Positions 1 to 64,000 of a stretch of 64,000 nucleotides of DNA are shown one piece after another. Made by a program: the position numbers and the translations under genes. This DNA comes from Bradyrhizobium diazoefficiens (lineage in GTDB: Bacteria > Pseudomonadota > Alphaproteobacteria > Rhizobiales > Xanthobacteraceae): assembly GCF_016612535.1 (NCBI RefSeq), contig NZ_JAENXS010000001.1, forward strand, positions 1,575,501 to 1,639,500, in the 5' to 3' direction. Below the pieces are notes generated by a model. The model worked only from the letters and a program-made list of their open reading frames with translations. It ran no database searches and was not told where the DNA came from. How positions within the stretch are numbered: the stretch's first letter is position 1; each line of letters begins with the position of its first letter.

Positions 1-865
1 GGATGCCGGTGCCCGGGAAATGCAGGACACCGATCGGCAGCACCTCCAGCATCGCGTCGTTGCGCTTGAATGGTGCGGCTTTGGCGTGTTTCGTCCAGTC
101 GGGCTTGAAAGCGATCTGCGGCACCTTGCGGTTGTCGGCCCACTTGGCCGCGATCAGCTCGGCGCCCTTGGGTGAACCGCCGTGTAGTAACACCATGTCC
201 TGGTGCTTGGCGTGGACCTGATCGAGCTTCGCCCAGATCAGCCGATGATCGTTGAAATCGAGCCCGCCAGTGAGCGCCACCTTTGGCCCTGCCGGCAGGA
301 GCACCTGGCTGTCGGCGCGCTTCTTCGCCACGAGGAAGTCTCGGCTGTCGATCATCGCCGCGGTCAGGTTGCAGTGGTTGACCTTCGACCCGTTGCGCGG
401 TCGCCAGGTTGAATGGGTGTGGTGCTCGAACTGGTCGGCGGCTTGGTCGCGCATCAGCTCGAAGGCGTTGCGCCGTTCGATCAGCGTCTGACCTTCTGCC
501 GTCAGGCGCTCCAGCTCGACTGACTTAACCTCGCTGCCATCCTGCTCGCGCTGCGACCGTTGCTGCGCCAGCTCGTTGTCGTCGAGTTCGCGTTCGATCC
601 GGTCAATGGCCCGGTGGAAGACGTTCACCGTCGACCAGAGCAGGTCTTCGAGGTCAGGTTCGAGGCGGGTGTCGGCCAGCGCCAACACGAGGGCGTCGAA
701 GATGTCGGAAATGCTGCCGGCAAGGATTTGCGCTTCGGGGAGCGGCCTGGGATCCGGCTCGTCGTGGAAGGCACGGTAGCCATAGAGCTGGAGTTCATGG
801 AGGACCTGGTCGGTCGGAGATGAGCTGTGGTGCGGTTCGAAATCGTCGTCGTTGTCGGGGGTCAT
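1..865 (-). CDS. DUF2493 domain protein (3' end cut by window edge)
   Basis: The minus-strand frame is open from an ATG at 863-865 to the left edge, giving 288 residues without a stop; the C terminus lies outside the window. The N-terminal half is acidic and helical (starts MTPDNDDDFE). The C-terminal part has the DUF2493 (SLOG-like, Rossmann) pattern: 'ALTGGLDFNDHRLIW', then 'LLHGGSPKGAELIAAKWA'. This family is thought to bind a nucleotide or nucleotide-derived ligand, but no reaction is established. It is usual on rhizobial plasmids and ICEs beside toprim, ParB and DUF932 genes, as here. An AAGGA ribosome site precedes the start. Confidence 0.8.
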   Translation of the reverse strand, partial: MTPDNDDDFEPHHSSSPTDQVLHELQLYGYRAFHDEPDPRPLPEAQILAGSISDIFDALVLALADTRLEPDLEDLLWSTVNVFHRAIDRIERELDDNELAQQRSQREQDGSEVKSVELERLTAEGQTLIERRNAFELMRDQAADQFEHHTHSTWRPRNGSKVNHCNLTAAMIDSRDFLVAKKRADSQVLLPAGPKVALTGGLDFNDHRLIWAKLDQVHAKHQDMVLLHGGSPKGAELIAAKWADNRKVPQIAFKPDWTKHAKAAPFKRNDAMLEVLPIGVLHFPGTGI

Positions 866-1192
866 CGCGGCTTTCCTTCGTCGGATCGGCCGCGCCCATC
901 GCGGCCTTCATGGCGACGAAGGCGGCGGGCGGTCCGGACCTGCACCCGCAGCGAAGCGGAGGGCCGAAGCGACAGCGAAGGATGGCGAAGGCCGGCGATT
1001 TTGCTTCGCGATGGAAAGCGGCCGCAGGCCGCGCCGGAAAATCGTTGGCCGCAGCCATTGCCGGTCCGGGCCGCTTGCTGCCCGATCGCCCTCTCAGAAG
1101 GCCGTGGACGTGGTCCTCTCCGACGCTGAGGGAAGCATGACCACCGGCCCTACGGTGACGACGCTGCCGATCCGCCCCCCATCCGGTTCCGG
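866..1192. other. Gene-free gap between DUF2493 and toprim genes
   Basis: No reading frame here has a recognisable product. The open frames are arginine-rich and look like compositional shadows of GC-rich DNA. The gap should hold the promoter and ribosome site of the DUF2493 gene (AAGGA just upstream of 865), but I cannot point to a convincing -35/-10 pair. Confidence 0.5.
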
Positions 1193-2242
1193 TTATGCCG
1201 TCAGCTCCATGAAGCGGGCAACGTCCTGCGTCGCGATCTGAATCCGGCTCGCGGCCCGAAGCACGTCGATCCCGAGTAAGCGCAGATCCTCGTTGAAGTC
1301 GCCGAGCCGTGGCGAGATCACGATCGACTCGATCCCATCCTCCTGCGCGCGGTCGATCAACGTCGCCATCGCGCGGTCGCCGGCGGGATCGTCGTCACGA
1401 GCAATGTAGAGTCGCCGCAGCGTGTCCGGGAACAGGATGGCGGAGAGATGCGCCGCCGAGAGGGCCGCGACCATCGGCATGGTCGGCAAGACGCGTCGGA
1501 GGGACAGCATCGTCTCGATACCCTCGCCGGCCGCCATCACCTCGCCCGCCACGCCAAATCGAACGGCGTGACCGAGGAGATCCCCTAGCGCCCTTCTCGG
1601 CGTATCGATCGGCGCCTTGCCGAGCGTCGCCTCAGTGAAGCCGCCCGGATCGAGCCAAGTGCGGTGCGCACCGGTGAGATGGCCCGAGAGGTCGGTGACG
1701 GAGGCGATCATCGCCGGCCAGGTCTCGGTCGGGCTATGCTCGTCCGGCCGGTAGTAGCAGCGTGGGTGGAAGCGCAGGCTTCCGGCTCCGTGCAAAGCCG
1801 TAATGCCGCGATTGCGGAGATACGTTTCTACGAGAGTACGAGAAATCGGCTGCGACATGGTGAACAGTCGCCGTGCCGCCTCCGGGGATCCGGTCGGAGC
1901 GCTTTGTGTGCGTGATCGGGGGCCCGGCTCCGGTTCGGGATGCGGCAGACTGAGGAACGAACGCGCCTCGTCGGCGACGTCCTTGAAGACGAGCAGGCCG
2001 CAGCTTTCGCGGATCACGTCGAGCAGGTCGCCATGCTCGCCGGTGGCGGCGTCGGTCCATTTGCCGGCCGGCCCTTTCGCAGATTCCTTGAGCCGGACGA
2101 ACATCGAGCGGCCCGGCGTATTGCGGACGTCGCCTACCAGCCAGTAGCGGCCCTCCCGTCGGCCGGCGGAGAGGTAATGGCGGCACACGGCCTCGGCTTG
2201 CTGCCCAAGGCGTTGTGCGAGATCACGCACAGTATCGGCCAT
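1193..2242 (-). CDS. Toprim domain protein (plasmid/ICE primase-like)
   Basis: 349 residues, ATG at 2240-2242. The N-terminal half resembles the DUF7146-type region found before toprim in mobile-element primases, with 'GKWTDAATGEHGDLLDVI'. The toprim core follows: 'AAGEGIETMLSL' carries the catalytic glutamate and 'LYIARDDDPAGDRAM' the acidic metal-binding cluster. Proteins of this family act on DNA in replication or conjugative-strand processing of plasmids and ICEs; the exact role is inferred from family and context. It lies downstream of parB on the same strand, with a strong terminator-like hairpin between them, so it may have its own promoter. Confidence 0.8.
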   Translation of the reverse strand: MADTVRDLAQRLGQQAEAVCRHYLSAGRREGRYWLVGDVRNTPGRSMFVRLKESAKGPAGKWTDAATGEHGDLLDVIRESCGLLVFKDVADEARSFLSLPHPEPEPGPRSRTQSAPTGSPEAARRLFTMSQPISRTLVETYLRNRGITALHGAGSLRFHPRCYYRPDEHSPTETWPAMIASVTDLSGHLTGAHRTWLDPGGFTEATLGKAPIDTPRRALGDLLGHAVRFGVAGEVMAAGEGIETMLSLRRVLPTMPMVAALSAAHLSAILFPDTLRRLYIARDDDPAGDRAMATLIDRAQEDGIESIVISPRLGDFNEDLRLLGIDVLRAASRIQIATQDVARFMELTA

Positions 2243-2258
2243 GATGGTCCTCGAAAGA

Positions 2259-2286
2259 AAAGGCCCGCCGTCTCCGGCGGGCCTTT
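2259..2286 (-). terminator. Rho-independent terminator after parB
   Basis: A perfect 12-bp inverted repeat, AAAGGCCCGCCG with its complement, flanks a 4-base loop and is bounded by T-runs on either strand. It lies between the parB stop (2300) and the toprim start (2242) and would end leftward parB transcription. Confidence 0.75.
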
Positions 2287-2299
2287 TTGCGCAGGGCAG

Positions 2300-4387
2300 C
2301 TATTCGGCTGCGATCATCGGCTCGCCGGTGTCGTCATTCTGAGCGGCCGGCTCGTCTTCGTCCTCCGGCAGTTTTTCGCTGGGCTGCTCTGGAGTTTCCT
2401 CGGTCGCAGGCGCTGGCGCCTGGTCGCCAGAGGCGAGGCCCAGCGTGCGAAGCGGTTCGGGCAGCCAGCGGGTGTTGGCCAGCAGCGTTTCCGCCTCGGC
2501 CGCCATGTCGCCCTTCTTCAGATGCTCGATCCGATCGGCGGCGCGCTGACCTTTCGCGTGCGCCACCGCCTGCAGGATACGGGCCTTCGTCACCCGGCCG
2601 AGGAAGTTATCCACGGTCGGCTTCCACCCGGCGGCCGCCATGTCGAGGTCAACCGCCTGCGCGAGGCGATCGGCATGGGCGAACGCCCGCGGGCGCCGGT
2701 TCCAGGGTTCGCACACGGCATTCACGGAGAGGCTGACGATGTGGGCGAACAGGCCCGCCTGGCTGTCGCCGTCCCACTCCTGCAGCGCGTCCCAGAGGTC
2801 GGCAGACTCCTTGGGAAGCGCCTTCGCCCAGCTCTCGTGGCGCGCCCGGATCGCCTCGGCCGATGCGCTGTCGTTTAGCCCTGGCGCCTGTGTGCCGAAG
2901 CTGACGCTCTTCAAATCGAGTTCGAGGCAGCTATCCGAGCCGTAGTGGTAGAACGTCTTCAGCGTGAGGACGTGCAGGGCGGCGAGGAAAGCGACATCCG
3001 GCCGCTCGCCGAGCGCGTGGCGGAGGCCGAGCGTGCGATGCGAGGTCAGCTCGGTCATCAGCCGGTCGGAGATGGGCGACAGACCCTCTTCCTCCTCCGG
3101 TTCAGCTATGGCCTCGGTGGCCACGATGGCCTCGGTGCCAACAGAGCTGGCGGCGATGGCTCGTTCGTCCTCGTCATCCGCGGACACGTCGGACTCGGGC
3201 TCGGCCGCCAACTCGTCCTCCGGCCGGATATAGCCGCGCTCGACGCGAAGCTGGCCATCAGCGCCGATGCTCACGAAGGCGCCGGCGCGGGCGACCTCGG
3301 CGGTGTCGAACACCAGGGGCCGGGTCTCGAAGCCCTCCAGCGCCGTTTCCAGCTCCGACAGGCGCTCGTCCACCTCGTCCGGTAGTTCGTCAGCGTCCTG
3401 GTATTCCTCGGACAGCCGGTCGAACTTGGCCTGGAGCGCGTCCCGGGTCGCCTCTTCCTCGGCCGTCAGCGCGGTGGTCTCGCCCCGGAGCTGGCGCAGA
3501 CCAAAGGCATGGCCGTAAGCGAAATCGGACGCGACCTCGATCCACTTCCAGCCTTCGGCAGAGACCGCATCCGACTCCACCTTCAACTTGTCGGCCACCA
3601 TCTGGTCGACCAGCGGGACATCCTGCAGCCAGCCGCCATCGTCGCCCTGGAACAGGTCGCGCAGCACTGTGCCGCCTGCCGCCACGTAGGCGTCCACGCC
3701 GATGAACTGCACCCGCTTGTCGGAGGCACGGACCGCGCCCTCGGTGAGCATGCGCCGGATGGTGTAGGGCTGCTTGTCGTAGGAGGCCTTCAGCCGCTCG
3801 AAGACCTGCTCCTGACGCTCGTGGTCGCCGGAGACGGTGAAGGCCATGAGTTGGTCGAGCGTCATGCCGTCCTCGGCATAGACGTCGAGCAACGCCGGCG
3901 AGACCGACGCCAGCTTCAGGCGCTGCTTCACCACGTTAACCGAAACGAAGAACGCGGCGGCGATCTCCTCCTCGGACCGGCCCTTCTCGCGCAGTGCGAG
4001 GAAGGCGCGGAACTGGTCAAGCGGATGCAGCGGGGCGCGCTGGACGTTTTCGGCGAGCGAGTCCTCCTCGGCGATGCCGCTTTCGCGGACGATGCACGGC
4101 ACCGGCGCGGTCTTGGCGAGACGCTTCTGCTTCACGAGCAGCTCCAGCGCTCGGTAGCGCCGGCCACCTGCCGGGATTTCGAACATGCCGGTCTCGACGC
4201 CGGCCTGATCGACGACCGCGCGCACACTCAGGCCCTGCAGCAGGCCGCGACGGGCGATATCGTCCGCCAGCTCCTCGACCGAGACGCCGGCCTTCACGCG
4301 CCGGACGTTCGACTGGGAGAGCAAGAGCTTGTTGAAGGGAATGTCGCGCGAGGGCGAGAGGGTGATCTTCTGAACGGTAGTCGCCAT
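2300..4387 (-). CDS. ParB/RepB/Spo0J-family partition or nuclease protein
   Basis: 695 residues from the ATG at 4385-4387 (MATTVQKITL). I prefer this to an ATG 48 bases upstream because homologous mobile-element ParBs begin this way. The N-terminal ParB domain (about 15-130) shows 'SQSNVRRVKAGVSVEELA' and 'EIPAGGRRYRALELL', then 'SLAENVQRAPLHPLDQF'. A helix-turn-helix region follows ('RSEEEIAAAFFVSVNVVKQRL'). The long C-terminal half is acidic (370-450) and ends in a DE-rich tail. These large ParB-like proteins belong to plasmid/ICE maintenance modules and are not the chromosomal ParB. A role in element stability is inferred; no parA is visible in the window. Confidence 0.85.
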   Translation of the reverse strand: MATTVQKITLSPSRDIPFNKLLLSQSNVRRVKAGVSVEELADDIARRGLLQGLSVRAVVDQAGVETGMFEIPAGGRRYRALELLVKQKRLAKTAPVPCIVRESGIAEEDSLAENVQRAPLHPLDQFRAFLALREKGRSEEEIAAAFFVSVNVVKQRLKLASVSPALLDVYAEDGMTLDQLMAFTVSGDHERQEQVFERLKASYDKQPYTIRRMLTEGAVRASDKRVQFIGVDAYVAAGGTVLRDLFQGDDGGWLQDVPLVDQMVADKLKVESDAVSAEGWKWIEVASDFAYGHAFGLRQLRGETTALTAEEEATRDALQAKFDRLSEEYQDADELPDEVDERLSELETALEGFETRPLVFDTAEVARAGAFVSIGADGQLRVERGYIRPEDELAAEPESDVSADDEDERAIAASSVGTEAIVATEAIAEPEEEEGLSPISDRLMTELTSHRTLGLRHALGERPDVAFLAALHVLTLKTFYHYGSDSCLELDLKSVSFGTQAPGLNDSASAEAIRARHESWAKALPKESADLWDALQEWDGDSQAGLFAHIVSLSVNAVCEPWNRRPRAFAHADRLAQAVDLDMAAAGWKPTVDNFLGRVTKARILQAVAHAKGQRAADRIEHLKKGDMAAEAETLLANTRWLPEPLRTLGLASGDQAPAPATEETPEQPSEKLPEDEDEPAAQNDDTGEPMIAAE

Positions 4388-4619
4388 GGGATGATACTCC
4401 GCGACGAGCGCCGAGAGCCTCTCTCTCGGCATCAACTCGTCACGAAGCGCAGCGCCGCCCTCTTCCTCTGAGGGCAGCGCCGCGGAACCGACGACCGGGA
4501 AAGGAGGAAGCGCCGGTCACTTCCAATCAGCGGGTCTTTGACTCCCAATTAGCCGGAGTCAGGCCGGGCTGCGTTGAAAGCCGGAAACACGCCGTTCCGC
4601 ATATCCGGCTCTCCGGGAA

Positions 4620-5816
4620 TCAGGCTGCACGGTCGAGCAGCTTCTTCGCGCGCGCCTCAAGATCGAGCCGAGCGTCCTGGTGGGTCTTGTCGCGCGCAAC
4701 GGCGGTGATGCCCTGGACGAAGTCGAAGACGCTCTCAGGTTTGCGCCCTTCCTCGGCCAATACGGTCTCGATGATCCTCGCCGTCTCAGTCTTCGAGAAG
4801 CCGCGCTTGCGCAGAAACTCGCTGCGGTCATCGTCGGTGCGGGCCACGATCTTTTCCCGGGCGGCCCTGATACCGTTGACGAAGGGCACCGGCGAGGAAT
4901 TGGCGAAGCGGGTCAACGCTGGCGCAGCCTCATGCGCGAAACGCGAGGCGGCGTATTTCGAGTGGCGGATGGTGATTTCCTCGAAATCTTCGACGCCCCA
5001 GAGATTGCGGTTCTGGCAGACGGCGCGGAGATAGAAGCTCGCCATGCCGAGCGTCTTAGCCCCGACCTCGGAATTCCAGCAATAGAAGCCGCGGAAGTAC
5101 AGGTCGGGCGAGCCGTCGGGCAGCCGCCCGGCCTCGATCGGATTGAGGTCGTCGACCAGGAAGAGGAAGACGTCGCGATCGGAAGCGTAGAGGGTCGTGG
5201 TGTCCTGGGTGACATCGACGCGTGGGTTGTAGATGCCGGTCGACCAGTCGAGCACGCCCGGCACCTTCCAGCGTGTGTCGCCCGTGCCGTTCCCGGCGAT
5301 CCGCTGCACGGCGGAGACCAACTCTTGGTCGAAGATGCGGCCATAGTCCGGCCCGGTGACGGCCCGCAGTTCGACGCGACCGTCTTCGATCTCGAGCGTC
5401 TTCACCTGCTCGGCACGATGCGAGGTCAAGCCGTATTGGAGGTTGATGCCAGCCAGCGGCGCCGGAAGCTGCCGCAGATACGCAGCCGGCGCACCGACCA
5501 GACTGGCGAGCTGACCAAAGCTCCAATGGGTCGGCGCGATTGGCGCATCCGAGCCGGGCAGCATCAGCGCCAGGCGCTCTGCGTCGTCGCGGCTCGCCTC
5601 CACCCGGATCGCCGCGCTCTCGACGGTTCGGGTCCGGCTGTGCTCGGTCCGGTCGCGCACGGCGGCGTAGAGATCCGACAAGGACAGATAACGCTCATCC
5701 GCCGGGCGCGAGAACCATTCCGAGGATACGCGGCCGACGCGCTCGCCGCGGGTCACGTCCACCTTGTAGCCGCCGACGCGGTCGCGGGCGGCGCTGAGAA
5801 TTTCGACTTGGGTCAT
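4620..5816 (-). CDS. DUF932 domain protein
   Basis: 398 residues, ATG at 5814-5816. The protein matches the DUF932/phage-plasmid-like family (TIGR03299 type): an N-terminal 'EWFSRPADERYLSLSDLY', then the 'HWSFGQLASLVGAPAAYLRQLPA' region, then 'LYASDRDVFLFLVDD' and 'FYCWNSEVGAKTLGMASFYL'. The function of the family is unknown. It is very common on conjugative plasmids and ICEs beside ParB and toprim genes, as here. It probably starts the leftward maintenance block; a 232-base spacer separates it from parB. Confidence 0.82.
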   Translation of the reverse strand: MTQVEILSAARDRVGGYKVDVTRGERVGRVSSEWFSRPADERYLSLSDLYAAVRDRTEHSRTRTVESAAIRVEASRDDAERLALMLPGSDAPIAPTHWSFGQLASLVGAPAAYLRQLPAPLAGINLQYGLTSHRAEQVKTLEIEDGRVELRAVTGPDYGRIFDQELVSAVQRIAGNGTGDTRWKVPGVLDWSTGIYNPRVDVTQDTTTLYASDRDVFLFLVDDLNPIEAGRLPDGSPDLYFRGFYCWNSEVGAKTLGMASFYLRAVCQNRNLWGVEDFEEITIRHSKYAASRFAHEAAPALTRFANSSPVPFVNGIRAAREKIVARTDDDRSEFLRKRGFSKTETARIIETVLAEEGRKPESVFDFVQGITAVARDKTHQDARLDLEARAKKLLDRAA

Positions 5817-6013
5817 GGGTCATCTCCACGACAGGCGCCGGAGGCCTCTCCTCCAATCTTCAACCCGTCACGGCGAAGCCGATCCGCCCTCTCACTCTAA
5901 TGGGGGCGTTGCGGGGGTGTCCCCGCAGAAGGGGGGGCGTCGGCGACCGCGGCGCCGACCAGGGGGAAGGCTTTCCCCACAATCCCGCTTCCGTATCGGC
6001 GTAAGCCCGATTG

Positions 6014-6835
6014 TTAGCCCGAGCTGCTCCGGAGCGGATTGTCATCGGAGAACCGGGTCCTATCTGGGAATTTCGCAACGAAGCGACCCGGGAATGTTTT
6101 CATCCCACCGAGCGCAGCGAGTAGGTGATGAGCCCGCCAAATCGCAACGCCAGTCATGTAGCGATAGAAAGATATGACCTCTGAGTTGTCCGGTGCATCG
6201 GCAGCAGGATAGAGATATTGCGTCCCGAGGCCGTTTGGGTGAGAGATCTCGCTCAATTTGTCGTAAGTCTTGAGCAACGAGGCTTCGCCTGTGAACGCCT
6301 CGGTTGGATTCGGTCCCGACATGCTCCAAAGAAATGGATATTTATTGACGAGATAGGACACGTAGTCGACGTCGGTGGCTTCTAGCTCACGAAGTGCGTC
6401 ATTGATGTGGATGGACTTGATCTTTGCTTCTCCGAGCCTGGAGCCTGCATAGAACCGGAAGAATTGCGTCTCCAATCGAGCAAAGTCCCCGTCAGCCAAG
6501 CTTTTCTCCATCTTGTCGATGAAGTATCGACCCATGGCGATCGTTTCAACGAGCGCTCTTGCCAGAATTACTGCCGGGACGACGCGATCCGCCTGCACCA
6601 ATGCGCGCATGCTTTCAATCAAGTCGTGCGCACGTTTGGGGTAACTGTATGCGAGCTCAATGATTTCGTATGTTACTAGGTTCGGCGAATCCTCGGCCGT
6701 CCAACGGCGCCGAGCCCATTCGGCGATGTCGTGAATGATTTGATTTAATCGTGCATCTCGGATTCCGAGGACGTCGCCCTTCATCATAGCGCTTATGATC
6801 GAATCCTTGTCCATTTCGGGCCCTTCATCGGTCAT
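6014..6835 (-). CDS. Hypothetical protein, DUF5677-like
   Basis: 273 residues from the ATG at 6833-6835, chosen because a purine-rich GAGGGGGAG lies just upstream; an in-frame ATG at 6862 would add nine residues. The protein is helical and soluble with no signal peptide. The stretch 'PAVILARALVETIAMGRYFI' recalls DUF5677-type proteins, which are built of helical HEPN-like bundles, but I see no clear HEPN RNase R-x4-6-H motif. No function can be assigned. It sits between the maintenance module and the cargo genes. Its base composition looks visibly less GC-rich than the neighbouring modules, consistent with separate acquisition. Confidence 0.6.
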   Translation of the reverse strand: MTDEGPEMDKDSIISAMMKGDVLGIRDARLNQIIHDIAEWARRRWTAEDSPNLVTYEIIELAYSYPKRAHDLIESMRALVQADRVVPAVILARALVETIAMGRYFIDKMEKSLADGDFARLETQFFRFYAGSRLGEAKIKSIHINDALRELEATDVDYVSYLVNKYPFLWSMSGPNPTEAFTGEASLLKTYDKLSEISHPNGLGTQYLYPAADAPDNSEVISFYRYMTGVAIWRAHHLLAALGGMKTFPGRFVAKFPDRTRFSDDNPLRSSSG

Positions 6836-7111
6836 ATGCTCCCCCTCTTCAGTATTGCGCATCTTCTGAGCGCTCCGCGCGACCTTCTTTCATCTGCCGT
6901 CCCGTGTCCTGACCTTGATCGCATCTATATAGAGATCAGGGATATAGAGGTTGTGTGTGCGTAGCCCCTTAGATAGCTCGCCGCTACGGCCGGGCCTATT
7001 GTCACATGCGTGACCTGGGCGCTGCGGCCTTGCAAGAGGAGCCGAGCTTTTGGAGTCGCCGGCGGATGTCGACGTCGGCATGCAGGAATTCACGATTTCA
7101 TCATATGGTGG

Positions 7112-7145
7112 TTTCATGAAATGTAGGATATTGTGATTTCATGAA
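7112..7145 (+). promoter_or_regulatory. Paired TTTCATGAA operator-like sites before the RHH gene
   Basis: A perfect 10-bp palindrome TTTCATGAAA at 7112-7121 is followed 25 bases on by TTTCATGAA at 7137-7145, which overlaps the start codon at 7141. A further half-site, ATTTCATCA, lies near 7095. Closely spaced short palindromes over a promoter/start are typical for autoregulating ribbon-helix-helix proteins, and the next gene encodes one. Confidence 0.5.
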
Positions 7146-7347
7146 GGCTGCCGCTGCGCAATCCCCCAGCGAGGTTGATGAGTACCTGCAGATCCAGGTG
7201 CCGTCGGTTACGAAGCACCACCTCGGCATTCGGGCCGCGGAGGCGCGCGAGCCGATTCGGGTCGTCGTCCTCCGTGCGCTGAAGGCGTATGGCGTGACCG
7301 TCCCCGATGAAGCAATCTCCGACCGTCGAAAGAAGCGGCCAGCATGA
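7141..7347 (+). CDS. Small ribbon-helix-helix-like protein
   Basis: 68 residues. The layout suits a CopG/Arc-type RHH fold: a strand at 14-20 (EYLQIQVP), a helix near 22-37 (TKHHLGIRAAEAREP), a turn, then a second helix (IRVVVLRALKAYG) and a basic tail (RRKKR). Similar short proteins occur in alphaproteobacterial plasmid and partition loci. A DNA-binding, autoregulatory role is inferred. The stop overlaps the next start by four bases (ATGA at 7344-7347), so it is translationally coupled to the MazG-like gene. Confidence 0.65.
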   Translation: MKAAAAQSPSEVDEYLQIQVPSVTKHHLGIRAAEAREPIRVVVLRALKAYGVTVPDEAISDRRKKRPA

Positions 7348-8519
7348 CGGAAGAGTTCACTCCGCTTACCATTCAGGACTATGTCGCGCAGGCGTTGACC
7401 ACCGATCAGCGAAGCGACAGCGGTTCGCTCACGTTTCCGCTGCTGGGTCTGTTTGGCGAGACCGGCAGCCTGCTCAGCGAGGTCAAAAAGAAGCAGCGAG
7501 ATCGAGCTTCGTATCTCGGCTATGCAGGTGCGGTCGTTGAGGAATTGGGCGACGTACTTTGGTATCTCACGACGGTTGCCGCGCGCGGAGGGCTGTCTCT
7601 CGGCGATATAGCTGGAAATCTAAATCGGGGATATGCGGACTGGCAGCGTGCGCCTGATGGCCTACTTTCATTCGCTTCCCTCCAACCCCCAATAATGACT
7701 CGCAGAGCGGAGCCGACACCAGCATTCGAGAAGACACTGCTCCAGCTCGCGGGCGAGGTCGGTTTGCTGATGACCGACCACGAAGCGGGGCGCCTGACGA
7801 ATAACCAAGCGGCTTTGGCAGGGCGCCTTGTCGCGATCATGCGAACCTTGATTCAGGCCGCGAACGAAGCGGGCGTGACGCTCGAGGCGGCGGCGGTCAA
7901 GAATCTGAACAAGATATTCGATCGGTGGCCTCGCGAACGCATCTACCCAGCACCGCTCGACGAGTCCGCGGAAGCTGAAGAAAAATTGCCCCGCGACCTC
8001 TACGTCGACGTGTTTGAGCGTAAAGTTCGCGGTCAAACCTATGTATTCCAGCGTTGCAACGGTCTGAACATCGGCGATCGGCTGACCGACAACGCCATGA
8101 CGGCCGATGACTACCGCTTTCACGACGTCTTTCATTACGCCTATGTGGCGGTTTTGACTTGGTCGCCCGTCATCCGCTCTCTCTTCCGACTCAAGCGCAA
8201 GAGCGATCCCAAGATCGACGAGGCACAGGATGGAGCACGCGCCACGCTGATCGAAGAAGGCGTAGCGACGTGGATTTTCGGGCAAGCCGTGGCCCTGAAT
8301 TTCTTCGCTGACGTCAAGGTTGGTGAGTTGCCGTTCGACATGCTCAAGCATATCCGCCAGTTCGTCGCCGGGTATGAAGTGGAGCAAATCCCGTTGTGGC
8401 TTTGGGAAGAGGCGATCTTGCAGGGCTATGCCGCTTTCCGCTTCCTGCGCGAGCATCGACGCGGGCGTCTCCACATCGATACGAATAACCGTCGCCTGAC
8501 AATCGAGACACTGCTTTGA
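7344..8519 (+). CDS. Tandem MazG-like nucleotide pyrophosphohydrolase with extra C-terminal domain
   Basis: 391 residues. The first MazG-like domain (about 8-100) has 'GLFGETGSLLSEVKKK' and an intact ExxD in 'EELGDVLWYL'. In the first half-motif the usual ExxE reads E-T-G-S, so one acidic ligand is displaced. A second, degenerate copy (about 125-205) keeps the typical end 'GVTLEAAAVKNLNKIFDRWP' but lacks a clear ExxD. The C-terminal half (about 215-391) is a separate domain with 'YRFHDVFHYAY' and 'TLIEEGVATWIFGQA', possibly a metal site. MazG enzymes convert NTPs or dNTPs to monophosphates. Here the gene is coupled to a UDG-like glycosylase, suggesting nucleotide-pool or modified-base work. 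Confidence 0.75.
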   Translation: MTEEFTPLTIQDYVAQALTTDQRSDSGSLTFPLLGLFGETGSLLSEVKKKQRDRASYLGYAGAVVEELGDVLWYLTTVAARGGLSLGDIAGNLNRGYADWQRAPDGLLSFASLQPPIMTRRAEPTPAFEKTLLQLAGEVGLLMTDHEAGRLTNNQAALAGRLVAIMRTLIQAANEAGVTLEAAAVKNLNKIFDRWPRERIYPAPLDESAEAEEKLPRDLYVDVFERKVRGQTYVFQRCNGLNIGDRLTDNAMTADDYRFHDVFHYAYVAVLTWSPVIRSLFRLKRKSDPKIDEAQDGARATLIEEGVATWIFGQAVALNFFADVKVGELPFDMLKHIRQFVAGYEVEQIPLWLWEEAILQGYAAFRFLREHRRGRLHIDTNNRRLTIETLL

Positions 8520-9223
8520 AAACGCCGAAGTCCTTTGCCCAAGCCCTCGCCGAAACGCACCTACCTTCGGTGTTCAATCCCTACGCCGATTGTTGCTCGA
8601 CTTATGATCGAGCAGATGCCGCGCGCGTCCGGCGGCGGAATCTTGTGCGCTGTCTGGATGCGGCCATAACTGCGCGTGTCGACACGATCTGGATCGCCCG
8701 CGATCTGGGCTATCGTGGCGGCCGCAGAACGGGCGTGCCGCTGACGGACGAGGTCCATTTGGGCCAGGCGGCGGCGCTGATGGGCGGCATAGCACTGGAT
8801 CGCGCGACAAAAGGTCCGGTGGTCGCGGAGCGGACCGCGGCCATCGTCTGGAGCGTGCTAACTCGCATCGGCGAGCCCGCCGTGTTGTGGAATATATTTC
8901 CTCTTCATCCGCATGAGGCGGATGACCCGTTCTCGAATCGTTGCCACACAAGGGGTGAGCGCGAAGCCACGTGGCCATTGCTCACGGCTCTCATTGCAAT
9001 GATCAAGCCGCGCCGGATCGTGGCAATCGGCCGCGATGCCGGCATGGCGCTAAACGGCCTCGACATAACGGTCGAGATCGTGCGCCATCCAAGTTATGGC
9101 GGCCAGGCCGAGTTCATCTCGGGCGTCAATCACATCTACGGTGTCGCGGCCGACGATGACAATCGACAGACGCTAGAGCTTCCCTTCTCCGGCACTCAAG
9201 CCGCGAAAGGCGCTGCTGCCTGA
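8516..9223 (+). CDS. Uracil-DNA-glycosylase superfamily-like protein
   Basis: 235 residues from a TTG start that overlaps the MazG stop by four bases. UDG-superfamily-like features include an N-terminal 'NPYADCCSTYD', a glycine-rich 'ARDLGYRGGRRTG' (61-73) at the place of the catalytic loop, 'WNIFPLHPHE' (125-134), and a late 'RHPSYGG' (190-196) matching the H-P-S motif of UDG motif 2. It would cleave a base from DNA or bind damaged or modified DNA; the substrate base cannot be read from the sequence. Its last 28 bases overlap the 3' end of the convergent thymidylate-synthase-like gene. It is co-translated with a nucleotide pyrophosphohydrolase. Confidence 0.7.
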   Translation: MKTPKSFAQALAETHLPSVFNPYADCCSTYDRADAARVRRRNLVRCLDAAITARVDTIWIARDLGYRGGRRTGVPLTDEVHLGQAAALMGGIALDRATKGPVVAERTAAIVWSVLTRIGEPAVLWNIFPLHPHEADDPFSNRCHTRGEREATWPLLTALIAMIKPRRIVAIGRDAGMALNGLDITVEIVRHPSYGGQAEFISGVNHIYGVAADDDNRQTLELPFSGTQAAKGAAA

Positions 9224-9978
9224 TCGAACTTTGTGATCATCGCAGTAATGTCGGATCGGCTGGCAGGCTTTCCGTTGCGACGGGGTTGGTCGATTTCGGC
9301 ATGGGTGGAAATGACGGTAAGCGCGCCGACCTTGAGGCCCGCCTCATGAGCGACAAAGTCCATGAGGCGGCCAAGACCAATCAGGTTTCCCAGCAGCTTT
9401 TCGATATAGAAGTGATTGCGATACATCGCGGTCAAGGTCAGCGTCTTTTCCGCGCCAGGCATGATCTTGAAGCTCATGAAACTGAGGCACTGTCCGCCAT
9501 AAGGCGAATTATCGACATCCCTGACTGGATCGAACAGTGACAGCTCGAACTTGTTTAGGGCCCGCACGTCCTCGTTTTTCAGACGTTCGACGATATCCCA
9601 GAGCTGATTGGGCGCATCACCCTCGGCCACCGGATATTGAATCATGCGCTCGAAATAGTAACCAGACCAGCGTTCGCTTCGCCGAACCTTCTTCAGAATA
9701 TTGTCGCGAAAAATATCGAAGAAGGCAGGTGCGCCGTACCGGCGATAAAGGCCGGCAGGAAAGATGGTGTTCGCCACCGTCTCCACCGACTTCTCGCAGT
9801 CAGACAAGAACTCGTCTACGATCGCGACACGTGGGTTAGCCAGCGTCGCATGAGCGACTGGATCCGCGATATCGATGATGACATTGTAGGCCGCGTGGCC
9901 TGGGCGACCATCGACGGCGCGCACGGCTTCGCGCCAGGCGCTCGCGCAATCAGGCTGCGATGGGATCGGCAGGTACAT
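9196..9978 (-). CDS. Divergent thymidylate-synthase-fold protein
   Basis: 260 residues from the ATG at 9976-9978, preceded by GGAGGAGGT; a longer frame upstream merely overlaps the protease gene. I infer the TS fold from ordered landmarks: 'WDIVERLKNEDVRALNKFELSLFDP' region (127-151), a Cys in 'GGQCLSFMSFKI' (C164, position of the TS nucleophile), 'MYRNHF' (R187), 'LLGNLIGLGRLMDFVAHEAG' (N198), and 'STHAEID' (H226) where TS has GDAHIY. The canonical P-C-H is G-Q-C, so the enzyme is divergent. Possible roles are pyrimidine methylation or hydroxymethylation of dNMPs, or a non-catalytic sensor. It is the last gene of the leftward operon and overlaps the protease gene by 29 bases. Confidence 0.6.
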   Translation of the reverse strand: MYLPIPSQPDCASAWREAVRAVDGRPGHAAYNVIIDIADPVAHATLANPRVAIVDEFLSDCEKSVETVANTIFPAGLYRRYGAPAFFDIFRDNILKKVRRSERWSGYYFERMIQYPVAEGDAPNQLWDIVERLKNEDVRALNKFELSLFDPVRDVDNSPYGGQCLSFMSFKIMPGAEKTLTLTAMYRNHFYIEKLLGNLIGLGRLMDFVAHEAGLKVGALTVISTHAEIDQPRRNGKPASRSDITAMITKFDQAAAPFAA

Positions 9979-10636
9979 CGACCTCCTCCAACAAGGTTGC
10001 GGCCGCATAGATGCGTGAGCCAAGGAACCGTTCCGTAAGCCAGCCGTAGCCCGCGTCACCCCAGCTCGGCCCCCAACTATTACGCACCAGGACGGCACGC
10101 TGGCCGTCGACCTTCCCGTGGCCGACCGCGACGACAGCGTGGCGCCGGTCAGGCTCCGGTTGCTCGCCGGGCGCGGGATTAACGACACCTTGCGGGTTCC
10201 GTTGATAGAAGGCGCGCGACAGCATCGTCAGCACGATCACGGGGCGCCTTTGATCCAGTTCCTGGATGATTCGGTCGATCGAGTGGGTAGCGCTTGCGCC
10301 GTTACGGCCAAACAGCTTGCCGATCTCGCGCGGCGGCGCCCATGACGCTACGTCCGCCGGTGTTGCCGACAGATAGGGCCAGCCGCTCTCTTCGGGTTGC
10401 CCGTCCTTGCGGAGCGCCTGCAGCATCGAGGACAAGAGGGCGCCGGTGTTCGGCGCTCGGCCGGCGCGCCGTTGCGCTTGAAAGAAGGCATACTCGCATG
10501 ACAATGGCGCCCAACCCTCACGTAGAGCGGCGTGCGCATCGCTCGCGGCGAAGGCAAGGCAAGTAGGGCGCGCCCCTTGATTGCGGGCAGGGCCGAAAGA
10601 AGCCCGCAAATCGACCGAAATCGTAATGTCGCTCAT
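9950..10636 (-). CDS. Papain-like (C1) cysteine peptidase, no pro-domain
   Basis: 228 residues. The catalytic set is complete and correctly spaced: Gln20 of the oxyanion hole and Cys26 six residues later (NQGARPTCLAFA), His166 (RRHAVVAVGHG) and Asn186 in the classic 'RNSWGPSWGDAGYGW'. There is no signal peptide and no inhibitory propeptide, so the enzyme should be cytoplasmic and made active unless held by a partner. The gene starts inside the stop of the ImmA/IrrE-chagasin gene (ATGA overlap at 10633-10636). That neighbour's tail looks like a chagasin inhibitor of exactly this peptidase class. Confidence 0.85.
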   Translation of the reverse strand: MSDITISVDLRASFGPARNQGARPTCLAFAASDAHAALREGWAPLSCEYAFFQAQRRAGRAPNTGALLSSMLQALRKDGQPEESGWPYLSATPADVASWAPPREIGKLFGRNGASATHSIDRIIQELDQRRPVIVLTMLSRAFYQRNPQGVVNPAPGEQPEPDRRHAVVAVGHGKVDGQRAVLVRNSWGPSWGDAGYGWLTERFLGSRIYAAATLLEEVDVPADPIAA

Positions 10637-11646
10637 GCGGCCTCAAGCAGCCTTCGCCGTTCGGCGCGCGAAAGCCCCTCTTGCTCAGGGCCAGTCAGAT
10701 CGACATCTACGGCAAGGGTCGCAAGCGGCGGATCAGGATCCCATGGTCGACGTTCGTCGATCGCGAGCCGTCCGCGATAGGTGTCCGGTGGCGTTGCCGT
10801 CACCCGCCTGATGACAGGGCCACCGACACCATCGGCGTCAATCGCCTGTAGGTCGTCGCGGACGACGGCGAATCCGCTCTCTTTGAGCTGATCGATGTCC
10901 CAGAGGTAGCCTCCGCCGCTATGTTCTTCGAGCCGGAGGACAAACAGATCGTTGCGGCTGCCGTCGATGCGCGCTCCTGCGTCGCGCTCGGTGAGCAGCC
11001 AGACGTCGCCGCGGTAGTCTTGCGGCTGGTAGGCCTCAAGCAGCGCGACTTTCATCTCACGCGGCTGGGTCTGAAGTAGCTCCCGCGCCTGCGTCGGCTG
11101 GATGAATCGGTGGCGGGCGAGCGTCCAGCAAGTCGCCTCATAACTGGCGCCGATCCGCAAAGAGAGCTGGTAGACCGCGCTCGGTCGCCGAAAATCCGGA
11201 ACGGTCCAGCCCTGGCGCGCCGCATGCCAAGCGACAAGCCAGCGGGGCATCATGAACTCGACGGCGAACGCGTCGGCCTCAACCTCCTGAAAGTCGCCTG
11301 TCGGCTGCGCCTGCAACGGCATCCGTCGCAGAATGCTCTCGTCATCAAGGCTGGGCTGATGCTGCATGCGAAAGTGGCCGAGCTCATGAGCCGCGGTAAA
11401 CCGCTGAATGCTCATCGGACGTTGGGTCGTAACAAGGACGCCGGGTCCAGGTTCGCTCAGATAAGCACCAAGGAGCCCTTGCAGGGGCCGTACAAGCAGC
11501 GGGAGGTCCAAGGCATGGATAGCGGCGAAGATGTCGACGTTGCCCCCGGCCGCCTCGATCTGCTGACGCAAGTCAAGCTGCTGATGCAGCCGGGCCGCGG
11601 CCATCGTGCCAGCGCGAACGGCGCTCGGATAATCCGCGGCCACCAT
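10633..11646 (-). CDS. ImmA/IrrE metallopeptidase fused to chagasin-like inhibitor domain
   Basis: 337 residues. The N-terminal peptidase (about 1-200) has the zinc motif HELGH at 87-91 and the third ligand region 'EVEADAFAVEFMMP' (121-134), as in ImmA/IrrE/PezT-linked proteases that cleave XRE repressors. The C-terminal part (about 211-318) carries the three loops of chagasin (I42) cysteine-protease inhibitors: 'HSGGGYLW' (242-249, for NPTTGYxW), 'GVGGPV' (273-278), and 'RRPWDP' (299-304, for RPW). The next gene encodes a papain-like peptidase. The gene follows the XRE stop after three bases. Inhibition of that peptidase, and release on signalling, are inference. Confidence 0.75.
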   Translation of the reverse strand: MVAADYPSAVRAGTMAAARLHQQLDLRQQIEAAGGNVDIFAAIHALDLPLLVRPLQGLLGAYLSEPGPGVLVTTQRPMSIQRFTAAHELGHFRMQHQPSLDDESILRRMPLQAQPTGDFQEVEADAFAVEFMMPRWLVAWHAARQGWTVPDFRRPSAVYQLSLRIGASYEATCWTLARHRFIQPTQARELLQTQPREMKVALLEAYQPQDYRGDVWLLTERDAGARIDGSRNDLFVLRLEEHSGGGYLWDIDQLKESGFAVVRDDLQAIDADGVGGPVIRRVTATPPDTYRGRLAIDERRPWDPDPPLATLAVDVDLTGPEQEGLSRAERRRLLEAA

Positions 11647-11649
11647 GGA

Positions 11650-12021
11650 TCAGACTCGTGCCGCGCGCGACCGAGCGCGCAGATATTCGGCGAAACGTCC
11701 GAGTTCGCTGCGGTCCTGCTCGGACAGGTCCGCCGCCTTTCGCGCCAGATGGGCCACATCGATCGGCAAGCTCGCAGCAGCGTCTTCCCCGGTGAAATAG
11801 CCCACCGGCTGACGGTACAGCTTGGCAAGCCGGGCGAGTTCGATCGCCTCGACGCGGCGTTGACCATTCTCGATATCCGTCAGGGCGGTTCGTGGAATCT
11901 TCAAATAGGTTGCGACCTCTTCCTGCTTCAGACCGAGATACTTGCGCGCTTCACGTAGACGATCGCCCAGGAGCCGGCGGGCTTCGTCATCGTTGTCCGG
12001 ATGAACTGCGAGTTCAGTCAT
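11650..12021 (-). CDS. XRE-family helix-turn-helix regulator
   Basis: 123 residues from the ATG at 12019-12021, chosen for the AGGAG seven bases upstream and the ATGA overlap with the preceding stop. The HTH is at about 18-70: 'GDRLREARKYLGLKQEEVATY', then 'IPRTALTDIENGQRRV'. The C-terminal helix 'DLSEQDRSELGRFAEYL' probably dimerises. XRE-ImmA/IrrE pairs are switches in which the protease cuts the repressor when triggered, for example by DNA damage or infection. It likely represses the operon through the palindrome at 12396-12414. Confidence 0.85.
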   Translation of the reverse strand: MTELAVHPDNDDEARRLLGDRLREARKYLGLKQEEVATYLKIPRTALTDIENGQRRVEAIELARLAKLYRQPVGYFTGEDAAASLPIDVAHLARKAADLSEQDRSELGRFAEYLRARSRAARV

Positions 12022-12362
12022 GATTTCGCTCCTTTCTTCTTCGTCCACTCTTTCTCCAAACGAGGCAATAGCTGCCCGAGAGCGCTGTCGACCGAAGTGT
12101 AACCGCCTGCCCGGACGACGCTTTCAGGCAGCTCGAATCCGACAATCGGTTCGACCGCGCAAAGGATCGAAACGACCACCAACGAGTCTACGTGAACGGA
12201 CGCTTTGGAGATGTCCGCGGGCACCGAGGGCAGAGCCATTCCCCTAATCGACGCCTCGATCTTCACGGCCTCGATCAATTCGTCGCGCAGTTTTGCCTCG
12301 ACGGCAGCCATGGGGAATGGCGCAATCTTAACGGGCGGCGGGGCGAGTGTGGTGGTTGCCAT
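12018..12362 (-). CDS. Acyl-carrier-protein-like small protein
   Basis: 114 residues and the first gene of the leftward operon. After a proline-rich N terminus, the protein shows a carrier-protein pattern: a helix (DELIEAVKIEASIRG), a loop ending in 'VHVDSLVVVSI' with Ser60 in a D-S-L motif like the phosphopantetheine site of ACPs, then 'GFELPESVVRAGGYTSVDSAL', matching the second helix/loop and 'F-x-I/L-P-x-x' of ACPs. The usual glycine of GxDSL is replaced by His. Whether it carries phosphopantetheine is unknown. Its coupling to XRE (ATGA overlap) is unusual for an ACP. Confidence 0.55.
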   Translation of the reverse strand: MATTTLAPPPVKIAPFPMAAVEAKLRDELIEAVKIEASIRGMALPSVPADISKASVHVDSLVVVSILCAVEPIVGFELPESVVRAGGYTSVDSALGQLLPRLEKEWTKKKGAKS

Positions 12363-12389
12363 CGCTGTGTCTTTCTAGGACCCGTAGCG

Positions 12390-12418
12390 AATATAATGTC
12401 TGAATTTCCGACATGCAA
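12390..12418 (-). promoter_or_regulatory. Sigma70-like promoter with XRE operator palindrome
   Basis: On the minus strand TTGCAT (12418-12413) and TATATT (12395-12390) are separated by exactly 17 bases. The spacer and the last bases of the -35 box form a 19-bp palindrome, ATGTCGGAAATTCAGACAT (12414-12396), imperfect at one symmetric pair. This drives the gene starting at 12362 with a leader of about 20 bases. A repressor at the palindrome would block polymerase, fitting the XRE protein encoded in the operon. Confidence 0.7.
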
Positions 12419-12450
12419 GTGGTTTCGAGGCCCTTTTGGGCCGGTCCCAG

Positions 12451-13773
12451 CTAGCGCCCGATGCGATGCAGTCGAAAGAGCTTCTCGAAGAAATCGGTGA
12501 TCCTCGATTCGGCCCCGTCGCCGACTAGCTCATTCGCGCCGAAGCGATAGATCTCATACCCGGCAAGGCGCAATTCCCGGTCAGCCGACACCATTTCCGC
12601 ATAGACCTTCAACGACGCCTGGTCCTTCTCTGAGAAGTGGTGCTTCCCATCAACCTCTAGGACGATGCGTTGGCGCTCGGGGAGGAGGAGCAAGAAATCC
12701 ATGCGCTGCCGTGGAAGCGGCAGGCGATGGCGCAAGGTCTTCACGACAGCGGGGTCATAGTGAAGATAGACCTGCGGCAGGAGCGCCGGCAGTGCATCGC
12801 CAAGGCCTGATCGATAGACCTTGAAGTACGTGGCGAAGAGTTTTCGCTCGGCTTCTGACGCCAATGATTTTTGCAGGCGCGCACCAAGATTTGCCGCGTC
12901 GGCCCCTGAAGTGACCGCGCGCCACCACGCCACGAGCTCCGACCAGAGAAGTCCGTTTGGGCTGATCGGCCGGTCATAGACCAAGCAGCTCTCCTCACCA
13001 GAGAGAATGACGATGTCGTTGTTGATAGCATCGGCGAAGCCAATCTCGGGCTTCGGGCCTTGGGAAGCGAAGATCAGGTTGTTGGGTCGGCCGTCTACTC
13101 CGCGCACGAGGGAGCGGAAGACGAAAATCGGGTGACCGGAGAGTTCGCTTTCCTGCGCCAACTCGTATCCATCGCGCGAAAGGATTTTGTTGAGGGCGGC
13201 GACCGTCTGCAATTGCTCCTTCCCCGATCTTGAGAGGGGGTGAACAGCTTCCTCGAGCAACGCGCCGAACCGTGCTCTGGAGCAGTCGAATGCGCCGATT
13301 TCGCCGAACAGATATTCAACCGACCAATCACCGGGATTACGATCCATGTGCTGCGCGATCTGATCGCGCAGGCTTCGACCGCTGCTTCCGAGGAAATCTT
13401 CAATGGGCGTGGAGAGAGGGAAATATCGTCCGACCATCTCCACCGTGCCACGCTCGCCGGCTAGGTCATCTCCGAAGGTACGCGCGACGTCGCGCCGGGT
13501 GATGTGAGTCAGAGGCGGGTCGCTAGCTTCTAGCACCTTGCGTCCGGCTTCGTCGAGGGGGATGTCTCCGCGCTGAGCCGCGAACTTCAAGGCCAAGCGC
13601 GCCAGTTCCTCCTCGGTAAAGTTGGCGAGCGCCAGCTCGACGCGTTGCCGCTTTGAGAGACCTTCACCCGTCGGGACGACGAGGCCGGCGATTCGCTCCG
13701 GTGCCTCACTCAGCTCCGCGTGGGTCATCGGCTGCAGAACGCCGGCTATAAGGCTATGGAGGTCAGCAGCCAT
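12451..13773 (-). CDS. AbiJ-NTD3-like protein with DUF559/Vsr-type nuclease tail
   Basis: 440 residues. The middle (about 120-235) matches the AbiJ N-terminal domain 3 pattern known from abortive-infection-like proteins: 'STPIEDFLGSSGRSLRDQI', 'LLEEAVHPLSRSGKEQLQ', 'LNKILSRDGYELAQESELSG'. The C-terminal 100 residues contain a restriction-endonuclease-like core, 'RMDFLLLLPERQRIVLEVDGKHHF', with D, E and the D-G-K-H-H signature seen in DUF559/Vsr-like nucleases. The N-terminal 110 residues are helical and unassigned. It starts 18 bases after the Mrr-like gene on the same strand. An antiphage role by nuclease activity is likely but inferred. Confidence 0.65.
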   Translation of the reverse strand: MAADLHSLIAGVLQPMTHAELSEAPERIAGLVVPTGEGLSKRQRVELALANFTEEELARLALKFAAQRGDIPLDEAGRKVLEASDPPLTHITRRDVARTFGDDLAGERGTVEMVGRYFPLSTPIEDFLGSSGRSLRDQIAQHMDRNPGDWSVEYLFGEIGAFDCSRARFGALLEEAVHPLSRSGKEQLQTVAALNKILSRDGYELAQESELSGHPIFVFRSLVRGVDGRPNNLIFASQGPKPEIGFADAINNDIVILSGEESCLVYDRPISPNGLLWSELVAWWRAVTSGADAANLGARLQKSLASEAERKLFATYFKVYRSGLGDALPALLPQVYLHYDPAVVKTLRHRLPLPRQRMDFLLLLPERQRIVLEVDGKHHFSEKDQASLKVYAEMVSADRELRLAGYEIYRFGANELVGDGAESRITDFFEKLFRLHRIGR

Positions 13774-13791
13774 CGGGAGACTGGGCGGCCG

Positions 13792-14733
13792 TCATTCCAG
13801 GACGACCTTGAAGGAGGGATATGGTCGTCGGAAAGCGGTAAGCACTCGATCGCGCGCCCGGTCCATCTCGCGAGCTGCTGCGTCGGTCAGCATGAAAGTC
13901 GGGCAAGCGGGATTGCCGCAGCCGCAAGGTCTGATTTCGCCGGAGGACAGCAGCGCTTTGAATCGACGTCGAAGCTGGTCCAATTCACGAACAGTTAGTT
14001 CGAGGGCGCTGCGGATGCTGGCATCGCGGATGTGATGAAGCGAAGGAAGTCGGTGGATTTCGACGCCCTCCCGCGTTTGCCAGATGCCCGTGCTGAGCAC
14101 CCGGATCGTGTCGTCAATGGCCTGTTGGAATGCGTGGAGATTGCTCTCTTCTTGAAATGGCGTCCGAAACGCCGGCCGATCGAAGGCACGGGCGAACATT
14201 GCAAGGTCCTGCTCGTCATCGACGTCTTGAAACTTGTCGACGAAATTGCGCAACTCGACTTCGCTGTCGGGAAACGGAACGCCGTCGACCAGGCGCCGCA
14301 GAAGGAATTCGGCTCGAAGCCGGAGCTGCTCCTCGAACTCCGTGCCAGACCAGATCGCTACTTTAGGGACGCCCAATTTCGCGGCCGCCGAGCGAACCTC
14401 ATCGCGGCGTTGGGCCGAGACACTGCCGCGGCACACGAACTTGAAAGCGTCAGGTTTGCCGGTCGTAGCTTTGACCGCGGCTGCCATATCCTTCTCGGCC
14501 TTTGCCCGAGTCAGGCTGCCGCGATTGACGCATTGAATGACGGTGCGTTCGTCAGGCTGGTCGTCGAACGGACGTGTGCCGATGATGTCACGCCCTTGGT
14601 CGCTTCCCGTCTGGCCGAACCAAGCGGGGTCAGTCCAGCCATCGCAGAGGTGATAGGCGAACACGAGGCGTTCGAACTCGATGCCGCTGAAATCCTCGAA
14701 GTGAATAGGCCGGACCGTTCGAGCTATCCTCAC
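13792..14733 (-). CDS. Mrr-like PD-(D/E)xK restriction endonuclease-fold protein
   Basis: 313 residues from a GTG at 14731-14733 behind a strong AGGAGGT. The N-terminal 110 residues have an Mrr-type core: 'GIEFERLVFAYHL', 'GSDQGRDIIGTRPFDD', then 'TVIQCVNRGSLTRAKA'. The usual Q-x-K of Mrr reads Q-C-V-N-R, so the catalytic lysine is displaced or lost; activity is uncertain. The C-terminal half is helical and carries a C-G-C-G-N-P-A-C-P cluster (near residue 270) that could bind zinc. It starts 11 bases after vapC and is followed by the AbiJ-like nuclease, suggesting one defence operon. Confidence 0.65.
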   Translation of the reverse strand: MRIARTVRPIHFEDFSGIEFERLVFAYHLCDGWTDPAWFGQTGSDQGRDIIGTRPFDDQPDERTVIQCVNRGSLTRAKAEKDMAAAVKATTGKPDAFKFVCRGSVSAQRRDEVRSAAAKLGVPKVAIWSGTEFEEQLRLRAEFLLRRLVDGVPFPDSEVELRNFVDKFQDVDDEQDLAMFARAFDRPAFRTPFQEESNLHAFQQAIDDTIRVLSTGIWQTREGVEIHRLPSLHHIRDASIRSALELTVRELDQLRRRFKALLSSGEIRPCGCGNPACPTFMLTDAAAREMDRARDRVLTAFRRPYPSFKVVLE

Positions 14734-14744
14734 CTGTCTACCTC

Positions 14745-15179
14745 CTAACTCCCAGAGCTGCGAAGCGGGTTGAGGATCTGAACACCCTCGAAATCCTTTT
14801 CATTGTCTGTCACGACGACGCAGTGATTGGCCTCGGCAACCGCAGCGATGATGGTGTCGAGTGCGCTTCTGGGACGTCCCTTTGCCTTCCCACCAGCCAT
14901 AAGACTGGCCCAGATGAGGCCAGCTTTCTCGTCAAACGGCAGGACGCGACCGGCGAACAGCGCTTGCGGACCTTCGGGGCCGGCGAACCAAGTTTCGAGG
15001 GTGCTGCGCTTCTTGCCTTTCGGTTTCTCCAAGATGCCTCGGCGGATTTCGGCGACGGTAAGCGAAGCGATGAAGAGGTCGTCGTCTTTCTGCGCGCCCA
15101 TCCAAGCCAGCAGCGAGCCCGACGGCTCCGGCTTTATGACATTGCTAATGATATTTGTATCAAGAAGGTAGCGCGTCAC
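14745..15179 (-). CDS. vapC: VapC-type PIN-domain toxin RNase
   Basis: 144 residues from a GTG overlapping the vapB stop (GTGA). PIN-domain residues are in order: 'LLDTNIISNVI' (first Asp), 'SLTVAEIRRGI' (Glu), 'SALDTIIAAVAEAN' (Asp), and 'VVTDNEKDF' (last Asp). VapC toxins cut tRNA or other RNAs when their antitoxin is lost. The preceding small gene is the likely antitoxin. The toxin gene is followed within 11 bases by the nuclease genes, so the pair may stabilise them or the whole element. Confidence 0.88.
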   Translation of the reverse strand: MTRYLLDTNIISNVIKPEPSGSLLAWMGAQKDDDLFIASLTVAEIRRGILEKPKGKKRSTLETWFAGPEGPQALFAGRVLPFDEKAGLIWASLMAGGKAKGRPRSALDTIIAAVAEANHCVVVTDNEKDFEGVQILNPLRSSGS

Positions 15180-15478
15180 AGATCGACCTTACGCCCCTCT
15201 TCTCGCGGACGGCTGAGGTCGAGATCCGCGCCAACCAGAGGAGAGCGACGCAACGCGGCGAGAATGCCGCCCGCTTTCTGAGGCTCACCTGCCACCGCCT
15301 GCTGTATGGTCCGACGGAGCTGCCCGGCTTCCGGACTGTCCTCCGTCAATTTCCGGGCAAGGGATCGAAGCAGATCGCGGTCGGCGTCGAGCGCCTGGAC
15401 CTCGAACCGCGCGATGCCACGCTCGGTCAGGCGGGACCGATAATTCTCGAGGGCTCTCTTCTGCGCACTGTTGCTCAT
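15176..15478 (-). CDS. vapB: VapB-type antitoxin
   Basis: 100 residues from the ATG at 15476-15478, preceded by GGAGG; a longer open frame upstream has no family support. The sequence 'MSNSAQKRALENYRSRLTER' followed by 'RFEVQALDADRDLLRSLARKL' is the pattern of the DNA-binding antitoxins found with VapC in alphaproteobacteria. The C-terminal tail (SRPREEGRKVDL) is the probable toxin-binding part. The gene overlaps vapC by four bases. An AT-rich inverted repeat upstream is the likely autoregulatory site. Confidence 0.8.
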   Translation of the reverse strand: MSNSAQKRALENYRSRLTERGIARFEVQALDADRDLLRSLARKLTEDSPEAGQLRRTIQQAVAGEPQKAGGILAALRRSPLVGADLDLSRPREEGRKVDL

Positions 15479-15492
15479 CGCCTGCCTCCATG

Positions 15493-15510
15493 CTATATCC
15501 AGATATATAG
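15493..15510 (-). promoter_or_regulatory. vapBC operator-like inverted repeat
   Basis: CTATAT and ATATAG arms flank a 6-base spacer just upstream of the vapB start and its GGAGG. AT-rich inverted repeats in this place are the usual binding sites for VapB or VapBC autorepression; the arms also resemble a -10 box on the minus strand. Confidence 0.55.
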
Positions 15511-15800
15511 CCACGTTTTCTGTGGAGTGCAAGGCTGGTGGATTTGTTATCGGTCCCGGCAAATGAAGACGGCCTCTCCAAGGTGCCGGAAGGTGCCATC
15601 GTGGCAAGACGCCCTCCTTCCAAGGAGGGCGATCACAAATATATTATTGCTACGATGGCCATCGACCCGCGCACCGCCACTACGCTGCCCCCCGCCAGCA
15701 CCCGCCCAAGCGCGACACAAGCCATTGATTTACAACACGTTTTCATCTTGCCAACGCGCCATCACTTGGCATCATTGTCTCGAAGCGGAGTTTTCCGCGC
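15511..15800. other. Non-coding stretch between vapBC and the recombinase genes
   Basis: About 290 bases with no supported gene; the frames open here have no family pattern. A strong hairpin lies at 15610-15631 (10-bp arms CGCCCTCCTT and its complement, 2-base loop), without a clear T-run. The rightward promoter for the recombinase should lie here but is not obvious. Confidence 0.4.
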
Positions 15801-15818
15801 GTGGACAAGGACGCGAAC

Positions 15819-16013
15819 GTGGCGCGACCAAGACGTACAACAGCCGACAAGCTTCGTGTGGTCGCCGACGCGACCCGCGAACCGGCTGTGCCTGCGTCGT
15901 CGAAGCCCGATCCACGCCTCATCGATCTGGTCCGGCTGCTGGCGCGACAGGCTGCACGGGACTTCGTTCAGGCTGAAACAAACAACCGGACGCGAGACCG
16001 CCTCCCGGAGTAA
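15819..16013 (+). CDS. Small basic protein upstream of the recombinase
   Basis: About 64 residues from a GTG at 15819 (MARPRRTTADKL); a GTG at 15801 would add six residues. The second half, 'DPRLIDLVRLLARQAARDF', resembles small proteins commonly encoded directly before large serine recombinases in alphaproteobacterial elements. Its function is unknown; a recombination accessory or directionality role is only a guess. It ends 12 bases before the recombinase ATG. Confidence 0.6.
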   Translation: MARPRRTTADKLRVVADATREPAVPASSKPDPRLIDLVRLLARQAARDFVQAETNNRTRDRLPE

Positions 16014-16025
16014 GGAGGTCGCCTC

Positions 16026-17717
<1,692 letters not shown>

Positions 17718-18028
17718 TTAAACCGTTGCGCGCCTTCAAAGAAAATGCCCGGGACGGTGGATTGAGGGCCAACGCTGCTCGCGTGGCTTGCTTCTCCCGT
17801 CCCAAAGGCTTCCTTGGAAGGCAACCCCGGGCAAGGCCCGTCGGGTGCTGGGGGTATGTATCAACCCGAACCGCCTTTGGAAAGGGCTGAGGGGACGTTT
17901 TTTCAACTTTGTGACAGTTAACCGGCGCGGATTCCGCCCGGTTCGCCACACACTTGCCAGAAGTTCCACAAACGGCCAGCTTGCGGCGACAAAACAGAAG
18001 GCGAAACGCCGATTTGGGGAGGACCGCC
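17718..18028. other. Divergent intergenic region between tRNA-fMet and aldehyde dehydrogenase
   Basis: No supported gene. It should hold the tRNA promoter (leftward) and the dehydrogenase promoter (rightward). I see GC-rich inverted segments around 17800-17850 (for example CTTCCTTGGAAGG) but no confident promoter. This is where the chromosomal DNA to the right of the element begins. Confidence 0.4.
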
Positions 18029-19486
18029 TTGGAGACTTCCTTGGACAACGCATCGAACCGCCTCCTGGCGAGTGCCCCGCTGGCCGCGCTGACGGACAGT
18101 TTTCAGGCCATGGTCGCGCGCTCGCGGGCCGAGCCGGCGCCTGATTGCGCCGAGCGGCTCGACCGGCTGGCGCGGCTGCGCGCCGTGGTCGCCGCCAATG
18201 AAGAGCGTTTTCGGCAGGCGATCTCAGCCGATTTCGGCCACCGCTCGGCGGTCGAGACCAATATCGCCGAGACGATGATGGTGTTCTCCGAGATCCGGCA
18301 TGCGTCAAAGCACCTGAAGAGCTGGATGGCACCGCAGCGGGTGGCGACCGCGCTGCAATTCCTGCCCGCGCGCAACCGGTTGATCCCGCAGCCGCTCGGA
18401 ATCGTCGGCATCATCGCGCCCTGGAATTATCCGCTGCAGCTGACGCTCGCGCCCGCGATCGGCGCCATCGCGGCCGGCAACCGCGTGATCATCAAGCCGA
18501 GCGAACTGGTGCCGCACTTCTCCGCGCTGCTGAGGGAGGCGGTCGCCGAGACGTTCGATGCCACGGAGCTGCTCGTCACCGGCGTCGAGGACGAGATCGC
18601 AAAGGGTTTTGCCAGCCTGCCGTTCGATCATCTCGTGTTCACCGGCTCGACGCGGGCCGGGCGGCTGGTCGCGGAGGCTGCGGGGCGCAATCTCACGCCT
18701 GTGACGCTCGAGCTCGGCGGCAAGTCGCCGGCGATCATCGATGTGTCAGCCGATCTCGACGAGGCGGCCGAGCGCATCGCCTACGGCAAGCTGCTCAATG
18801 CCGGGCAGACCTGCATCGCGCCGGACTATGTGCTGGTGCCGGAGAGCGCGTTGCAGGCCTTCGCCGAGAAGGTGCGCGCGCAGATGCGGCGGATGTTCGG
18901 CACCGATCCCGCCAACAAGGACTACACCTCGATCATTTCCGATCGGCATTATGCGCGGCTCGAAGCGCTGGTCGCAGATGCCGCGCAGCGCGGCGCGAAG
19001 ATTTTGCAACCGGCGCAGGCGGACGATCCGAACTGGAAGGCGCATCGCAAATTCCCGCCGACGCTGATCCTTGGTGCGACCGAGGAGATGGCCGCGATGC
19101 AGGAGGAGATCTTTGGCCCGGTGCTGCCGGTGCTGGGCATTCGCGATTCCGCAGACGCGATCGCCTTCATCAATCGCCGCGACCGGCCGCTGGCGCTATA
19201 CTGGTTCGGCAGGGACCGCGACGCGCGTGACGAGGTACTGGCGCGCACTGTCTCCGGCGGAGTCACGATCAACGACTGCCTGTTTCACTTCGCGCAAACG
19301 AACCAGCCGATGGGCGGCGTCGGCGCCTCCGGCACCGGTGCCTATCACGGCGAATGGGGTTTTAGGACGTTCAGCAAACTGAAGCCGGTATTTTATCGCT
19401 CCAAGTTCAACCGCCTCGCCGATCTCTATCCGCCCTATGGCGGCAAGATCGCGCGGCTGGAGAAGATGATGCGGTTCATGTCGTAG
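18029..19486 (+). CDS. Aldehyde dehydrogenase (coniferyl-aldehyde dehydrogenase type)
   Basis: 485 residues from a TTG at 18029 (METSLDNASNRLL), chosen because GGGGAGG lies just before it; an upstream frame extension has no RBS. It oxidises an aldehyde to an acid with NAD(P). The ALDH landmarks are present: 'IIAPWNYPLQLTLAPAIGA', 'KPSELVPH', 'VFTGSTRAGR', the general base Glu in 'LELGGKSPAII', and the catalytic Cys in 'LNAGQTCIAPDYV'. Length and the C-terminal 'PPYGGKIARLEKMMRFM' fit the CalB-like group acting on coniferyl or aliphatic aldehydes. The GMC oxidoreductase downstream could make its aldehyde. Confidence 0.88.
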   Translation: METSLDNASNRLLASAPLAALTDSFQAMVARSRAEPAPDCAERLDRLARLRAVVAANEERFRQAISADFGHRSAVETNIAETMMVFSEIRHASKHLKSWMAPQRVATALQFLPARNRLIPQPLGIVGIIAPWNYPLQLTLAPAIGAIAAGNRVIIKPSELVPHFSALLREAVAETFDATELLVTGVEDEIAKGFASLPFDHLVFTGSTRAGRLVAEAAGRNLTPVTLELGGKSPAIIDVSADLDEAAERIAYGKLLNAGQTCIAPDYVLVPESALQAFAEKVRAQMRRMFGTDPANKDYTSIISDRHYARLEALVADAAQRGAKILQPAQADDPNWKAHRKFPPTLILGATEEMAAMQEEIFGPVLPVLGIRDSADAIAFINRRDRPLALYWFGRDRDARDEVLARTVSGGVTINDCLFHFAQTNQPMGGVGASGTGAYHGEWGFRTFSKLKPVFYRSKFNRLADLYPPYGGKIARLEKMMRFMS

Positions 19487-19556
19487 CGGCTCAACGCCGT
19501 CGTTGCGAGCGAAGCAATGACGAAAACAACAAAAAGACTCTCAGGGGGAAACACAC

Positions 19557-21149
19557 GTGACTGACACATTCGATTTCGTCGTGGTGGGCGGGGGCTCCGG
19601 CGGCTGCGCGGTGGCGGGCCGGCTGTCGGAGGATGCGACGACATCCGTAGCCCTGCTCGATGCCGGCGGACGCAACGACAATTGGCGGATCACGACGCCG
19701 TTCGGGCTGGCCCTGCCATACAAGGCAGCCAACTGGGCCTTCGATACCGTGCCGCAGAAGGGATTGAACGGCCGCATCGGCTATCAACCGCGCGGCAAGG
19801 GCCTCGGCGGCTCCTCCGCGGTCAACGCCATGGTCTACATCCGCGGCCACAAATGGGACTACGACCACTGGGCCTCGCTCGGCAATGAAGGCTGGTCGTA
19901 TGCCGACGTGCTGCCCTATTTCAAGCGCTCGGAGAACAATTTCGATTTCGACGGCGCGTATCACGGCAAGGGCGGCCCGCTGCATGTCAACAGGCTGCGC
20001 TCGGACAATCCGATCCATGACGTCTTCCATCAGGCCGCGCGCGAGGCGCAATTCCGCATCCGCGAGGACTTCAATGAAGAGGATCACGAAGGGCTCGGCA
20101 GCTATCAGGTGACGCAGCACAAGGGCGAGCGCTGGAGCGCGGCACGCGCCTATCTGCAGCCCCACATGGACAAGCGCGCCAATCTGCGCGTCGAGACCGG
20201 GGCGCATACCACGAAAATCCTGTTCGAAAATGGCCGCGCGGTCGGCATCGAATATGTGCAGGGCAAGCAGACAAAGCAGCTGCGCGCCCGCCGCGAGGTG
20301 ATCCTTGCCGGCGGCGCCTTCCAGTCACCACAATTGCTGATGCTGTCGGGCATCGGCGATGGCGAGGCGCTTGGCAAGCACGGTATCGGCGTCACGCATC
20401 ATCTGCCCGGCGTCGGGCGCAATCTGCAGGATCATCCGGATTTCGTGTTCGTCTACGCCTCCGACTATCCGCACTTCGTGCATGCATCGCTTGGCCGGTT
20501 GCCATCCCTGCTCCGCGCCATCCAGCGCTACCGCCGGGAGCGGCGCGGCCTGATGACCACCAATTTCGCCGAGTGTGGCGGCTTCCTGAAGACCCGGTCC
20601 GACCTCGAAATATCGGACATTCAGCTGCACTTCGTCATCGCGATGCTCGACGATCACGGCCGCAAGAAGCACAAGGAGGCGGGCTTCTCATGCCATGTCT
20701 GCCTGTTGCGGCCGACGAGCCGCGGCAGCGTCTGGCTGAAAAGCGCCGATCCGCTCGCTGCCCCCATGATCGATCCGAACTTCTTAGGGGAAGCGGAGGA
20801 TCTCGAGGCGATGGTCGCGGCCTTCAAGACGACGCGCCGGCTGATGGAGACGCCTGCGCTGCGCGCGCTGCAGAAGAAGGACATGTTCACGTCCGATGTG
20901 CGCACCGACGACGACATCCGCGCCATCCTGCGCGAACGCGTCGACACCGTCTATCACCCCGTCGGCACCTGCAAGATGGGCACGGATGCGATGGCCGTGG
21001 TCGATCCGACGCTGAAGGTGCACGGCGTGGAAGGCCTGCGCGTCGTCGACGCCTCGATCATGCCGACACTGATCGGCGGCAACACCAATGCGCCGACCAT
21101 CATGATCGCCGAGAAGGCGGCGGATATGATCAAGGCGGAGATGCGGTAG
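19557..21149 (+). CDS. GMC-family FAD-dependent oxidoreductase (choline/alcohol dehydrogenase-like)
   Basis: 530 residues from a GTG behind CAGGGGG. The N-terminal FAD site reads 'FVVVGGGSGGCAVAGRLSED'; the GMC signature 1 region is 'GKGLGGSSAVNAMVYIRG' and signature 2 'GAFQSPQLLMLSGIG'. The C-terminal 'DTVYHPVGTCKMG' and 'IGGNTNAPTIMIAEKAADMI' supply the catalytic His and Asn. It oxidises a primary alcohol to an aldehyde; the substrate is unknown. It is on the same strand 70 bases after the aldehyde dehydrogenase, which suggests a two-step alcohol-to-acid pathway. Confidence 0.88.
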   Translation: MTDTFDFVVVGGGSGGCAVAGRLSEDATTSVALLDAGGRNDNWRITTPFGLALPYKAANWAFDTVPQKGLNGRIGYQPRGKGLGGSSAVNAMVYIRGHKWDYDHWASLGNEGWSYADVLPYFKRSENNFDFDGAYHGKGGPLHVNRLRSDNPIHDVFHQAAREAQFRIREDFNEEDHEGLGSYQVTQHKGERWSAARAYLQPHMDKRANLRVETGAHTTKILFENGRAVGIEYVQGKQTKQLRARREVILAGGAFQSPQLLMLSGIGDGEALGKHGIGVTHHLPGVGRNLQDHPDFVFVYASDYPHFVHASLGRLPSLLRAIQRYRRERRGLMTTNFAECGGFLKTRSDLEISDIQLHFVIAMLDDHGRKKHKEAGFSCHVCLLRPTSRGSVWLKSADPLAAPMIDPNFLGEAEDLEAMVAAFKTTRRLMETPALRALQKKDMFTSDVRTDDDIRAILRERVDTVYHPVGTCKMGTDAMAVVDPTLKVHGVEGLRVVDASIMPTLIGGNTNAPTIMIAEKAADMIKAEMR

Positions 21150-21469
21150 TCGCTCTCCCTCGCTCCGCTCTTGCGGGGAGAGGGTTGGGGTGAGGGGCTG
21201 CCTCGGCAAAAATGGTCATAGTTGGACTCGCGGAGAGTCCCCCTCACCCGGATTGCATCTTTGATGCAATCCGGCCTCTCCCCGCAGGCGGGGAGAGGCG
21301 AAGAAGGACCGGGACGCCGGCCACGAGGGTGGTTTCTTTACCAGCGTCGAGTAAGCCTGATATTCGCGCAATCCCTGAGCTCTTGAAGCGAAAAAATACA
21401 GACGATTTTAGCGATCTGAAACCGGAACGATCGCTTCGGCGTTCATTCGTTCCAAGGCAGGTTTCGCCC
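21150..21469. repeat. Intergenic inverted-repeat cluster (REP-like)
   Basis: This 320-base gap holds a 'CTCTCCCTCGC...GCGGGGAGAGGG' block at about 21151-21195. A perfect 12-bp inverted repeat CCGGATTGCATC/TTT/GATGCAATCCGG lies at 21248-21274. Abutting it is a second perfect repeat, GCCTCTCCCCGC/AG/GCGGGGAGAGGC, at 21274-21299. Such blocks recur between genes in bradyrhizobia. The cvpA promoter must be in the last 170 bases; no gene is seen. Confidence 0.65.
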
Positions 21470-21982
21470 ATGAACAGTTTCGATCTCGCCGTCTATGCCG
21501 CGCTCGCAATTGCCATCGGCTTCGGGTTCAGGACCGGCCTGCTGCGCAGCGCCATGACCATCCTCGCTTATCTCCTCGCCGCGCCGATCGCTGTCTCGCT
21601 GATGCCGATGGTCGCGCCGCAGATCGCCGACAACCCGAATGCGCCGCAGCTTCAGAACTGGATCTGGTTCTTCGGCATCTTCCTGGTGGTCGGCATGTTG
21701 CTGGGGTATATTGGCCGCTTCGTGCTCGACGACACGATCCGCGAGACCGGGATCGGCGACCGCCTCGGCGGCGCCGCGCTCGGCGCCATCAGGGTCGGCC
21801 TCGTCGCCACCACGCTGGTGCTGGTGTTCGACCAGATCGTACCGGCCAATCATCAGCCGCCCTTCCTCGCCGGTTCGCATCTGCGGCCGCTGTTCTCGGC
21901 GGTCGGACAGATGGGCTTCAGGTCGCTGCCGCCGGAGGCGGCTGCGGCGATCGACCGCCTCAAGCAGGAGCGCCGCATCTGA
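21470..21982 (+). CDS. CvpA family membrane protein
   Basis: 170 residues from the ATG at 21470. It has four hydrophobic segments: 'SFDLAVYAALAIAIGFGFRTG', 'ILAYLLAAPIAVSLM', 'WIWFFGIFLVVGMLLGYIG', and 'GALGAIRVGLVATTLVLVF' in the CvpA pattern, with 'DRLGGAALGAIRVGL' as the family's conserved loop. CvpA proteins are inner-membrane proteins linked to colicin V production and envelope stress in enterics; the role here is unknown. It is not in an operon with its neighbours. Confidence 0.8.
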   Translation: MNSFDLAVYAALAIAIGFGFRTGLLRSAMTILAYLLAAPIAVSLMPMVAPQIADNPNAPQLQNWIWFFGIFLVVGMLLGYIGRFVLDDTIRETGIGDRLGGAALGAIRVGLVATTLVLVFDQIVPANHQPPFLAGSHLRPLFSAVGQMGFRSLPPEAAAAIDRLKQERRI

Positions 21983-21989
21983 AGTGTTT

Positions 21990-22038
21990 GGGCATGATCT
22001 TTTCGGAAAACCGCTACACACTTTTCCGGATCATGCCC
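21990..22038. repeat. Intergenic GGGCATGATC...GATCATGCCC hairpin
   Basis: Ten-base perfect arms at 21990-21999 and 22029-22038 enclose 'TTTTCGGAAAA...TTTTCCG'. This form recurs in many alphaproteobacterial genomes between genes. It also lies just after cvpA and could act as a terminator. Confidence 0.65.
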
Positions 22039-22162
22039 GCGGATTTGCATCGCCGCAGCGTGCGCCATGCATTTTGACGCGACTCCGTCCCTTACCAGCG
22101 GCGCCACGATTGGCTAGAGTGCCGCCGTCGAAAAGCCTGCCTGACATTACGGGAGTGAAACA

Positions 22163-22945
22163 GTGGATCTTGGGATCAAAGGTCGCCGCGCCATCGTCTG
22201 CGCATCCAGCAAGGGCCTCGGCCGCGCTTGCGCCATCTCGCTGGCCGAAGCCGGCGTTGACGTCACGCTGACCGCGCGCGGCGCCGACGCGCTGAAGAAG
22301 ACGGCCGAGGACATCCGCAAAGCCTATCCTGGTGTGAAGGTCACCGAGATCGTCGGCGACATCACGACGCCCGCGGGCCGTGAGGCCGTGCTCAAGGCCT
22401 GCCCCGAGCCTGATATCCTGATCAACAATGCCGGCGGCCCGCCGCCCGGCGATTTCCGCAACTGGACCCGCGACGACTGGATCAAGGCGATCGACGCCAA
22501 CATGCTGACCCCGATCGAGCTGATCAAGTCGACGGTGGACGGCATGATGGCGCGCAAGTTCGGCCGAATCGTCAACATCACCTCGGCCGCGGTGAAGGCG
22601 CCGATCGACATTCTCGGCCTCTCCAACGGCGCGCGCGCCGGACTCACCGGCTTCATCGCCGGCCTGTCGCGCAAGACCGTCATCAACAACGTCACCATCA
22701 ACGGCCTGCTGCCGGGTCCGTTCGAGACCGACCGTCTGACCGGCACCGCAAAGGCCGAGGCCGACAAGCGCGGCACGACGCCCGAGCAGATTCTCACTGA
22801 ACGCGCCAAGCTCAACCCCGCCGGCCGCTTCGGCCAGCCCGACGAGTTCGGCTATGCCTGTGCCTTCCTCTGCGGCGCCAAGGCCGGCTTCATCACGGGG
22901 CAGAACATCCTGCTCGACGGTGGTGCGTTCCCGGGGACGCTCTGA
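22163..22945 (+). CDS. Short-chain dehydrogenase/reductase with altered catalytic motif
   Basis: 260 residues from a GTG behind GGGAG. The Rossmann site is 'VCASSKGLGRACAISLAEAG', with N-N-A-G in 'ILINNAGGPPPG'. The active-site Ser is in 'VNITSAAVKAP'. Where classical SDRs have Y-x-x-x-K, this has S-N-G-A-R ('LSNGARAGLTGF'), so both Tyr and Lys are missing. The C terminus, 'FITGQNILLDGGAFPG', is typical of 3-oxoacyl reductase-like SDRs. A related SDR group with this change is known and is often annotated as 3-oxoacyl-ACP reductase; a true reaction is not established. Confidence 0.8.
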   Translation: MDLGIKGRRAIVCASSKGLGRACAISLAEAGVDVTLTARGADALKKTAEDIRKAYPGVKVTEIVGDITTPAGREAVLKACPEPDILINNAGGPPPGDFRNWTRDDWIKAIDANMLTPIELIKSTVDGMMARKFGRIVNITSAAVKAPIDILGLSNGARAGLTGFIAGLSRKTVINNVTINGLLPGPFETDRLTGTAKAEADKRGTTPEQILTERAKLNPAGRFGQPDEFGYACAFLCGAKAGFITGQNILLDGGAFPGTL

Positions 22946-22999
22946 GAGCGGTCCGATACGAGCAAACGGGACCGGCGGCGGACGTCCTCATCTGAGGAC

Positions 23000-23431
23000 T
23001 CACGCCACCGGCGTGGTCCGCTCGTCGGACCAGTCGATGCCGAGTTCGTCCATGCCGTCGGCGAGGAGATCGCCGAGCATCGGCTCGCCCAGGAGATATT
23101 GCACCGTCTCGCGCCGCGGAGACTTGTACTCTCTGCGCGCCTCGACCGCGCGAGCGCGCAGATCGTCCCACTCCTCCGCATCGCCATCGCCGCGACCCAT
23201 CCACATCAGGGTGACGAGGTCGAGCTGCTCGTCCTCGTTCAACGCCTGGATGAAGCCCCCGAGCTCGGCCGTGACCGGATCGGAATTGGTGTCTTCGAGC
23301 ACGTCGATCTCGTCGTCATCGGACGGGTTGGAGCCCGAATCCGGATCGGAGGCCGCTTCCTTGACGTCGAATTCGCGCGCTTTCTCGATGATGAAGGCGA
23401 CCTTGTCGGCGGAAATGGCTAGCTCTGGCAT
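23000..23431 (-). CDS. DUF3775 domain protein
   Basis: 143 residues from the ATG at 23429-23431 behind AGGGGAG. The pattern 'LAISADKVAFIIEKAREFDVK', an acidic linker (30-60), then 'LGGFIQALNEDEQLDLVTLMWMGRGD' and 'YLLGEPMLGDLLADGMDELG' fits DUF3775, a small alphaproteobacterial family of unknown function. It is acidic and soluble. It is transcribed against its left neighbour and divergently from the MBL gene on the right. Confidence 0.8.
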   Translation of the reverse strand: MPELAISADKVAFIIEKAREFDVKEAASDPDSGSNPSDDDEIDVLEDTNSDPVTAELGGFIQALNEDEQLDLVTLMWMGRGDGDAEEWDDLRARAVEARREYKSPRRETVQYLLGEPMLGDLLADGMDELGIDWSDERTTPVA

Positions 23432-23553
23432 GGGCTCCCCTTCGGGTCTCGGTGGGTTCCTCGGATAACGCAATATCGCGACAGATGATCCATTGCGTTA
23501 GACGGCGGAAGGCCGCATCTTTCGCGAAAGCAAGAAAATTGAGGATACGCCGC

Positions 23554-24405
23554 ATGCAGTGGAAGGTAGGCCGAGTCAAAATCACCAAGGTGGTGGAATT
23601 GGAGACAGTCGGCTCGACCCGCTTCATCCTGCCTTTGGCCAGCAACGACGAGATCCAGAAGCTGCCCTGGCTGATCCCGCATTTCGCCACCGAACAAGGC
23701 CGGCTGAAAATGTCGATCCATTCCCTGGTGGTGGAGACGCCGACGCAACGGATCGTGGTCGATACCGGACTCGGCAACAACAAGCAGGGCCGCAACGTGC
23801 CGACCTGGAACAACCGCACCACGCCATTCCCTGAGATGATGACGCAAGCCGGCTTCGCGCCCGACAGCATCGACACCGTGCTGTGCACACATCTTCATGT
23901 CGACCATGTCGGCTGGAACACAAAGCTCGTCGGCGGCAAATGGGTGCCGACCTTTCCCAAGGCGCGTTACGTGTTCGGCCGCACCGAATATGAGCATTGG
24001 CGCGACCATTCGACCGAGCCGGACAAGCAGGCCGTTTTTAACGATTCCGTGAAGCCGATCATCGATGCCGACCGCGTCGATCTGATCCCCAGCGATCACC
24101 TTCTGTCCGAGGAGATCAGCATGATCCCGACGCCCGGCCACAGCCCCGGTCATATGAGCATCCTCATCCAGTCGGACGGCGAGCAGGGCCTGCTGACCGG
24201 CGACGTCGCCCATCACCCCTGCCAGATGGCGCATCTCGGCTGGTCCTCGACCGCGGATTCCAATCAGGCGCAGTCGGCCACCACGCGGGCAGCGCTGTTC
24301 GGCCGCTTTGCCGATACGCCGACGCTGGTGATCGGCGGGCATTTTTCGGCCGGGCATATCAAGCGAGAGGGAGATGCGTTCAGGTTTGAGGCGCTGCAAT
24401 CGTAG
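23554..24405 (+). CDS. Metallo-beta-lactamase-fold hydrolase
   Basis: 283 residues from the ATG at 23554, with GAGG upstream. The MBL metal motif H-x-H-x-D-H is 'CTHLHVDHVGWNT'; further ligands are in 'IPTPGHSPGHM', 'GLLTGDVAHHP', and 'VIGGHFSAGHI'. It is closest to lactonase/quorum-quenching and other small-ester hydrolases of the glyoxalase II-like group. No signal peptide is present. Substrate is unknown. A second, related MBL gene lies at 26284-27150, with the same 'LHVDHVGWNT' core. Confidence 0.82.
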   Translation: MQWKVGRVKITKVVELETVGSTRFILPLASNDEIQKLPWLIPHFATEQGRLKMSIHSLVVETPTQRIVVDTGLGNNKQGRNVPTWNNRTTPFPEMMTQAGFAPDSIDTVLCTHLHVDHVGWNTKLVGGKWVPTFPKARYVFGRTEYEHWRDHSTEPDKQAVFNDSVKPIIDADRVDLIPSDHLLSEEISMIPTPGHSPGHMSILIQSDGEQGLLTGDVAHHPCQMAHLGWSSTADSNQAQSATTRAALFGRFADTPTLVIGGHFSAGHIKREGDAFRFEALQS

Positions 24406-24408
24406 GCT

Positions 24409-24552
24409 TCGCAGGGTGGGTTAGCCCCGCGGATTGCGCGAAGCGCAAACGGCTCGGCGTAACCCACCACGTCTGCCTCCGCGGATGCAGAAGAGGTGGG
24501 TTACGCCAGCGGACTGCGCTTCGCGCAGCCGCGGGCTAACTCACCCTACGCA
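24409..24552. repeat. Intergenic GTGGGTTAGCCC-type inverted repeat
   Basis: 'GCAGGGTGGGTTAGCCC' at the left pairs with 'GGGCTAACTCACCCTACGC' at the right, with internal 'GTAACCCACC' and 'GGTGGGTTAC' arms. Related copies lie at 47638-47723 and 53765-53879, so this is a dispersed family. Confidence 0.7.
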
Positions 24553-24653
24553 GGAAGGGCTGCAATGCGCCTCACTTTGAGCGGTTGAATTTCCCGCCGC
24601 CCTGTTCCATGAAGCTATTTAACTGATCGGTCCATCCCAAGGGAGAAACGAGA

Positions 24654-25496
24654 ATGAAGCTTGTTCGTTATGGCGAAAAGGGTGCGGAAAAGCCCGGCCT
24701 GATCGAGAAATCCGGCCAGTTGCGCGATTTGTCGGCGCATGTGCAGGACTTGACCGGCGAAGCCTATTCGCCGGAGTCCCTGAAGAAGCTCGCCGCCATC
24801 GATCCGGCGTCGCTGCCCGCCGTCTCCGGCAAGCCGCGCTTCGGCGCCCCCGTCACCGGCATCTCGAAATTCGTCGCCATCGGCCTCAATTACAGCGACC
24901 ACGCCAAGGAAACCGGCGCGGCGATCCCGACCGAGCCGATCATCTTCATGAAGGCCAATACCTCGCTGTGCGGCGCGAACGACGCGGTCGAAAAGCCGCG
25001 CGGCTCGACCAAGCTGGACTGGGAGGTCGAGATCGCCGCCATCATCGGCACCCGCGCCAAGTACGTCTCGGAAGCCGATGCGCTGAACTACGTCGCCGGC
25101 TATTGCGTCTGCAACGATGTCTCCGAGCGCAACTTCCAGACCGAGCGCCTGGGTCAATGGACCAAGGGCAAGTCGCACGACACCTTCGGCCCGGTCGGGC
25201 CGTGGCTCGCCACCAAGGACGAGATCAAGGACGTGCAGAACTTGTCGATGTGGCTCGACGTCAACGGTCAGCGCCGCCAGACCGGCTCGACCAAGACCAT
25301 GATCTTCTCGATGGCCAAGTGCATCTCCTATGTCTCGCAGTTCATGACGCTGCTGCCGGGCGACATCGTCACCACCGGCACCCCGCCCGGCGTCGGCCTC
25401 GGCATGAAGCCGCCGACCTTCCTCAATGTCGGCGACGTCATCACGCTCGGCATCGAGGGCCTCGGCGAACAGCGCCAGGAGATCGTGGCGGCGTAA
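24654..25496 (+). CDS. Fumarylacetoacetate hydrolase family protein
   Basis: 280 residues. The FAH core shows 'FVAIGLNYSDHAKETG' (the H and catalytic pocket), 'PIIFMKANTSLCGANDAVEKP', the acidic metal ligands in 'LDWEVEIAAIIG' and 'GYCVCNDVSERNFQ', and 'GDIVTTGTPPGVGLGM'. Members hydrolyse or hydrate acylpyruvates and related 2-keto acids in aromatic catabolism. The substrate is not evident. It is followed by a GST-like gene, a frequent neighbour of FAH genes in aromatic-acid degradation. Confidence 0.87.
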   Translation: MKLVRYGEKGAEKPGLIEKSGQLRDLSAHVQDLTGEAYSPESLKKLAAIDPASLPAVSGKPRFGAPVTGISKFVAIGLNYSDHAKETGAAIPTEPIIFMKANTSLCGANDAVEKPRGSTKLDWEVEIAAIIGTRAKYVSEADALNYVAGYCVCNDVSERNFQTERLGQWTKGKSHDTFGPVGPWLATKDEIKDVQNLSMWLDVNGQRRQTGSTKTMIFSMAKCISYVSQFMTLLPGDIVTTGTPPGVGLGMKPPTFLNVGDVITLGIEGLGEQRQEIVAA

Positions 25497-25513
25497 GGTC
25501 TCGGGCCTCTCCC

Positions 25514-25629
25514 CGTCATTGCGAGCGAAGCGAAGCAATCCAGGATCCCTCCGAGGAAACAGTCTGGATTGCTTCGTCGCACCAACGCAAAATTGCTTGC
25601 AATTTTGTCGCGGGCTCCTCGCAATGACG
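25514..25629. repeat. Intergenic CGTCATTGCGAG inverted repeat
   Basis: CGTCATTGCGAG at 25514-25525 pairs with CTCGCAATGACG at 25618-25629; inner arms 'GAAGCAATCCAG' and 'CTGGATTGCTTC' match, and 'AAATTGCTTGCAATTT' is a further hairpin. This element is common between genes in bradyrhizobia; a short relative ('CGTTGCGAGCGAAGCAATGACG') occurs near 19500. Confidence 0.75.
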
Positions 25630-25657
25630 AACTCCAACTTTCATTGGTGGATTCGAC

Positions 25658-26269
25658 ATGAAACTCTCCTTCTCCCAAGCTTCGCCCTTCGCCCGCAAGG
25701 TGCGCATCGCCGCGATCGAGCTCGGGCTGATCGACAAGATCGAATTCACGCCGGCGACCGTGGCGCCGGGCACGGTCAACGAAGACTATTCGCGCATCAC
25801 GCCGCTGAAGAAGCTGCCGGTGCTGATCACCAATGACGGCGACGTGATTTTGGACTCCTACGTCATCGTCGAATATCTCAACGAGATGGCCGGCGGCAGC
25901 CTGATTCCGGATTACGGTCCGCAGCGCTGGAAGGCCAAGACCAATCACTCCCTGATCAACGGCATGCTCGATTCCATGCTGCTGTGCCGCTACGAGAAGA
26001 TGGTGCGGCCGCAGGGCTTGCAATGGCAGGCGTGGTTGGACGACCACTGGAACCGGGCCTGGACCGGCATGGCGCGCTTCGAGAACATGCCCGAAGTCTT
26101 GAACGGCCCGTTCGACATCTCGCAGATCGGCCTCGTTTGCGTGCTCGGCTATGCCGACTTCCGCTTCGCCGATTGCGGCTGGCGCAAGGCCTATCCCAAG
26201 CTCGACGCCTTTCATCAGAAGATGCTGGAGCGGCCCTCGGTGAAGATCTCGGTGCCGCCGGCGGCATAA
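25658..26269 (+). CDS. Glutathione S-transferase family protein
   Basis: 203 residues. The N-terminal thioredoxin-like half has 'SFSQASPFARKVRIAA' (the Ser/Cys region of the active site) and 'KKLPVLITNDGDVILDSYVIVEYLNE', the G-site. The helical C-terminal half carries 'GYADFRFADCGWRKAYPKL'. GSTs conjugate or isomerise with glutathione; next to a FAH-family gene, a maleylpyruvate- or maleylacetoacetate-isomerase-like role is possible but unproven. Confidence 0.85.
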   Translation: MKLSFSQASPFARKVRIAAIELGLIDKIEFTPATVAPGTVNEDYSRITPLKKLPVLITNDGDVILDSYVIVEYLNEMAGGSLIPDYGPQRWKAKTNHSLINGMLDSMLLCRYEKMVRPQGLQWQAWLDDHWNRAWTGMARFENMPEVLNGPFDISQIGLVCVLGYADFRFADCGWRKAYPKLDAFHQKMLERPSVKISVPPAA

Positions 26270-26283
26270 TAGCGGGAGTTCTC

Positions 26284-27150
26284 ATGAGCCTGAAATACTC
26301 GGTCGGCGATCTCACCATCCATCGCATCATCGAGCAGGAAACCACGTTCTTACCTGCGCTGGAGCTCTTGCCGGGGCTCACGCCGGACGTGCTCGCGGAA
26401 AACCGCGCGTGGATGAAAGAGGCGAAGGCGCTGGACGATCAGGACGTTCTCATCCTGTGCTTCCAGTCTTATGTGATCAAGACGCCGCATCACACCATTC
26501 TGGTCGACAGCTGCATCGGCAACGACAAGCCGCGGCCGCGACCGATATGGAACATGAAGACCGACGACACCTATATGCGCGGACTTGCCGCCGCCGGCAT
26601 CCCAGTTGACGACATCGACTTCGTGATGTGCACGCATCTGCATGTCGATCATGTCGGCTGGAACACGCGGCAGGAGAACGGCCGCTGGGTGCCGACCTTC
26701 CCCAAGGCGCGCTACGTGTTCGCCAAGCAGGAATTCGACTATTGGACGGAGCAGAACGCAAAAGCCCCCGTTCCGCCCTTCGCCGACAGTGTGCTGCCGG
26801 TGGTCGAGGCCAGGCGCCACGAGCTCGTGACCAACGATCACCAGATCGGCGATCACGTCCGCATTCTGCCGACGCCAGGCCACACGCCGGGCCATGTCGC
26901 CTTCACTTTCGGCCGCGGCAAGGACGATGCCGTGTTCTCCGGCGACCTCATGCACACGCCGATCCAGACGCTGTATCCGGAGATGTCGGTGAAGTTCGAC
27001 GTCGACCAGGCGGCGGCGGCAACGACGCGCCGCAGCTTCCTGGAGCGCTATTGCGACACCGACACGCTGTGCTGCACCGCGCATTTCCCCTCACCGTCGG
27101 TCGGGAAGATCAGGCGCAAGGGTAGCGGGTTCGTCTGCGCGGCGGTGTAG
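26284..27150 (+). CDS. Metallo-beta-lactamase-fold hydrolase
   Basis: 288 residues from the ATG at 26284, 14 bases after the GST stop. The metal site is 'CTHLHVDHVGWNT', with later ligands in 'ILPTPGHTPGHVAF', 'AVFSGDLMHTP', and 'CTAHFPSPSV'. It shares the core with the MBL protein at 23554-24405, suggesting duplication, but it has a longer N-terminal part (starts MSLKYSVGDLTIH). Substrate unknown. It may be co-transcribed with the GST and the downstream alpha/beta hydrolase. Confidence 0.84.
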   Translation: MSLKYSVGDLTIHRIIEQETTFLPALELLPGLTPDVLAENRAWMKEAKALDDQDVLILCFQSYVIKTPHHTILVDSCIGNDKPRPRPIWNMKTDDTYMRGLAAAGIPVDDIDFVMCTHLHVDHVGWNTRQENGRWVPTFPKARYVFAKQEFDYWTEQNAKAPVPPFADSVLPVVEARRHELVTNDHQIGDHVRILPTPGHTPGHVAFTFGRGKDDAVFSGDLMHTPIQTLYPEMSVKFDVDQAAAATTRRSFLERYCDTDTLCCTAHFPSPSVGKIRRKGSGFVCAAV

Positions 27151-27176
27151 CGTGATGCTGTAGGGTGGAGAAAGCA

Positions 27177-28334
27177 ATGACGACACTCCCCGACATCCCC
27201 CTGCCCGCCGGTATCCGCTCTCGCACTGTTGACGGCATCAACGGCCTGCGCATGCATGTGCTGGAGGCGGGCTTCGAGACCAAGGGCCGCCCCTGCATCC
27301 TGCTGCTGCACGGTTTTCCGGAGCTCGCCTTCTCCTGGCGCAAGGTGATGCCGGCGCTCGCCGCTGCCGGCTATCACGTGCTCGCACCCGACCAGCGCGG
27401 CTATGGCCGCACCACCGGATGGACCGCCGATTACGACGGCGATCTCACGCCGTTTTCGCTGCTCAATCTGGTGCGCGACGCGCTCGCCCTGGTGTCGGCG
27501 TTCGGCTACAAGCAGGTCGATCTCGCCGGACATGATTTCGGCAGCCCGGTCGCTGCCTGGTGCGCGCTGATCCGGCCCGACGTGTTTCGTTCGGTGACGC
27601 TGATGAGTGCGCCGTTCGGCGGAGCGCCGCCGTTGCCCTTTGGCACGGTCGATAGTCCGGCGAAGCCTGCGATCGAAGATCCCGTGCATCGCGAACTCGC
27701 CGCGCTGCCGCGCCCGCGCAAACACTATCAATGGTACTACGCAACGCGTCCGGCCAACGCCGACATGCAGCACGCGCCGCAGGGCGTGCATGATTTTTTG
27801 CGCGCCTATTATCATCACAAGAGCGCGGACTGGACCGGCAACAAGCCAACTCCGCTGAAATCGTGGTCGGCGGGCGAGCTCGCAAAGCTGCCGAGCTATT
27901 ACGTGATGGACCTCGGTGAGACCATGGCCGAGACGGTCGCGAAGGTGATGCCCTCGCCGGCCGCGATCGCCGCCAATCGATGGCTGCCGGACAGCGATCT
28001 CGCCTATTACAGTGCCGAATATGCCCGCACCGGATTCCAGGGCGGGCTGCAATGGTATCGCTACGGCACGACAGGCATGCTCAACAACGAGATGCAGCTG
28101 TTCGCTGGACGCAGCATCGACGTGCCCTCCTGCTTCATCTCGGGCAAGCAGGATTGGGGCACCTATCAGCGGCCCGGCGCGTTCGAAGCGATGCAGGGGC
28201 GCGGGTGCACCAAAATGCTCGGCTGCCATCTCGTCGATGGCGCCGGCCATTGGGTGCAGCAGGAACAGCCGGCCGAGGTCAGCCGGCTGCTGCTGCAATT
28301 TCTCCACCGCACCGCGGTAGATAAGACACACTGA
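27177..28334 (+). CDS. Alpha/beta hydrolase, epoxide-hydrolase-like
   Basis: 385 residues from the ATG at 27177, chosen for the GGAG in 'GGTGGAGAAAGCA'; a GTG at 27165 is an alternative. The oxyanion loop is 'LLLHGFPELAFSW' (H-G-x-P), the nucleophile Asp lies in 'LAGHDFGSPVA' (G-H-D-F-G), and the catalytic His in 'DGAGHWVQQEQP'. The cap-domain Tyr positions are not certain. Epoxide hydrolases of this pattern open epoxides to diols; haloalkane substrates are also possible for the fold. It follows the MBL gene closely on the same strand. Confidence 0.85.
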   Translation: MTTLPDIPLPAGIRSRTVDGINGLRMHVLEAGFETKGRPCILLLHGFPELAFSWRKVMPALAAAGYHVLAPDQRGYGRTTGWTADYDGDLTPFSLLNLVRDALALVSAFGYKQVDLAGHDFGSPVAAWCALIRPDVFRSVTLMSAPFGGAPPLPFGTVDSPAKPAIEDPVHRELAALPRPRKHYQWYYATRPANADMQHAPQGVHDFLRAYYHHKSADWTGNKPTPLKSWSAGELAKLPSYYVMDLGETMAETVAKVMPSPAAIAANRWLPDSDLAYYSAEYARTGFQGGLQWYRYGTTGMLNNEMQLFAGRSIDVPSCFISGKQDWGTYQRPGAFEAMQGRGCTKMLGCHLVDGAGHWVQQEQPAEVSRLLLQFLHRTAVDKTH

Positions 28335-28446
28335 GGCGACGCCACGATCCCGTCACAGGGCATTAATCCGCGGTTCAGGGAACATTCGGCAATGTCTGAC
28401 GTTGCGGGATACCGGAACTGGGTCCGGCGACCATGGAGGAATGATG

Positions 28447-28809
28447 ATGGACAAGAAGATCGCTGGACTATTGGGTGCGGTGGCCGCACTCGGAACGCTC
28501 GGCTCAGCCCAAGCCACGCCCGCACCGAGCGACGTGCTGCAGGCGAACTCATACGCCGACCTGCTGGAGCCGATCCAAAATGCCGGCGCCCTGCTGCAAG
28601 CCATCGATGAAGCGACGCCGCCAAAGGCCGGCGGAGAGCTTCAGGTGGCCCAGTTCTACCACCATCACCATCATCATCACCACCATCACAGCTTCTATCG
28701 CCGTCGCTATTACGACGCGCCGGTCGTGGTGGTGCCGCGGTATCGGCGGTATTATCATCACCATCACCATCACCACCATCATCACAGCTTCTATCGCCGC
28801 GACTACTGA
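28447..28809 (+). CDS. Secreted histidine-tract protein
   Basis: 120 residues from the ATG at 28447, whose GGAGG is at optimal distance; two more ATGs lie directly upstream. A signal peptide is clear (KKIAGLLGAVAALGTLGSAQA), with cleavage after AQA. The mature protein ends with two runs of ten histidines, each followed by S-F-Y-R-R, separated by a Tyr/Arg/Val linker ('YYDAPVVVVPRYRRYY'). This suggests periplasmic or secreted binding of Zn, Ni or Cu, but no family function is known to me. It precedes mbfA by about 1 kb; no shared operon. Confidence 0.75.
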   Translation: MDKKIAGLLGAVAALGTLGSAQATPAPSDVLQANSYADLLEPIQNAGALLQAIDEATPPKAGGELQVAQFYHHHHHHHHHHSFYRRRYYDAPVVVVPRYRRYYHHHHHHHHHHSFYRRDY

Positions 28810-28990
28810 GGTCGCTGGCGCCAGGGAATCGGATAAACAGGACCTTCGGGTCCTGTTCTATTTTTGCCGACAGGAAAATCGGGAGAAATAGGCATAATCA
28901 TCCGACGCACGCGGTCGGCACAGATCACTCCCACACGAAGATACCAAGCTAGGATAAAGGCAACAGCGAGTCCGAGCGGGTCGTCTGCCG

Positions 28991-29713
28991 CTATTCCCCG
29001 CGTGCCTTTTCCTTCGCGGCGCGGTGCAGGTGCCGGTAAGTGCCGTCGAACACCGTATCGGATGACGACGTCCATTCGGTGCCGGCCGCCAGTTTGGGCC
29101 GGTTGGTGTAGATGCGGCGGGCCTGAAGCTCACGCTCCGCCGCCTCCTCCTCGTCCATGGGCTCGAGCTCGAAATTGGCTTCCTCGGGAATGACGAGGAT
29201 TTGCGCGAAGGGCTCGTTGGGCCGGAAGATGTGGATTCGCCCTTCGGCCGGCGCCTTGAAGACGCAGAAGAACATCATCGGCCACCAATTGCGGATCAGC
29301 GCAGGGACGGCGATCGGCACGGTGTCGGTCGGATCGGTATAGAATCGCGGATGCGGCTCCGTGCGGATCGCCATGCCTTTTTCGACCTTGAGATCGAGCA
29401 GGATCTGATAGGTGTAGAACGCATCGCCAAACTTGCGAAACGGCGGCCATTCGGCTCCGCCTTCCGGCGGCTCACCCCAATCGGCTTCGAGGATCAAGCG
29501 ACCATCCCTAGTCGTGACGTGAAGCTCGAAATCATAGGGATAGAACAGCTCGATGCCGTATTGCGCGCCCTCGGAAAATGGCACGCAATGCCAGACCTGT
29601 TCACGCGAGCCGTTCGCGCGCGGCTCGCGCTTGCCGGCCCATCCGGGAATTTCGAGCTTGGTGCGGCGTGGCGCCAGCCGCGGATCGTTCAGCCGAAACT
29701 TGACCTTGTCCAT
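28991..29713 (-). CDS. Conserved hypothetical protein (DUF6065-like)
   Basis: 240 residues, no signal peptide, mixed strand/helix. The passages 'WHCVPFSEGAQYGIELFYPYDFEL', 'IRNWWPMMFFCVFKAPAEG', and 'FRPNEPFAQILVIPEEANFEL' recall the DUF6065 family, in which a similar 'W-P-M-M-F-F' core recurs. No function is known. It is transcribed away from mbfA, whose ICE box lies between them. Confidence 0.55.
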   Translation of the reverse strand: MDKVKFRLNDPRLAPRRTKLEIPGWAGKREPRANGSREQVWHCVPFSEGAQYGIELFYPYDFELHVTTRDGRLILEADWGEPPEGGAEWPPFRKFGDAFYTYQILLDLKVEKGMAIRTEPHPRFYTDPTDTVPIAVPALIRNWWPMMFFCVFKAPAEGRIHIFRPNEPFAQILVIPEEANFELEPMDEEEAAERELQARRIYTNRPKLAAGTEWTSSSDTVFDGTYRHLHRAAKEKARGE

Positions 29714-29840
29714 GTTTCACCCCGTCAACAGACATCTGCGAATTTGCGCGACCCGGCACCGCAACATGCGCCGCCGTGACGGCACAAGAGGTCGGGCTTT
29801 TCGCGTGAATTGACCCTGAACGAATTGCAGCCTATATGAA

Positions 29841-29857
29841 TTTAGAACTATTCTAAA
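29841..29857 (+). promoter_or_regulatory. Iron control element (Irr box) upstream of mbfA
   Basis: TTTAGAACTATTCTAAA is a perfect 7-3-7 palindrome matching the Irr-binding ICE of bradyrhizobia. It sits 20 bases before the mbfA start, as expected for Irr repression when iron is low. Confidence 0.88.
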
Positions 29858-29877
29858 CTGTGAGCAGGCGTTAATCC

Positions 29878-30849
29878 GTGAAGAATTTTGCCGATCTGTC
29901 CGAGCGCGAAGTCCTCGCCGTAGCGATCTCCGGCGAAGAGGAGGACAGCCGAATCTACATGAGCTTCGCCGAGGATCTCAAGGAACGCTATCCGGACTCG
30001 GCAAAGCTGTTCGAGCAGATGGCCGAGGAGGAACGCGGCCACCGCCACATGCTGCTGAAAATGTACGAGCAGCGCTTCGGTCCGCATCTGCCGCCGATCC
30101 GCCGCGAGGATGTGAAGGGGTTTCTGCGCCGCCGCCCGATCTGGCTGACGAAAAACCTTTCGCTCGACACCATCCGCAAGGAAGTCGAGACCATGGAGTT
30201 CCAGGCCGAGCGGTTCTACGTGAAGGCGTCCGAGCAGGCGCAGGACGTCGGCGTGCGCCGCCTGCTCGGCGACCTCGCTGAAGCCGAAAAGGGTCACGAA
30301 CACGTTGCCGCCAAGCTGACCGACCAGATTCTCAAACCCGACGTGCGCGCCGAAGAGGATCGCACGAGCCGACGCATGTTCGTGCTGCAATATGTGCAGC
30401 CCGGCCTCGCCGGCCTGATGGACGGCTCGGTCTCGACCCTGGCGCCGCTGTTTGCGGCGGCCTTCGCCACGCATCAGAACTGGCAGACCTTTCTCGTTGG
30501 CCTCGCCGCCTCGATCGGCGCCGGCATCAGCATGGGATTTGCGGAAGCACTGTCGGACGACGGCTCGCTGACCGGCCGCGGCTCGCCCTGGCTGCGCGGC
30601 CTCACCTGCGGCGCGATGACGACGCTCGGCGGGCTCGGCCACACCCTGCCTTATCTCGTGCCCGACAGCTGGGCTAACGCGTTCTGGATCGCGACGGGAA
30701 TCGCCGGTGTCGTCGTGTTCTTCGAATTGTGGGCAATCGCCTTCATCCGCTCGCGCTACATGGACACGCCGTTCCTGCAGGCGGTGTTTCAGATCGTGCT
30801 CGGCGGTGCCATCGTGCTGGCGGTCGGCATATTGATCGGGGCGGCGTAG
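29878..30849 (+). CDS. mbfA: MbfA, membrane-bound ferritin-VIT1 iron exporter
   Basis: 323 residues from a GTG. The N-terminal erythrin-like domain (about 1-150) carries E-x-x-x-H-type metal ligands in '[13 protein letters not shown]', '[13 protein letters not shown]', '[12 protein letters not shown]', and '[13 protein letters not shown]'. The C-terminal half (about 165-323) is a CCC1/VIT1-type transporter with '[21 protein letters not shown]' and later membrane segments. MbfA exports iron and protects against iron and peroxide stress in Bradyrhizobium and Agrobacterium. The ICE box upstream fits Irr control. The start is GTG with GAGCAGG upstream. Confidence 0.95.
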
Positions 30850-30858
30850 GTAACGACG

Positions 30859-31722
30859 ATGAAAAGTCTTCGTTCATATGCCGTTGCGGCCGCAAGCCTG
30901 ACCGGCACATTGATCTTGCTTGCGCCGAGCGCCGCACGCGCCACCGACGAGATCCAAGTCTACAACGCCGGCATCGCCGATGTCGGCCAGTTCACGATCC
31001 AGCAGCACCTCAACTATGTCGCGCTTGGACAGAAAGACCCGCCGTTCCCCGGCGGCTTTCCGTCCAACCACAGCCTCAACGGGACGCCCGAATTCGCCTA
31101 TGGCATGACCGACTGGTGGGAACTCGGGCTCTATCTGCCCTTCGCCGTGCAGGACCGGCAATTCCTCTCCGACGCCCTCAAGCTGCGCACGCTGTTCGTC
31201 TCGCCGCATGCCGAACAGCGAAATTTCTTCTACGGCGTGAATTTCGAGCTGAGCTACGAAATGCCGAAGTTCGCGCAGACGCGATGGGGACTGGAGATCC
31301 GCCCGGTCATCGGCGTGCGCAATTCGCAATATGAGTTCATCGTGAACCCGATCGTCGATATCGGGTTCGGCAACAAGGGCGAGGCCGACTTCGCGCCCGC
31401 CGCCCGGCTGGCACGCAACTTCGGTAACGATTTGTTCGCCGGTCTCGAATATTATGCCGATCTCGGCGAGATCGGAAATTTCAGCAAGCTTTCCGACCAG
31501 CAGCACACGCTGTTCGCCGTCACCGACTTCAAGGCGGGCGTATTCGACGTGGACTTTGGCGTCGGCTACGGATTGACGCCGGCGTCCGACCGCCTCGTCG
31601 TCAAGACGATCATCGGCTATGCCTTTCCCGTGCCCGGGCAAAAAGCGGACGCCAACACGCGAATGAGCAGCGGGCCCGTCAATCCGTTCATCCATGCCGC
31701 AACGCGCGGTTTCCAATCCTGA
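30859..31722 (+). CDS. Outer-membrane-like beta-barrel protein, possibly in operon with mbfA
   Basis: 287 residues, nine bases after mbfA. A signal peptide (SYAVAAASLTGTLILLAPSAARA) is followed by a beta-rich mature protein with alternating aromatic residues ('FAYGMTDWWELGLYLPF', 'GLEIRPVIGVRNSQYEFIVNPI', 'LFAGLEYYADLGEIGNF'), like small outer-membrane barrels. No Pfam-level family is certain. Close spacing suggests co-transcription with mbfA under Irr, so a part in iron efflux across the outer membrane is a testable guess. Confidence 0.7.
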   Translation: MKSLRSYAVAAASLTGTLILLAPSAARATDEIQVYNAGIADVGQFTIQQHLNYVALGQKDPPFPGGFPSNHSLNGTPEFAYGMTDWWELGLYLPFAVQDRQFLSDALKLRTLFVSPHAEQRNFFYGVNFELSYEMPKFAQTRWGLEIRPVIGVRNSQYEFIVNPIVDIGFGNKGEADFAPAARLARNFGNDLFAGLEYYADLGEIGNFSKLSDQQHTLFAVTDFKAGVFDVDFGVGYGLTPASDRLVVKTIIGYAFPVPGQKADANTRMSSGPVNPFIHAATRGFQS

Positions 31723-31752
31723 TCGACCTCAATCATTGATGCGAGTAAGCAC

Positions 31753-32283
31753 ATGACCGCCCGGCTGCACTACGGCACGCCTGCAAAGATCTTCCATTGG
31801 CTCATCGTCGCGCTGCTTGCCGTGCAATATCCACTTGGTTGGCTGATGCCGGACCTCCATCGCGGCATGACGCCCGGCGCCGCCATGACCTTTCACGTGT
31901 CGATCGGGATTTCGATCCTGGTTCTGACTGTTCTTCGCCTGGTCTGGCGGCTAACCCATCCCGTGGCGCCGGAGAGCTCCCTGCCGGCTTGGCAGCGTTT
32001 GAGTTCGGAAGCCGTGCACTGGCTGCTCTATGCCCTGGTGCTTGCGACCACGCTGTCCGGCTGGCTGTTTGCGTCCTTCCGTGGATGGTCCATTTCGTTC
32101 TTCTACCTCGTACCGCTGCCGATGCTGGCGTCCGACAACGCCGCCGCGGGACGAACAATCGACGGCCTGCACCAGACCATGGAATGGGCGCTGCTGATCA
32201 CCATCGGCATTCACATTGCGGCCGCGCTCGCGCACATCCTCATCTATCGTGATCGCGTGATGCAGCGGATGCTGCCTGGGTAG
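31753..32283 (+). CDS. Cytochrome b561 (cytochrome b/b6 domain protein)
   Basis: 176 residues with four membrane segments holding the haem-ligand histidines: 'IFHWLIVALLAVQYPLGW', 'FHVSIGISILVLTVLRLVWRL', 'AVHWLLYALVLATTLSGW', and 'LHQTMEWALLITIGIHIAAALAH'. It is of the bacterial CybB type, which passes electrons from quinol in the inner membrane. It lies 30 bases after the barrel gene and may belong to the same transcript. Confidence 0.88.
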   Translation: MTARLHYGTPAKIFHWLIVALLAVQYPLGWLMPDLHRGMTPGAAMTFHVSIGISILVLTVLRLVWRLTHPVAPESSLPAWQRLSSEAVHWLLYALVLATTLSGWLFASFRGWSISFFYLVPLPMLASDNAAAGRTIDGLHQTMEWALLITIGIHIAAALAHILIYRDRVMQRMLPG

Positions 32284-32373
32284 CATTCTAGACAGATCAA
32301 CCACGATCAAACGGCTGTTGCGGCATCTGATAGAACTGCGCATCATCCCTCCAGTGAAGCGCAGGAGCATGGC

Positions 32374-33846
32374 GTGCCGAAATCGGAATGGAGTTTCAAG
32401 AGCGCGGTCGAGTTGTCGGCTGCGTTGGCGGCGAAGAAGGTCTCGTCGGTCGAGCTCACCCAGGATGCGATCGATCGCATAGAACGGCACGACGGCAAGG
32501 TCAACGCGATCTGCGTCCGGGATTTCGACCGCGCGCTGAGCGCCGCGCGCGAGGCAGACGCCGCATTGGCCCGCGGCGAACAAAAGCCGCTGCTCGGTCT
32601 GCCGATGACGGTGAAGGAATCCTACAATATCGCCGGCTTGCCGACGACCTGGGGCAATCCTGCGCAGAAGGATTTCATCGCGAGGGAAGATTCGCTGCCG
32701 GTCACGCGCGTGAAGGACGCCGGCACCGTCGTGCTCGGCAAGACCAACGTACCGCTCGCGCTCGCCGACTGGCAGAGCTACAACGACATCTACGGCACCA
32801 CCAACAACCCCTACGATCTAGGGCGCACGCCGGGTGGTTCGTCCGGCGGATCATCGGCAGCCCTTGCCGCAGGCTATGGCCCGCTGTCGATCGGCTCGGA
32901 CATCGGCGGCTCGCTGCGCGTGCCGGCCTTTCATTGCGGCGTCTACGCCCACAAGCCGACCTTCGACCTCGTGGCGATGCGCGGGCATACGCCGCCGCCG
33001 CTGCCACCCTTGCCGTTCGAGCGTGATCTCTCGGTGATTGGCCCGATGGCGCGCAGCGCCGCCGACCTTTCGCTGCTGCTCGACGTGATGGCCGGCCCCG
33101 ATCCGATCGACGCCGGTCTGGCCTACCGGCTCGAATTGCCGGCGGCGCGCCAGACCGCGCTGAAGGATTTCCGCGTGCTTGTGATCGACACCGATCCCGT
33201 GCTGCCGACCGACACCGCGGTGCGGGGCACCATCAACGGGCTCGCCGACCACTTGGTCAAGGCTGGTGTGACGATCGCGCGCAGCAGTCCGCTGCTGCCG
33301 GATTTCGCGGCGTCATCGCGGCTCTATATGCGCATGCTGATGTCGTTCCTCGCCGCAAGCTTCGCGCCCGATATCTATGCCGGCGCCAAGGCGGCCGCAG
33401 CCGCGCTGCCGGAAGGCGACACCAGCCTCGCCGCCGAGCGGCTGCGCGGCATCGCGCTCAGCCATCGCGACTGGCTGATGGCGAACGGCGGGCGGACGCG
33501 GCTGCGCGCGCAATGGCGCGAGCTGTTCAAGACATATGACGCAGTGATCTGCCCGATCATGCCGACGCCGGCCTATCCGCACGACCATTCTGAAGACCAG
33601 GAAACGCGGCGGATCATGATCGACGGCAAGGCGCACGTCTATCCGGACCAGCTCGCCTGGCCCGGCATCGCCACGCTCCCCGGCCTGCCCTCGACCGCGA
33701 TCCCGACCGGCTTTGCGCCGGACGGCCTGCCGGTCGGCGTTCAGATCGTCGGTCCGTGGCTGGAGGACCGCACGCCGCTGAAACTGGCCGAGCTGATCGA
33801 GCGTGAGTTCGGCGGGTTCGTGCCGCCGAAGATGTTTGACGATTGA
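32374..33846 (+). CDS. Amidase (amidase signature family)
   Basis: 490 residues from a GTG. The Ser-cisSer-Lys triad is complete: Lys in 'GLPMTVKESYNIAG', cis-Ser in 'TPGGSSGGSSAALAAG', and the nucleophile Ser in 'GSDIGGSLRVPAF'. Members hydrolyse C-N bonds of amides; substrate unknown. It is monocistronic, and followed by an inverted repeat at 33873. Confidence 0.88.
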   Translation: MPKSEWSFKSAVELSAALAAKKVSSVELTQDAIDRIERHDGKVNAICVRDFDRALSAAREADAALARGEQKPLLGLPMTVKESYNIAGLPTTWGNPAQKDFIAREDSLPVTRVKDAGTVVLGKTNVPLALADWQSYNDIYGTTNNPYDLGRTPGGSSGGSSAALAAGYGPLSIGSDIGGSLRVPAFHCGVYAHKPTFDLVAMRGHTPPPLPPLPFERDLSVIGPMARSAADLSLLLDVMAGPDPIDAGLAYRLELPAARQTALKDFRVLVIDTDPVLPTDTAVRGTINGLADHLVKAGVTIARSSPLLPDFAASSRLYMRMLMSFLAASFAPDIYAGAKAAAAALPEGDTSLAAERLRGIALSHRDWLMANGGRTRLRAQWRELFKTYDAVICPIMPTPAYPHDHSEDQETRRIMIDGKAHVYPDQLAWPGIATLPGLPSTAIPTGFAPDGLPVGVQIVGPWLEDRTPLKLAELIEREFGGFVPPKMFDD

Positions 33847-33872
33847 CCCTTTCGTCATTGCGCAGGAGTCCT

Positions 33873-33956
33873 GTAGCCCGGATGGAGCGCAGCGAAATCC
33901 GGGGCAGCCTGTCCGCGACAAAGATCCCGGATTGCGCTTCGCTCCATCGGGTTACG
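33873..33956. repeat. Intergenic GTAGCCCGGATGGAGCG inverted repeat, copy 1
   Basis: 'GTAGCCCGGATGGAGCGCAGCG' pairs with 'CGCTTCGCTCCATCGGGTTACG'; inner 'AAATCCGGGG' pairs with 'TCCCGGATT'. It matches a second copy at 38775-38860, so a dispersed family. Confidence 0.78.
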
Positions 33957-33970
33957 GGCAGCGCCCTTGC

Positions 33971-35059
33971 TCAGCTGTCAAACATGATCACGCTGCGCAG
34001 CGTCTTGCCGGCCTTCATGTTGGCAAAACCCTCGTTGATCTCCGACAGCTTCAGCTTGGCCGAGATCCAGTCTTCGAGGTGCAGCCGGCCGCGCAAATAA
34101 AAATCGACCAGCCGCGGCATGTCGACGCGGAAATGGTTGGAGCCCATCGACGAGCCCTGAATCTTGCGCTCGCGCAGAAAGTCAAAGCCGTGCAGTTCGA
34201 TCTTCTGGCCGAACGGGATCATCCCGACGATGGTGGCCGTACCGCCTGAAGCGAGCATGCCAAAGGCCTGCTCGGCGGTCTCCTTGCGGCCGAGCACTTC
34301 GAAGGAGTGATGCACGCCGCCATTGGTGAGGTCGCGGACCTGCTTCACCACGTCGCCGTCGGCGGGATTGATGATGTCGGTGGCGCCCAGCTTGCTCGCG
34401 AGCTGGAGCTTTGCCGGATTGGTATCGATGGCGATGATGCGGCCGGCGCCGGCGATCTGCGCGCCATTGATCGCGGCCATGCCGACGCCACCGCAACCGA
34501 TCACGGCCACGGTTTCGCCAGCCGTGACCTTGGCCGTATTCACCACCGCGCCGTAGCCGGTGATGACGCCGCAACCTATCAGCGCCGCGAGCTCCAGTGG
34601 CATGTCCTTGCGGATTTTGACGATTGCGTTCTCGTGCACCAGCATCTGCTCAGCGAAGGACGAGAGATTGAGGAACTGATGCAGTTTTTCCGGCTTCGAC
34701 CATTGCATCCGGTTGGAGACGCCCGGCAGCAGCTTCACGGTCGTGTCGGTGCAGAGCACGGTGCGGCCGGTGGTGCAATTGTCGCAGGTGCCGCAGAACA
34801 CCGAAAGGCATGTGACGACGTGGTCGCCGGGCTTCACGTAGGTGACGTCCGAGCCGACCTGCTCGACCACGCCGGCCGATTCATGGCCGAGCACCGCGGG
34901 CAACGGATGCGGGTAGAGGCCTTCCATGAAGTGCAAATCGGAGTGGCAAAGGCCGGCGACGGAGGTGCGGATCAGGACCTCGCGCGGGCCGGGCTTCGGC
35001 AGGCTGATATCCTCGATGACCAGCGGCGTGTTGACTTCGTAGAGGACGGCGGCCTTCAT
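33971..35059 (-). CDS. Zinc-dependent alcohol dehydrogenase
   Basis: 362 residues from the ATG at 35057-35059 (MKAAVLYEVNTPL); an upstream in-frame start lacks support. Catalytic zinc ligands: Cys in 'GLCHSDLHF', His in 'LGHESAGVV'; structural zinc: 'CGTCDNCTTGRTVLC'. The NAD site is 'VAVIGCGGVGMAAINGAQIAGA'. It resembles the class III/NDMA-dependent alcohol dehydrogenase branch. Substrate unknown. It is followed, on the same strand and upstream in transcription, by an AidB-like acyl-CoA dehydrogenase. Confidence 0.88.
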   Translation of the reverse strand: MKAAVLYEVNTPLVIEDISLPKPGPREVLIRTSVAGLCHSDLHFMEGLYPHPLPAVLGHESAGVVEQVGSDVTYVKPGDHVVTCLSVFCGTCDNCTTGRTVLCTDTTVKLLPGVSNRMQWSKPEKLHQFLNLSSFAEQMLVHENAIVKIRKDMPLELAALIGCGVITGYGAVVNTAKVTAGETVAVIGCGGVGMAAINGAQIAGAGRIIAIDTNPAKLQLASKLGATDIINPADGDVVKQVRDLTNGGVHHSFEVLGRKETAEQAFGMLASGGTATIVGMIPFGQKIELHGFDFLRERKIQGSSMGSNHFRVDMPRLVDFYLRGRLHLEDWISAKLKLSEINEGFANMKAGKTLRSVIMFDS

Positions 35060-35102
35060 CGAGCACTCCCTGTCGCTTTTTTTGTTTGAACGCGGGTGCA
35101 GC

Positions 35103-36887
35103 CTACGCTGCCAGAACCAGTTCGCCAACCTCGCTCATGCCAGTATCGCGATCGCCGAGCAGCAGCGCGGCGATCTTCGCTTGCGCAGGATTTTCCGTCA
35201 GCCGGAACGGATCGCTCGGCGCCACGCGATGGTCGATCACGAGGCGCGACAGCAGCAGCCGGCGCGCATCGCCGCGCATGTCGTGAATGCGATGAGCCTC
35301 CCAGGCCAGTGCTACCGCGCTTGCGACGTGATAGAGCAGGCTGGTGGCGCGACGGGCATCGGCCTCGTTCTCCGAGTTGCCTGCGACATCGCGCGCGAAG
35401 CCAACCGCGCGATCGGTGAGACCGCGCAGGCGGTCACGCCAGGCCTGCGGCACGGAGGCGCTGTCGTCGAGCCGCGCGTGCAGATCGGCGGCCAACGCGG
35501 ATTCGGCGCCGTGGCGGCCGACCGCGCGCCGGAGCGCATCGATCGCGACGATGTTGCCGGTGCCTTCCCAGACCGAACCGAGATGCGCGTCGCGCAGCAG
35601 TCGCGCGGTGGCGAATTCCTCGATATAGCCGATGCCGCCGCGCATCTCGAGCGCATCGCCACAGACCTTTCGCGCATCACGTGTGGCGCGGAATTTCAAT
35701 GTCGGCGTCAGGATGCGCAGCAGCGCAGCCGCGTCCTGGCTGCCGGCTTCGGCGCGATCGAGTGCGTCCGCCGTGAGAAAGCTCATCGACAGCGCCTGCT
35801 CGACCGGCAGCATGATCTTCAGCATCTGGCGCCGGCCGAGCGGCAGGTCGATGATGCGGTTGCCGAACACCACGCGGTTCTTCGCCACCATCATCGCATC
35901 ATGATAGGCGCGGCGCATCAGCGCGGTGGATTTGACGCCGTTGGAGAGCCGCGACGAGTTCACCATCTCGGCCATCTGCACGAAGCCGCGGTCGAGCTTG
36001 CCGACGGCATAGGCGATCGCACCTTCGAGCTTGATCTCGCCCGACGCCATCGAGCGGGTGCCGAGCTTATCCTTGAGACGGACGATCCGGTAGTGGTTCT
36101 GCGAACCGTCGTCGAGGAAGCGTGGCATCAGGAACAGGCCGACGCCGCGCGTGCCGGGGCCCGCGCCTTCCGGGCGCGCCAGCAGCATCACCACTTTCGC
36201 ATCGGCATTCGAGCAGAACCATTTTTCGCCGTGGAGGCGCCAATGGTCGCCCTCCTGCACCGCGCGCGTCGTCAGCGTGCCGACATCGGAGCCGCCTTCC
36301 TTTTCGGTCATGAACTGGCCGCCCTGGGTCAGCTTGCTCATGTCGGTCGAGGTCAGTCCGTCGAGATATTTCGCCTTCAGCGCCTCGCTGCCGAAATTCG
36401 AGAGCAGTTTTGCGCAGCCGTCGGTGACGTTGATCGGACAGCCCATGCCGAATTCGGTCTGGTTGAACAGGAAGGTGAAAGCGTGCTTGGCCACGACAGG
36501 ATATTTGTCCGGCCAGCCCATGATGCCCTCGCGGATCGAGAGTGCGTGGATGCCGAATTTGCCGAACGCCGCGTTCTCCAGCTCGCGATAGGCCGGGTGA
36601 TATTCGATCCACTGCACGTCGCGGCCGAACTTGTCGCGCTGGTGCAGCACCGGCGTATGCCGGTCGGCGAGGCGCGCGCAATCATCCAGATGGCCGCCGG
36701 CCAGTTCGCCCAGTCGATCGAGATGCGGCTCGATGTGGCGGAATAGCGTGTCCGGCAGGTGGATGCGCAAGAGATCGGTGAGCGTCTGATCGGCGCGGTA
36801 GAAGTTCATGCCAGTGGTATCGGGCGCCAGCAGGCCGGATGGTGCGGCCGCGACATTTTTCGACTGCCCTGTGACCGGCTCGTGCAT
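35103..36887 (-). CDS. AidB-like acyl-CoA dehydrogenase
   Basis: 594 residues, ATG behind GAGGA. The layout follows the AidB-type branch: an extended N-terminal part, then 'CAKLLSNFGSEALKAKYLDG', FAD-binding 'GGQFMTEKEGGSDVGTLTT' and 'WFCSNADA', and 'EMRGGIGYIEEFATARLLRDA' with the putative catalytic region. AidB in Escherichia coli guards DNA against alkylation; relatives may be ordinary acyl-CoA dehydrogenases. No AidB-type DNA site can be checked here. It is 43 bases upstream of the alcohol dehydrogenase gene and could share its transcript. Confidence 0.82.
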   Translation of the reverse strand: MHEPVTGQSKNVAAAPSGLLAPDTTGMNFYRADQTLTDLLRIHLPDTLFRHIEPHLDRLGELAGGHLDDCARLADRHTPVLHQRDKFGRDVQWIEYHPAYRELENAAFGKFGIHALSIREGIMGWPDKYPVVAKHAFTFLFNQTEFGMGCPINVTDGCAKLLSNFGSEALKAKYLDGLTSTDMSKLTQGGQFMTEKEGGSDVGTLTTRAVQEGDHWRLHGEKWFCSNADAKVVMLLARPEGAGPGTRGVGLFLMPRFLDDGSQNHYRIVRLKDKLGTRSMASGEIKLEGAIAYAVGKLDRGFVQMAEMVNSSRLSNGVKSTALMRRAYHDAMMVAKNRVVFGNRIIDLPLGRRQMLKIMLPVEQALSMSFLTADALDRAEAGSQDAAALLRILTPTLKFRATRDARKVCGDALEMRGGIGYIEEFATARLLRDAHLGSVWEGTGNIVAIDALRRAVGRHGAESALAADLHARLDDSASVPQAWRDRLRGLTDRAVGFARDVAGNSENEADARRATSLLYHVASAVALAWEAHRIHDMRGDARRLLLSRLVIDHRVAPSDPFRLTENPAQAKIAALLLGDRDTGMSEVGELVLAA

Positions 36888-37120
36888 GATCGTCCTCTTC
36901 GTTTCCGCCCGGCGGCATTCTTAACGCTTGCCGCTTGAGATGATGTCGATCATGCTCCCATCGCGAGAGGCGATAAAGCCGCAAATTGTCAGGGAGGCAT
37001 GATCGCCGTGAAGAAGCAACTCGCTCTGCGGAATTGTGATCGACCCGGCTGGTCGTCCGCACGGCGGATACATAGATCAGCGGCGTCCCGTCCCCGAGAG
37101 ATCACGCCAGAGACCACATC

Positions 37121-37822
37121 ATGGAACATCCGAAATATAAGATCGCCCTCATCGTCGGCGCCGGCGAGGGCCTGAGCGCCTCGCTGGCGCGGCTGCTGTC
37201 CGGCCAGAGCATCCGCGTCGCGCTCGCCGCGCGCAAGATCGAGAAGCTCGGTGCGCTCTGCGGCGAGACCGGCGCGAAAGCCTATGCCTGCAATGCCACC
37301 GAGCCCGAGGAGGTCGAGCGGCTGTTCGGCCTGGTCGAGCGCGAGATCGGAACGCCCGACCTCGTCGTCTACAATGCCAGCGGCCGCTCGCGCGGGCCGT
37401 TCGTCGATCTGGTGCCGGCCGAGGTCGCGAATGCGATTGCGGTCAGCGCCTATGGCGGTTTCCTTGTGGCGCAGCAGGCAGCAAAGCGCATGCTGCCCAA
37501 CAAATACGGCGCGATCCTGTTCACTGGTGCGTCCGCAAGCGTCAAGGGCTATGCGCAATCTGCTCCGTTCGCGATGGGCAAGTTCGCGCTGCGCGGGCTG
37601 GCGCAGAGCATGGCGCGCGAATTATCGCCGCAAGGCATCCATATCGCGCATTTCGTGATCGACGGCGGCATCAAGAGCGCGGCGCGCACGGAGCCAACCG
37701 ACAAGCCGGATTCGATGCTTGATCCCGATGCGATCGCGGAGAGCTATTGGAACGTGCTGCAGCAGCCGCGCAGTGCCTGGAGTTGGGAGATCGAGCTGCG
37801 GCCCTGGGTGGAGAAGTTTTGA
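37121..37822 (+). CDS. Short-chain dehydrogenase/reductase
   Basis: 233 residues. The nucleotide site is 'ALIVGAGEGLSASLARLLSG', with 'LVVYNASGRSRG' in place of N-N-A-G. The active-site Ser is in 'FTGASASVKGYAQ', and the Y-x-x-x-K position reads 'FAMGKFALRG': Phe for Tyr, Lys kept. The length suits a classical SDR. A reductase role with a changed proton donor, or a non-catalytic binder, are both possible. The promoter lies in the 233-base gap to the left. Confidence 0.8.
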   Translation: MEHPKYKIALIVGAGEGLSASLARLLSGQSIRVALAARKIEKLGALCGETGAKAYACNATEPEEVERLFGLVEREIGTPDLVVYNASGRSRGPFVDLVPAEVANAIAVSAYGGFLVAQQAAKRMLPNKYGAILFTGASASVKGYAQSAPFAMGKFALRGLAQSMARELSPQGIHIAHFVIDGGIKSAARTEPTDKPDSMLDPDAIAESYWNVLQQPRSAWSWEIELRPWVEKF

Positions 37823-37834
37823 GGCGAGAGTGCC

Positions 37835-37920
37835 GTAGGGTAGGCAAAGGCGCGAAGCGCCGTGCCCACCATCGATGACGTGGAAACAAATGTTGGGCAC
37901 AATTCGCGTGCCCACCCTAC
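37835..37920. repeat. Intergenic GTAGGGTAGGCA inverted repeat
   Basis: 'GTAGGGTAGGCA' at the left and 'CGTGCCCACCCTAC' at the right form the ends, with an inner 'TGTTGGGCAC' part. It is related to the GTAGGGTGGG family seen elsewhere in this window. Confidence 0.65.
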
Positions 37921-37932
37921 AGGGCGGAAATC

Positions 37933-38763
37933 ATGACCACCGAAACCACCATCGACACCGGCACCACTGAACTCCTCTGCGTGATCCGCGACCGCGTCGC
38001 GGTGATCACACTGAACCGGCCCGAGGCGCGCAACTCGCTGTCGGACACGCTGACGCCGGCGCTGCGCACGATGATCCGCACCTGCGGCGAGAGTCCCGAT
38101 GTCGGCGCGCTGTTGCTCACCGGCGCCGGCGAAGCCTTCTGCGCCGGCGGCAACGTCAAGGGCATGGGCGCGCATCGCGACCCGAAGAAGCTGGACATGT
38201 CGCTCGAAGACCGCGTTGCCGATCTTCAGGAGCGGCAGCGCCTGCTCACGGGCGCGCTGGTGTCGGTACGCAAGCCGACAATCGCCGCCCTCCCCGGCCC
38301 CGCGGTCGGCGCCGGGCTTGCGGTGGCCATGGCCTGCGACATCCGCATCGCCGCGCAATCGGCGTTCGTCGCCACCGGCTACGCCCGCATCGCGCTGTCC
38401 GGCGATTACGGCATCGCCTGGCTGTTGACCCGGCTCGTCGGTACCGCGCGGGCCCGCGAGCTGATGTTCACCGGCGATCGCGTCGATGCCGCGCGGGCCG
38501 AGGCCATCGGCCTCGTCAACCGTGTCGTGCCCGACGACAGACTGCAAGCCGAAGCCTTCGCCTTGGCGAAATCGCTGGCCGAGGGCCCGCGCCTCGCGCT
38601 GCGCTACATGAAGGACAATCTCGACGAGGCCCTCCAGTTCGACTTTGAAACAGCCCGCGACCACGAGGCCGAACGCCTGATCCGCCTCACCACGACCGCC
38701 GATCACAAGGAAGCGGTGCAAGCCTTCATCGAGAAGCGCAAGGCGCTGTTCACGGGGAAGTAG
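37933..38763 (+). CDS. Enoyl-CoA hydratase/isomerase family protein
   Basis: 276 residues. Crotonase landmarks: 'ITLNRPEARNSLSDTLT', the oxyanion loop 'LTGAGEAFCAGGNVKGMG', then 'GPAVGAGLAVAMACDIRIA', and the C-terminal 'EGPRLALRYMKDNL'. The glutamate pair of hydratases is not clearly kept ('ARIALSGDYGIAWLL' has Asp), so isomerase or thioesterase-like chemistry is possible. It is likely a beta-oxidation-type enzyme. Confidence 0.85.
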   Translation: MTTETTIDTGTTELLCVIRDRVAVITLNRPEARNSLSDTLTPALRTMIRTCGESPDVGALLLTGAGEAFCAGGNVKGMGAHRDPKKLDMSLEDRVADLQERQRLLTGALVSVRKPTIAALPGPAVGAGLAVAMACDIRIAAQSAFVATGYARIALSGDYGIAWLLTRLVGTARARELMFTGDRVDAARAEAIGLVNRVVPDDRLQAEAFALAKSLAEGPRLALRYMKDNLDEALQFDFETARDHEAERLIRLTTTADHKEAVQAFIEKRKALFTGK

Positions 38764-38774
38764 CGCGCTGCAAC

Positions 38775-38860
38775 GTAGCCCGGATGGAGCGAAGCGAAAT
38801 CCGGGGCGCCTGCGAATACCGCACGAATCCCGGATTGCGCTTCGCTCCATCCAGGCTACG
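38775..38860. repeat. Intergenic GTAGCCCGGATGGAGCG inverted repeat, copy 2
   Basis: 'GTAGCCCGGATGGAGCGAAGCG' pairs with 'CGCTTCGCTCCATCCAGGCTAC', with inner 'AAATCCGGGG' and 'ATCCCGGATT'. Same family as 33873-33956. Confidence 0.78.
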
Positions 38861-38952
38861 CAGAGATTCGACCGAATTCACCAACGACGATGCTTGAGTG
38901 AAGAAAAAAGGTGCCCGGCCCAGATTTGACCTGAGCCGGGCCTCGAGTGGTG

Positions 38953-39576
38953 TCAGGCCGAGGCTGAGGGGCTTACGGCCTGACGGGAAAGGGCGGCGAG
39001 ACGCCAGCTGGCGCAGGGAATGTCCTTCGGCGCGGCGCTGATCTCCTTGTCGAAGCGCACCAGCTTCCAGTCGTCCGGATGGTTGACGAAGGCGAAGCCG
39101 GATTTGCGCGCGAGCGAGATCATGGTCTGGTTGGAGCGCAGCGTGTCACCGAAGATGTGCTCGGCGCCAAGCGCCGCGGCGCGACATTCAAGATTCTTCA
39201 GAAGCGCGGTGGCGATGCCGTGGCCCTGCCAGCGGTTATTGACCGACAGACCGAATTCCAGCGCCGAGGTCTCGGCGTGGAAAGCGTAGCGCGCTTCAGC
39301 AACGATGGTCTCGAAACCATCGACCATCTTGGTCGCGACCATCGTGAAGCGCTCGCGCGCGCCGATATCAAGGAATTCGCGCAGCAAGCTCCCCGGCAAT
39401 TCGCTGATCGCGCCAAAGAAGCGGTTGTAACGGGAGCCGGTCGAGAGCGAGCGGAAATAGTGCTGCAGTTCATCGGTGTCTCGCGGCTCGACGAAGCGAA
39501 CGTTGATCGCCTCGCCCTCGCGAGTCCGCAGCGTATCCGAATATTGCCTCAGGTCTTCCAGGCGAAGAGTGCTCAT
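38953..39576 (-). CDS. GNAT-family N-acetyltransferase
   Basis: 207 residues. The acetyl-CoA binding loop is 'VNNRWQGHGIATALLKNLE' (R-x-x-G-x-G/A), with 'LEFGLSV' before it and 'LRSNQTMISLARKSGFAFV' after. The substrate is unknown. A single gene beside a DUF1127 gene on the same strand. Confidence 0.82.
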   Translation of the reverse strand: MSTLRLEDLRQYSDTLRTREGEAINVRFVEPRDTDELQHYFRSLSTGSRYNRFFGAISELPGSLLREFLDIGARERFTMVATKMVDGFETIVAEARYAFHAETSALEFGLSVNNRWQGHGIATALLKNLECRAAALGAEHIFGDTLRSNQTMISLARKSGFAFVNHPDDWKLVRFDKEISAAPKDIPCASWRLAALSRQAVSPSASA

Positions 39577-39644
39577 GACACGCGACCTAGCGAAAAGGGA
39601 CCGCCGGCGCCCCTCTGATCAGGCGGCGCCGGCCTGGCGGCCAA

Positions 39645-39848
39645 TCAGGCCCGCCAGAAGGGTTTCTCAGCCTCAAGGGCGATATCGCTCCAGGACAGGC
39701 CGACGTCGTGGAGGTCGCGGGCGGTCCAGTTGGTCAGTTCGCGGCGGGTCCGGTAACGCTCCTGCCAGATGTGGAGGGTGTCGCCGATCTGATGGATCAG
39801 GCTCGGTGCATGATGATTTGTCATAGAATTGTCAGTGCAAATAGACAT
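39645..39848 (-). CDS. DUF1127 domain small protein
   Basis: 67 residues from the ATG at 39846-39848, with AAGGAG at good distance. The C-terminal 'ELTNWTARDLHDVGLSWSDI' is the DUF1127/YjiS signature. Such small proteins in alphaproteobacteria act in phosphate, nitrogen and stress regulation, partly through RNA binding. The specific role here is unknown. Confidence 0.85.
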   Translation of the reverse strand: MSICTDNSMTNHHAPSLIHQIGDTLHIWQERYRTRRELTNWTARDLHDVGLSWSDIALEAEKPFWRA

Positions 39849-39958
39849 TTTCAGCTCCTTGAGCTATATTTGACACCAATATCCTCCTGCGCGCGAACTT
39901 CGACAAACGACAATTTGTACCCTTTCGCATGAAATAAGCTCATGCATCATGCTGCCAA

Positions 39959-40852
39959 ATGACTGCCAGATTACCCTCCCTGAACGGATTGCGGGCCTTT
40001 GAGGCCGCGGCGCGCCATCTCAGCTTCACGCTGGCCGCGAGTGAGCTGAACGTGACGCAGACCGCGATCAGCCATCAGATCCGGCGGCTCGAGGAAGAGC
40101 TCGGTATCCGCCTGTTCATCCGGCAGAACCGCGCGCTGGCGCTCACGCCGGAAGCGCGCGATTACCTCCCCGGTATCCGCGCCGCCTTCAATGATCTCCG
40201 GCTCGCGACCGACCGGCTGCTGCGCAAGGACGAGGACAAGGTGCTGACGGTTTCGACCTTGGCCTCGCTCGCGGCAAAATGGCTGCTGCCGCGGCTGACC
40301 GATTTCCAGGAGGCGAATCCCGGCATCGACGTTCGCATCACCACCTCGACCAGCCTCGTCGATTTCCAGCGTGACAATGTCGATGCCGCAATCCGCTACG
40401 GCCGAGGCCAATGGACGGGCCTGCGCGCCGACTGGCTGATGGCGGACGAGTTGTTTCCGGTGTGCAGTCCGTCGCTGCTGCGATGCGACGAGCCGCTGCG
40501 CACGCCTGCGGATCTCAAAGACCACGTGCTGCTCCACACCAACAGCACCGACGACTGGCGGCTCTGGCTAACGGCGGCAGGCCTGCCGACGGACATTTCC
40601 CGGCAGCCCGGCGTCACTTTCGACATGACCTTCATGACCGTTCAGGCGGCGATCGACGGCATGGGCGTGGCGATGGGGCGGACCTCCTACGTCCGGGACG
40701 ACATCGCCAAGGGACGGCTCGTGGTTCCCTTCAAGATCGCGCTGCCGGCGGATGCCGGCTTCTACCTGGTCTCGCCGGAGGGCCGGCGTGAGGCGCCGAA
40801 GCTCGCCGCATTCCGTCAGTGGATGATCGCCGCAACGCAGGATAAAGCCTGA
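39959..40852 (+). CDS. LysR-family transcriptional regulator (GcvA-like)
   Basis: 297 residues. The N-terminal HTH is 'LSFTLAASELNVTQTAISHQ', followed by 'RRLEEELGIRLFIRQNRALAL'. The effector domain from about 90 has 'VSTLASLAAKWLLPRLTDFQEANPGIDVRI', as in GcvA-type LysR proteins. It may regulate the MHS transporter gene 140 bases downstream on the same strand; no target box was found. Confidence 0.87.
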   Translation: MTARLPSLNGLRAFEAAARHLSFTLAASELNVTQTAISHQIRRLEEELGIRLFIRQNRALALTPEARDYLPGIRAAFNDLRLATDRLLRKDEDKVLTVSTLASLAAKWLLPRLTDFQEANPGIDVRITTSTSLVDFQRDNVDAAIRYGRGQWTGLRADWLMADELFPVCSPSLLRCDEPLRTPADLKDHVLLHTNSTDDWRLWLTAAGLPTDISRQPGVTFDMTFMTVQAAIDGMGVAMGRTSYVRDDIAKGRLVVPFKIALPADAGFYLVSPEGRREAPKLAAFRQWMIAATQDKA

Positions 40853-40994
40853 AAAATCATCAACTTCCGCAGTGAAATGGGTTGACTCGCAAAGCCCCGC
40901 GCGAGAGGGGATAGTCAGATTGTCGCAGCAACAATCTGTCGCCTTGCCGTGAAAATGAGTTCCGGTCCGGCCACGTCTTCAGGGGAGTAACGCC

Positions 40995-42344
40995 ATGGCT
41001 GGACCGTCAACATCAACCAATCCGCCCGAGATCAAGTCGCGCATTGGCGCGATCCTGCGCGCCACCAGCGGCAATTTCCTCGAGCAGTTCGATTTCTTCC
41101 TGTTCGGATTTTACGCGCAGGATATCGCAAAGGCGTTTTTCCCCGCTGCAAACGAGACCGCGGCACTCCTCAATGCGTATGGCGTGTTTTGGCTCGGTGC
41201 GCTGATGCGTCCGGTCGGCGCAGTCGTGCTGGGTGCCTATATCGACCGCATCGGCCGCCGCCAGGGCCTGATCGTCACGCTTGCGCTCATGGCGCTCGGG
41301 ACCGTGGTGATCGCCTTCTGTCCGTCTTACGCCGCGATCGGCGTTGCCGCCCCGGTCATTGTCCTGATCGGCCGGTTGATACAGGGATTCTCCGCCGGCG
41401 TGGAGCTGGGCGGCGTCTCTGTTTATCTGTCGGAGATCGCGACCCCTGGCAATCGCGGCTTTTACACCTCGTTCCAGTCTTCCAGCCAGCAGGTCGCAAT
41501 CTTTGTCGCAGCGATCATCGGCTTCGTCCTGAGGGAAGCCATTCCGAGCGATACTTTCCTGGATGCCATCGGGGGAATCGCGAAGTGGCGCATCCCGTTC
41601 TTTGTCGGCTGCATCATCATCCCCGTGATTTTCATGTTGCGGCGATCGCTTGAGGAAACACCAGCCTTCCTCGCCATGAAGAAACATCCGACCGCGAGCG
41701 AGGTGTTCGCTTCCGCGATCGCGAACTGGCGCATTGTCATTCTCGGCATGATGATCGCGGTGCTGACCACGACGACCTTCTACTTCATCACCGTGTATGC
41801 CCCCGGCTTCGGAAGGCAGCTCAACCTTTCGCCAACGGGGACATTGCTCGTGACCCTTCTCGTTGCGGTGACCAACTTCATCTGGAATCCGGTGGGCGGC
41901 GCGGTATCCGACCGGATCGGCCGTAAGCCAGTGCTGGTCACGATCGCGGCTCTGGCGTTCCTGACTGCTTACCCGGCGCTCTCCTGGCTCGCCGCAGCCC
42001 CCACCCTCGGAAAGCTGCTGGCAGTCCAGATGATGTTCTCGTTCTACTTTGGCGTTTACAGTGGCACGATGCTGGGATGTCTGGTCGAGATCGTACCGGC
42101 ACATGTTCGTACCACCTGTTTCTCGATCGCTTTCGCATTGGCTGCAGGCATCTTCGGCACGTCCACCCCCATTGTCGCAACCAAACTGATCAGCATGACC
42201 AACGGGGACAAGGCCTCGCCGGCGTACTGGCTCATGTTCGGCGCGGCGCTCGGCATCATTGCGGCGCTCGTGGTCTATCGCGGTGGCCGCCAGACGGTAG
42301 CGACGTATGATCCGGTGTCGGAGCCGGCGACGGGCAAGGCGTAA
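40995..42344 (+). CDS. MFS transporter, metabolite:H+ symporter (MHS) family
   Basis: 449 residues with about 12 membrane segments. MHS landmarks: '[20 protein letters not shown]' in helix 1, '[16 protein letters not shown]' in loop 2-3, and '[15 protein letters not shown]'. Loop 8-9 repeats '[12 protein letters not shown]'. The family takes up citrate, tricarballylate, alpha-ketoglutarate or related acids. The substrate is unknown; a LysR gene lies upstream, and a Rieske/amidohydrolase set is transcribed toward it. Confidence 0.87.
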
Positions 42345-42412
42345 AGCCAAAGCGGGCAGGCTCGGCATGACCTCGCTCCGTAAGAACGGGGCGAGGCGCA
42401 CTGCTCATGCAG

Positions 42413-42826
42413 CTAAAGCTCCACCACCACGTAGTCGCTCTCGACCTTCACCGTGACGGTCTCGGCCACATACGGCCCCTTCACCACGCTCGTACCCGGC
42501 TCGACATGAGCCGGGTACGCCTTCACGCGGAAGCGGCGCGGGTCGCAATAGGACTGGCCGGTGCGGATGTCGAACTCCCAGCCGTGCCAGGGGCAGCGGA
42601 TGATCTCGCCGAGCTTGGTGTATTCGATCTCGCCGGGGTCGCTCGATTGCGCAAGGCCAATCAGCGGCCCCTCGCACAAGGCCGCGCCCTGATGCGGGCA
42701 GCGGTTCATCAGGCCGAAATATTCGCCCTTGATGTTGAAGACCGCGATCGGCCGTCCGTCGATCTCCAGAAATTTTCGCGTCCCCGGTGGAAGTTCGTCG
42801 ACCGGGGCAATGACGTGTCTCGCCAT
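42413..42826 (-). CDS. Rieske [2Fe-2S] ferredoxin-like protein
   Basis: 137 residues. The cluster ligands are complete: 'CPHQGAALC' (C-x-H) and 'CPWHGWEFD' (C-x-x-H). It is about the size of Rieske ferredoxins that feed oxygenases. Its start overlaps the stop of the amidohydrolase gene by one base (TGATG), so the two are co-translated. A partner oxygenase is not in the window. Confidence 0.9.
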   Translation of the reverse strand: MARHVIAPVDELPPGTRKFLEIDGRPIAVFNIKGEYFGLMNRCPHQGAALCEGPLIGLAQSSDPGEIEYTKLGEIIRCPWHGWEFDIRTGQSYCDPRRFRVKAYPAHVEPGTSVVKGPYVAETVTVKVESDYVVVEL

Positions 42827-43947
42827 CAGGAAATGCCGTACAGCTTCTTGGCATTGCCGAGATAGAACGCCTCGCGATTGTCCTCGCTGACGCCCGCCGG
42901 CAGCACGCGTGACGGCTCGTCATAGTCCCAATGCGGATAGTCGGTCGCAAACAGCAGGCGGTCCCAGCCGATCCAGTTGATGACGTCGAACAGATCCTCG
43001 CGCCGCTCGGGGTCCTCCATCGGCTGCGTGGTCCACCACACCTGCTCGCGGATATATTCCGACGGCGGCCGTTTGACATGCGGCACCTCGCTACGCAGCC
43101 GCTGCCAGACGTTGTCGAGCCGCCACGCCAGCGACGGCGCCCAGCCGAAGCCGGCCTCGATCATCACCATCTTCAGCTTGGGGAAGCGCTCGAACACGCC
43201 TTCCAGAGCAAGACTTGCCAGCGCCGATTGCTGGCATTGCGAATGTCCCACCATTTCCTCGACGTAATAGGAAGGCCAGCCCGACGGCGTGATCGGATTG
43301 CCGCCGAAGCCGAAAGCGTGGACACCGACCGGCAGACCTGCCTCTTCCGCGGCTTGATAGATCGGCCAGTAGCGACGCTGCCCGAGCGGCTCGACATTGC
43401 GGCTGAGCAGCAGCACCTGGACGAAATTCTTGTCGCCGGCGCGCTCGCGGATCTCGGCGGCAGCCGACAGCCCGTCCTCATTGCCGACGACAATGGACCC
43501 CTTCAGCCGCTTGTCCTTCGAGGTCCATTTGTCGATCTGCCAGTCGTTGATCGCCGAGCACAGCGCGGCCGAGAGCTCGTGGTTGCGGATGCCCTGCCCG
43601 GAGTTGAGCGGATTGAGCACGCCGAGCTGCACGTTGTTGGGATCGAGCAGCTGCTTCTGCATGAACGAGAGCGAGGAGCCCTGCGGGCCGCCTTCCGGCG
43701 GATAGGCATCGCGGCGCGAGGCGTTGGGCTGGGCTTTCGGATAGGGCGGCCCGTCCATCATGCCTTGATAGGCATGGACGCCGTAGACTTCGAGATGATG
43801 CTGCCAGCGTTTGGCGAGGTAGGGATAGAGCTCGGTGCGACTGGCGCGTGCTGGATGGATGTCGCAGTCCGCAATCGCGGTCTTTGTCGCGTTCTTGGCA
43901 GTGAGGGAGGAAGCGGCTTCTAGGCTCTCGCGAAACTGGATATTCAT
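42826..43947 (-). CDS. Amidohydrolase_2 family metal-dependent hydrolase
   Basis: 373 residues. The TIM-barrel metal site begins 'IADCDIHPARA' (D-x-H), then 'VGVHAFGFGGNP', 'MVMIEAGFGWAPSLAWRL', and 'LLFATDYPHWDYDEP' (catalytic Asp). Such enzymes decarboxylate or hydrolyse aromatic or keto acids. It is coupled to the Rieske gene and 25 bases from a related gene at 43972; a duplication is likely. Confidence 0.86.
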   Translation of the reverse strand: MNIQFRESLEAASSLTAKNATKTAIADCDIHPARASRTELYPYLAKRWQHHLEVYGVHAYQGMMDGPPYPKAQPNASRRDAYPPEGGPQGSSLSFMQKQLLDPNNVQLGVLNPLNSGQGIRNHELSAALCSAINDWQIDKWTSKDKRLKGSIVVGNEDGLSAAAEIRERAGDKNFVQVLLLSRNVEPLGQRRYWPIYQAAEEAGLPVGVHAFGFGGNPITPSGWPSYYVEEMVGHSQCQQSALASLALEGVFERFPKLKMVMIEAGFGWAPSLAWRLDNVWQRLRSEVPHVKRPPSEYIREQVWWTTQPMEDPERREDLFDVINWIGWDRLLFATDYPHWDYDEPSRVLPAGVSEDNREAFYLGNAKKLYGIS

Positions 43948-43971
43948 CGCCTTGCCTCCTTTGGCAGCGGG

Positions 43972-45030
43972 CTAGATCAGGCGGGGATAGGTCGCATGCG
44001 GATTGTCGATCATGATCTTGCGCACGAGATCGGGGGTGAGACCCTCGGGCAACGCGTCCTGGCCGTCGAACTGCCAGTGCGGATAGTCCGTGGAGAATAG
44101 GACCAATTCGTCGGACTGCATATGATCAAACAGGCGAATTAATGTCGCTTCGTCCCGCGGCGCATCAAATGGCTGTAACGAGAAGCGGATGTTGCTGCGC
44201 ACAATTTCCAGCGGCGCGCGATCGACCCAGGGCGTCTCCATCCGCACCCCGCGCCAGAACTTGTGCAGGCGCCAGAGATAGGGCGATATCCAGGAGACGC
44301 CGGATTCCAGCATCACCATTTTCAACCGTGGATATTTGGCGAACACGCCCTCGACGATCAGGCTGGTGAGCTGGGTCTGGAACGCCTGGGCCTGACCGAC
44401 ATAATCCTCGATGTGATAGGAACCCCAACCGACCGAGGTCGGCGGATTGTGATAGGCGGAACCGGCGTGGATCCCGATCGGCAGGTCGAGCCGTTCTGCG
44501 GCCTCGTAGATCGGCCACAGCGCACGTTTGCCGAGCGGCGTGTCTCCCATCACCAGCACCAGCACCTGGACGAAGCGCCTGTCCTGGGCGCAGCGCTCGA
44601 TCTCGGCGACGGCCTTCTCGACGCTTTGCGTCGGGATCACGATCGAGCCGCGCAGCCGCGCGTCGCGATCGAGCCATTCTTTCGCCAGCCACTCGTTGAG
44701 CGCGCGGCAGAACGCGGCCTGCATGTCCTCGGAAAACACCATCTGCACCCCGTAAAGCGGGTTGCAGATGGCATGCGTGAGCTGGAAGGGATCGAGCACA
44801 TGGCGCTGCATGTCCTCGAGGCTTTCGCCCGGCTTACCGCTCTCGGGGCGCCAATCGGGGCGCGCCACGATCGGCGAGTTCTTCGGGTAGGATTGCGAGA
44901 CGAGATCGACCATGCCGCGCGTCTTCACCTGATCACGCCAGTAGTCATTCAGATAGGGCAGCAGGCTAATCAGATGCGGCACGGCCGGATGCACGTCGCA
45001 ATCCACCCCGCCGGCGATCAGGGGCGCCAT
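43972..45030 (-). CDS. Amidohydrolase_2 family metal-dependent hydrolase
   Basis: 352 residues from the ATG at 45028-45030, with GGGAG upstream; a longer upstream frame runs into the CinA-like gene's promoter region. The metal site is 'GGVDCDVHPAVPH', then 'IGIHAGSAYHNPP', 'MVMLESGVSWISPYLWRL', and 'LVLFSTDYPHWQFD'. It shares order and spacing with the gene at 42826-43947. With the Rieske gene it probably forms a three-gene operon for an aromatic or phthalate-like catabolic step; the substrate is not known. Confidence 0.86.
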   Translation of the reverse strand: MAPLIAGGVDCDVHPAVPHLISLLPYLNDYWRDQVKTRGMVDLVSQSYPKNSPIVARPDWRPESGKPGESLEDMQRHVLDPFQLTHAICNPLYGVQMVFSEDMQAAFCRALNEWLAKEWLDRDARLRGSIVIPTQSVEKAVAEIERCAQDRRFVQVLVLVMGDTPLGKRALWPIYEAAERLDLPIGIHAGSAYHNPPTSVGWGSYHIEDYVGQAQAFQTQLTSLIVEGVFAKYPRLKMVMLESGVSWISPYLWRLHKFWRGVRMETPWVDRAPLEIVRSNIRFSLQPFDAPRDEATLIRLFDHMQSDELVLFSTDYPHWQFDGQDALPEGLTPDLVRKIMIDNPHATYPRLI

Positions 45031-45199
45031 GACGTCTCCCTTCTCACGTTTCCTCGTCGTGTCTTGTCGCGGGCGGCGCCTGGCCGCTCCGCCTTGTCCG
45101 CCATTCAAGCAGGCCTGCCCGTCGCCCGCAACTCGGCCAAGGCCGCTGTCATATGCTAGGAAGGCGCAGCTCGGTTGCGAGAACAGAGAGGTCAAAGGG

Positions 45200-45682
45200 A
45201 TGAAAGAGCTCGTCGGCATTGCGGAACAGGTCGCGGCCAAACTGATCGCGCGCAAACAGACCATTGCGGTCGCGGAATCCTCGACCGGCGGCCTGATCTC
45301 GATGAGCCTGCTCGCGGTCCCCGGCGCATCCGCTTATTTCCTCGGTGGCGCGGTGGTCTACACCCGCGACGCCAGACGCGTGCTGATGGATATTTCGGAT
45401 GAGGGAATGAAGGGTTTTCGCTCGTCATCGGAGCCCTACGCGAAACTCCTCGCCGAACAGATGCGCAGCCGCTTCAATTCCGATTGGGGCGTGTCCGAGA
45501 CCGGTGCAACCGGCCCCACCGGCAACCGCTACGGCGATGCGGCCGGCCACAGCTGCATGGCGGTGGCGGGGCCGGCAGCGGAAGTGATGACGCTGGAGAC
45601 CGGCAGCAACGACCGTTTCGCCAATATGCAGATTTTTGCAGCGACGGCGCTGAAGCTGTTGCTGAGGAGCCTCTCGGAGTAG
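45200..45682 (+). CDS. CinA C-terminal domain protein (nicotinamide-nucleotide amidase-like)
   Basis: 160 residues from the ATG at 45200, with AAAGGG upstream. The family pattern is 'VAVAESSTGGLISMSLLAVPGAS' and 'VSETGATGPTGNRYGDAAGH'. CinA-C (PncC-like) proteins hydrolyse NMN to nicotinate mononucleotide. It lacks the N-terminal MPT-binding domain, like E. coli PncC. Transcribed divergently from the amidohydrolases. Confidence 0.87.
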   Translation: MKELVGIAEQVAAKLIARKQTIAVAESSTGGLISMSLLAVPGASAYFLGGAVVYTRDARRVLMDISDEGMKGFRSSSEPYAKLLAEQMRSRFNSDWGVSETGATGPTGNRYGDAAGHSCMAVAGPAAEVMTLETGSNDRFANMQIFAATALKLLLRSLSE

Positions 45683-45754
45683 CCGCACAATCGCTTGGAA
45701 GTGAGATGGAGTAGCCACGCTTCAATCTCGATGTCGTCCTGGCGAAGGCGAAAT

Positions 45755-46030
45755 CTATCTCCCCAAATGCCGTATGAAGATCCGCACCACGTAGCCTTTG
45801 AACCGCGGCGCCTCGTCGTAGACATCCGAGGCGATCCGCTCGATGGTCTCGCGCAGCGACGTGAACTGCGCCTGCCGTGCGCTGCTCTCGGTGCCCTGCA
45901 TGCCCGCGAGCTCATCCATCGCGGCGTCGCTGATCTGGCACTGGACGACTTCGTCTTCACGCATCATGGTGAAGCGGAAGGCCAGCCGTTCCAGGTCATG
46001 GCCAATGATCCTGTCGCGCGTCAGCGGCAT
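45755..46030 (-). CDS. DUF1488 domain small protein
   Basis: 91 residues from an ATG at 46028-46030 (MPLTRDRIIGHDLERLAFRF); a TTG at 46063 would add 11. The pattern 'AFRFTMMREDEVVQCQISDAAMDEL' and the C-terminal 'IASDVYDEAPRFKGYVVRIF' resemble DUF1488. No function is known. An 'AAAATCGCTTCGC...GAGCGACTTCG' stretch lies just upstream. Confidence 0.7.
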   Translation of the reverse strand: MPLTRDRIIGHDLERLAFRFTMMREDEVVQCQISDAAMDELAGMQGTESSARQAQFTSLRETIERIASDVYDEAPRFKGYVVRIFIRHLGR

Positions 46031-46108
46031 CAAGTCGTCCCGGTCGAGCCCCGCGTCGGACAATGCTGAAAATCGCTTCGCTTGTCAGCAGCAAAGAGCG
46101 ACTTCGCT

Positions 46109-47578
46109 CTATTGAAACGCCACCTCGGCAAAGCTGCGGAGCTTGCGCGAATGCAGCCGCTCCGATTCCTGCTGCTTGAGCCGCTCCAGCGCCTTCAACC
46201 CGATCTCGAGATGCTGGCCGACGCGGCGGCGATAGAACTCGCTGGCCATGCCGGCGAGCTTGATCTCGCCGTGCAGCGGCTTGTCGGAGACACAGAGCAA
46301 GGTGCCATAGGGAACGCGGAAGCGATAGCCGTTGGCGGCAATCGCGGCCGATTCCATGTCGAGCGCCACAGCGCGCGATTGCGACAGCCGGCGGATCACC
46401 TCGGGCCCCGAGATCTCCCAATTGCGGTTGTCGACGCTGGCGACCGTGCCCGTGCGCATCAGGCGCTTGAGCTCGAAACCTTCAAGCCCCGTGACGTCCT
46501 CGACCGCCTCCTCCAGTGCGACCTGCATCTCGGCCAGCGCGGGGATCGGCACCCACAGCGGCAGCTCGCGGTCGAGCACATGGTCCTCGCGCACATAGCC
46601 ATGCGCGAGCACGTAATCGCCGAGCCGCTGCGTGTTGCGCAAGCCGGCGCAATGCCCGAGCATCAGCCAGGCATGCGGCCGCAGCACCGCGACGTGATCG
46701 GTGACGTTGCGCGCGTTGGACGGACCGGTGCCGATGTTGATCAGGCTGATGCCACGATAGCCGGGCGCGACCAGGTGAAAGGCCGGCATCTGCGGGATGC
46801 GCGTAGGCGCTTCCCCGGTCGTCGCGCCGCCGCTGTGCGTGATGACATTGCCGGGCGCAACGAAGGCTTCGAGGCCAGCCTCGCCGGACTGGAGCCGCTG
46901 CTGGCAGAGCTGCGCAAAGGCATCGACGTAGAACTGATAGTTGGTGAAGATCACAAAATTCTGGAAATGTTCGGGGTCGGTGCCGGTGTAGTGATAGAGC
47001 CGGCGCAACGAGTAGTCGACGCGGGCGGCACGGAACAGCGACAACGGCTCGGGCGCGCCCGGCTGAAGCTCGAAGGTGCCGTCGGCGATGGCGTCGTCCA
47101 TGGCGGCCAAATCAGGCACGTCGAACGCATCACGCAGCGACCGCGTGACGAGCGAATTATCGCTGGTGGTGATGGCGGCTTCAATATTGATGTCGCGGCG
47201 ATAGGCGAAGTGGATCGGGATCGGCTCGGCGGACTCCCCGATCTCGACGGGAACGCCGTGGTTCTGGATCAGGAGGCCGATCTGCTCGGTGAGGTAGGCA
47301 CGGAACAGATCCGGCCGCGTCACGCTGGTCTCGTGCACGCCGGGACCCGCGACGAAGCCGTAGGAGAGCCGCGAATCCAGCCGCGCATGCGTCGCGGTGG
47401 TGAGGCGGACGAAGGGATAATAGGCGCGGACCCGCGTCGCGATCGCCTCGCCGGTGACATAGGCCTCGAACCGCTCACGCAGGAATTTGGTGTTGCGCTC
47501 GTAGATCTCCTCAAGGCGGGCAACGGCGCTCGCGGCGTCGTTGAAGGATTTGGTGGCGATGGAGGGCGGGACTTGCAT
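46109..47578 (-). CDS. amn: AMP nucleosidase
   Basis: 489 residues. It has the N-terminal Amn domain ('RFEAYVTGEAIATRVRAYYPFV') and a C-terminal nucleoside-phosphorylase-like domain: 'ISLINIGTGPSNARNVTDHVAVLRPHAWLM', 'YVREDHVLDRELPLWVPIP', 'AVALDMESAAIAANGYRF' (with the purine-binding M-E-S) and 'GTLLCVSDKPLHGEIK'. It cleaves AMP to adenine and ribose 5-phosphate, setting the adenylate pool. Length fits bacterial Amn. Confidence 0.93.
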   Translation of the reverse strand: MQVPPSIATKSFNDAASAVARLEEIYERNTKFLRERFEAYVTGEAIATRVRAYYPFVRLTTATHARLDSRLSYGFVAGPGVHETSVTRPDLFRAYLTEQIGLLIQNHGVPVEIGESAEPIPIHFAYRRDINIEAAITTSDNSLVTRSLRDAFDVPDLAAMDDAIADGTFELQPGAPEPLSLFRAARVDYSLRRLYHYTGTDPEHFQNFVIFTNYQFYVDAFAQLCQQRLQSGEAGLEAFVAPGNVITHSGGATTGEAPTRIPQMPAFHLVAPGYRGISLINIGTGPSNARNVTDHVAVLRPHAWLMLGHCAGLRNTQRLGDYVLAHGYVREDHVLDRELPLWVPIPALAEMQVALEEAVEDVTGLEGFELKRLMRTGTVASVDNRNWEISGPEVIRRLSQSRAVALDMESAAIAANGYRFRVPYGTLLCVSDKPLHGEIKLAGMASEFYRRRVGQHLEIGLKALERLKQQESERLHSRKLRSFAEVAFQ

Positions 47579-47637
47579 GGTTCGAGGCCGGGTTTTATGG
47601 GACCTGAGTCGAACTATAGCAAAGAAGGCGGTGCCGC

Positions 47638-47723
47638 AGGGTAGGTTAGCGTAGCGTAACCCACCTCTTCTGCTTCCGCGGATAGAAAAGTGGTGGATTA
47701 CGGCTTCGCCTAATCCACCCTAC
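47638..47723. repeat. Intergenic GTAGGTTAGCGTAGCGTAACCC inverted repeat
   Basis: 'GGGTAGGTTAG' at the left and 'CTAATCCACCCTAC' at the right pair, with inner 'GTAACCCACC' and 'GGTGGATTAC'. Same family as 24409-24552 and 53765-53879. Confidence 0.7.
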
Positions 47724-47793
47724 TAGATCGAGTCTGTGGCTCGAAATCCCGGATGCGCGCTAAGCGCGCTCCGGGATGACGCGCTTTCGCGCG

Positions 47794-49128
47794 TCACTTC
47801 TCCCGAAACGCCCGCATGAACTGGTCGTGCAGCGGCTTCATCAGATAGGACAGCATAGTGCGGTCGCCGGTCTGGACGAAGGCTTCCGCAGGCATGCCGG
47901 GGATCAGCTTGGAGTCGCCGAGCTTGGCGACCTCTTCCGCCGACATCGAGACGCGGATGGTGTAGTAGCTCTGGCCCGTGCGCTGGTCGGTGGTGACGTC
48001 GGGCGAGACGCGGGTGACGACCCCGTTGAGCTCGGGCGTGGTGCGCTGGTTGAAAGCGGAAAGGCGCAGCAGCGTCTTCTGGCCGATCTGCAGCTTGTCG
48101 ATATCGACCGGATTGACCTTGGCCTCGACCTGAAGGTCGTCGGCCTGCGGCACGATCAGCATCAGGGTGTCGCCGGCGGTGACGACGCCGCCGACGGTGT
48201 GCACCGTCGATTGCAGCACCATGCCGTCCTGTGGCGCGCGGATGTCGACGCGGCGGAGCTGGTCTTCGGCCGCGACCTTGCGCTCGATCAGCTCGCCGAT
48301 CTTGTCGTTGGTCTCGCGCAGATCCTTGGAGACCTCGCTGACCATGTCCTTGTCGACCTGGATAATCTGGAGCTCGGTCTCGGTGATCTTGCCCTTGCCT
48401 TGCGCACGCTGGGCGATGTACTGCGCGCGCTCGCCGTTGAGGCGGGCGCTATCACGCTCGAGCGTGGTCAGGCGCGATATCTGCACCAGGTGCTTGTCAT
48501 AGAGATCGCGCACACCGGTGAGCTCCTGCAGCACCAGCGCGATCTCCTTGTCCTTGGCCTTCTCCTGCGCGACGAGCCCCTCGATCTCCTCGTTGAGCTG
48601 CTGGATACGCTCGCGCAGCTGCGCCTTCTGGCCGGCACGGCCGTTGACACGGACGTCGAACAGCTTGGTTTCGGCGGAGAGCAGCGCCTTGACGTCGGGA
48701 TCGTCGCCGCGATCGAGCAGCGGTTGCGGGAACTCGATCTTGTCGAGACCGCGCTGCTCGGCCTGAAGCCGCGCCGCGCGCGCCTGCGCCGCATCGAGAT
48801 TCTTGGTGACGATGGCGAGGTTGGCCTTGGTCACGGTATCGTCGAGCCGCACCACGATATCGCCGGCCTTGACCAAATCGCCGTCGCGGGCGCGCACCTC
48901 GCCGACCACGCCACCGGTCGGATGCTGCACCTTCTTGACGTTGGATTCGACCACGATCTGGCCCGGCGCGATCAGCGCGCCGGAGATCAGCACCGTCGAC
49001 GACCAGCCGCCGAGGCCGACCGCCAGGAACAGCACGATCGAGAGCCCCAGGATCAGGTGAAACCGGATCGACTGCTGCACGGTCCTGTTCGCGGCGGGCT
49101 TTGTCCCGGCAACGGTCATCGTACTCAT
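47794..49128 (-). CDS. prsE: Type I secretion membrane fusion protein (HlyD/PrsE family)
   Basis: 444 residues. One N-terminal membrane helix (IRFHLILGLSIVLFLAVGLGG), a biotinyl-lipoyl half ('IVVESNVKKVQHPTGGVVGEV'), long coiled coils (120-290), and the HlyD C-terminal domain ('LIPGMPAEAFVQTGDRTMLSYL'). It links the inner-membrane ATPase to an outer-membrane TolC. It overlaps the ATPase gene by four bases. The symbol follows the rhizobial PrsDE pair; the exact orthology is inferred. Confidence 0.88.
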   Translation of the reverse strand: MSTMTVAGTKPAANRTVQQSIRFHLILGLSIVLFLAVGLGGWSSTVLISGALIAPGQIVVESNVKKVQHPTGGVVGEVRARDGDLVKAGDIVVRLDDTVTKANLAIVTKNLDAAQARAARLQAEQRGLDKIEFPQPLLDRGDDPDVKALLSAETKLFDVRVNGRAGQKAQLRERIQQLNEEIEGLVAQEKAKDKEIALVLQELTGVRDLYDKHLVQISRLTTLERDSARLNGERAQYIAQRAQGKGKITETELQIIQVDKDMVSEVSKDLRETNDKIGELIERKVAAEDQLRRVDIRAPQDGMVLQSTVHTVGGVVTAGDTLMLIVPQADDLQVEAKVNPVDIDKLQIGQKTLLRLSAFNQRTTPELNGVVTRVSPDVTTDQRTGQSYYTIRVSMSAEEVAKLGDSKLIPGMPAEAFVQTGDRTMLSYLMKPLHDQFMRAFREK

Positions 49129-50873
49129 GCTTTGGCCACTCCGCCTTCACTGACGACCTTGATTGGCGTCGGCGGTGCGACGCGCGGCTGGAGTACCTGC
49201 GCCAGCACCTGCTCCTTTGGCCCGAAGGCCTGCATGCGGCCGTCGCGCAGCACCAGGATCTGGTCGACCGCTTCGACGCCGATCGGCCGGTGCGCCACCA
49301 CGATGACGATGGCGCCGCGCTCGCGCGCGGCACGGATGGCGCGGGTCAGCGCCTCGTCACCTTCGGTGTCGAGATTGGAATTGGGCTCGTCCAGCACGAT
49401 CAGGAACGGATTGCCATAGAGCGCGCGCGCCAGCGCCACGCGCTGCGCCTGGCCTGCGGAGAGCGAGGTGCCCTGCTCGCCGACCTGGGTATTGTAGCCC
49501 TCGCGCATCTTGATGATCATCTCGTGCACGCCGGCTTCCTTGGCCGCGGAGATGATGCCGTCGGAAGTAGCCTCCGGATCGAAGCGGCTGATGTTCTGCG
49601 CGACGGTGCCGCCGAACAGCTCGACGTCCTGCGGCAGATAGCCGATATGGCGGCCAAGCACGTCGGACGCCCACTGGTCGAGCGCCGCGCCGTCGAGCCG
49701 CACCTTGCCGCGGACCGGCTGCCAGACGCCAACCAGCGCGCGGATCAGCGACGATTTGCCGGAGCCGCTCGGCCCGATTACGCCAAGGCCCATGCCGGCT
49801 TCGAGAGCAAAATTGACGTCCTGGACGATCAGGCGCTGGTCGCCCGGCGCCACCATGGCGACGCCTTCGATCGACAGACGACTGGTGGGCGCCTGCAACT
49901 GGGTCGGCATCATCTGCGCCGGCATCTGCTCCAGGAGGCGGCTGAGGCGATGCCAGCTCTGGCGGGCCGCGACGAAGGATTTCCAATGCGCGATCGCAAG
50001 ATCGACCGGCGCCAGCGCGCGGGCCGAGAGGATCGAGCCCGCGATGATGATGCCGGCGGTGGCCTCCTGGTGGATGACGAGATAGGCGCCGACCGCGAGC
50101 ACCGCCGATTGCAGCATCATCCGCAGCACTTTTGCGATCGCGCCGAGGCCGCCGGCGACGTCGCTCGCACGCTGATTGCCGGCGAGGTATTTTTCGTTGG
50201 CCTCGCTCCAGCGCCGGTTCAGCCGGCCGGCCATGCCCATCGACACCAGCACTTCGGCGTTGCGGCGGCTGGACTGGGCGAGATCGTTACGCTGGGCGGC
50301 AAGGCCCATCGCCTCCTTCGCCGGCTGCCGGGACAGGAACTCGGTGACCAGTGTCAGGCCGACCAGGATGACGGCACCGACCAGCGCGGTCACGCCGATC
50401 ATGACGTGGAAGGCGAAGCAGATGGCGAGATAGAGCGGCAGCCAGGGCAGGTCGAAGAATGCGCTCGGGCCCATGCCGCCGAGGAAGGAGCGGACATTGT
50501 CAAGGTCGCGCAGCGGCTGCAGCCCTTCGTTGCGGCTGCCGACCAGCAGCGGCAGGCGCACGATGGTGTCGAACACGCGCTTGTTGAGGGCCTCGTCGAG
50601 CGCGGTTCCGATCCGTCCGAGGATGCGGTTGCGGATCATGTCGAGCACGCCCTGCGCCATATAGAGGCCGCTGGCGAGGACGATCAGGCCGACCAGAGTC
50701 GGGATGCTGCGACTCGGCAGCACCCGGTCATAGACCTCCAGCATGAAGATCGACCCTGTCAGATAGAGCAGGTTGATCATGCAGCTCATGAAGGCAAGGC
50801 CGACGAGCGCCGTGCGGCAGGCCCGCAGCGCGTCACCGAGCTCTGAACGGCGGAGGCCGGGAACGGCTGCCAT
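49125..50873 (-). CDS. prsD: Type I secretion ABC transporter, permease/ATPase
   Basis: 582 residues. Six-helix membrane domain from about 20-310 (e.g. 'ALVGLAFMSCMINLLYLTGSIF'), then the ATPase: Walker A 'GVIGPSGSGKSSLI', Q-loop 'LPQDVELFGGT', signature 'LSAGQAQRVALARAL', Walker B 'FLIVLDEPNSNLD', and the H-loop His in 'IVVAHRP'. It exports proteins with C-terminal uncleaved signals. It has no C39 peptidase, as usual for RTX/adhesin exporters. The giant adhesin at the right edge is a likely substrate. Confidence 0.9.
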   Translation of the reverse strand: MAAVPGLRRSELGDALRACRTALVGLAFMSCMINLLYLTGSIFMLEVYDRVLPSRSIPTLVGLIVLASGLYMAQGVLDMIRNRILGRIGTALDEALNKRVFDTIVRLPLLVGSRNEGLQPLRDLDNVRSFLGGMGPSAFFDLPWLPLYLAICFAFHVMIGVTALVGAVILVGLTLVTEFLSRQPAKEAMGLAAQRNDLAQSSRRNAEVLVSMGMAGRLNRRWSEANEKYLAGNQRASDVAGGLGAIAKVLRMMLQSAVLAVGAYLVIHQEATAGIIIAGSILSARALAPVDLAIAHWKSFVAARQSWHRLSRLLEQMPAQMMPTQLQAPTSRLSIEGVAMVAPGDQRLIVQDVNFALEAGMGLGVIGPSGSGKSSLIRALVGVWQPVRGKVRLDGAALDQWASDVLGRHIGYLPQDVELFGGTVAQNISRFDPEATSDGIISAAKEAGVHEMIIKMREGYNTQVGEQGTSLSAGQAQRVALARALYGNPFLIVLDEPNSNLDTEGDEALTRAIRAARERGAIVIVVAHRPIGVEAVDQILVLRDGRMQAFGPKEQVLAQVLQPRVAPPTPIKVVSEGGVAKA

Positions 50874-51089
50874 CAGTCTGATCTCTTTCGGGTGAGGGGC
50901 AAAACCCCGATTTCCAAAGCCCTAAATCCAAAGGCAAATTGAGGCGTACGCGCCCCGGATTAATAACGGGTTCTCCCCTGCGTGCAACGCAATCGAATGA
51001 ATCCGGACACCGTCACATCTACCTCGGACGGCCCGATGCGCAAGTCCGGTATTTCACAGTCTTTGCGGCTTTTTATGGCAGACAATGAC

Positions 51090-51114
51090 GCCTCTCCCCA
51101 GCTCGGGGAGAGGC
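51090..51114 (-). terminator. Terminator-like hairpin after the GlsB gene
   Basis: GCCTCTCCCC and its exact complement enclose a 5-base loop. It lies just downstream of the small membrane-protein gene (stop 51146) and upstream of the secretion genes. No strong T-run follows, so it may instead be a repeat of the type at 21274. Confidence 0.45.
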
Positions 51115-51145
51115 GCAAAGTTCCGATCGACTGAAACCGGGGAGG

Positions 51146-51415
51146 CTAGAACCGGCCGCCGCCGCGCACCAGCCTCACGACCAGCAGCAGGATAACCGCG
51201 CCGATGGCGGAATAGACGATCTCGGACACCAGCCCGGTGCCGATATGGATGCCGAGCCTGGGAAACAGGAAGCTCGCCACCAGCGCGCCGGCGATGCCGA
51301 CGACGATGTCGCCGATGATGCCGAACCCGGTTCCCCGCACCACCTTGCCCGCAAGCCAGCCGGCCACCAGGCCGACGAACAGAATGACGAGCAGGCCTTC
51401 ATTGGAAATGTACAT
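51146..51415 (-). CDS. GlsB/YeaQ/YmgE-family membrane protein
   Basis: 89 residues with three hydrophobic segments: 'EGLLVILFVGLVAGWLAGKVV', 'GIIGDIVVGIAGALVASFLF', and 'IVYSAIGAVILLLVVRLV'. The G-W-L-A-G-K motif and length match the transglycosylase-associated (GlsB/YeaQ) stress-related family. Function is unclear. Confidence 0.87.
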   Translation of the reverse strand: MYISNEGLLVILFVGLVAGWLAGKVVRGTGFGIIGDIVVGIAGALVASFLFPRLGIHIGTGLVSEIVYSAIGAVILLLVVRLVRGGGRF

Positions 51416-51631
51416 AAGTCAGATCCCTCTTCCGTGAACGGGGGCCATGGAACGGGAACCGGGATGAACGGGGTCTGAATACTGCTCCCGACGACTTGGG
51501 GTGGCCTCAGTCCGACAAAAATGTCGAAAACAACCCCATGCACAGTAGAACTGCGCTTTTTCGAACACGGCCGGTGGATTGTGACAAGTGCGGGATGGCG
51601 CAGGGGATTTTCGAATTCCGGAGCGCATCGG

Positions 51632-51855
51632 TTACGAAGCGGCCACCGGCTCCGCCAGCACGCACCTCGCCGCCCGGCCCGGGCCGACCTCCACGTTGGG
51701 CGGCAGCTGCTCGAGGCAGCGCGGCTCGGCAAGCTTACAACGCGGGGCGAAGGAGCAGTTGTGAGGCTTCTCGGCCAACGAAGGCGGGGTGCATAGACCG
51801 TGCGCTCGCCGGTGAAGCGGATGTTGAGGCCTGCGATATCGACGAGCTTTGTCAT
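51632..51855 (-). pseudogene. Remnant of a peptide ABC transporter ATPase (DppD-like)
   Basis: The minus strand starts at 51855 with MTKLVDIAGLNIRFTGERTVYA, the normal N terminus of a dipeptide/oligopeptide ATPase. After about 22 codons the frame jumps: another frame then reads 'SLAEKPHNCSFAPRCKLAEP' and 'RCLEQLPPNVEVGPGRAARC', the family's C-terminal end, up to TAA at 51632-51634. The Walker A, signature and Walker B parts are gone. A large internal deletion with a frameshift explains this. It ends next to the amidase stop at 51852. Confidence 0.75.
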
Positions 51856-53267
51856 GACGGCAGTTTGGGGACCCGGTCCTGATAGTCGGTGACGCGCTGG
51901 AAGGCGGCGCCGATGGTGAGCAGGGTCGCTTCGTCGAAAGAGCGGCCGATCAGCTGCATGCCGATCGGCAGGCCGCTTTTGGTGAAGCCGGACGGCACGG
52001 TGAGCGACGGCAGGCCCAAAAAGTTCACCGGACGGGTGAACAGCGTCAGCCGCTGCAACAGCGCCGGCGCGTCCGGTCCGCCGCCGACATCGCTCTCCTC
52101 GATCGTCGGCGCCGGCACAGGCGATGCCGGCGCGATGATCGCGTCGACGCCGGCCGCCGCGGCGTTGTGCGCGGCAAGCGCAGGCCCGCGCCAGCGCATC
52201 GCCTCCAGATACGTGATGGCGGGAACGGCGAGGCCGTTCTGAAGCCGCATCAGCGTCTGCGAGCCGTAATCCTGGGGACGCTCGATCATCCAGCGCTTGT
52301 GGAAGGCGGCCGCTTCCGCCGCGAGCACGAGCTGGCTCGCCGAAGACAATTGCCGCTGGTCGGGCAACTCGACTGTGAGGATGTCGGCGCCTTCGCGCCT
52401 GAGCACCGCAATCGTCTCGTCCAGCACGCGCGCGACCTCGCTGTCGAGATCGTCGACATAGAACGACGCGGGCACACCGATCTTGAGGCCCTTCAGCGAG
52501 CCCTTGGTCGCCGCGACATAGTCCGACAGCGGCTCGTGGCTACAGGTGGAATCCTCAGGGTCCGGGCCAGCCATCAGCGCCAGCAGCAGCGCGCAATCCT
52601 CGGCGGTGCGCGCGAGCGGGCCCACCGTGTCGAGCGATTGCGACAGCGGCATCGCGCCGGCACGGCTGACGCGGCCGACCGTGGTCTTCAGCCCCGTGAC
52701 ACCGCAGAAATGCGCGGGCATGCGGATCGAGCCGCCGGTATCCGAGCCGAGCGCCGCATAAGTCAGCCGCGCGGCGACCGACGAGCCCGAACCTGACGAC
52801 GAGCCGCCGGTGATATGCGCGACATTCCAGGGATTACGCACCGGGCCATAATGGGCGTTGTGGCCGGTCGGGCCATAGGCGAACTCGGCGAGATGCAGCG
52901 TGCCGAGGCGAACCTGGCCGGCATCCTTCAAGCGCTGCAGGGCAGTGGACGTCACGGTCGGGACGAAATCGCGACGGATCAGCGAGCCGCAAGTCGCGAC
53001 GTGGCCGGCATCGTAATACATGTCCTTGTGCGCCAGCGGCACCCCGTGCAGCGGACCACGGACCTCGCCTTTGGCAAGCTCGGCGTCGGCGGCATCGGCC
53101 GCCTTCAACGCGGCTTCCGACTCGATCGACATGAACGCGTTGAGATGCGGCTGCCACTGCGCAATACGGTGCAACAGCGCGCGCGTCACCTCATGCGAGG
53201 ATACCTGCTTCATCGCGATCGCGCGCGCGACCTCGGTGAGCGTCATCAATGCGGGCTCGGTGCTCAT
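51852..53267 (-). CDS. Amidase (AtzE-like amidase signature family)
   Basis: 471 residues. Triad: Lys in 'GVPLAHKDMYYDAG', cis-Ser in 'ITGGSSSGSGSSVAARLTYAAL', nucleophile Ser in 'GSDTGGSIRMPA'. An upstream small gene resembling AtzG overlaps its start by four bases, and AtzE/AtzG pairs hydrolyse cyanuric-acid pathway intermediates (1-carboxybiuret), or related ureides. Thus AtzE-like is a fair name, but the substrate is not shown. The gene is flanked on both sides by decayed ABC-ATPase fragments. Confidence 0.85.
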   Translation of the reverse strand: MSTEPALMTLTEVARAIAMKQVSSHEVTRALLHRIAQWQPHLNAFMSIESEAALKAADAADAELAKGEVRGPLHGVPLAHKDMYYDAGHVATCGSLIRRDFVPTVTSTALQRLKDAGQVRLGTLHLAEFAYGPTGHNAHYGPVRNPWNVAHITGGSSSGSGSSVAARLTYAALGSDTGGSIRMPAHFCGVTGLKTTVGRVSRAGAMPLSQSLDTVGPLARTAEDCALLLALMAGPDPEDSTCSHEPLSDYVAATKGSLKGLKIGVPASFYVDDLDSEVARVLDETIAVLRREGADILTVELPDQRQLSSASQLVLAAEAAAFHKRWMIERPQDYGSQTLMRLQNGLAVPAITYLEAMRWRGPALAAHNAAAAGVDAIIAPASPVPAPTIEESDVGGGPDAPALLQRLTLFTRPVNFLGLPSLTVPSGFTKSGLPIGMQLIGRSFDEATLLTIGAAFQRVTDYQDRVPKLPS

Positions 53268-53461
53268 TTCGACACCTTCTGCGTCTGCGCCAGCGGATAG
53301 AGCGCCGGCTCGAGGTCGAACGGCAGCGTTCCGGCGATAGCCTCAAAGCCCTCGAAGGCCGGCCCGATCGAATTGGAGATGCGCGTCGCGATCTCGTCGT
53401 CCACGGGGACGCCTGCGACTTGCGCCGTCGCCCTGATTTCCTTTGTCGTCGGTCTCGTCAT
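53264..53461 (-). CDS. AtzG-like small amidase partner (DUF4089-like)
   Basis: 65 residues, ATG at 53459-53461. The pattern 'TAQVAGVPVDDEIATRISNS' then 'FEGFEAIAGTLPFDLEPALYPL' fits the AtzG/DUF4089 and GatC-like small subunits that wrap around their amidase. Its stop overlaps the amidase start by four bases, so the two are made together. The family assignment is by eye. Confidence 0.7.
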   Translation of the reverse strand: MTRPTTKEIRATAQVAGVPVDDEIATRISNSIGPAFEGFEAIAGTLPFDLEPALYPLAQTQKVSK

Positions 53462-53471
53462 GCGGTTTCCT

Positions 53472-53745
53472 CTATGGGCGCGCGCGGCTATGGCCTGAAC
53501 CCGGAATGGCCATGTAGCAGGCGGCGTCGTGGCCCATTCTATCGACGGCCGCGAGCTTTGGCGCGGCATTTGCGCAGAGCGGCTCCGCAAACGCGCAGCG
53601 CGTGTGGAAGCGGCAGCCCGACGACCTCGCCGAGATACATCACCAGCACGCGGTCGCTGATGTAACGCACGACGTTGAGGTCGTGGCTGATGAAGAGATA
53701 GGTCAAGCCGAACTCGCGCTTGAGATCGGCGAGCACGACGATCGG
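53472..53745 (-). pseudogene. Remnant of a peptide ABC transporter ATPase (DppF-like)
   Basis: The minus strand encodes '[20 protein letters not shown]' and '[18 protein letters not shown]', the Walker-B-to-H-loop region of a DppF-type ATPase. After a frame change the family's C-terminal end follows: '[20 protein letters not shown]' and on, to a TAG at 53472-53474. The N-terminal two thirds are missing, replaced by a dispersed repeat at 53765. It is thus a second broken ATPase gene of what was a peptide transporter operon. Confidence 0.78.
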
Positions 53746-53764
53746 GGTGGAGTGAGGGCCAATG

Positions 53765-53879
53765 GTAGGGTGGGTTAGCCGAAGGCGTAACCCACCACGC
53801 CTGTCTCCGCGGATAGAGACAGCGGTGGGTTACGCCCTGCAGATGCGCTCTGCGCATCTGCAGGGCTAACCCACCCTAC
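53765..53879. repeat. Intergenic GTAGGGTGGGTTAGCC inverted repeat
   Basis: 'GTAGGGTGGGTTAGCC' at the left pairs with 'GGCTAACCCACCCTAC' at the right, with internal 'CTGCAGATGCGC' and 'GCGCATCTGCAG' arms and 'GTAACCCACC/GGTGGGTTAC'. It directly abuts the DppF remnant, so it may have helped in the rearrangement. Confidence 0.78.
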
Positions 53880-53896
53880 AAACCGCTCATCTGCCG

Positions 53897-56128
53897 CTAC
53901 TTCGTCAGCAGCGCAAACGCCCCGGTCCAGCCCTCCGGCGGCGGATCGAGCTGGAAATCCTTGATGCGCGCTTCGTACAGCTTGAACAGCTTCTCCAGCG
54001 TGTCGGCGTCCTCGCTGCGGCGGCCGCGCTCGATGGCGTCGAGTGCGCCCTGCCAGTCGCGATTGCGGTAGCAGCCGAGCATCTCGATGGTGATGTTGCG
54101 CAGGCGCTGGAACGCACCCGAATGCATCACGTCCTCGCGGCCGGCAATCGCATAGATCACCTCCGGCTCGGTCTTGCCCTTGACCATGATGAAGTCGAGC
54201 TCGAGAATTGCGAAACTGTCCTTGGCGGCGAGCGCGGTCCGGGAGCCGACGATGATCGGGAAGCCGTATTCCTTGGTCTGGCCTTCAAGGCGTGACGCCA
54301 GGTTCACGCTGTCGCCAAGCACCGAATAGTTCTTCTTCAGGTCGGAACCCATGTTGCCGACCACGCCGATACCGGTATTGAGGCCGATGCCGACGTTGAG
54401 CGGGATGTAGACGTGGCCGCCGTCGGCGGCTTCCTGTTCGCGCTCCTTGTTGACTACGTCGATCTTCTCGAGCATCCGGACCGCGGCCTCGCAGGCGTTG
54501 ACCTGGTGCTTGCCATCGTCGAGCGGTGCATTCCAGAACGCCATGATGGCGTCGCCCATATACTTGTCGACGTAGCCCTTCTCTTCGATGATCACGTCGG
54601 TGAGCGGCGTCAGGAAGCGGTTCATCAGCACGATGAGCCCTTGCGGATCGTGCTTGTAGCTCTCCGAGATCGTGGTGAAGCCGCGCACGTCCGAGAACAT
54701 GATGGTCATCTCGCGCTCCTCGCCGCCGAGCACGACCTTTTCCGGCGACTGCGCCATCTGCTCCACCAGCACGGGCGACATGTATTGCGCGAAGATGCCG
54801 CGGATCTCCTTCCGCTGCCGCTGCTCGCGCACGAAGCTCGCGAAGATGAAGGTCAGGTAGATCGCGGTGGTCGACAGCAGCGGATAGGTGAAGTCGATCA
54901 GATAGCGGTACTTCCAATAGAAGAACCAGGACGTGCCGATCAGGATGCCGGCAAACATCGCGCCCGCGATCACAAGCCGCACCGGCCCGAGATTCGGCGT
55001 GAAGATGATGACGAGAATGCCGATGATCAGCGCGGCGAGCAGCTCGACGCCGAGCGCGTAGTTCGGTTGCGAGATCACCGCGCCCGTGAGCACGCTTTCT
55101 ATCACTTGAGCGTGGATTTCGACGCCGGGCATGGTCGAGGACACCGGCGTGGTCTTGATGTCGTTCAGCCCGGCTGCGGACGTGCCGATCAGCACCAGCT
55201 TGCCGTTGATCTTGCCCGGCGGCACGGTGTTGTCGAGCACGTCGGCCGCGGAGACGTAGATCGAGGGATCGTGGCGAGCGTAATGGACCCAAAGCTGGCC
55301 ATTCTTGTCGGTTGGGATCTCGACGCCCTTGAGGCGGATGGCGCGGATGCCGGTCTTGTCGGTGCGAACCAGCAGTGTCGGCGTCCCTGTCACGACCCGC
55401 AGGATCTCGAGGTTGAGCGAGGGCATGGTGTTACCCTGGGCGCGCATGATCATCGGCACGCGGCGGATCAGGCCGTCGCGCTCGGTCGGAATACTGAACA
55501 GGCCGCGGCCTGCCGCGACTTTCTCGATGACAGGCACGTTGCGGAGCAGGCCGGGGAATTCGAACATGAAGCGTTCGGCGTTCGCTTCGCCAACCGTGGC
55601 AACGCCGGTGAAGGGCAGCGTCTTGTCGATTTCGGACGTGATCTCCTGCTGCCCTGTCTCGCCCAGCACCACGCGCGAACGCTTGATCGCGTCCGAGAGG
55701 ATCTGGTCGTTGCTCGGCAGCTCGCGCAGCCTGGTGCGGGTGGCGTCGTCCAGATAGCGCATCTGGCTGGCGATCAGATCCGGATTGAGCCGGTCGGGCT
55801 CTGAAAACACCACATCGAAGCCGATCGCCACCGCGCCATTGTTGGTGAGGTTGATGATCATGTCCGCGATCCGCGTCCGCGGCCACGGCCATTGGCCAAA
55901 CCTGGCAAGGCTCTTGTCGTCGATGTCGACGATGGTGACCGGTCGCACCCCCTTGTCGCGCGGGTCGATCAGCTGGAACATGTCGAAGGTGCGCAGCCGC
56001 AACTCCTGCACCGGCGGCGGATCCCAGAGGCGCAAGCCGGCGAAGACGACGAGCAGCCCGAGGCAGACCATCCGCGCAAAGCCGAATTTTCGCGCGAACC
56101 ACCTGCGCAGGATTTTGAGACGTTTCAT
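53897..56128 (-). CDS. CHASE2-domain adenylate/guanylate cyclase
   Basis: 743 residues. N-terminal membrane helix (15-33), CHASE2 sensor outside (about 40-330: 'VTIVDIDDKSLARFGQWPWPRT', 'VAIGFDVVFSEPD', 'LVLIGTSAAGLNDI'), three membrane segments (about 355-430), then a class III cyclase: metal Asp in 'ITIMFSDVRGFTTISE' and 'YVDKYMGDAIMAFWNAP', the Lys of D-K-Y-M-G-D suggests ATP, and 'VLGDSVNLASRLEG' the late Asn/Arg. It should make cAMP in response to an outside signal. It lies between the giant secreted protein and the secretion genes, all on the minus strand. Confidence 0.92.
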   Translation of the reverse strand: MKRLKILRRWFARKFGFARMVCLGLLVVFAGLRLWDPPPVQELRLRTFDMFQLIDPRDKGVRPVTIVDIDDKSLARFGQWPWPRTRIADMIINLTNNGAVAIGFDVVFSEPDRLNPDLIASQMRYLDDATRTRLRELPSNDQILSDAIKRSRVVLGETGQQEITSEIDKTLPFTGVATVGEANAERFMFEFPGLLRNVPVIEKVAAGRGLFSIPTERDGLIRRVPMIMRAQGNTMPSLNLEILRVVTGTPTLLVRTDKTGIRAIRLKGVEIPTDKNGQLWVHYARHDPSIYVSAADVLDNTVPPGKINGKLVLIGTSAAGLNDIKTTPVSSTMPGVEIHAQVIESVLTGAVISQPNYALGVELLAALIIGILVIIFTPNLGPVRLVIAGAMFAGILIGTSWFFYWKYRYLIDFTYPLLSTTAIYLTFIFASFVREQRQRKEIRGIFAQYMSPVLVEQMAQSPEKVVLGGEEREMTIMFSDVRGFTTISESYKHDPQGLIVLMNRFLTPLTDVIIEEKGYVDKYMGDAIMAFWNAPLDDGKHQVNACEAAVRMLEKIDVVNKEREQEAADGGHVYIPLNVGIGLNTGIGVVGNMGSDLKKNYSVLGDSVNLASRLEGQTKEYGFPIIVGSRTALAAKDSFAILELDFIMVKGKTEPEVIYAIAGREDVMHSGAFQRLRNITIEMLGCYRNRDWQGALDAIERGRRSEDADTLEKLFKLYEARIKDFQLDPPPEGWTGAFALLTK

Positions 56129-56291
56129 GTCAGTCGAGCTTCCTGCCGCGCGTCACGTCCTCCAGGCCGATCATGCAGCCTCGGGGCGCGATTGGCTATT
56201 CCCTGGTGGCAGAAGGATTATGGATTTTTTGCCGGGGTCAAGATGCGCGTTGATCGCCGACCGGCCGGCCGCGCGCCGGATCCGGCGCTCA

Positions 56292-59200
56292 TCAGGTGAT
56301 GTGGAAGATGAAATCGCTGGCCTTGAGTGTCGCAGTCACGCTCTTCAGCAGCAGTTGCTCATGCTCGGTCACCGAGCCCTCGCCCACGCCGACCTGCTGC
56401 TGCCAGTCGATCAGCGTATCGCCGGACTGCTGGGTGATGGTGAGGCCGTGGATGGAGCTGACATCCGAGAACTGGCGCAGGTCGATCCTGTCAACGCCTT
56501 CGATGAAATCGGTGATGGTGTGCGAGTAGTCAGCGACGGGATGCCCTTCGTCGTCGAACCCAGCCGAGCCCGGCGCGAACACGAACTGATCCTTGCCGCC
56601 GTTACCGGACAGCGTGTCGCCGGTCGTCGTCGCAAAGATGACGTCCTTGCCGGCTGTGCCGTTCAGCGTGACGCCTTGGCTGGCGTCGCCTTCGTTGAAG
56701 ATGAAGTTGACGGTGTCGCTGAGGCCGGTGGTCTTGTCGGTCACGGTCAACGTGATGTGGTCCTGGTCGGGTGCCGGATCGCCCGGCGTATAGGTGACGC
56801 CGTTCGCCAAGCCGAGATTGATGTCATTCAGCGAGCCGGACGTCGTCGGAACATCGACGCTGCTGGTATCGGTCGAAGGCGTGGGCGAGGTCGACGCCGT
56901 GACCGTGAAGGTGTCGGTCGGGGCGCCGGAATCGCCGTCGGTAACCGACAGATTGTAGATGGTGTCGGTACCGAGCCCGTGATCATGCGAAACGGTGAAA
57001 TTGTCGGTGTCGATGACCGGACCGCCGACAGGCGCATCGCCATCAACTTTGACCGCGACATCGTTGGTGAACGTCTCGGTTTCGCTCAGTGGCCCGCTCA
57101 GGCCGGTCGCCTGATCGACCACCGTGCCGCTGACATGCAGGCTGAACTCGCCGATGTAGTCGGCCGGCGCCGTCATGGTCAGCGGAGAAGCGCCGAGCGA
57201 GGAAATATCCGACGAACTGATGAGCCAGTGGCCGGCCTCGGCCCCTGTCCCGGCCTGACCGACCGAGAACGTCGTGCCATCCGGGAAGCCGGACAGATCC
57301 AGCGACATGTGCTCCGACCCGTCGGTATCGGTGACGGCGGTGAGGCCCGAAAGTGCGATGGGCACGCCGTGCTCGCCTTCGAAAGCATTGGAGACGGTGA
57401 CATTGCTGACCGTGGCGTCGTGCTGGCTGTCGTTCGCCTCACGGTTGGTGATGGTGACGAGATTGCCGGCAGCGTAGTCGCTGAAGTCGGACGTATAGGT
57501 GCCGACCGTCTCGCCGGTGCCGTGATCGACGATGACCACGGTTTGATGGGAGCCGTCATCGGTGATGCTCGCGTCGTAGACGGTGCCCTGGCTAAGGCCG
57601 GCCGAGAGATTGACAGCTTCGCCGGTGGCGTTGTTGGCGATAACCAACCCGTGGCCCCAGCCGAACATGAAGGACAGACCGTTGGCCGGCGAGCCGAATG
57701 CGCCGGTCGTCCCGTCGGTGCCGTCAGTGACCGCGACATAGGGGCCGACGCCGTCGTCGAGGCTGAAGCTCAGGCTGACATGCAGCGGCGTGGCTGCCGT
57801 CGGGGTAAAGCCGGAGGTCGTCTCCAGGTAGCCGTGATCGTGCAGGACCACGCCATTGGCCGTTGGCGTGACCGACGCATCGTCGGCGGTGCCAGGCACC
57901 GATGGCAGGACGATTTGCCATTTCGTAAGGTCGATGCTGTTGCCGGTCAGGCTGTCGGCGACATAATTCACGGCCATCGCGGTGAATGCCGGCGCATCTG
58001 CGACCGGGGTGACTTCGGTGTTGAGCGTGGCCGCCTGGGCCGATACGCTGGACACAGTCCCGGAAGACGTGATGTCGATCAGGACGGGCGTATCGCCGCT
58101 GACGCCACCGCCATAAGTGTCATCGAGGGCGTGGACGTCGAGACTGCCCGGCACGCCGCTGTAGTTCGCGGCCGGCTCGAAGCGAATCAATGTGTCGGTG
58201 GCCAGAACGAGCGCGCCGGTATCGCTGACGCCGGAGATATCGATCCACTGATTGCTGCCCGCAACCTCGTACTGCCAGACGCCCTGCGACGCCATCGCGT
58301 GGTCGGCCGTGATGGCAACAGCCGAGAGGTTCGAGCCGTCGTCGACGTCGTGGAAGCCAGCGGCGAACAGCTTGCCGACAGTGGACCCGGCGGGCGCGGC
58401 GGTATCTTCGCTGATCGCGCCGAGCGTCGCATTGTCGAGCGTTGGCGAATCGTTGCTGCCGGCGATGTTGATGGTGACGATATCGGCCGTGCCGCTGGTG
58501 TGGCCGTCGTTGGGCGCGATGGTGTATTGCAGCGAGAGCGTGTGGCCTGCGGCGAGGAAGTCGAAGGCCTGGTCGCCCGAATTGAACTCCCAGGAGAACT
58601 GGGCGTGGGTGGCGGTGCCGTCGAGGATGTCGCCGGACTGAATGGTGAGATAGTTCAGCAGGTCCGCGTTCGACAGCCCGCCGACATCGTCGGTCTGCAG
58701 ATGACCATCGAGATAGACGCTGACATGATCAAGCGCGACGCTCACGTGGTCGCCGGTGTCGGCGTCCGAAACCGTCAACGTGCCGGACTTGTCCAGCCCC
58801 GCATTGCTCTCGTTCACGCTTGCGCCGGCGCTGTCACCCGCTTCAGCCGTGATCGCCGGCGCGTCGTTGGCGCCAGTCACGTCCACCGTGAGCGTCGCCG
58901 TGCCGGTCGTGCCATGCGCGTCCGTGGTCTGCACCGTGAACGTATCGTGGTAGGAGCCTTCCGACAGCGCGTCGATCGCAGCCGCGCCGGCGGCGTAGCT
59001 GTAGGTGCCGTCGGAATTGACCGTCAGCGAGCCGTAATGGCCCGCGAGCGTCGTCACTGCATGGCTGTCCGCGTCGAGCACGGCATAGCTCAGCGTCGCC
59101 GTCTCGCCGGTGTCGGCATCGGTCCCGACCAGCTGCCCGGTGAGATCGGAGAAGGTATCGGCCGCAGCCGTATCCACCAGCGGTCCCGCGGTCACCGCAG

Positions 59201-62200
59201 CCACGGTCGGCGCGTCGTTCGCGCCCGCGATGGTGATCGTGACCTGGGCCGTATCGCAACCGCCGTTATGATCCCTGAGCTCGATGGTGGAGACCACCGT
59301 CGCGGTCTGGCCCTGACCGAGGAAGTCCAGCGAGCTGTCGGCGATCGAATAGGTCCAGCCGACCGTGCCGTTGTTCTTGTTGCCGGTCTGCTGGAGCGTC
59401 AGCGCGTGCTCGAGCGCCGAGGTCTCGTCCGGCGTCAGCGTCAGGGACGTGGTGTGGTCGGCGGCGAGCCAGCTTACATCCTGATGGGTGATCTTCGCCG
59501 TCGGACGCTCGGTCAGATCGATATCGCCAAAATGGATCGTGCCGGTGCCGCCTGACGCCGGGTCCATTGTCGTCGAATAGCCGGTCTTGTTGTCCAGCTC
59601 GGCGAAGCTCAGGCTCGGCGGCGCCTCGGCGGCGGTGAGGGCCGGCGCGTCGTCAACGGCATTGAGCGTGATCAGCGTGCCGCCATGGCCGTCGCTGCTG
59701 CCAGCGAAATGCGCGCTGCTGTAGTCCGTACCGGTGAGCTTCACCGTGATGCTGTGGCCATAGGCATCGCTGACGACGAGATTGCCGGTTGCGGCATCGT
59801 AGGTCGACGAGGTGCCGACATCGAACTTGATGGTCGACAGATCCAGCTTGTCGGTCGCGGCGAACCCCGCGACAGATCCGCCGAAGCTCGACGTGTCGAT
59901 CCGGAGCTCGCTGCCGCCGCCGTTGAAAGTGACGGTCTGCGACACCGTCCCATCGACGTCGAGCGTCGCGCCGGTGTCGATCGTGACCGAACCTGAGCCG
60001 GACAGCGAACCGAACAGCGATAGCGTCCCGTCGGTGTGGATCTCGATCGTGTTGGCATTGGTGATGTTGCCCGTGATCGACGCGGTGCCCCAGCTTTCGA
60101 TCTTGCCGGAGTTGCTGATGGCGAAGGTCAGCCCGTCCGCGCTCGAGACCGAGGCGCCGTCGAGGAGATCGATCTCGCCGGCATTGTCGATTGTGGACAG
60201 GGTGCCGAACACGCTGGTCCCCGAAACCGTCCAGGTGCCGGCGCTCTCGTTGTCGAAAGTGGCGCTGGCGACCGAGATGTTGCCGTTGATGTGGTTGCTG
60301 TTTTTGATGGTGATCGCGCCGCCGGTCTCGAAGATGGCGTAGGTCGTCGAGACGACGCTGCCGGCATCGTCCGGCCCGATGGTGCCGGAGTTGTCGATCA
60401 GCGCAGTGCCATGCGTATTCTCCTGGACATAGATCGCGGCATAGCCGTCGGCGCCGAGGACGGAGCCGGTGTTGGTAATGTGCGTCGAGCCGGTCGCGCC
60501 CGCAGCGTTCTGTGTGACGTTGATGCCGACGGTTCCGGTGCCGGTGAGATCGCCATCATTGACGATGGTGACGTCGCCCGCGCCGTTGGCAAAAGCGGAC
60601 AAGCCGACTGCGCCGGCGGCAGAACCCTCATTGGTGACCCCGACATCGCCGCCACCGTGATCGACGGCGCCGATCGCGGCGCCTCCCGAGGCGGTGATTG
60701 ACGACGTCGCACCGGTTGTCACCGTGACGTCGCCGATGCCCCAGGTGAAAGCCTCGATGCCGAAGCCAGTGGCCGCATTGATCGTCGCGTCGCTCTCGAC
60801 CGTGACGTCGCCGTTGACCAGGTTGGAGAACGTGGAATTGCCGTTGGGGTTATAGCCCGCGATGATGCCGCCGGGCGTCGTGCCATTGTCGTTCAGCGTC
60901 GTGCCCGAATTGATCGTGCCGTGCGCCTTGACGACGATCGTGCTGTCGACGCTGCTGGCGATGGCGGTGGCATAGTTGACCGCCACGATGCCGGAGCTGC
61001 CCGAATTCAGCACGTCACCGGACGACATGGTCACGCGGATGTCGCCGGCGTCGATGCTGTAGGCGAAGATGGCGTAGCTCGCAGTGCCCGTGACATGGGC
61101 ATTGGCGCCGACCATGACGTCGACGTCGCCGGCGCCGCCGTTAAGCGCCTGGGCCCGGATGCCCTGGTTGGCACCGATCACCGTGGTGCCGGCGCCATCG
61201 CTCACCGTGACGTCGCCAACGCCGTAATTGTAGGCATGGAGGCCGAAGCCGCCGGCGGCGGTGACGTTGGCGTAGTTGTTGATGGTGACCGAGCCGTTGA
61301 CGGCGGCGTTCGCCACGGAGCCGGTGGTCGCGCCATTATAACCGGCCTGGATGCCGCCCGGCGTGTTGCCGCTTTGATTGAGGCTGCTGCCGGAATTGAT
61401 CGTGCCGTAGGCGTTGACGGTAATCGTGCTGGCGTCCGACGCGTCGACCGACGTCGCCCGATTTGCCGCGACGATGCCGGAACTACCCGACGTGACGATG
61501 CTGCCAGCCTTGGTGGTAACCGTCTCGCTGCCAGCGCCGTAGCTGCGCGCCCGGATGCCGTAGATCGAGCTCCCCGTGATCGTGCCGCCGGCGTCGATCG
61601 TAATGTTGCCGTCGCCCTGGGTGGTCGCGTCGATGCCAAACGCGCCGCTGACGGCGCCGCCGCGCTGGGTGATCGAAATGTCGCCGGCATTGGCGGAGTT
61701 CAAATTCTCGACGAGCACGCCGACCGAATTCGCGCCGGCGCCGGTGGCTTTGCCGGTGAGGTCATTGACCGTGATATCACCGGCGCCAGTCGCGCTGTCG
61801 CGCAGCGTAATGCCATTGCCCGCAAGGCCCGTGACGTCCTTCGTCGCCGTCAGCGAGATGTTGCCGGTGCCGTTCTGGGTGACGGCGATGCCGTTCGCCG
61901 CGCCCTTCAGCGCGCCGGTGGGCGTGAGGACGATATCGGCCGGCTTGGCGAGCGTGCCGCCCGACGCCGCAAAGTCGAGCGCATCGCCGCTTGCCGTCGT
62001 GATGTCGGCCGCGCCTGTCACCGTGAAGGTGCCGCCGGCCGACGACTGGCCGGTGATCGTGCCCGTAAAACTCTGGCCGGCCACCTTGTCGAGCTGAAGC
62101 GTGTCGGCACCACCGGCGAAGGTCACGGTCTGCGCCGTCGCTCCTGCGAGTTCGAGCGTCGCGCCATCGTCGATGACCAGCGAGCCTGCGCCGCTGAGGC

Positions 62201-64000
62201 CGCCGGAGAGGTTCAGCGTGCCGCCCTGCACTTCGATGGTACCAGTGTTGCTGACGGCGGCGGTCACGCTGTTGCTGCCGGAGACGCCATAGAGATGGCC
62301 GGAATTGCTCAGGCTGCCGCCGTTGATCGCGGAGAGATTGGACAGATAGAGCTTTGACGTGCCGTCGACCGTGACCGTGCCGCCGCTATTGGTCACGATG
62401 ACAGCGGACAGCTTCAGGATGCCGCCGTTGATCGCCTTGATATCCGCCGTGTTGGTCAACAGTTCGCCGGCGATATCGAGCTCACCGCCATTGGCCTGGA
62501 TCAAATGGCTGTTGCTAATGGTATGGAGCACCGCGGGATCGATCGTCAGCGTGCCGCCGGTGACGGTGATCGTGCCGGTGTTGGTGATGTCACCTTCTGT
62601 GATGGCGCTGGTTCCGGTGGATTCCAGCGTGCCGCCGATGGTCATCGTGCCGCCATCGATGGTCGCACCATTGAGATCCAGTGTCGAGCCGGACTCGATG
62701 GATACGGCGCCGCCGGCGTTGGTCACCTTCATCGAGATCAGCTTCAGCGTGCCGTCGTCGATAGCGGCGAGCGTACCGGTGTTGGTGACGCCCTCGCCAT
62801 TGATGTCGAGCTCGCCGCCCTTGGCCTGAATGGTGCCGCCATCGTTGGCGATGGTCGCAGACGTCGTCGCCACCAGCGCCAGCACACCGCCGATCGCCTC
62901 GATCAGAGAGCTGTTCGAGATATTGGCGTTGGTGATCGTGCTGGTGCCCAAGGAATCGACCGTGCCGGAGACGGTGAGTGCGCCGCCGGTCAGGCTCGCG
63001 CCGTTCATCGTCAGCTTCTTGGCCGTCTCGACCTTGACCGTGCCGTAATTGGCGATCGCGGTTCCGGCAACCGTCGCATCGTTGAGCGTTAGCGCGAAGC
63101 CGCTTTCGACCGTCACGGCACCCTTATTCAGCGTCGCCTGGCCGTCGATCGTGCTGTTGCCGGTGACGTCGATCATGGCGCCGAGCGCACCGCTGTAATT
63201 ATTGATGGTGCCGCCGGTGATCTCGGTGCCCGACAGCGTCAGCGCCTGGCTGTCGTCGACCTTGACGATGTGGCCGGTGTTGGTCACGACGTCATTGAGC
63301 AGCGTCGCGGCGCCGGCGATCTCCAGGGTGCCCTTGTTGGCGACCGGACCGCCCTTGATCTCGGCGCTGTCCTTCAGCTTGACGGTGTTGTCGAGTTCGA
63401 TGCTGGCATTGTCGGTGATGACCGTGCCGGACACGGTGACGCCGTCCAGCGTCAGCTTGGCATCAGCGGTGACCGCGGCAACGCTGAGCGTGGCGCCGCC
63501 GTCGATGGTGCTGGCGCCGGCGATTTCGATCGTGCCGCTGCCGTTGATGGTGCCGCCGGCGATTGTGGCGTCGCTCAGGGTCAAGGCGGCATTGGCATCG
63601 ACGACGACGTCGCCGCTCGAATTGTCGACCGTCGAGCCCTGATCGATGGCAAGCGCGCCGTTGGTCAGAACCTCGATCGTGCCGGCGTTAGTGAGGGTCT
63701 CATTGTCCAGCGCGTTGCCGATGCCGCTGACGTCGAAGGTCGCGTTGTTCTTCAGGGCACCGCCGCTCAGCACGGCGTTGCCGGTCAGGTCGATCTCACC
63801 ATTGTCCGTGACCGTGCCGGCGCCGCTGATGGAGGCGCCGTTGACCGTCAGCTTGCCAGTGGCGTCGACCGTGACGTTGCCAATGTTGGCGATGCTCGAG
63901 CCCTGGTCGATGGTCAGGGCGCCGTTTGCCAGCACCTCGATGGTGCCGGTCGAAGCGTTCGTGATCGTCTCGTCGTCCAGCGCGTTGCCGATGCCGCTGA
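56292..64000 (-). CDS. Giant type I-secreted repeat protein/adhesin (5' end beyond window)
   Basis: The minus strand stays open from the right edge to a stop at 56292-56294: over 2,560 residues, start not visible. The right part (about 62.1-64 kb) is a beta-helix-like run of 'NTGTIEV..GALTID' repeats. At about 60.7-61.7 kb a block of about 162 residues is repeated ('SGSSGIVAVNYAT' and 'SGSSGIVAANRAT'). VCBS/cadherin-like repeats ('GTLTVSDADTGDHVSVALDH') fall near 58.2-59.6 kb. A LamG-like domain lies near 57.4-57.98 kb. The C terminus has 'TTGDTLSGNGGKDQFVF' and 'SHTITDFIEGVDRIDLRQF', the RTX-like type I target. No cysteines were noticed. It is probably exported by the PrsDE-like pair. Confidence 0.87.
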   Translation of the reverse strand, partial: SGIGNALDDETITNASTGTIEVLANGALTIDQGSSIANIGNVTVDATGKLTVNGASISGAGTVTDNGEIDLTGNAVLSGGALKNNATFDVSGIGNALDNETLTNAGTIEVLTNGALAIDQGSTVDNSSGDVVVDANAALTLSDATIAGGTINGSGTIEIAGASTIDGGATLSVAAVTADAKLTLDGVTVSGTVITDNASIELDNTVKLKDSAEIKGGPVANKGTLEIAGAATLLNDVVTNTGHIVKVDDSQALTLSGTEITGGTINNYSGALGAMIDVTGNSTIDGQATLNKGAVTVESGFALTLNDATVAGTAIANYGTVKVETAKKLTMNGASLTGGALTVSGTVDSLGTSTITNANISNSSLIEAIGGVLALVATTSATIANDGGTIQAKGGELDINGEGVTNTGTLAAIDDGTLKLISMKVTNAGGAVSIESGSTLDLNGATIDGGTMTIGGTLESTGTSAITEGDITNTGTITVTGGTLTIDPAVLHTISNSHLIQANGGELDIAGELLTNTADIKAINGGILKLSAVIVTNSGGTVTVDGTSKLYLSNLSAINGGSLSNSGHLYGVSGSNSVTAAVSNTGTIEVQGGTLNLSGGLSGAGSLVIDDGATLELAGATAQTVTFAGGADTLQLDKVAGQSFTGTITGQSSAGGTFTVTGAADITTASGDALDFAASGGTLAKPADIVLTPTGALKGAANGIAVTQNGTGNISLTATKDVTGLAGNGITLRDSATGAGDITVNDLTGKATGAGANSVGVLVENLNSANAGDISITQRGGAVSGAFGIDATTQGDGNITIDAGGTITGSSIYGIRARSYGAGSETVTTKAGSIVTSGSSGIVAANRATSVDASDASTITVNAYGTINSGSSLNQSGNTPGGIQAGYNGATTGSVANAAVNGSVTINNYANVTAAGGFGLHAYNYGVGDVTVSDGAGTTVIGANQGIRAQALNGGAGDVDVMVGANAHVTGTASYAIFAYSIDAGDIRVTMSSGDVLNSGSSGIVAVNYATAIASSVDSTIVVKAHGTINSGTTLNDNGTTPGGIIAGYNPNGNSTFSNLVNGDVTVESDATINAATGFGIEAFTWGIGDVTVTTGATSSITASGGAAIGAVDHGGGDVGVTNEGSAAGAVGLSAFANGAGDVTIVNDGDLTGTGTVGINVTQNAAGATGSTHITNTGSVLGADGYAAIYVQENTHGTALIDNSGTIGPDDAGSVVSTTYAIFETGGAITIKNSNHINGNISVASATFDNESAGTWTVSGTSVFGTLSTIDNAGEIDLLDGASVSSADGLTFAISNSGKIESWGTASITGNITNANTIEIHTDGTLSLFGSLSGSGSVTIDTGATLDVDGTVSQTVTFNGGGSELRIDTSSFGGSVAGFAATDKLDLSTIKFDVGTSSTYDAATGNLVVSDAYGHSITVKLTGTDYSSAHFAGSSDGHGGTLITLNAVDDAPALTAAEAPPSLSFAELDNKTGYSTTMDPASGGTGTIHFGDIDLTERPTAKITHQDVSWLAADHTTSLTLTPDETSALEHALTLQQTGNKNNGTVGWTYSIADSSLDFLGQGQTATVVSTIELRDHNGGCDTAQVTITIAGANDAPTVAAVTAGPLVDTAAADTFSDLTGQLVGTDADTGETATLSYAVLDADSHAVTTLAGHYGSLTVNSDGTYSYAAGAAAIDALSEGSYHDTFTVQTTDAHGTTGTATLTVDVTGANDAPAITAEAGDSAGASVNESNAGLDKSGTLTVSDADTGDHVSVALDHVSVYLDGHLQTDDVGGLSNADLLNYLTIQSGDILDGTATHAQFSWEFNSGDQAFDFLAAGHTLSLQYTIAPNDGHTSGTADIVTINIAGSNDSPTLDNATLGAISEDTAAPAGSTVGKLFAAGFHDVDDGSNLSAVAITADHAMASQGVWQYEVAGSNQWIDISGVSDTGALVLATDTLIRFEPAANYSGVPGSLDVHALDDTYGGGVSGDTPVLIDITSSGTVSSVSAQAATLNTEVTPVADAPAFTAMAVNYVADSLTGNSIDLTKWQIVLPSVPGTADDASVTPTANGVVLHDHGYLETTSGFTPTAATPLHVSLSFSLDDGVGPYVAVTDGTDGTTGAFGSPANGLSFMFGWGHGLVIANNATGEAVNLSAGLSQGTVYDASITDDGSHQTVVIVDHGTGETVGTYTSDFSDYAAGNLVTITNREANDSQHDATVSNVTVSNAFEGEHGVPIALSGLTAVTDTDGSEHMSLDLSGFPDGTTFSVGQAGTGAEAGHWLISSSDISSLGASPLTMTAPADYIGEFSLHVSGTVVDQATGLSGPLSETETFTNDVAVKVDGDAPVGGPVIDTDNFTVSHDHGLGTDTIYNLSVTDGDSGAPTDTFTVTASTSPTPSTDTSSVDVPTTSGSLNDINLGLANGVTYTPGDPAPDQDHITLTVTDKTTGLSDTVNFIFNEGDASQGVTLNGTAGKDVIFATTTGDTLSGNGGKDQFVFAPGSAGFDDEGHPVADYSHTITDFIEGVDRIDLRQFSDVSSIHGLTITQQSGDTLIDWQQQVGVGEGSVTEHEQLLLKSVTATLKASDFIFHIT

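Follow-up and report, generated by a model that had tools for sequence, protein, structure and literature searches.

Phage thymidine hypermodification pathways, reportedly treated by Iyer in 2013, share a thymidylate synthase (TS) homologue, a 5-hmdU-kinase helical domain and an NTP pyrophosphohydrolase with the gene cassette described here. The cassette differs from them in lying on plasmids and chromosomes and in its added acyl-carrier-protein-like (ACP) protein and protease switch. As in the CapH-CapP pair of CBASS, an adjacent repressor-peptidase pair stands ahead of further genes. However, no CD-NTase gene was found among the cassette genes with Pfam, NCBIfam or PADLOC, no Cap effector was recognised, and the cassette ImmA protein bears a chagasin domain.

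E. coli systems with TS, dNMP-kinase, 5-hmdU-kinase or NMAD domains block phage, and MazG, MazG-C, UDG and NMAD domains occur in systems predicted as defence, according to the available part of a 2026 paper (PMC13092281). Among these DefensePredictor systems, validated units contain TS-superfamily and 5-hmdU-kinase-family domains, as the cassette does; none in the available part of the paper has ACP, ImmA-chagasin or papain, whereas the cassette has all three. The preliminary description knew of no defence system with this gene set. That statement holds, within the same part of the source, for the combination of ACP, ImmA-chagasin and papain, but not for related domain sets, which are validated or predicted there. 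Two defence glycosylases, Brig1 and Brig3, belong to the UDG superfamily, and Brig3 defends by excising a modified base (PMC13160076, available in part). The cassette resembles them in having a predicted UDG-superfamily enzyme encoded on mobile or defence DNA, a likeness taken from the family description; the Brig partner is BapA, whereas the cassette partners are MazG_C and TS genes. A literature search for the gene set or its parts found no description, though Iyer 2013 or Burroughs 2015 may hold one.

The cassette unites nucleotide-modifying enzymes, a dedicated ACP and a metallopeptidase fused to a likely inhibitor of the adjacent cysteine peptidase, which are rarely found together. From its genes and their context we infer a mobile-element-borne, inducible nucleotide-modification defence module, a reading to which we give even chances. 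In the window (the whole 64-kb stretch of DNA analysed), the features are as follows.

7141..7347, + strand: small protein of 68 aa at the head of the convergent MazG-UDG operon (ORF; no Pfam family)
7344..8519, + strand: MazG plus MazG_C (PF18722) protein; its predicted model resembles dimeric dUTPase
8516..9223, + strand: predicted UDG-superfamily protein with TTG start (PF03167 3.9e-4, below cut-off; UDG_fam4 0.0017)
9196..9978, - strand: divergent TS-fold enzyme, from ATG (NCBIfam TIGR03283 4.9e-11)
9950..10636, - strand: C1 papain-family cysteine peptidase (PF00112 1.8e-13)
10633..11646, - strand: ImmA/IrrE-type metallopeptidase (M78 1.4e-8; HELGH) with C-terminal chagasin fusion
10726..10956, - strand: chagasin (I42) domain of the ImmA protein, residues 231-307 (PF09394 3.2e-5; 24.6 bits, below the Pfam cut-off of 27.2)
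11650..12021, - strand: XRE-family repressor (HTH_31 3.3e-11)
12018..12362, - strand: ACP-like protein with Asp-Ser attachment site at Ser60 (profile of 19 sequences against solved ACPs, 1.6e-6)
12390..12418, - strand: sigma-70-like promoter, TTGCAT-17 bp-TATATT (consensus judged by eye)
12397..12413, - strand: predicted palindromic operator TGTCGGAAATTCAGACA, nearly filling the promoter spacer

ORF and sequence inspection showed that all five leftward genes are intact and spaced as previously claimed: ACP/XRE and ImmA-chagasin/papain have ATGA overlaps, the ImmA-chagasin gene starts after a 3-bp gap from XRE, and papain and TS overlap by 29 bp. For the TS gene the ATG at 9978 was chosen; the mechanical ORF list has a GTG at 10188. 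The convergent UDG and TS genes overlap by 28 bp. In DNA comparison, similarity to most close relatives is confined to about 7.1-12.6 kb, so we count the convergent MazG/MazG_C and UDG genes as members. The preliminary description was right that this operon converges on the five genes but had taken it for a neighbour; the unit reaches to about 7141 and includes it. A homologue of the 68-aa protein, which has no family match and which we take for a probable ribbon-helix-helix protein, was detectable in 9 of 39 loci, the window included.

Those 39 related loci, again counting the window, were collected through the divergent TS gene from Proteobacteria, Cyanobacteria, Actinobacteria and one haloarchaeon. 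XRE and ImmA are present in all 39, ACP in 38 and MazG_C in 36; UDG (27 loci) and HMUDK_hel (11 loci) are never found together. No MazG was found in the fetched stretch at the Haloarcula locus and at one Rhizobium locus. The five genes keep the window order in 20/20 loci found by the TS query. Nine loci lack papain, and in these XRE, ImmA, TS and MazG_C are kept and HMUDK_hel replaces UDG; eight of them have ACP, and in the ninth the contig ends. Linked genes include AcpS (7 loci), PPTase (1), dCTP deaminase (5) and dTMP kinase (1). A chance cluster had been named as the alternative to a functional unit. It is ruled out by the recurrence in fixed order across many genomes and plasmids, by the cassette-confined similarity and by the co-occurrence in 39 loci. 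The unit is a gene cassette borne on bacterial and archaeal mobile DNA, and it is larger than five genes.

The mobile context also suits another reading, in which the module hypermodifies plasmid or ICE DNA during transfer to escape restriction, with XRE-ImmA switching it on for transfer, much as in ImmR-ImmA-type ICEs, ICEBs1 among them. Thirteen of 22 TS plasmid records were typed conjugative, and relaxase, T4SS or partition genes adjoin the cassette in several loci. In the window, the cassette is flanked by ParB- and primase-like genes on one side and by a large serine recombinase on the other. The name HMUDK_hel, moreover, comes from a phage 5-hmdU DNA kinase, and one ICE is under the control of an ImmR-like regulator (PMC10233336, available in part). 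Against this, the constant cassette genes include no polymerase or transfer gene among the families searched, the glycosylase partner could attack self DNA, and anti-phage activity has been validated for related domain sets (PMC13092281, in its available part). We regard such self-modification as unlikely. PADLOC matches at 1e-5 were found for 6/20 flanking ORFs from 10 loci, a count without a control set, and one of the six is a TrwC (conjugative) relaxase-helicase by Pfam. Defence-island enrichment is not claimed on this count.

Pfam does not recognise the TS protein, and its 42.5 bits against TIGR03283 fall far below the equivalog cut-off of that model (174.55). A profile of its family finds solved TS (0.0015), and the predicted model of the protein matches TS, MilA and dCMP hydroxylase. 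By this model the fold is close to that of pyrimidine-nucleotide-modifying enzymes. The catalytic Cys164 and the pyrimidine-contact Asn198 are invariant (19/19 each). We take L. casei TS D221 to contact folate and His259 and Tyr261 to contact deoxyribose. After alignment to solved TS, the folate-contact position holds Asp in 1/19, and neither His nor Tyr is found at the ribose-contact positions in any of 19. The fold is thus shared with thymidylate synthase, MilA and the dCMP hydroxylase AfhB, but because most of these contact residues are replaced, it is uncertain whether the enzyme uses dUMP and folate. An ordinary folate-dependent dTMP synthase is disfavoured by the active-site changes. Origin of the TS gene from phage was also considered and rejected, as a search of 50,697 phage records with the protein found nothing at E 1e-3.

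Could the cassette do housekeeping, supplying or sanitising nucleotides for plasmid replication? In favour of this, the loci encode nucleotide enzymes, namely dCTP deaminase, dTMP kinase, MazG and the TS-fold protein. However, such a role leaves no room for ImmA, chagasin, papain and ACP, the divergence of the TS active site is too great for it to carry out ordinary dTMP synthesis, and the distribution is patchy (4/60 genomes, the source genome included). We consider this highly improbable.

As a single sequence the ACP has no family match, apart from one chance-level NCBIfam match (0.088). The profile of 19 sequences matches solved ACPs at 1.6e-6, and the attachment residues D59-S60 are invariant (19/19). 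A new chemistry of the TS-ACP pair, if it exists, would add to the known routes for modifying DNA building blocks.

The likeness of XRE-ImmA to damage-responsive switches was borne out by PADLOC matches of XRE to capH (2e-11) and RmrA (1.2e-14) and of ImmA to capP (5.4e-14). HExxH in ImmA and an adjacent XRE gene were found in 39/39 loci. Chagasin is a papain inhibitor. It is fused to ImmA in 15/15 scanned proteins from papain loci (E<=0.1) and in 0/9 from papain-less loci. Its GYxW loop is present in 28/30 papain loci and 0/9 papain-less loci, its [RQ]PW loop in 29/30 and 1/9. Papain residues Q20, C26, H166 and N186 are invariant (16/16). Because chagasin occurs with papain and is absent without it, the sequences strongly suggest that papain is restrained by the ImmA-fused chagasin, in line with the earlier expectation that this peptidase needs restraint. 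This linkage points to a compact relay of two proteases in bacteria and in one archaeon.

It had also been proposed that papain is released on signal within a switchable effector set. As a general rule papain is not the core effector, since 9/39 loci have no papain and keep XRE, ImmA, TS, MazG_C and (8/9) ACP. The chagasin-restrained papain is best read as an optional extra switch or effector. The same loci bear on an addiction or abortive module, in which papain would be the toxin, ImmA chagasin the antitoxin, XRE-ImmA the autoregulator and the nucleotide genes passengers. A papain with intact triad does adjoin its likely inhibitor, the operator lies within the operon's own promoter, and the location is on plasmids. 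However, loci without papain and chagasin keep the nucleotide genes, HMUDK_hel among them, so these are the constant part. An addiction module is decidedly improbable.

The earlier link to pyrimidine chemistry was reinforced by UDG, MazG_C and HMUDK_hel and, in some loci, by dCTP deaminase and dTMP kinase. UDG-like residues D63, N126 and H191 are invariant (13/13), as is the H191-P-S motif (13/13). With VIA-align, the MazG/MazG_C model matches dimeric dUTPases, mostly by its N-terminal half, at a score just below the caution line for helical folds; Foldseek on this model returned nothing at E<=0.001, and neither comparison gave MazG_C a fold of its own. For HMUDK_hel, solved structures yielded a single match, at 0.51, and no close relative. 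UDG-MazG_C or HMUDK_hel also stands beside TIR-Nmad2 pairs, with a UDG:HMUDK_hel ratio of 4:1. This alternation in two operon types predicts for the poorly understood HMUDK_hel domain a role equal to that of a UDG-type enzyme.

Defence against modified-base phages only is a further candidate. UDG or HMUDK_hel would then be a Brig-like glycosylase removing foreign bases, and TS-ACP-MazG would protect or adjust the host nucleotide pool. The UDG-superfamily membership of Brig1 and Brig3 (PMC13160076, in its available part) and the UDG-MazG genes that stand beside TIR-Nmad2 without the TS operon fit this. It gives no reason for the TS gene to be constant, nor for the ACP and the linked AcpS, and we hold it to be rather improbable.

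A motif scan found a single zero-mismatch match to TGTCGGAAATTCAGACA within the window, at 12397-12413; two-mismatch matches were at chance level. The strict palindrome motif lies upstream of ACP in 13/30 papain loci, the window included, which upholds the idea of one promoter with a built-in palindrome. The motif is absent before the MazG-UDG operon of the window. Coordinated regulation of both operons through the XRE palindrome was rejected on this ground.

For the defence module, the following course may be proposed. By analogy, XRE would bind the palindrome and repress the ACP-XRE-ImmA-papain-TS operon, and a DNA-damage or infection signal would activate ImmA, leading to XRE cleavage and derepression; the ImmA relative PprI senses single-stranded DNA (PMC10904395, available in part). 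The TS-fold enzyme, with its kept Asn and Cys, would turn dUMP, which the dUTPase-like MazG protein would supply, into a deoxyuridine nucleotide modified at C5, and phosphopantetheinylated ACP would join this step or a later decoration step. The UDG-like enzyme, or HMUDK_hel elsewhere, would act on the base, modified or foreign, either within DNA or at the nucleotide level, and phage DNA made during infection would gain abasic sites. In the papain branch, the strong correlation with chagasin suggests that the ImmA-fused domain blocks papain for as long as ImmA is neither engaged nor turned over. Released papain would amplify the switch or serve as a protein effector.

The even chances given above weigh two bodies of evidence. 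Fixed co-occurrence, cassette-confined similarity, UDG/HMUDK_hel alternation, chagasin-papain linkage, conserved residues, the linked AcpS, PPTase, dCTP deaminase and dTMP kinase genes, the operator, the capH/capP similarity, the TS fold, the dUTPase-like MazG model and the partly available sources PMC13092281, PMC13160076 and PMC10904395 argue for defence. Against it stand the replaced TS contact residues, the 6/20 flanking PADLOC matches, the conjugative plasmids, the MazG-UDG operon without palindrome, the loci without MazG, the marginal dUTPase match and the presence of MazG_C without a TS gene in 17/35 plasmid records.

A more specific and quite improbable form of the defence reading has the TS-fold enzyme use ACP, not folate, as electrophile donor. 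Cys164 would activate deoxyuridine C5, which would attack an acyl or one-carbon unit held on ACP-phosphopantetheine. The resulting 5-acyl- or 5-alkyl-deoxyuridine would be a poison of phage DNA synthesis and a dedicated UDG/HMUDK_hel substrate. If true, this would be carrier-protein-fed nucleotide chemistry for immunity, gated by a protease-inhibitor-protease relay.

Weak TS matches (E 1.1e-14 to 4.1e-9) in 17 of 21 matching genomes come from frames of 493-786 aa, and were treated as a separate TS-superfamily group. Three such loci (L066-L068) showed no ACP, XRE, ImmA, papain, UDG, HMUDK or MazG in the 5-14 kb covered. One of them, L066, has a weak dCTP-deaminase-like match.

The five leftward genes and junctions claimed in the preliminary description are present as claimed in the ORFs and the sequence. 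Pfam recognised XRE, M78 (the ImmA metallopeptidase) with I42 (chagasin, a papain-inhibitor domain) and C1 papain, with the I42 score slightly under cut-off. The TS protein, of divergent thymidylate-synthase fold, matched the NCBIfam TS model at 4.9e-11, which is under that model's equivalog cut-off. Single-sequence searches of Pfam, NCBIfam and PADLOC gave no convincing family match for the acyl-carrier-protein-like (ACP) gene. A 19-member ACP profile matched solved acyl carrier proteins at 1.6e-6, and the Asp-Ser site was invariant (19/19).

That description had taken these five genes as the unit. The genes are real; the true unit is larger and includes a convergent operon with a uracil-DNA-glycosylase-like (UDG) gene. 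The window features are:

~7141–12418, both strands: cassette; ACP-XRE-ImmA::chagasin-papain-TS operon (-) facing small protein-MazG/MazG_C-UDG operon (+)
7953–8510, + strand: MazG_C
12397–12413: palindrome in the ACP promoter, putative XRE operator
12451–15179: AbiJ_NTD3 protein, one part of which weakly resembles DUF559 nucleases; Mrr-type/PDC-M58A nuclease; PIN (VapC-like) gene
16026–17684: large serine recombinase

In most close relatives (compared loci are given L numbers), DNA similarity to the window begins at 7103–7401 and stops at 12174–12597, as in L007 (7103–12597) and L019 and L020 (both 7342–12419); L009 and L010 are truncated at contig ends, and L022–L025 and L030–L032 are too diverged for a single block. 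The block spans both operons and, in many relatives, the promoter palindrome. A strict border is disfavoured by L006 and L008, which have further flank in common with the window. Separate plasmid-like backbone pieces common to the window and L011, L013, L015, L019 and L020 also count against it. The same genome carries a second full copy on another contig (L036, G000:C2:490000-509500), with a TS 69% identical and its own palindrome. In MazG_C, a YRFHD.FH motif and a downstream glutamate were invariant (17/17), which suggests a metal-binding active site.

A TS-protein scan of the genome collection found 20 loci, and the five families proposed earlier as a set occurred in the order ACP, XRE, ImmA, papain, TS in 20/20. 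UDG and MazG were present in 19; the exception, L010, lacks both UDG and its alternative, the HMUDK_hel domain, because its contig ends inside TS. Among plasmid records, ImmA matched 21 and TS 22, with 20 common to both. The other two TS records were Nostoc, with an annotated ImmA adjoining, and Burkholderia arboris, a partial match. MazG matched 35 plasmid records (18 within the 22) and UDG 45. Gene context was taken from 11 of the 22 TS records. With the window's own genome counted, TS matched 4/60 whole genomes and 21/398 genomes of the phylum, 4 strongly and 17 weakly. The weak matches are probably a different group. Weak TS-like frames (L044–L060, L062) were 493–786 aa, from a few families of the phylum, and the cassette was not found in 3 such loci checked.

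We gathered 39 TS loci by TS similarity, the window counted among them, many of them close kin and thus not independent: XRE occurred in 39, ImmA in 39, ACP in 38, MazG in 36, papain in 30, UDG in 27, HMUDK_hel in 11, AcpS in 7, dCTP deaminase in 5, and dTMP kinase and an Sfp-type PPTase in 1 each. UDG and HMUDK_hel were together in 0/39. ACP was missing from L065, at a contig end. Some matches were split: those of TS (two frames in L074, two pieces in L021), of MazG (two overlapping pieces in L012) and of UDG (L064, two pieces 1.5 kb apart, as if after insertion).

The cassette is real, mobile and taxonomically wide. On its ACP side lie the AbiJ_NTD3, Mrr-type and PIN genes, then the serine recombinase; the MazG side carries genes resembling those for ParB and primase. 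These flanks indicate a mobile element, of which the recombinase is likely the edge. An aldehyde dehydrogenase gene starts beyond it. Chromosomal sequence there (17640–21982) matches L038:16539-19490 at 84–89%; the latter flanks a branch B cassette (see below) in a different genome from the window's genus, and both branches may use one integration hotspot. AbiJ_NTD3 also adjoins the cassette in L008. At other loci the cassette has neighbours such as Shedu, restriction endonuclease, type I-E cas, SIR2-STAND and JetD-like genes; in an uncontrolled count, PADLOC matched only 6/20 flanking ORFs, one a relaxase-helicase.

Two architectures were seen. Branch A (Alpha- and Betaproteobacteria) has ACP-XRE-ImmA::chagasin-papain-TS opposite UDG-MazG_C. 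Branch B has ACP-XRE-ImmA-TS with HMUDK_hel and MazG_C, and papain is absent (Cyanobacteria L028, L034; Streptomyces L027, L035; L037–L039, from three more genomes in the window's genus; L063; L065). Placed with branch A, two papain-bearing loci (Haloarcula L026, Rhizobium L074) carry HMUDK_hel in place of UDG and showed no MazG_C within the stretch examined. ImmA proteins from 15 of the 30 papain loci were scanned and chagasin was found in 15/15, against 0/9 from papain-less loci. The GYxW loop was present in 28/30 versus 0/9, and the [RQ]PW loop in 29/30 versus 1/9. GYxW is kept in Haloarcula and Burkholderia ImmA, which are 31% and 33% identical to the window's. The association is partly due to shared ancestry; the simplest reading is a cognate inhibitor-protease pair.

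A sister operon type has no TS gene. Six TS-less UDG plasmids were examined, 5 with MazG_C. A ThsB-type TIR and Nmad2 adjoin UDG-MazG_C in four (L069, L070, L072, L077); the neighbour is a metallophosphoesterase gene in L071 and a NUDIX gene in L073. Three HMUDK_hel plasmids without TS were also examined: L076 (Parabacteroides) has TIR-Nmad2, in L075 a TIR gene lies close by, and in L078 neither was seen. UDG and HMUDK_hel thus replace each other in both kinds of operon, an argument that their roles are equivalent. Some sister operons (among L069, L070, L072, L076, L077) lie amid additional TIR, patatin, SIR2 or SLOG genes. We classed the cassette among nucleotide-modification conflict systems, as a variant new to them; term-matched passages of PMC7824862, PMC7159879 and PMC10853773 do not describe its gene set. 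It would make a nucleotide product, with a presumed role for ACP, and would act in defence.

Judged by eye, the palindrome sits between -35 and -10, with a 17-bp spacer, a position at which bound XRE would block transcription; ImmA-XRE would be the switch. The strict pattern was found 5' of ACP in 13/30 papain loci, the window counted, and close variants in several further ones. In 6/9 branch B loci another palindrome, GTAAGA-n-TCTTAC, lies a little 5' of ACP. The XRE palindrome was not found at the window's MazG operon. Repeated TTTCATGAA-like palindromes occur 5' of that operon (7080–7150), possibly a separate operator.
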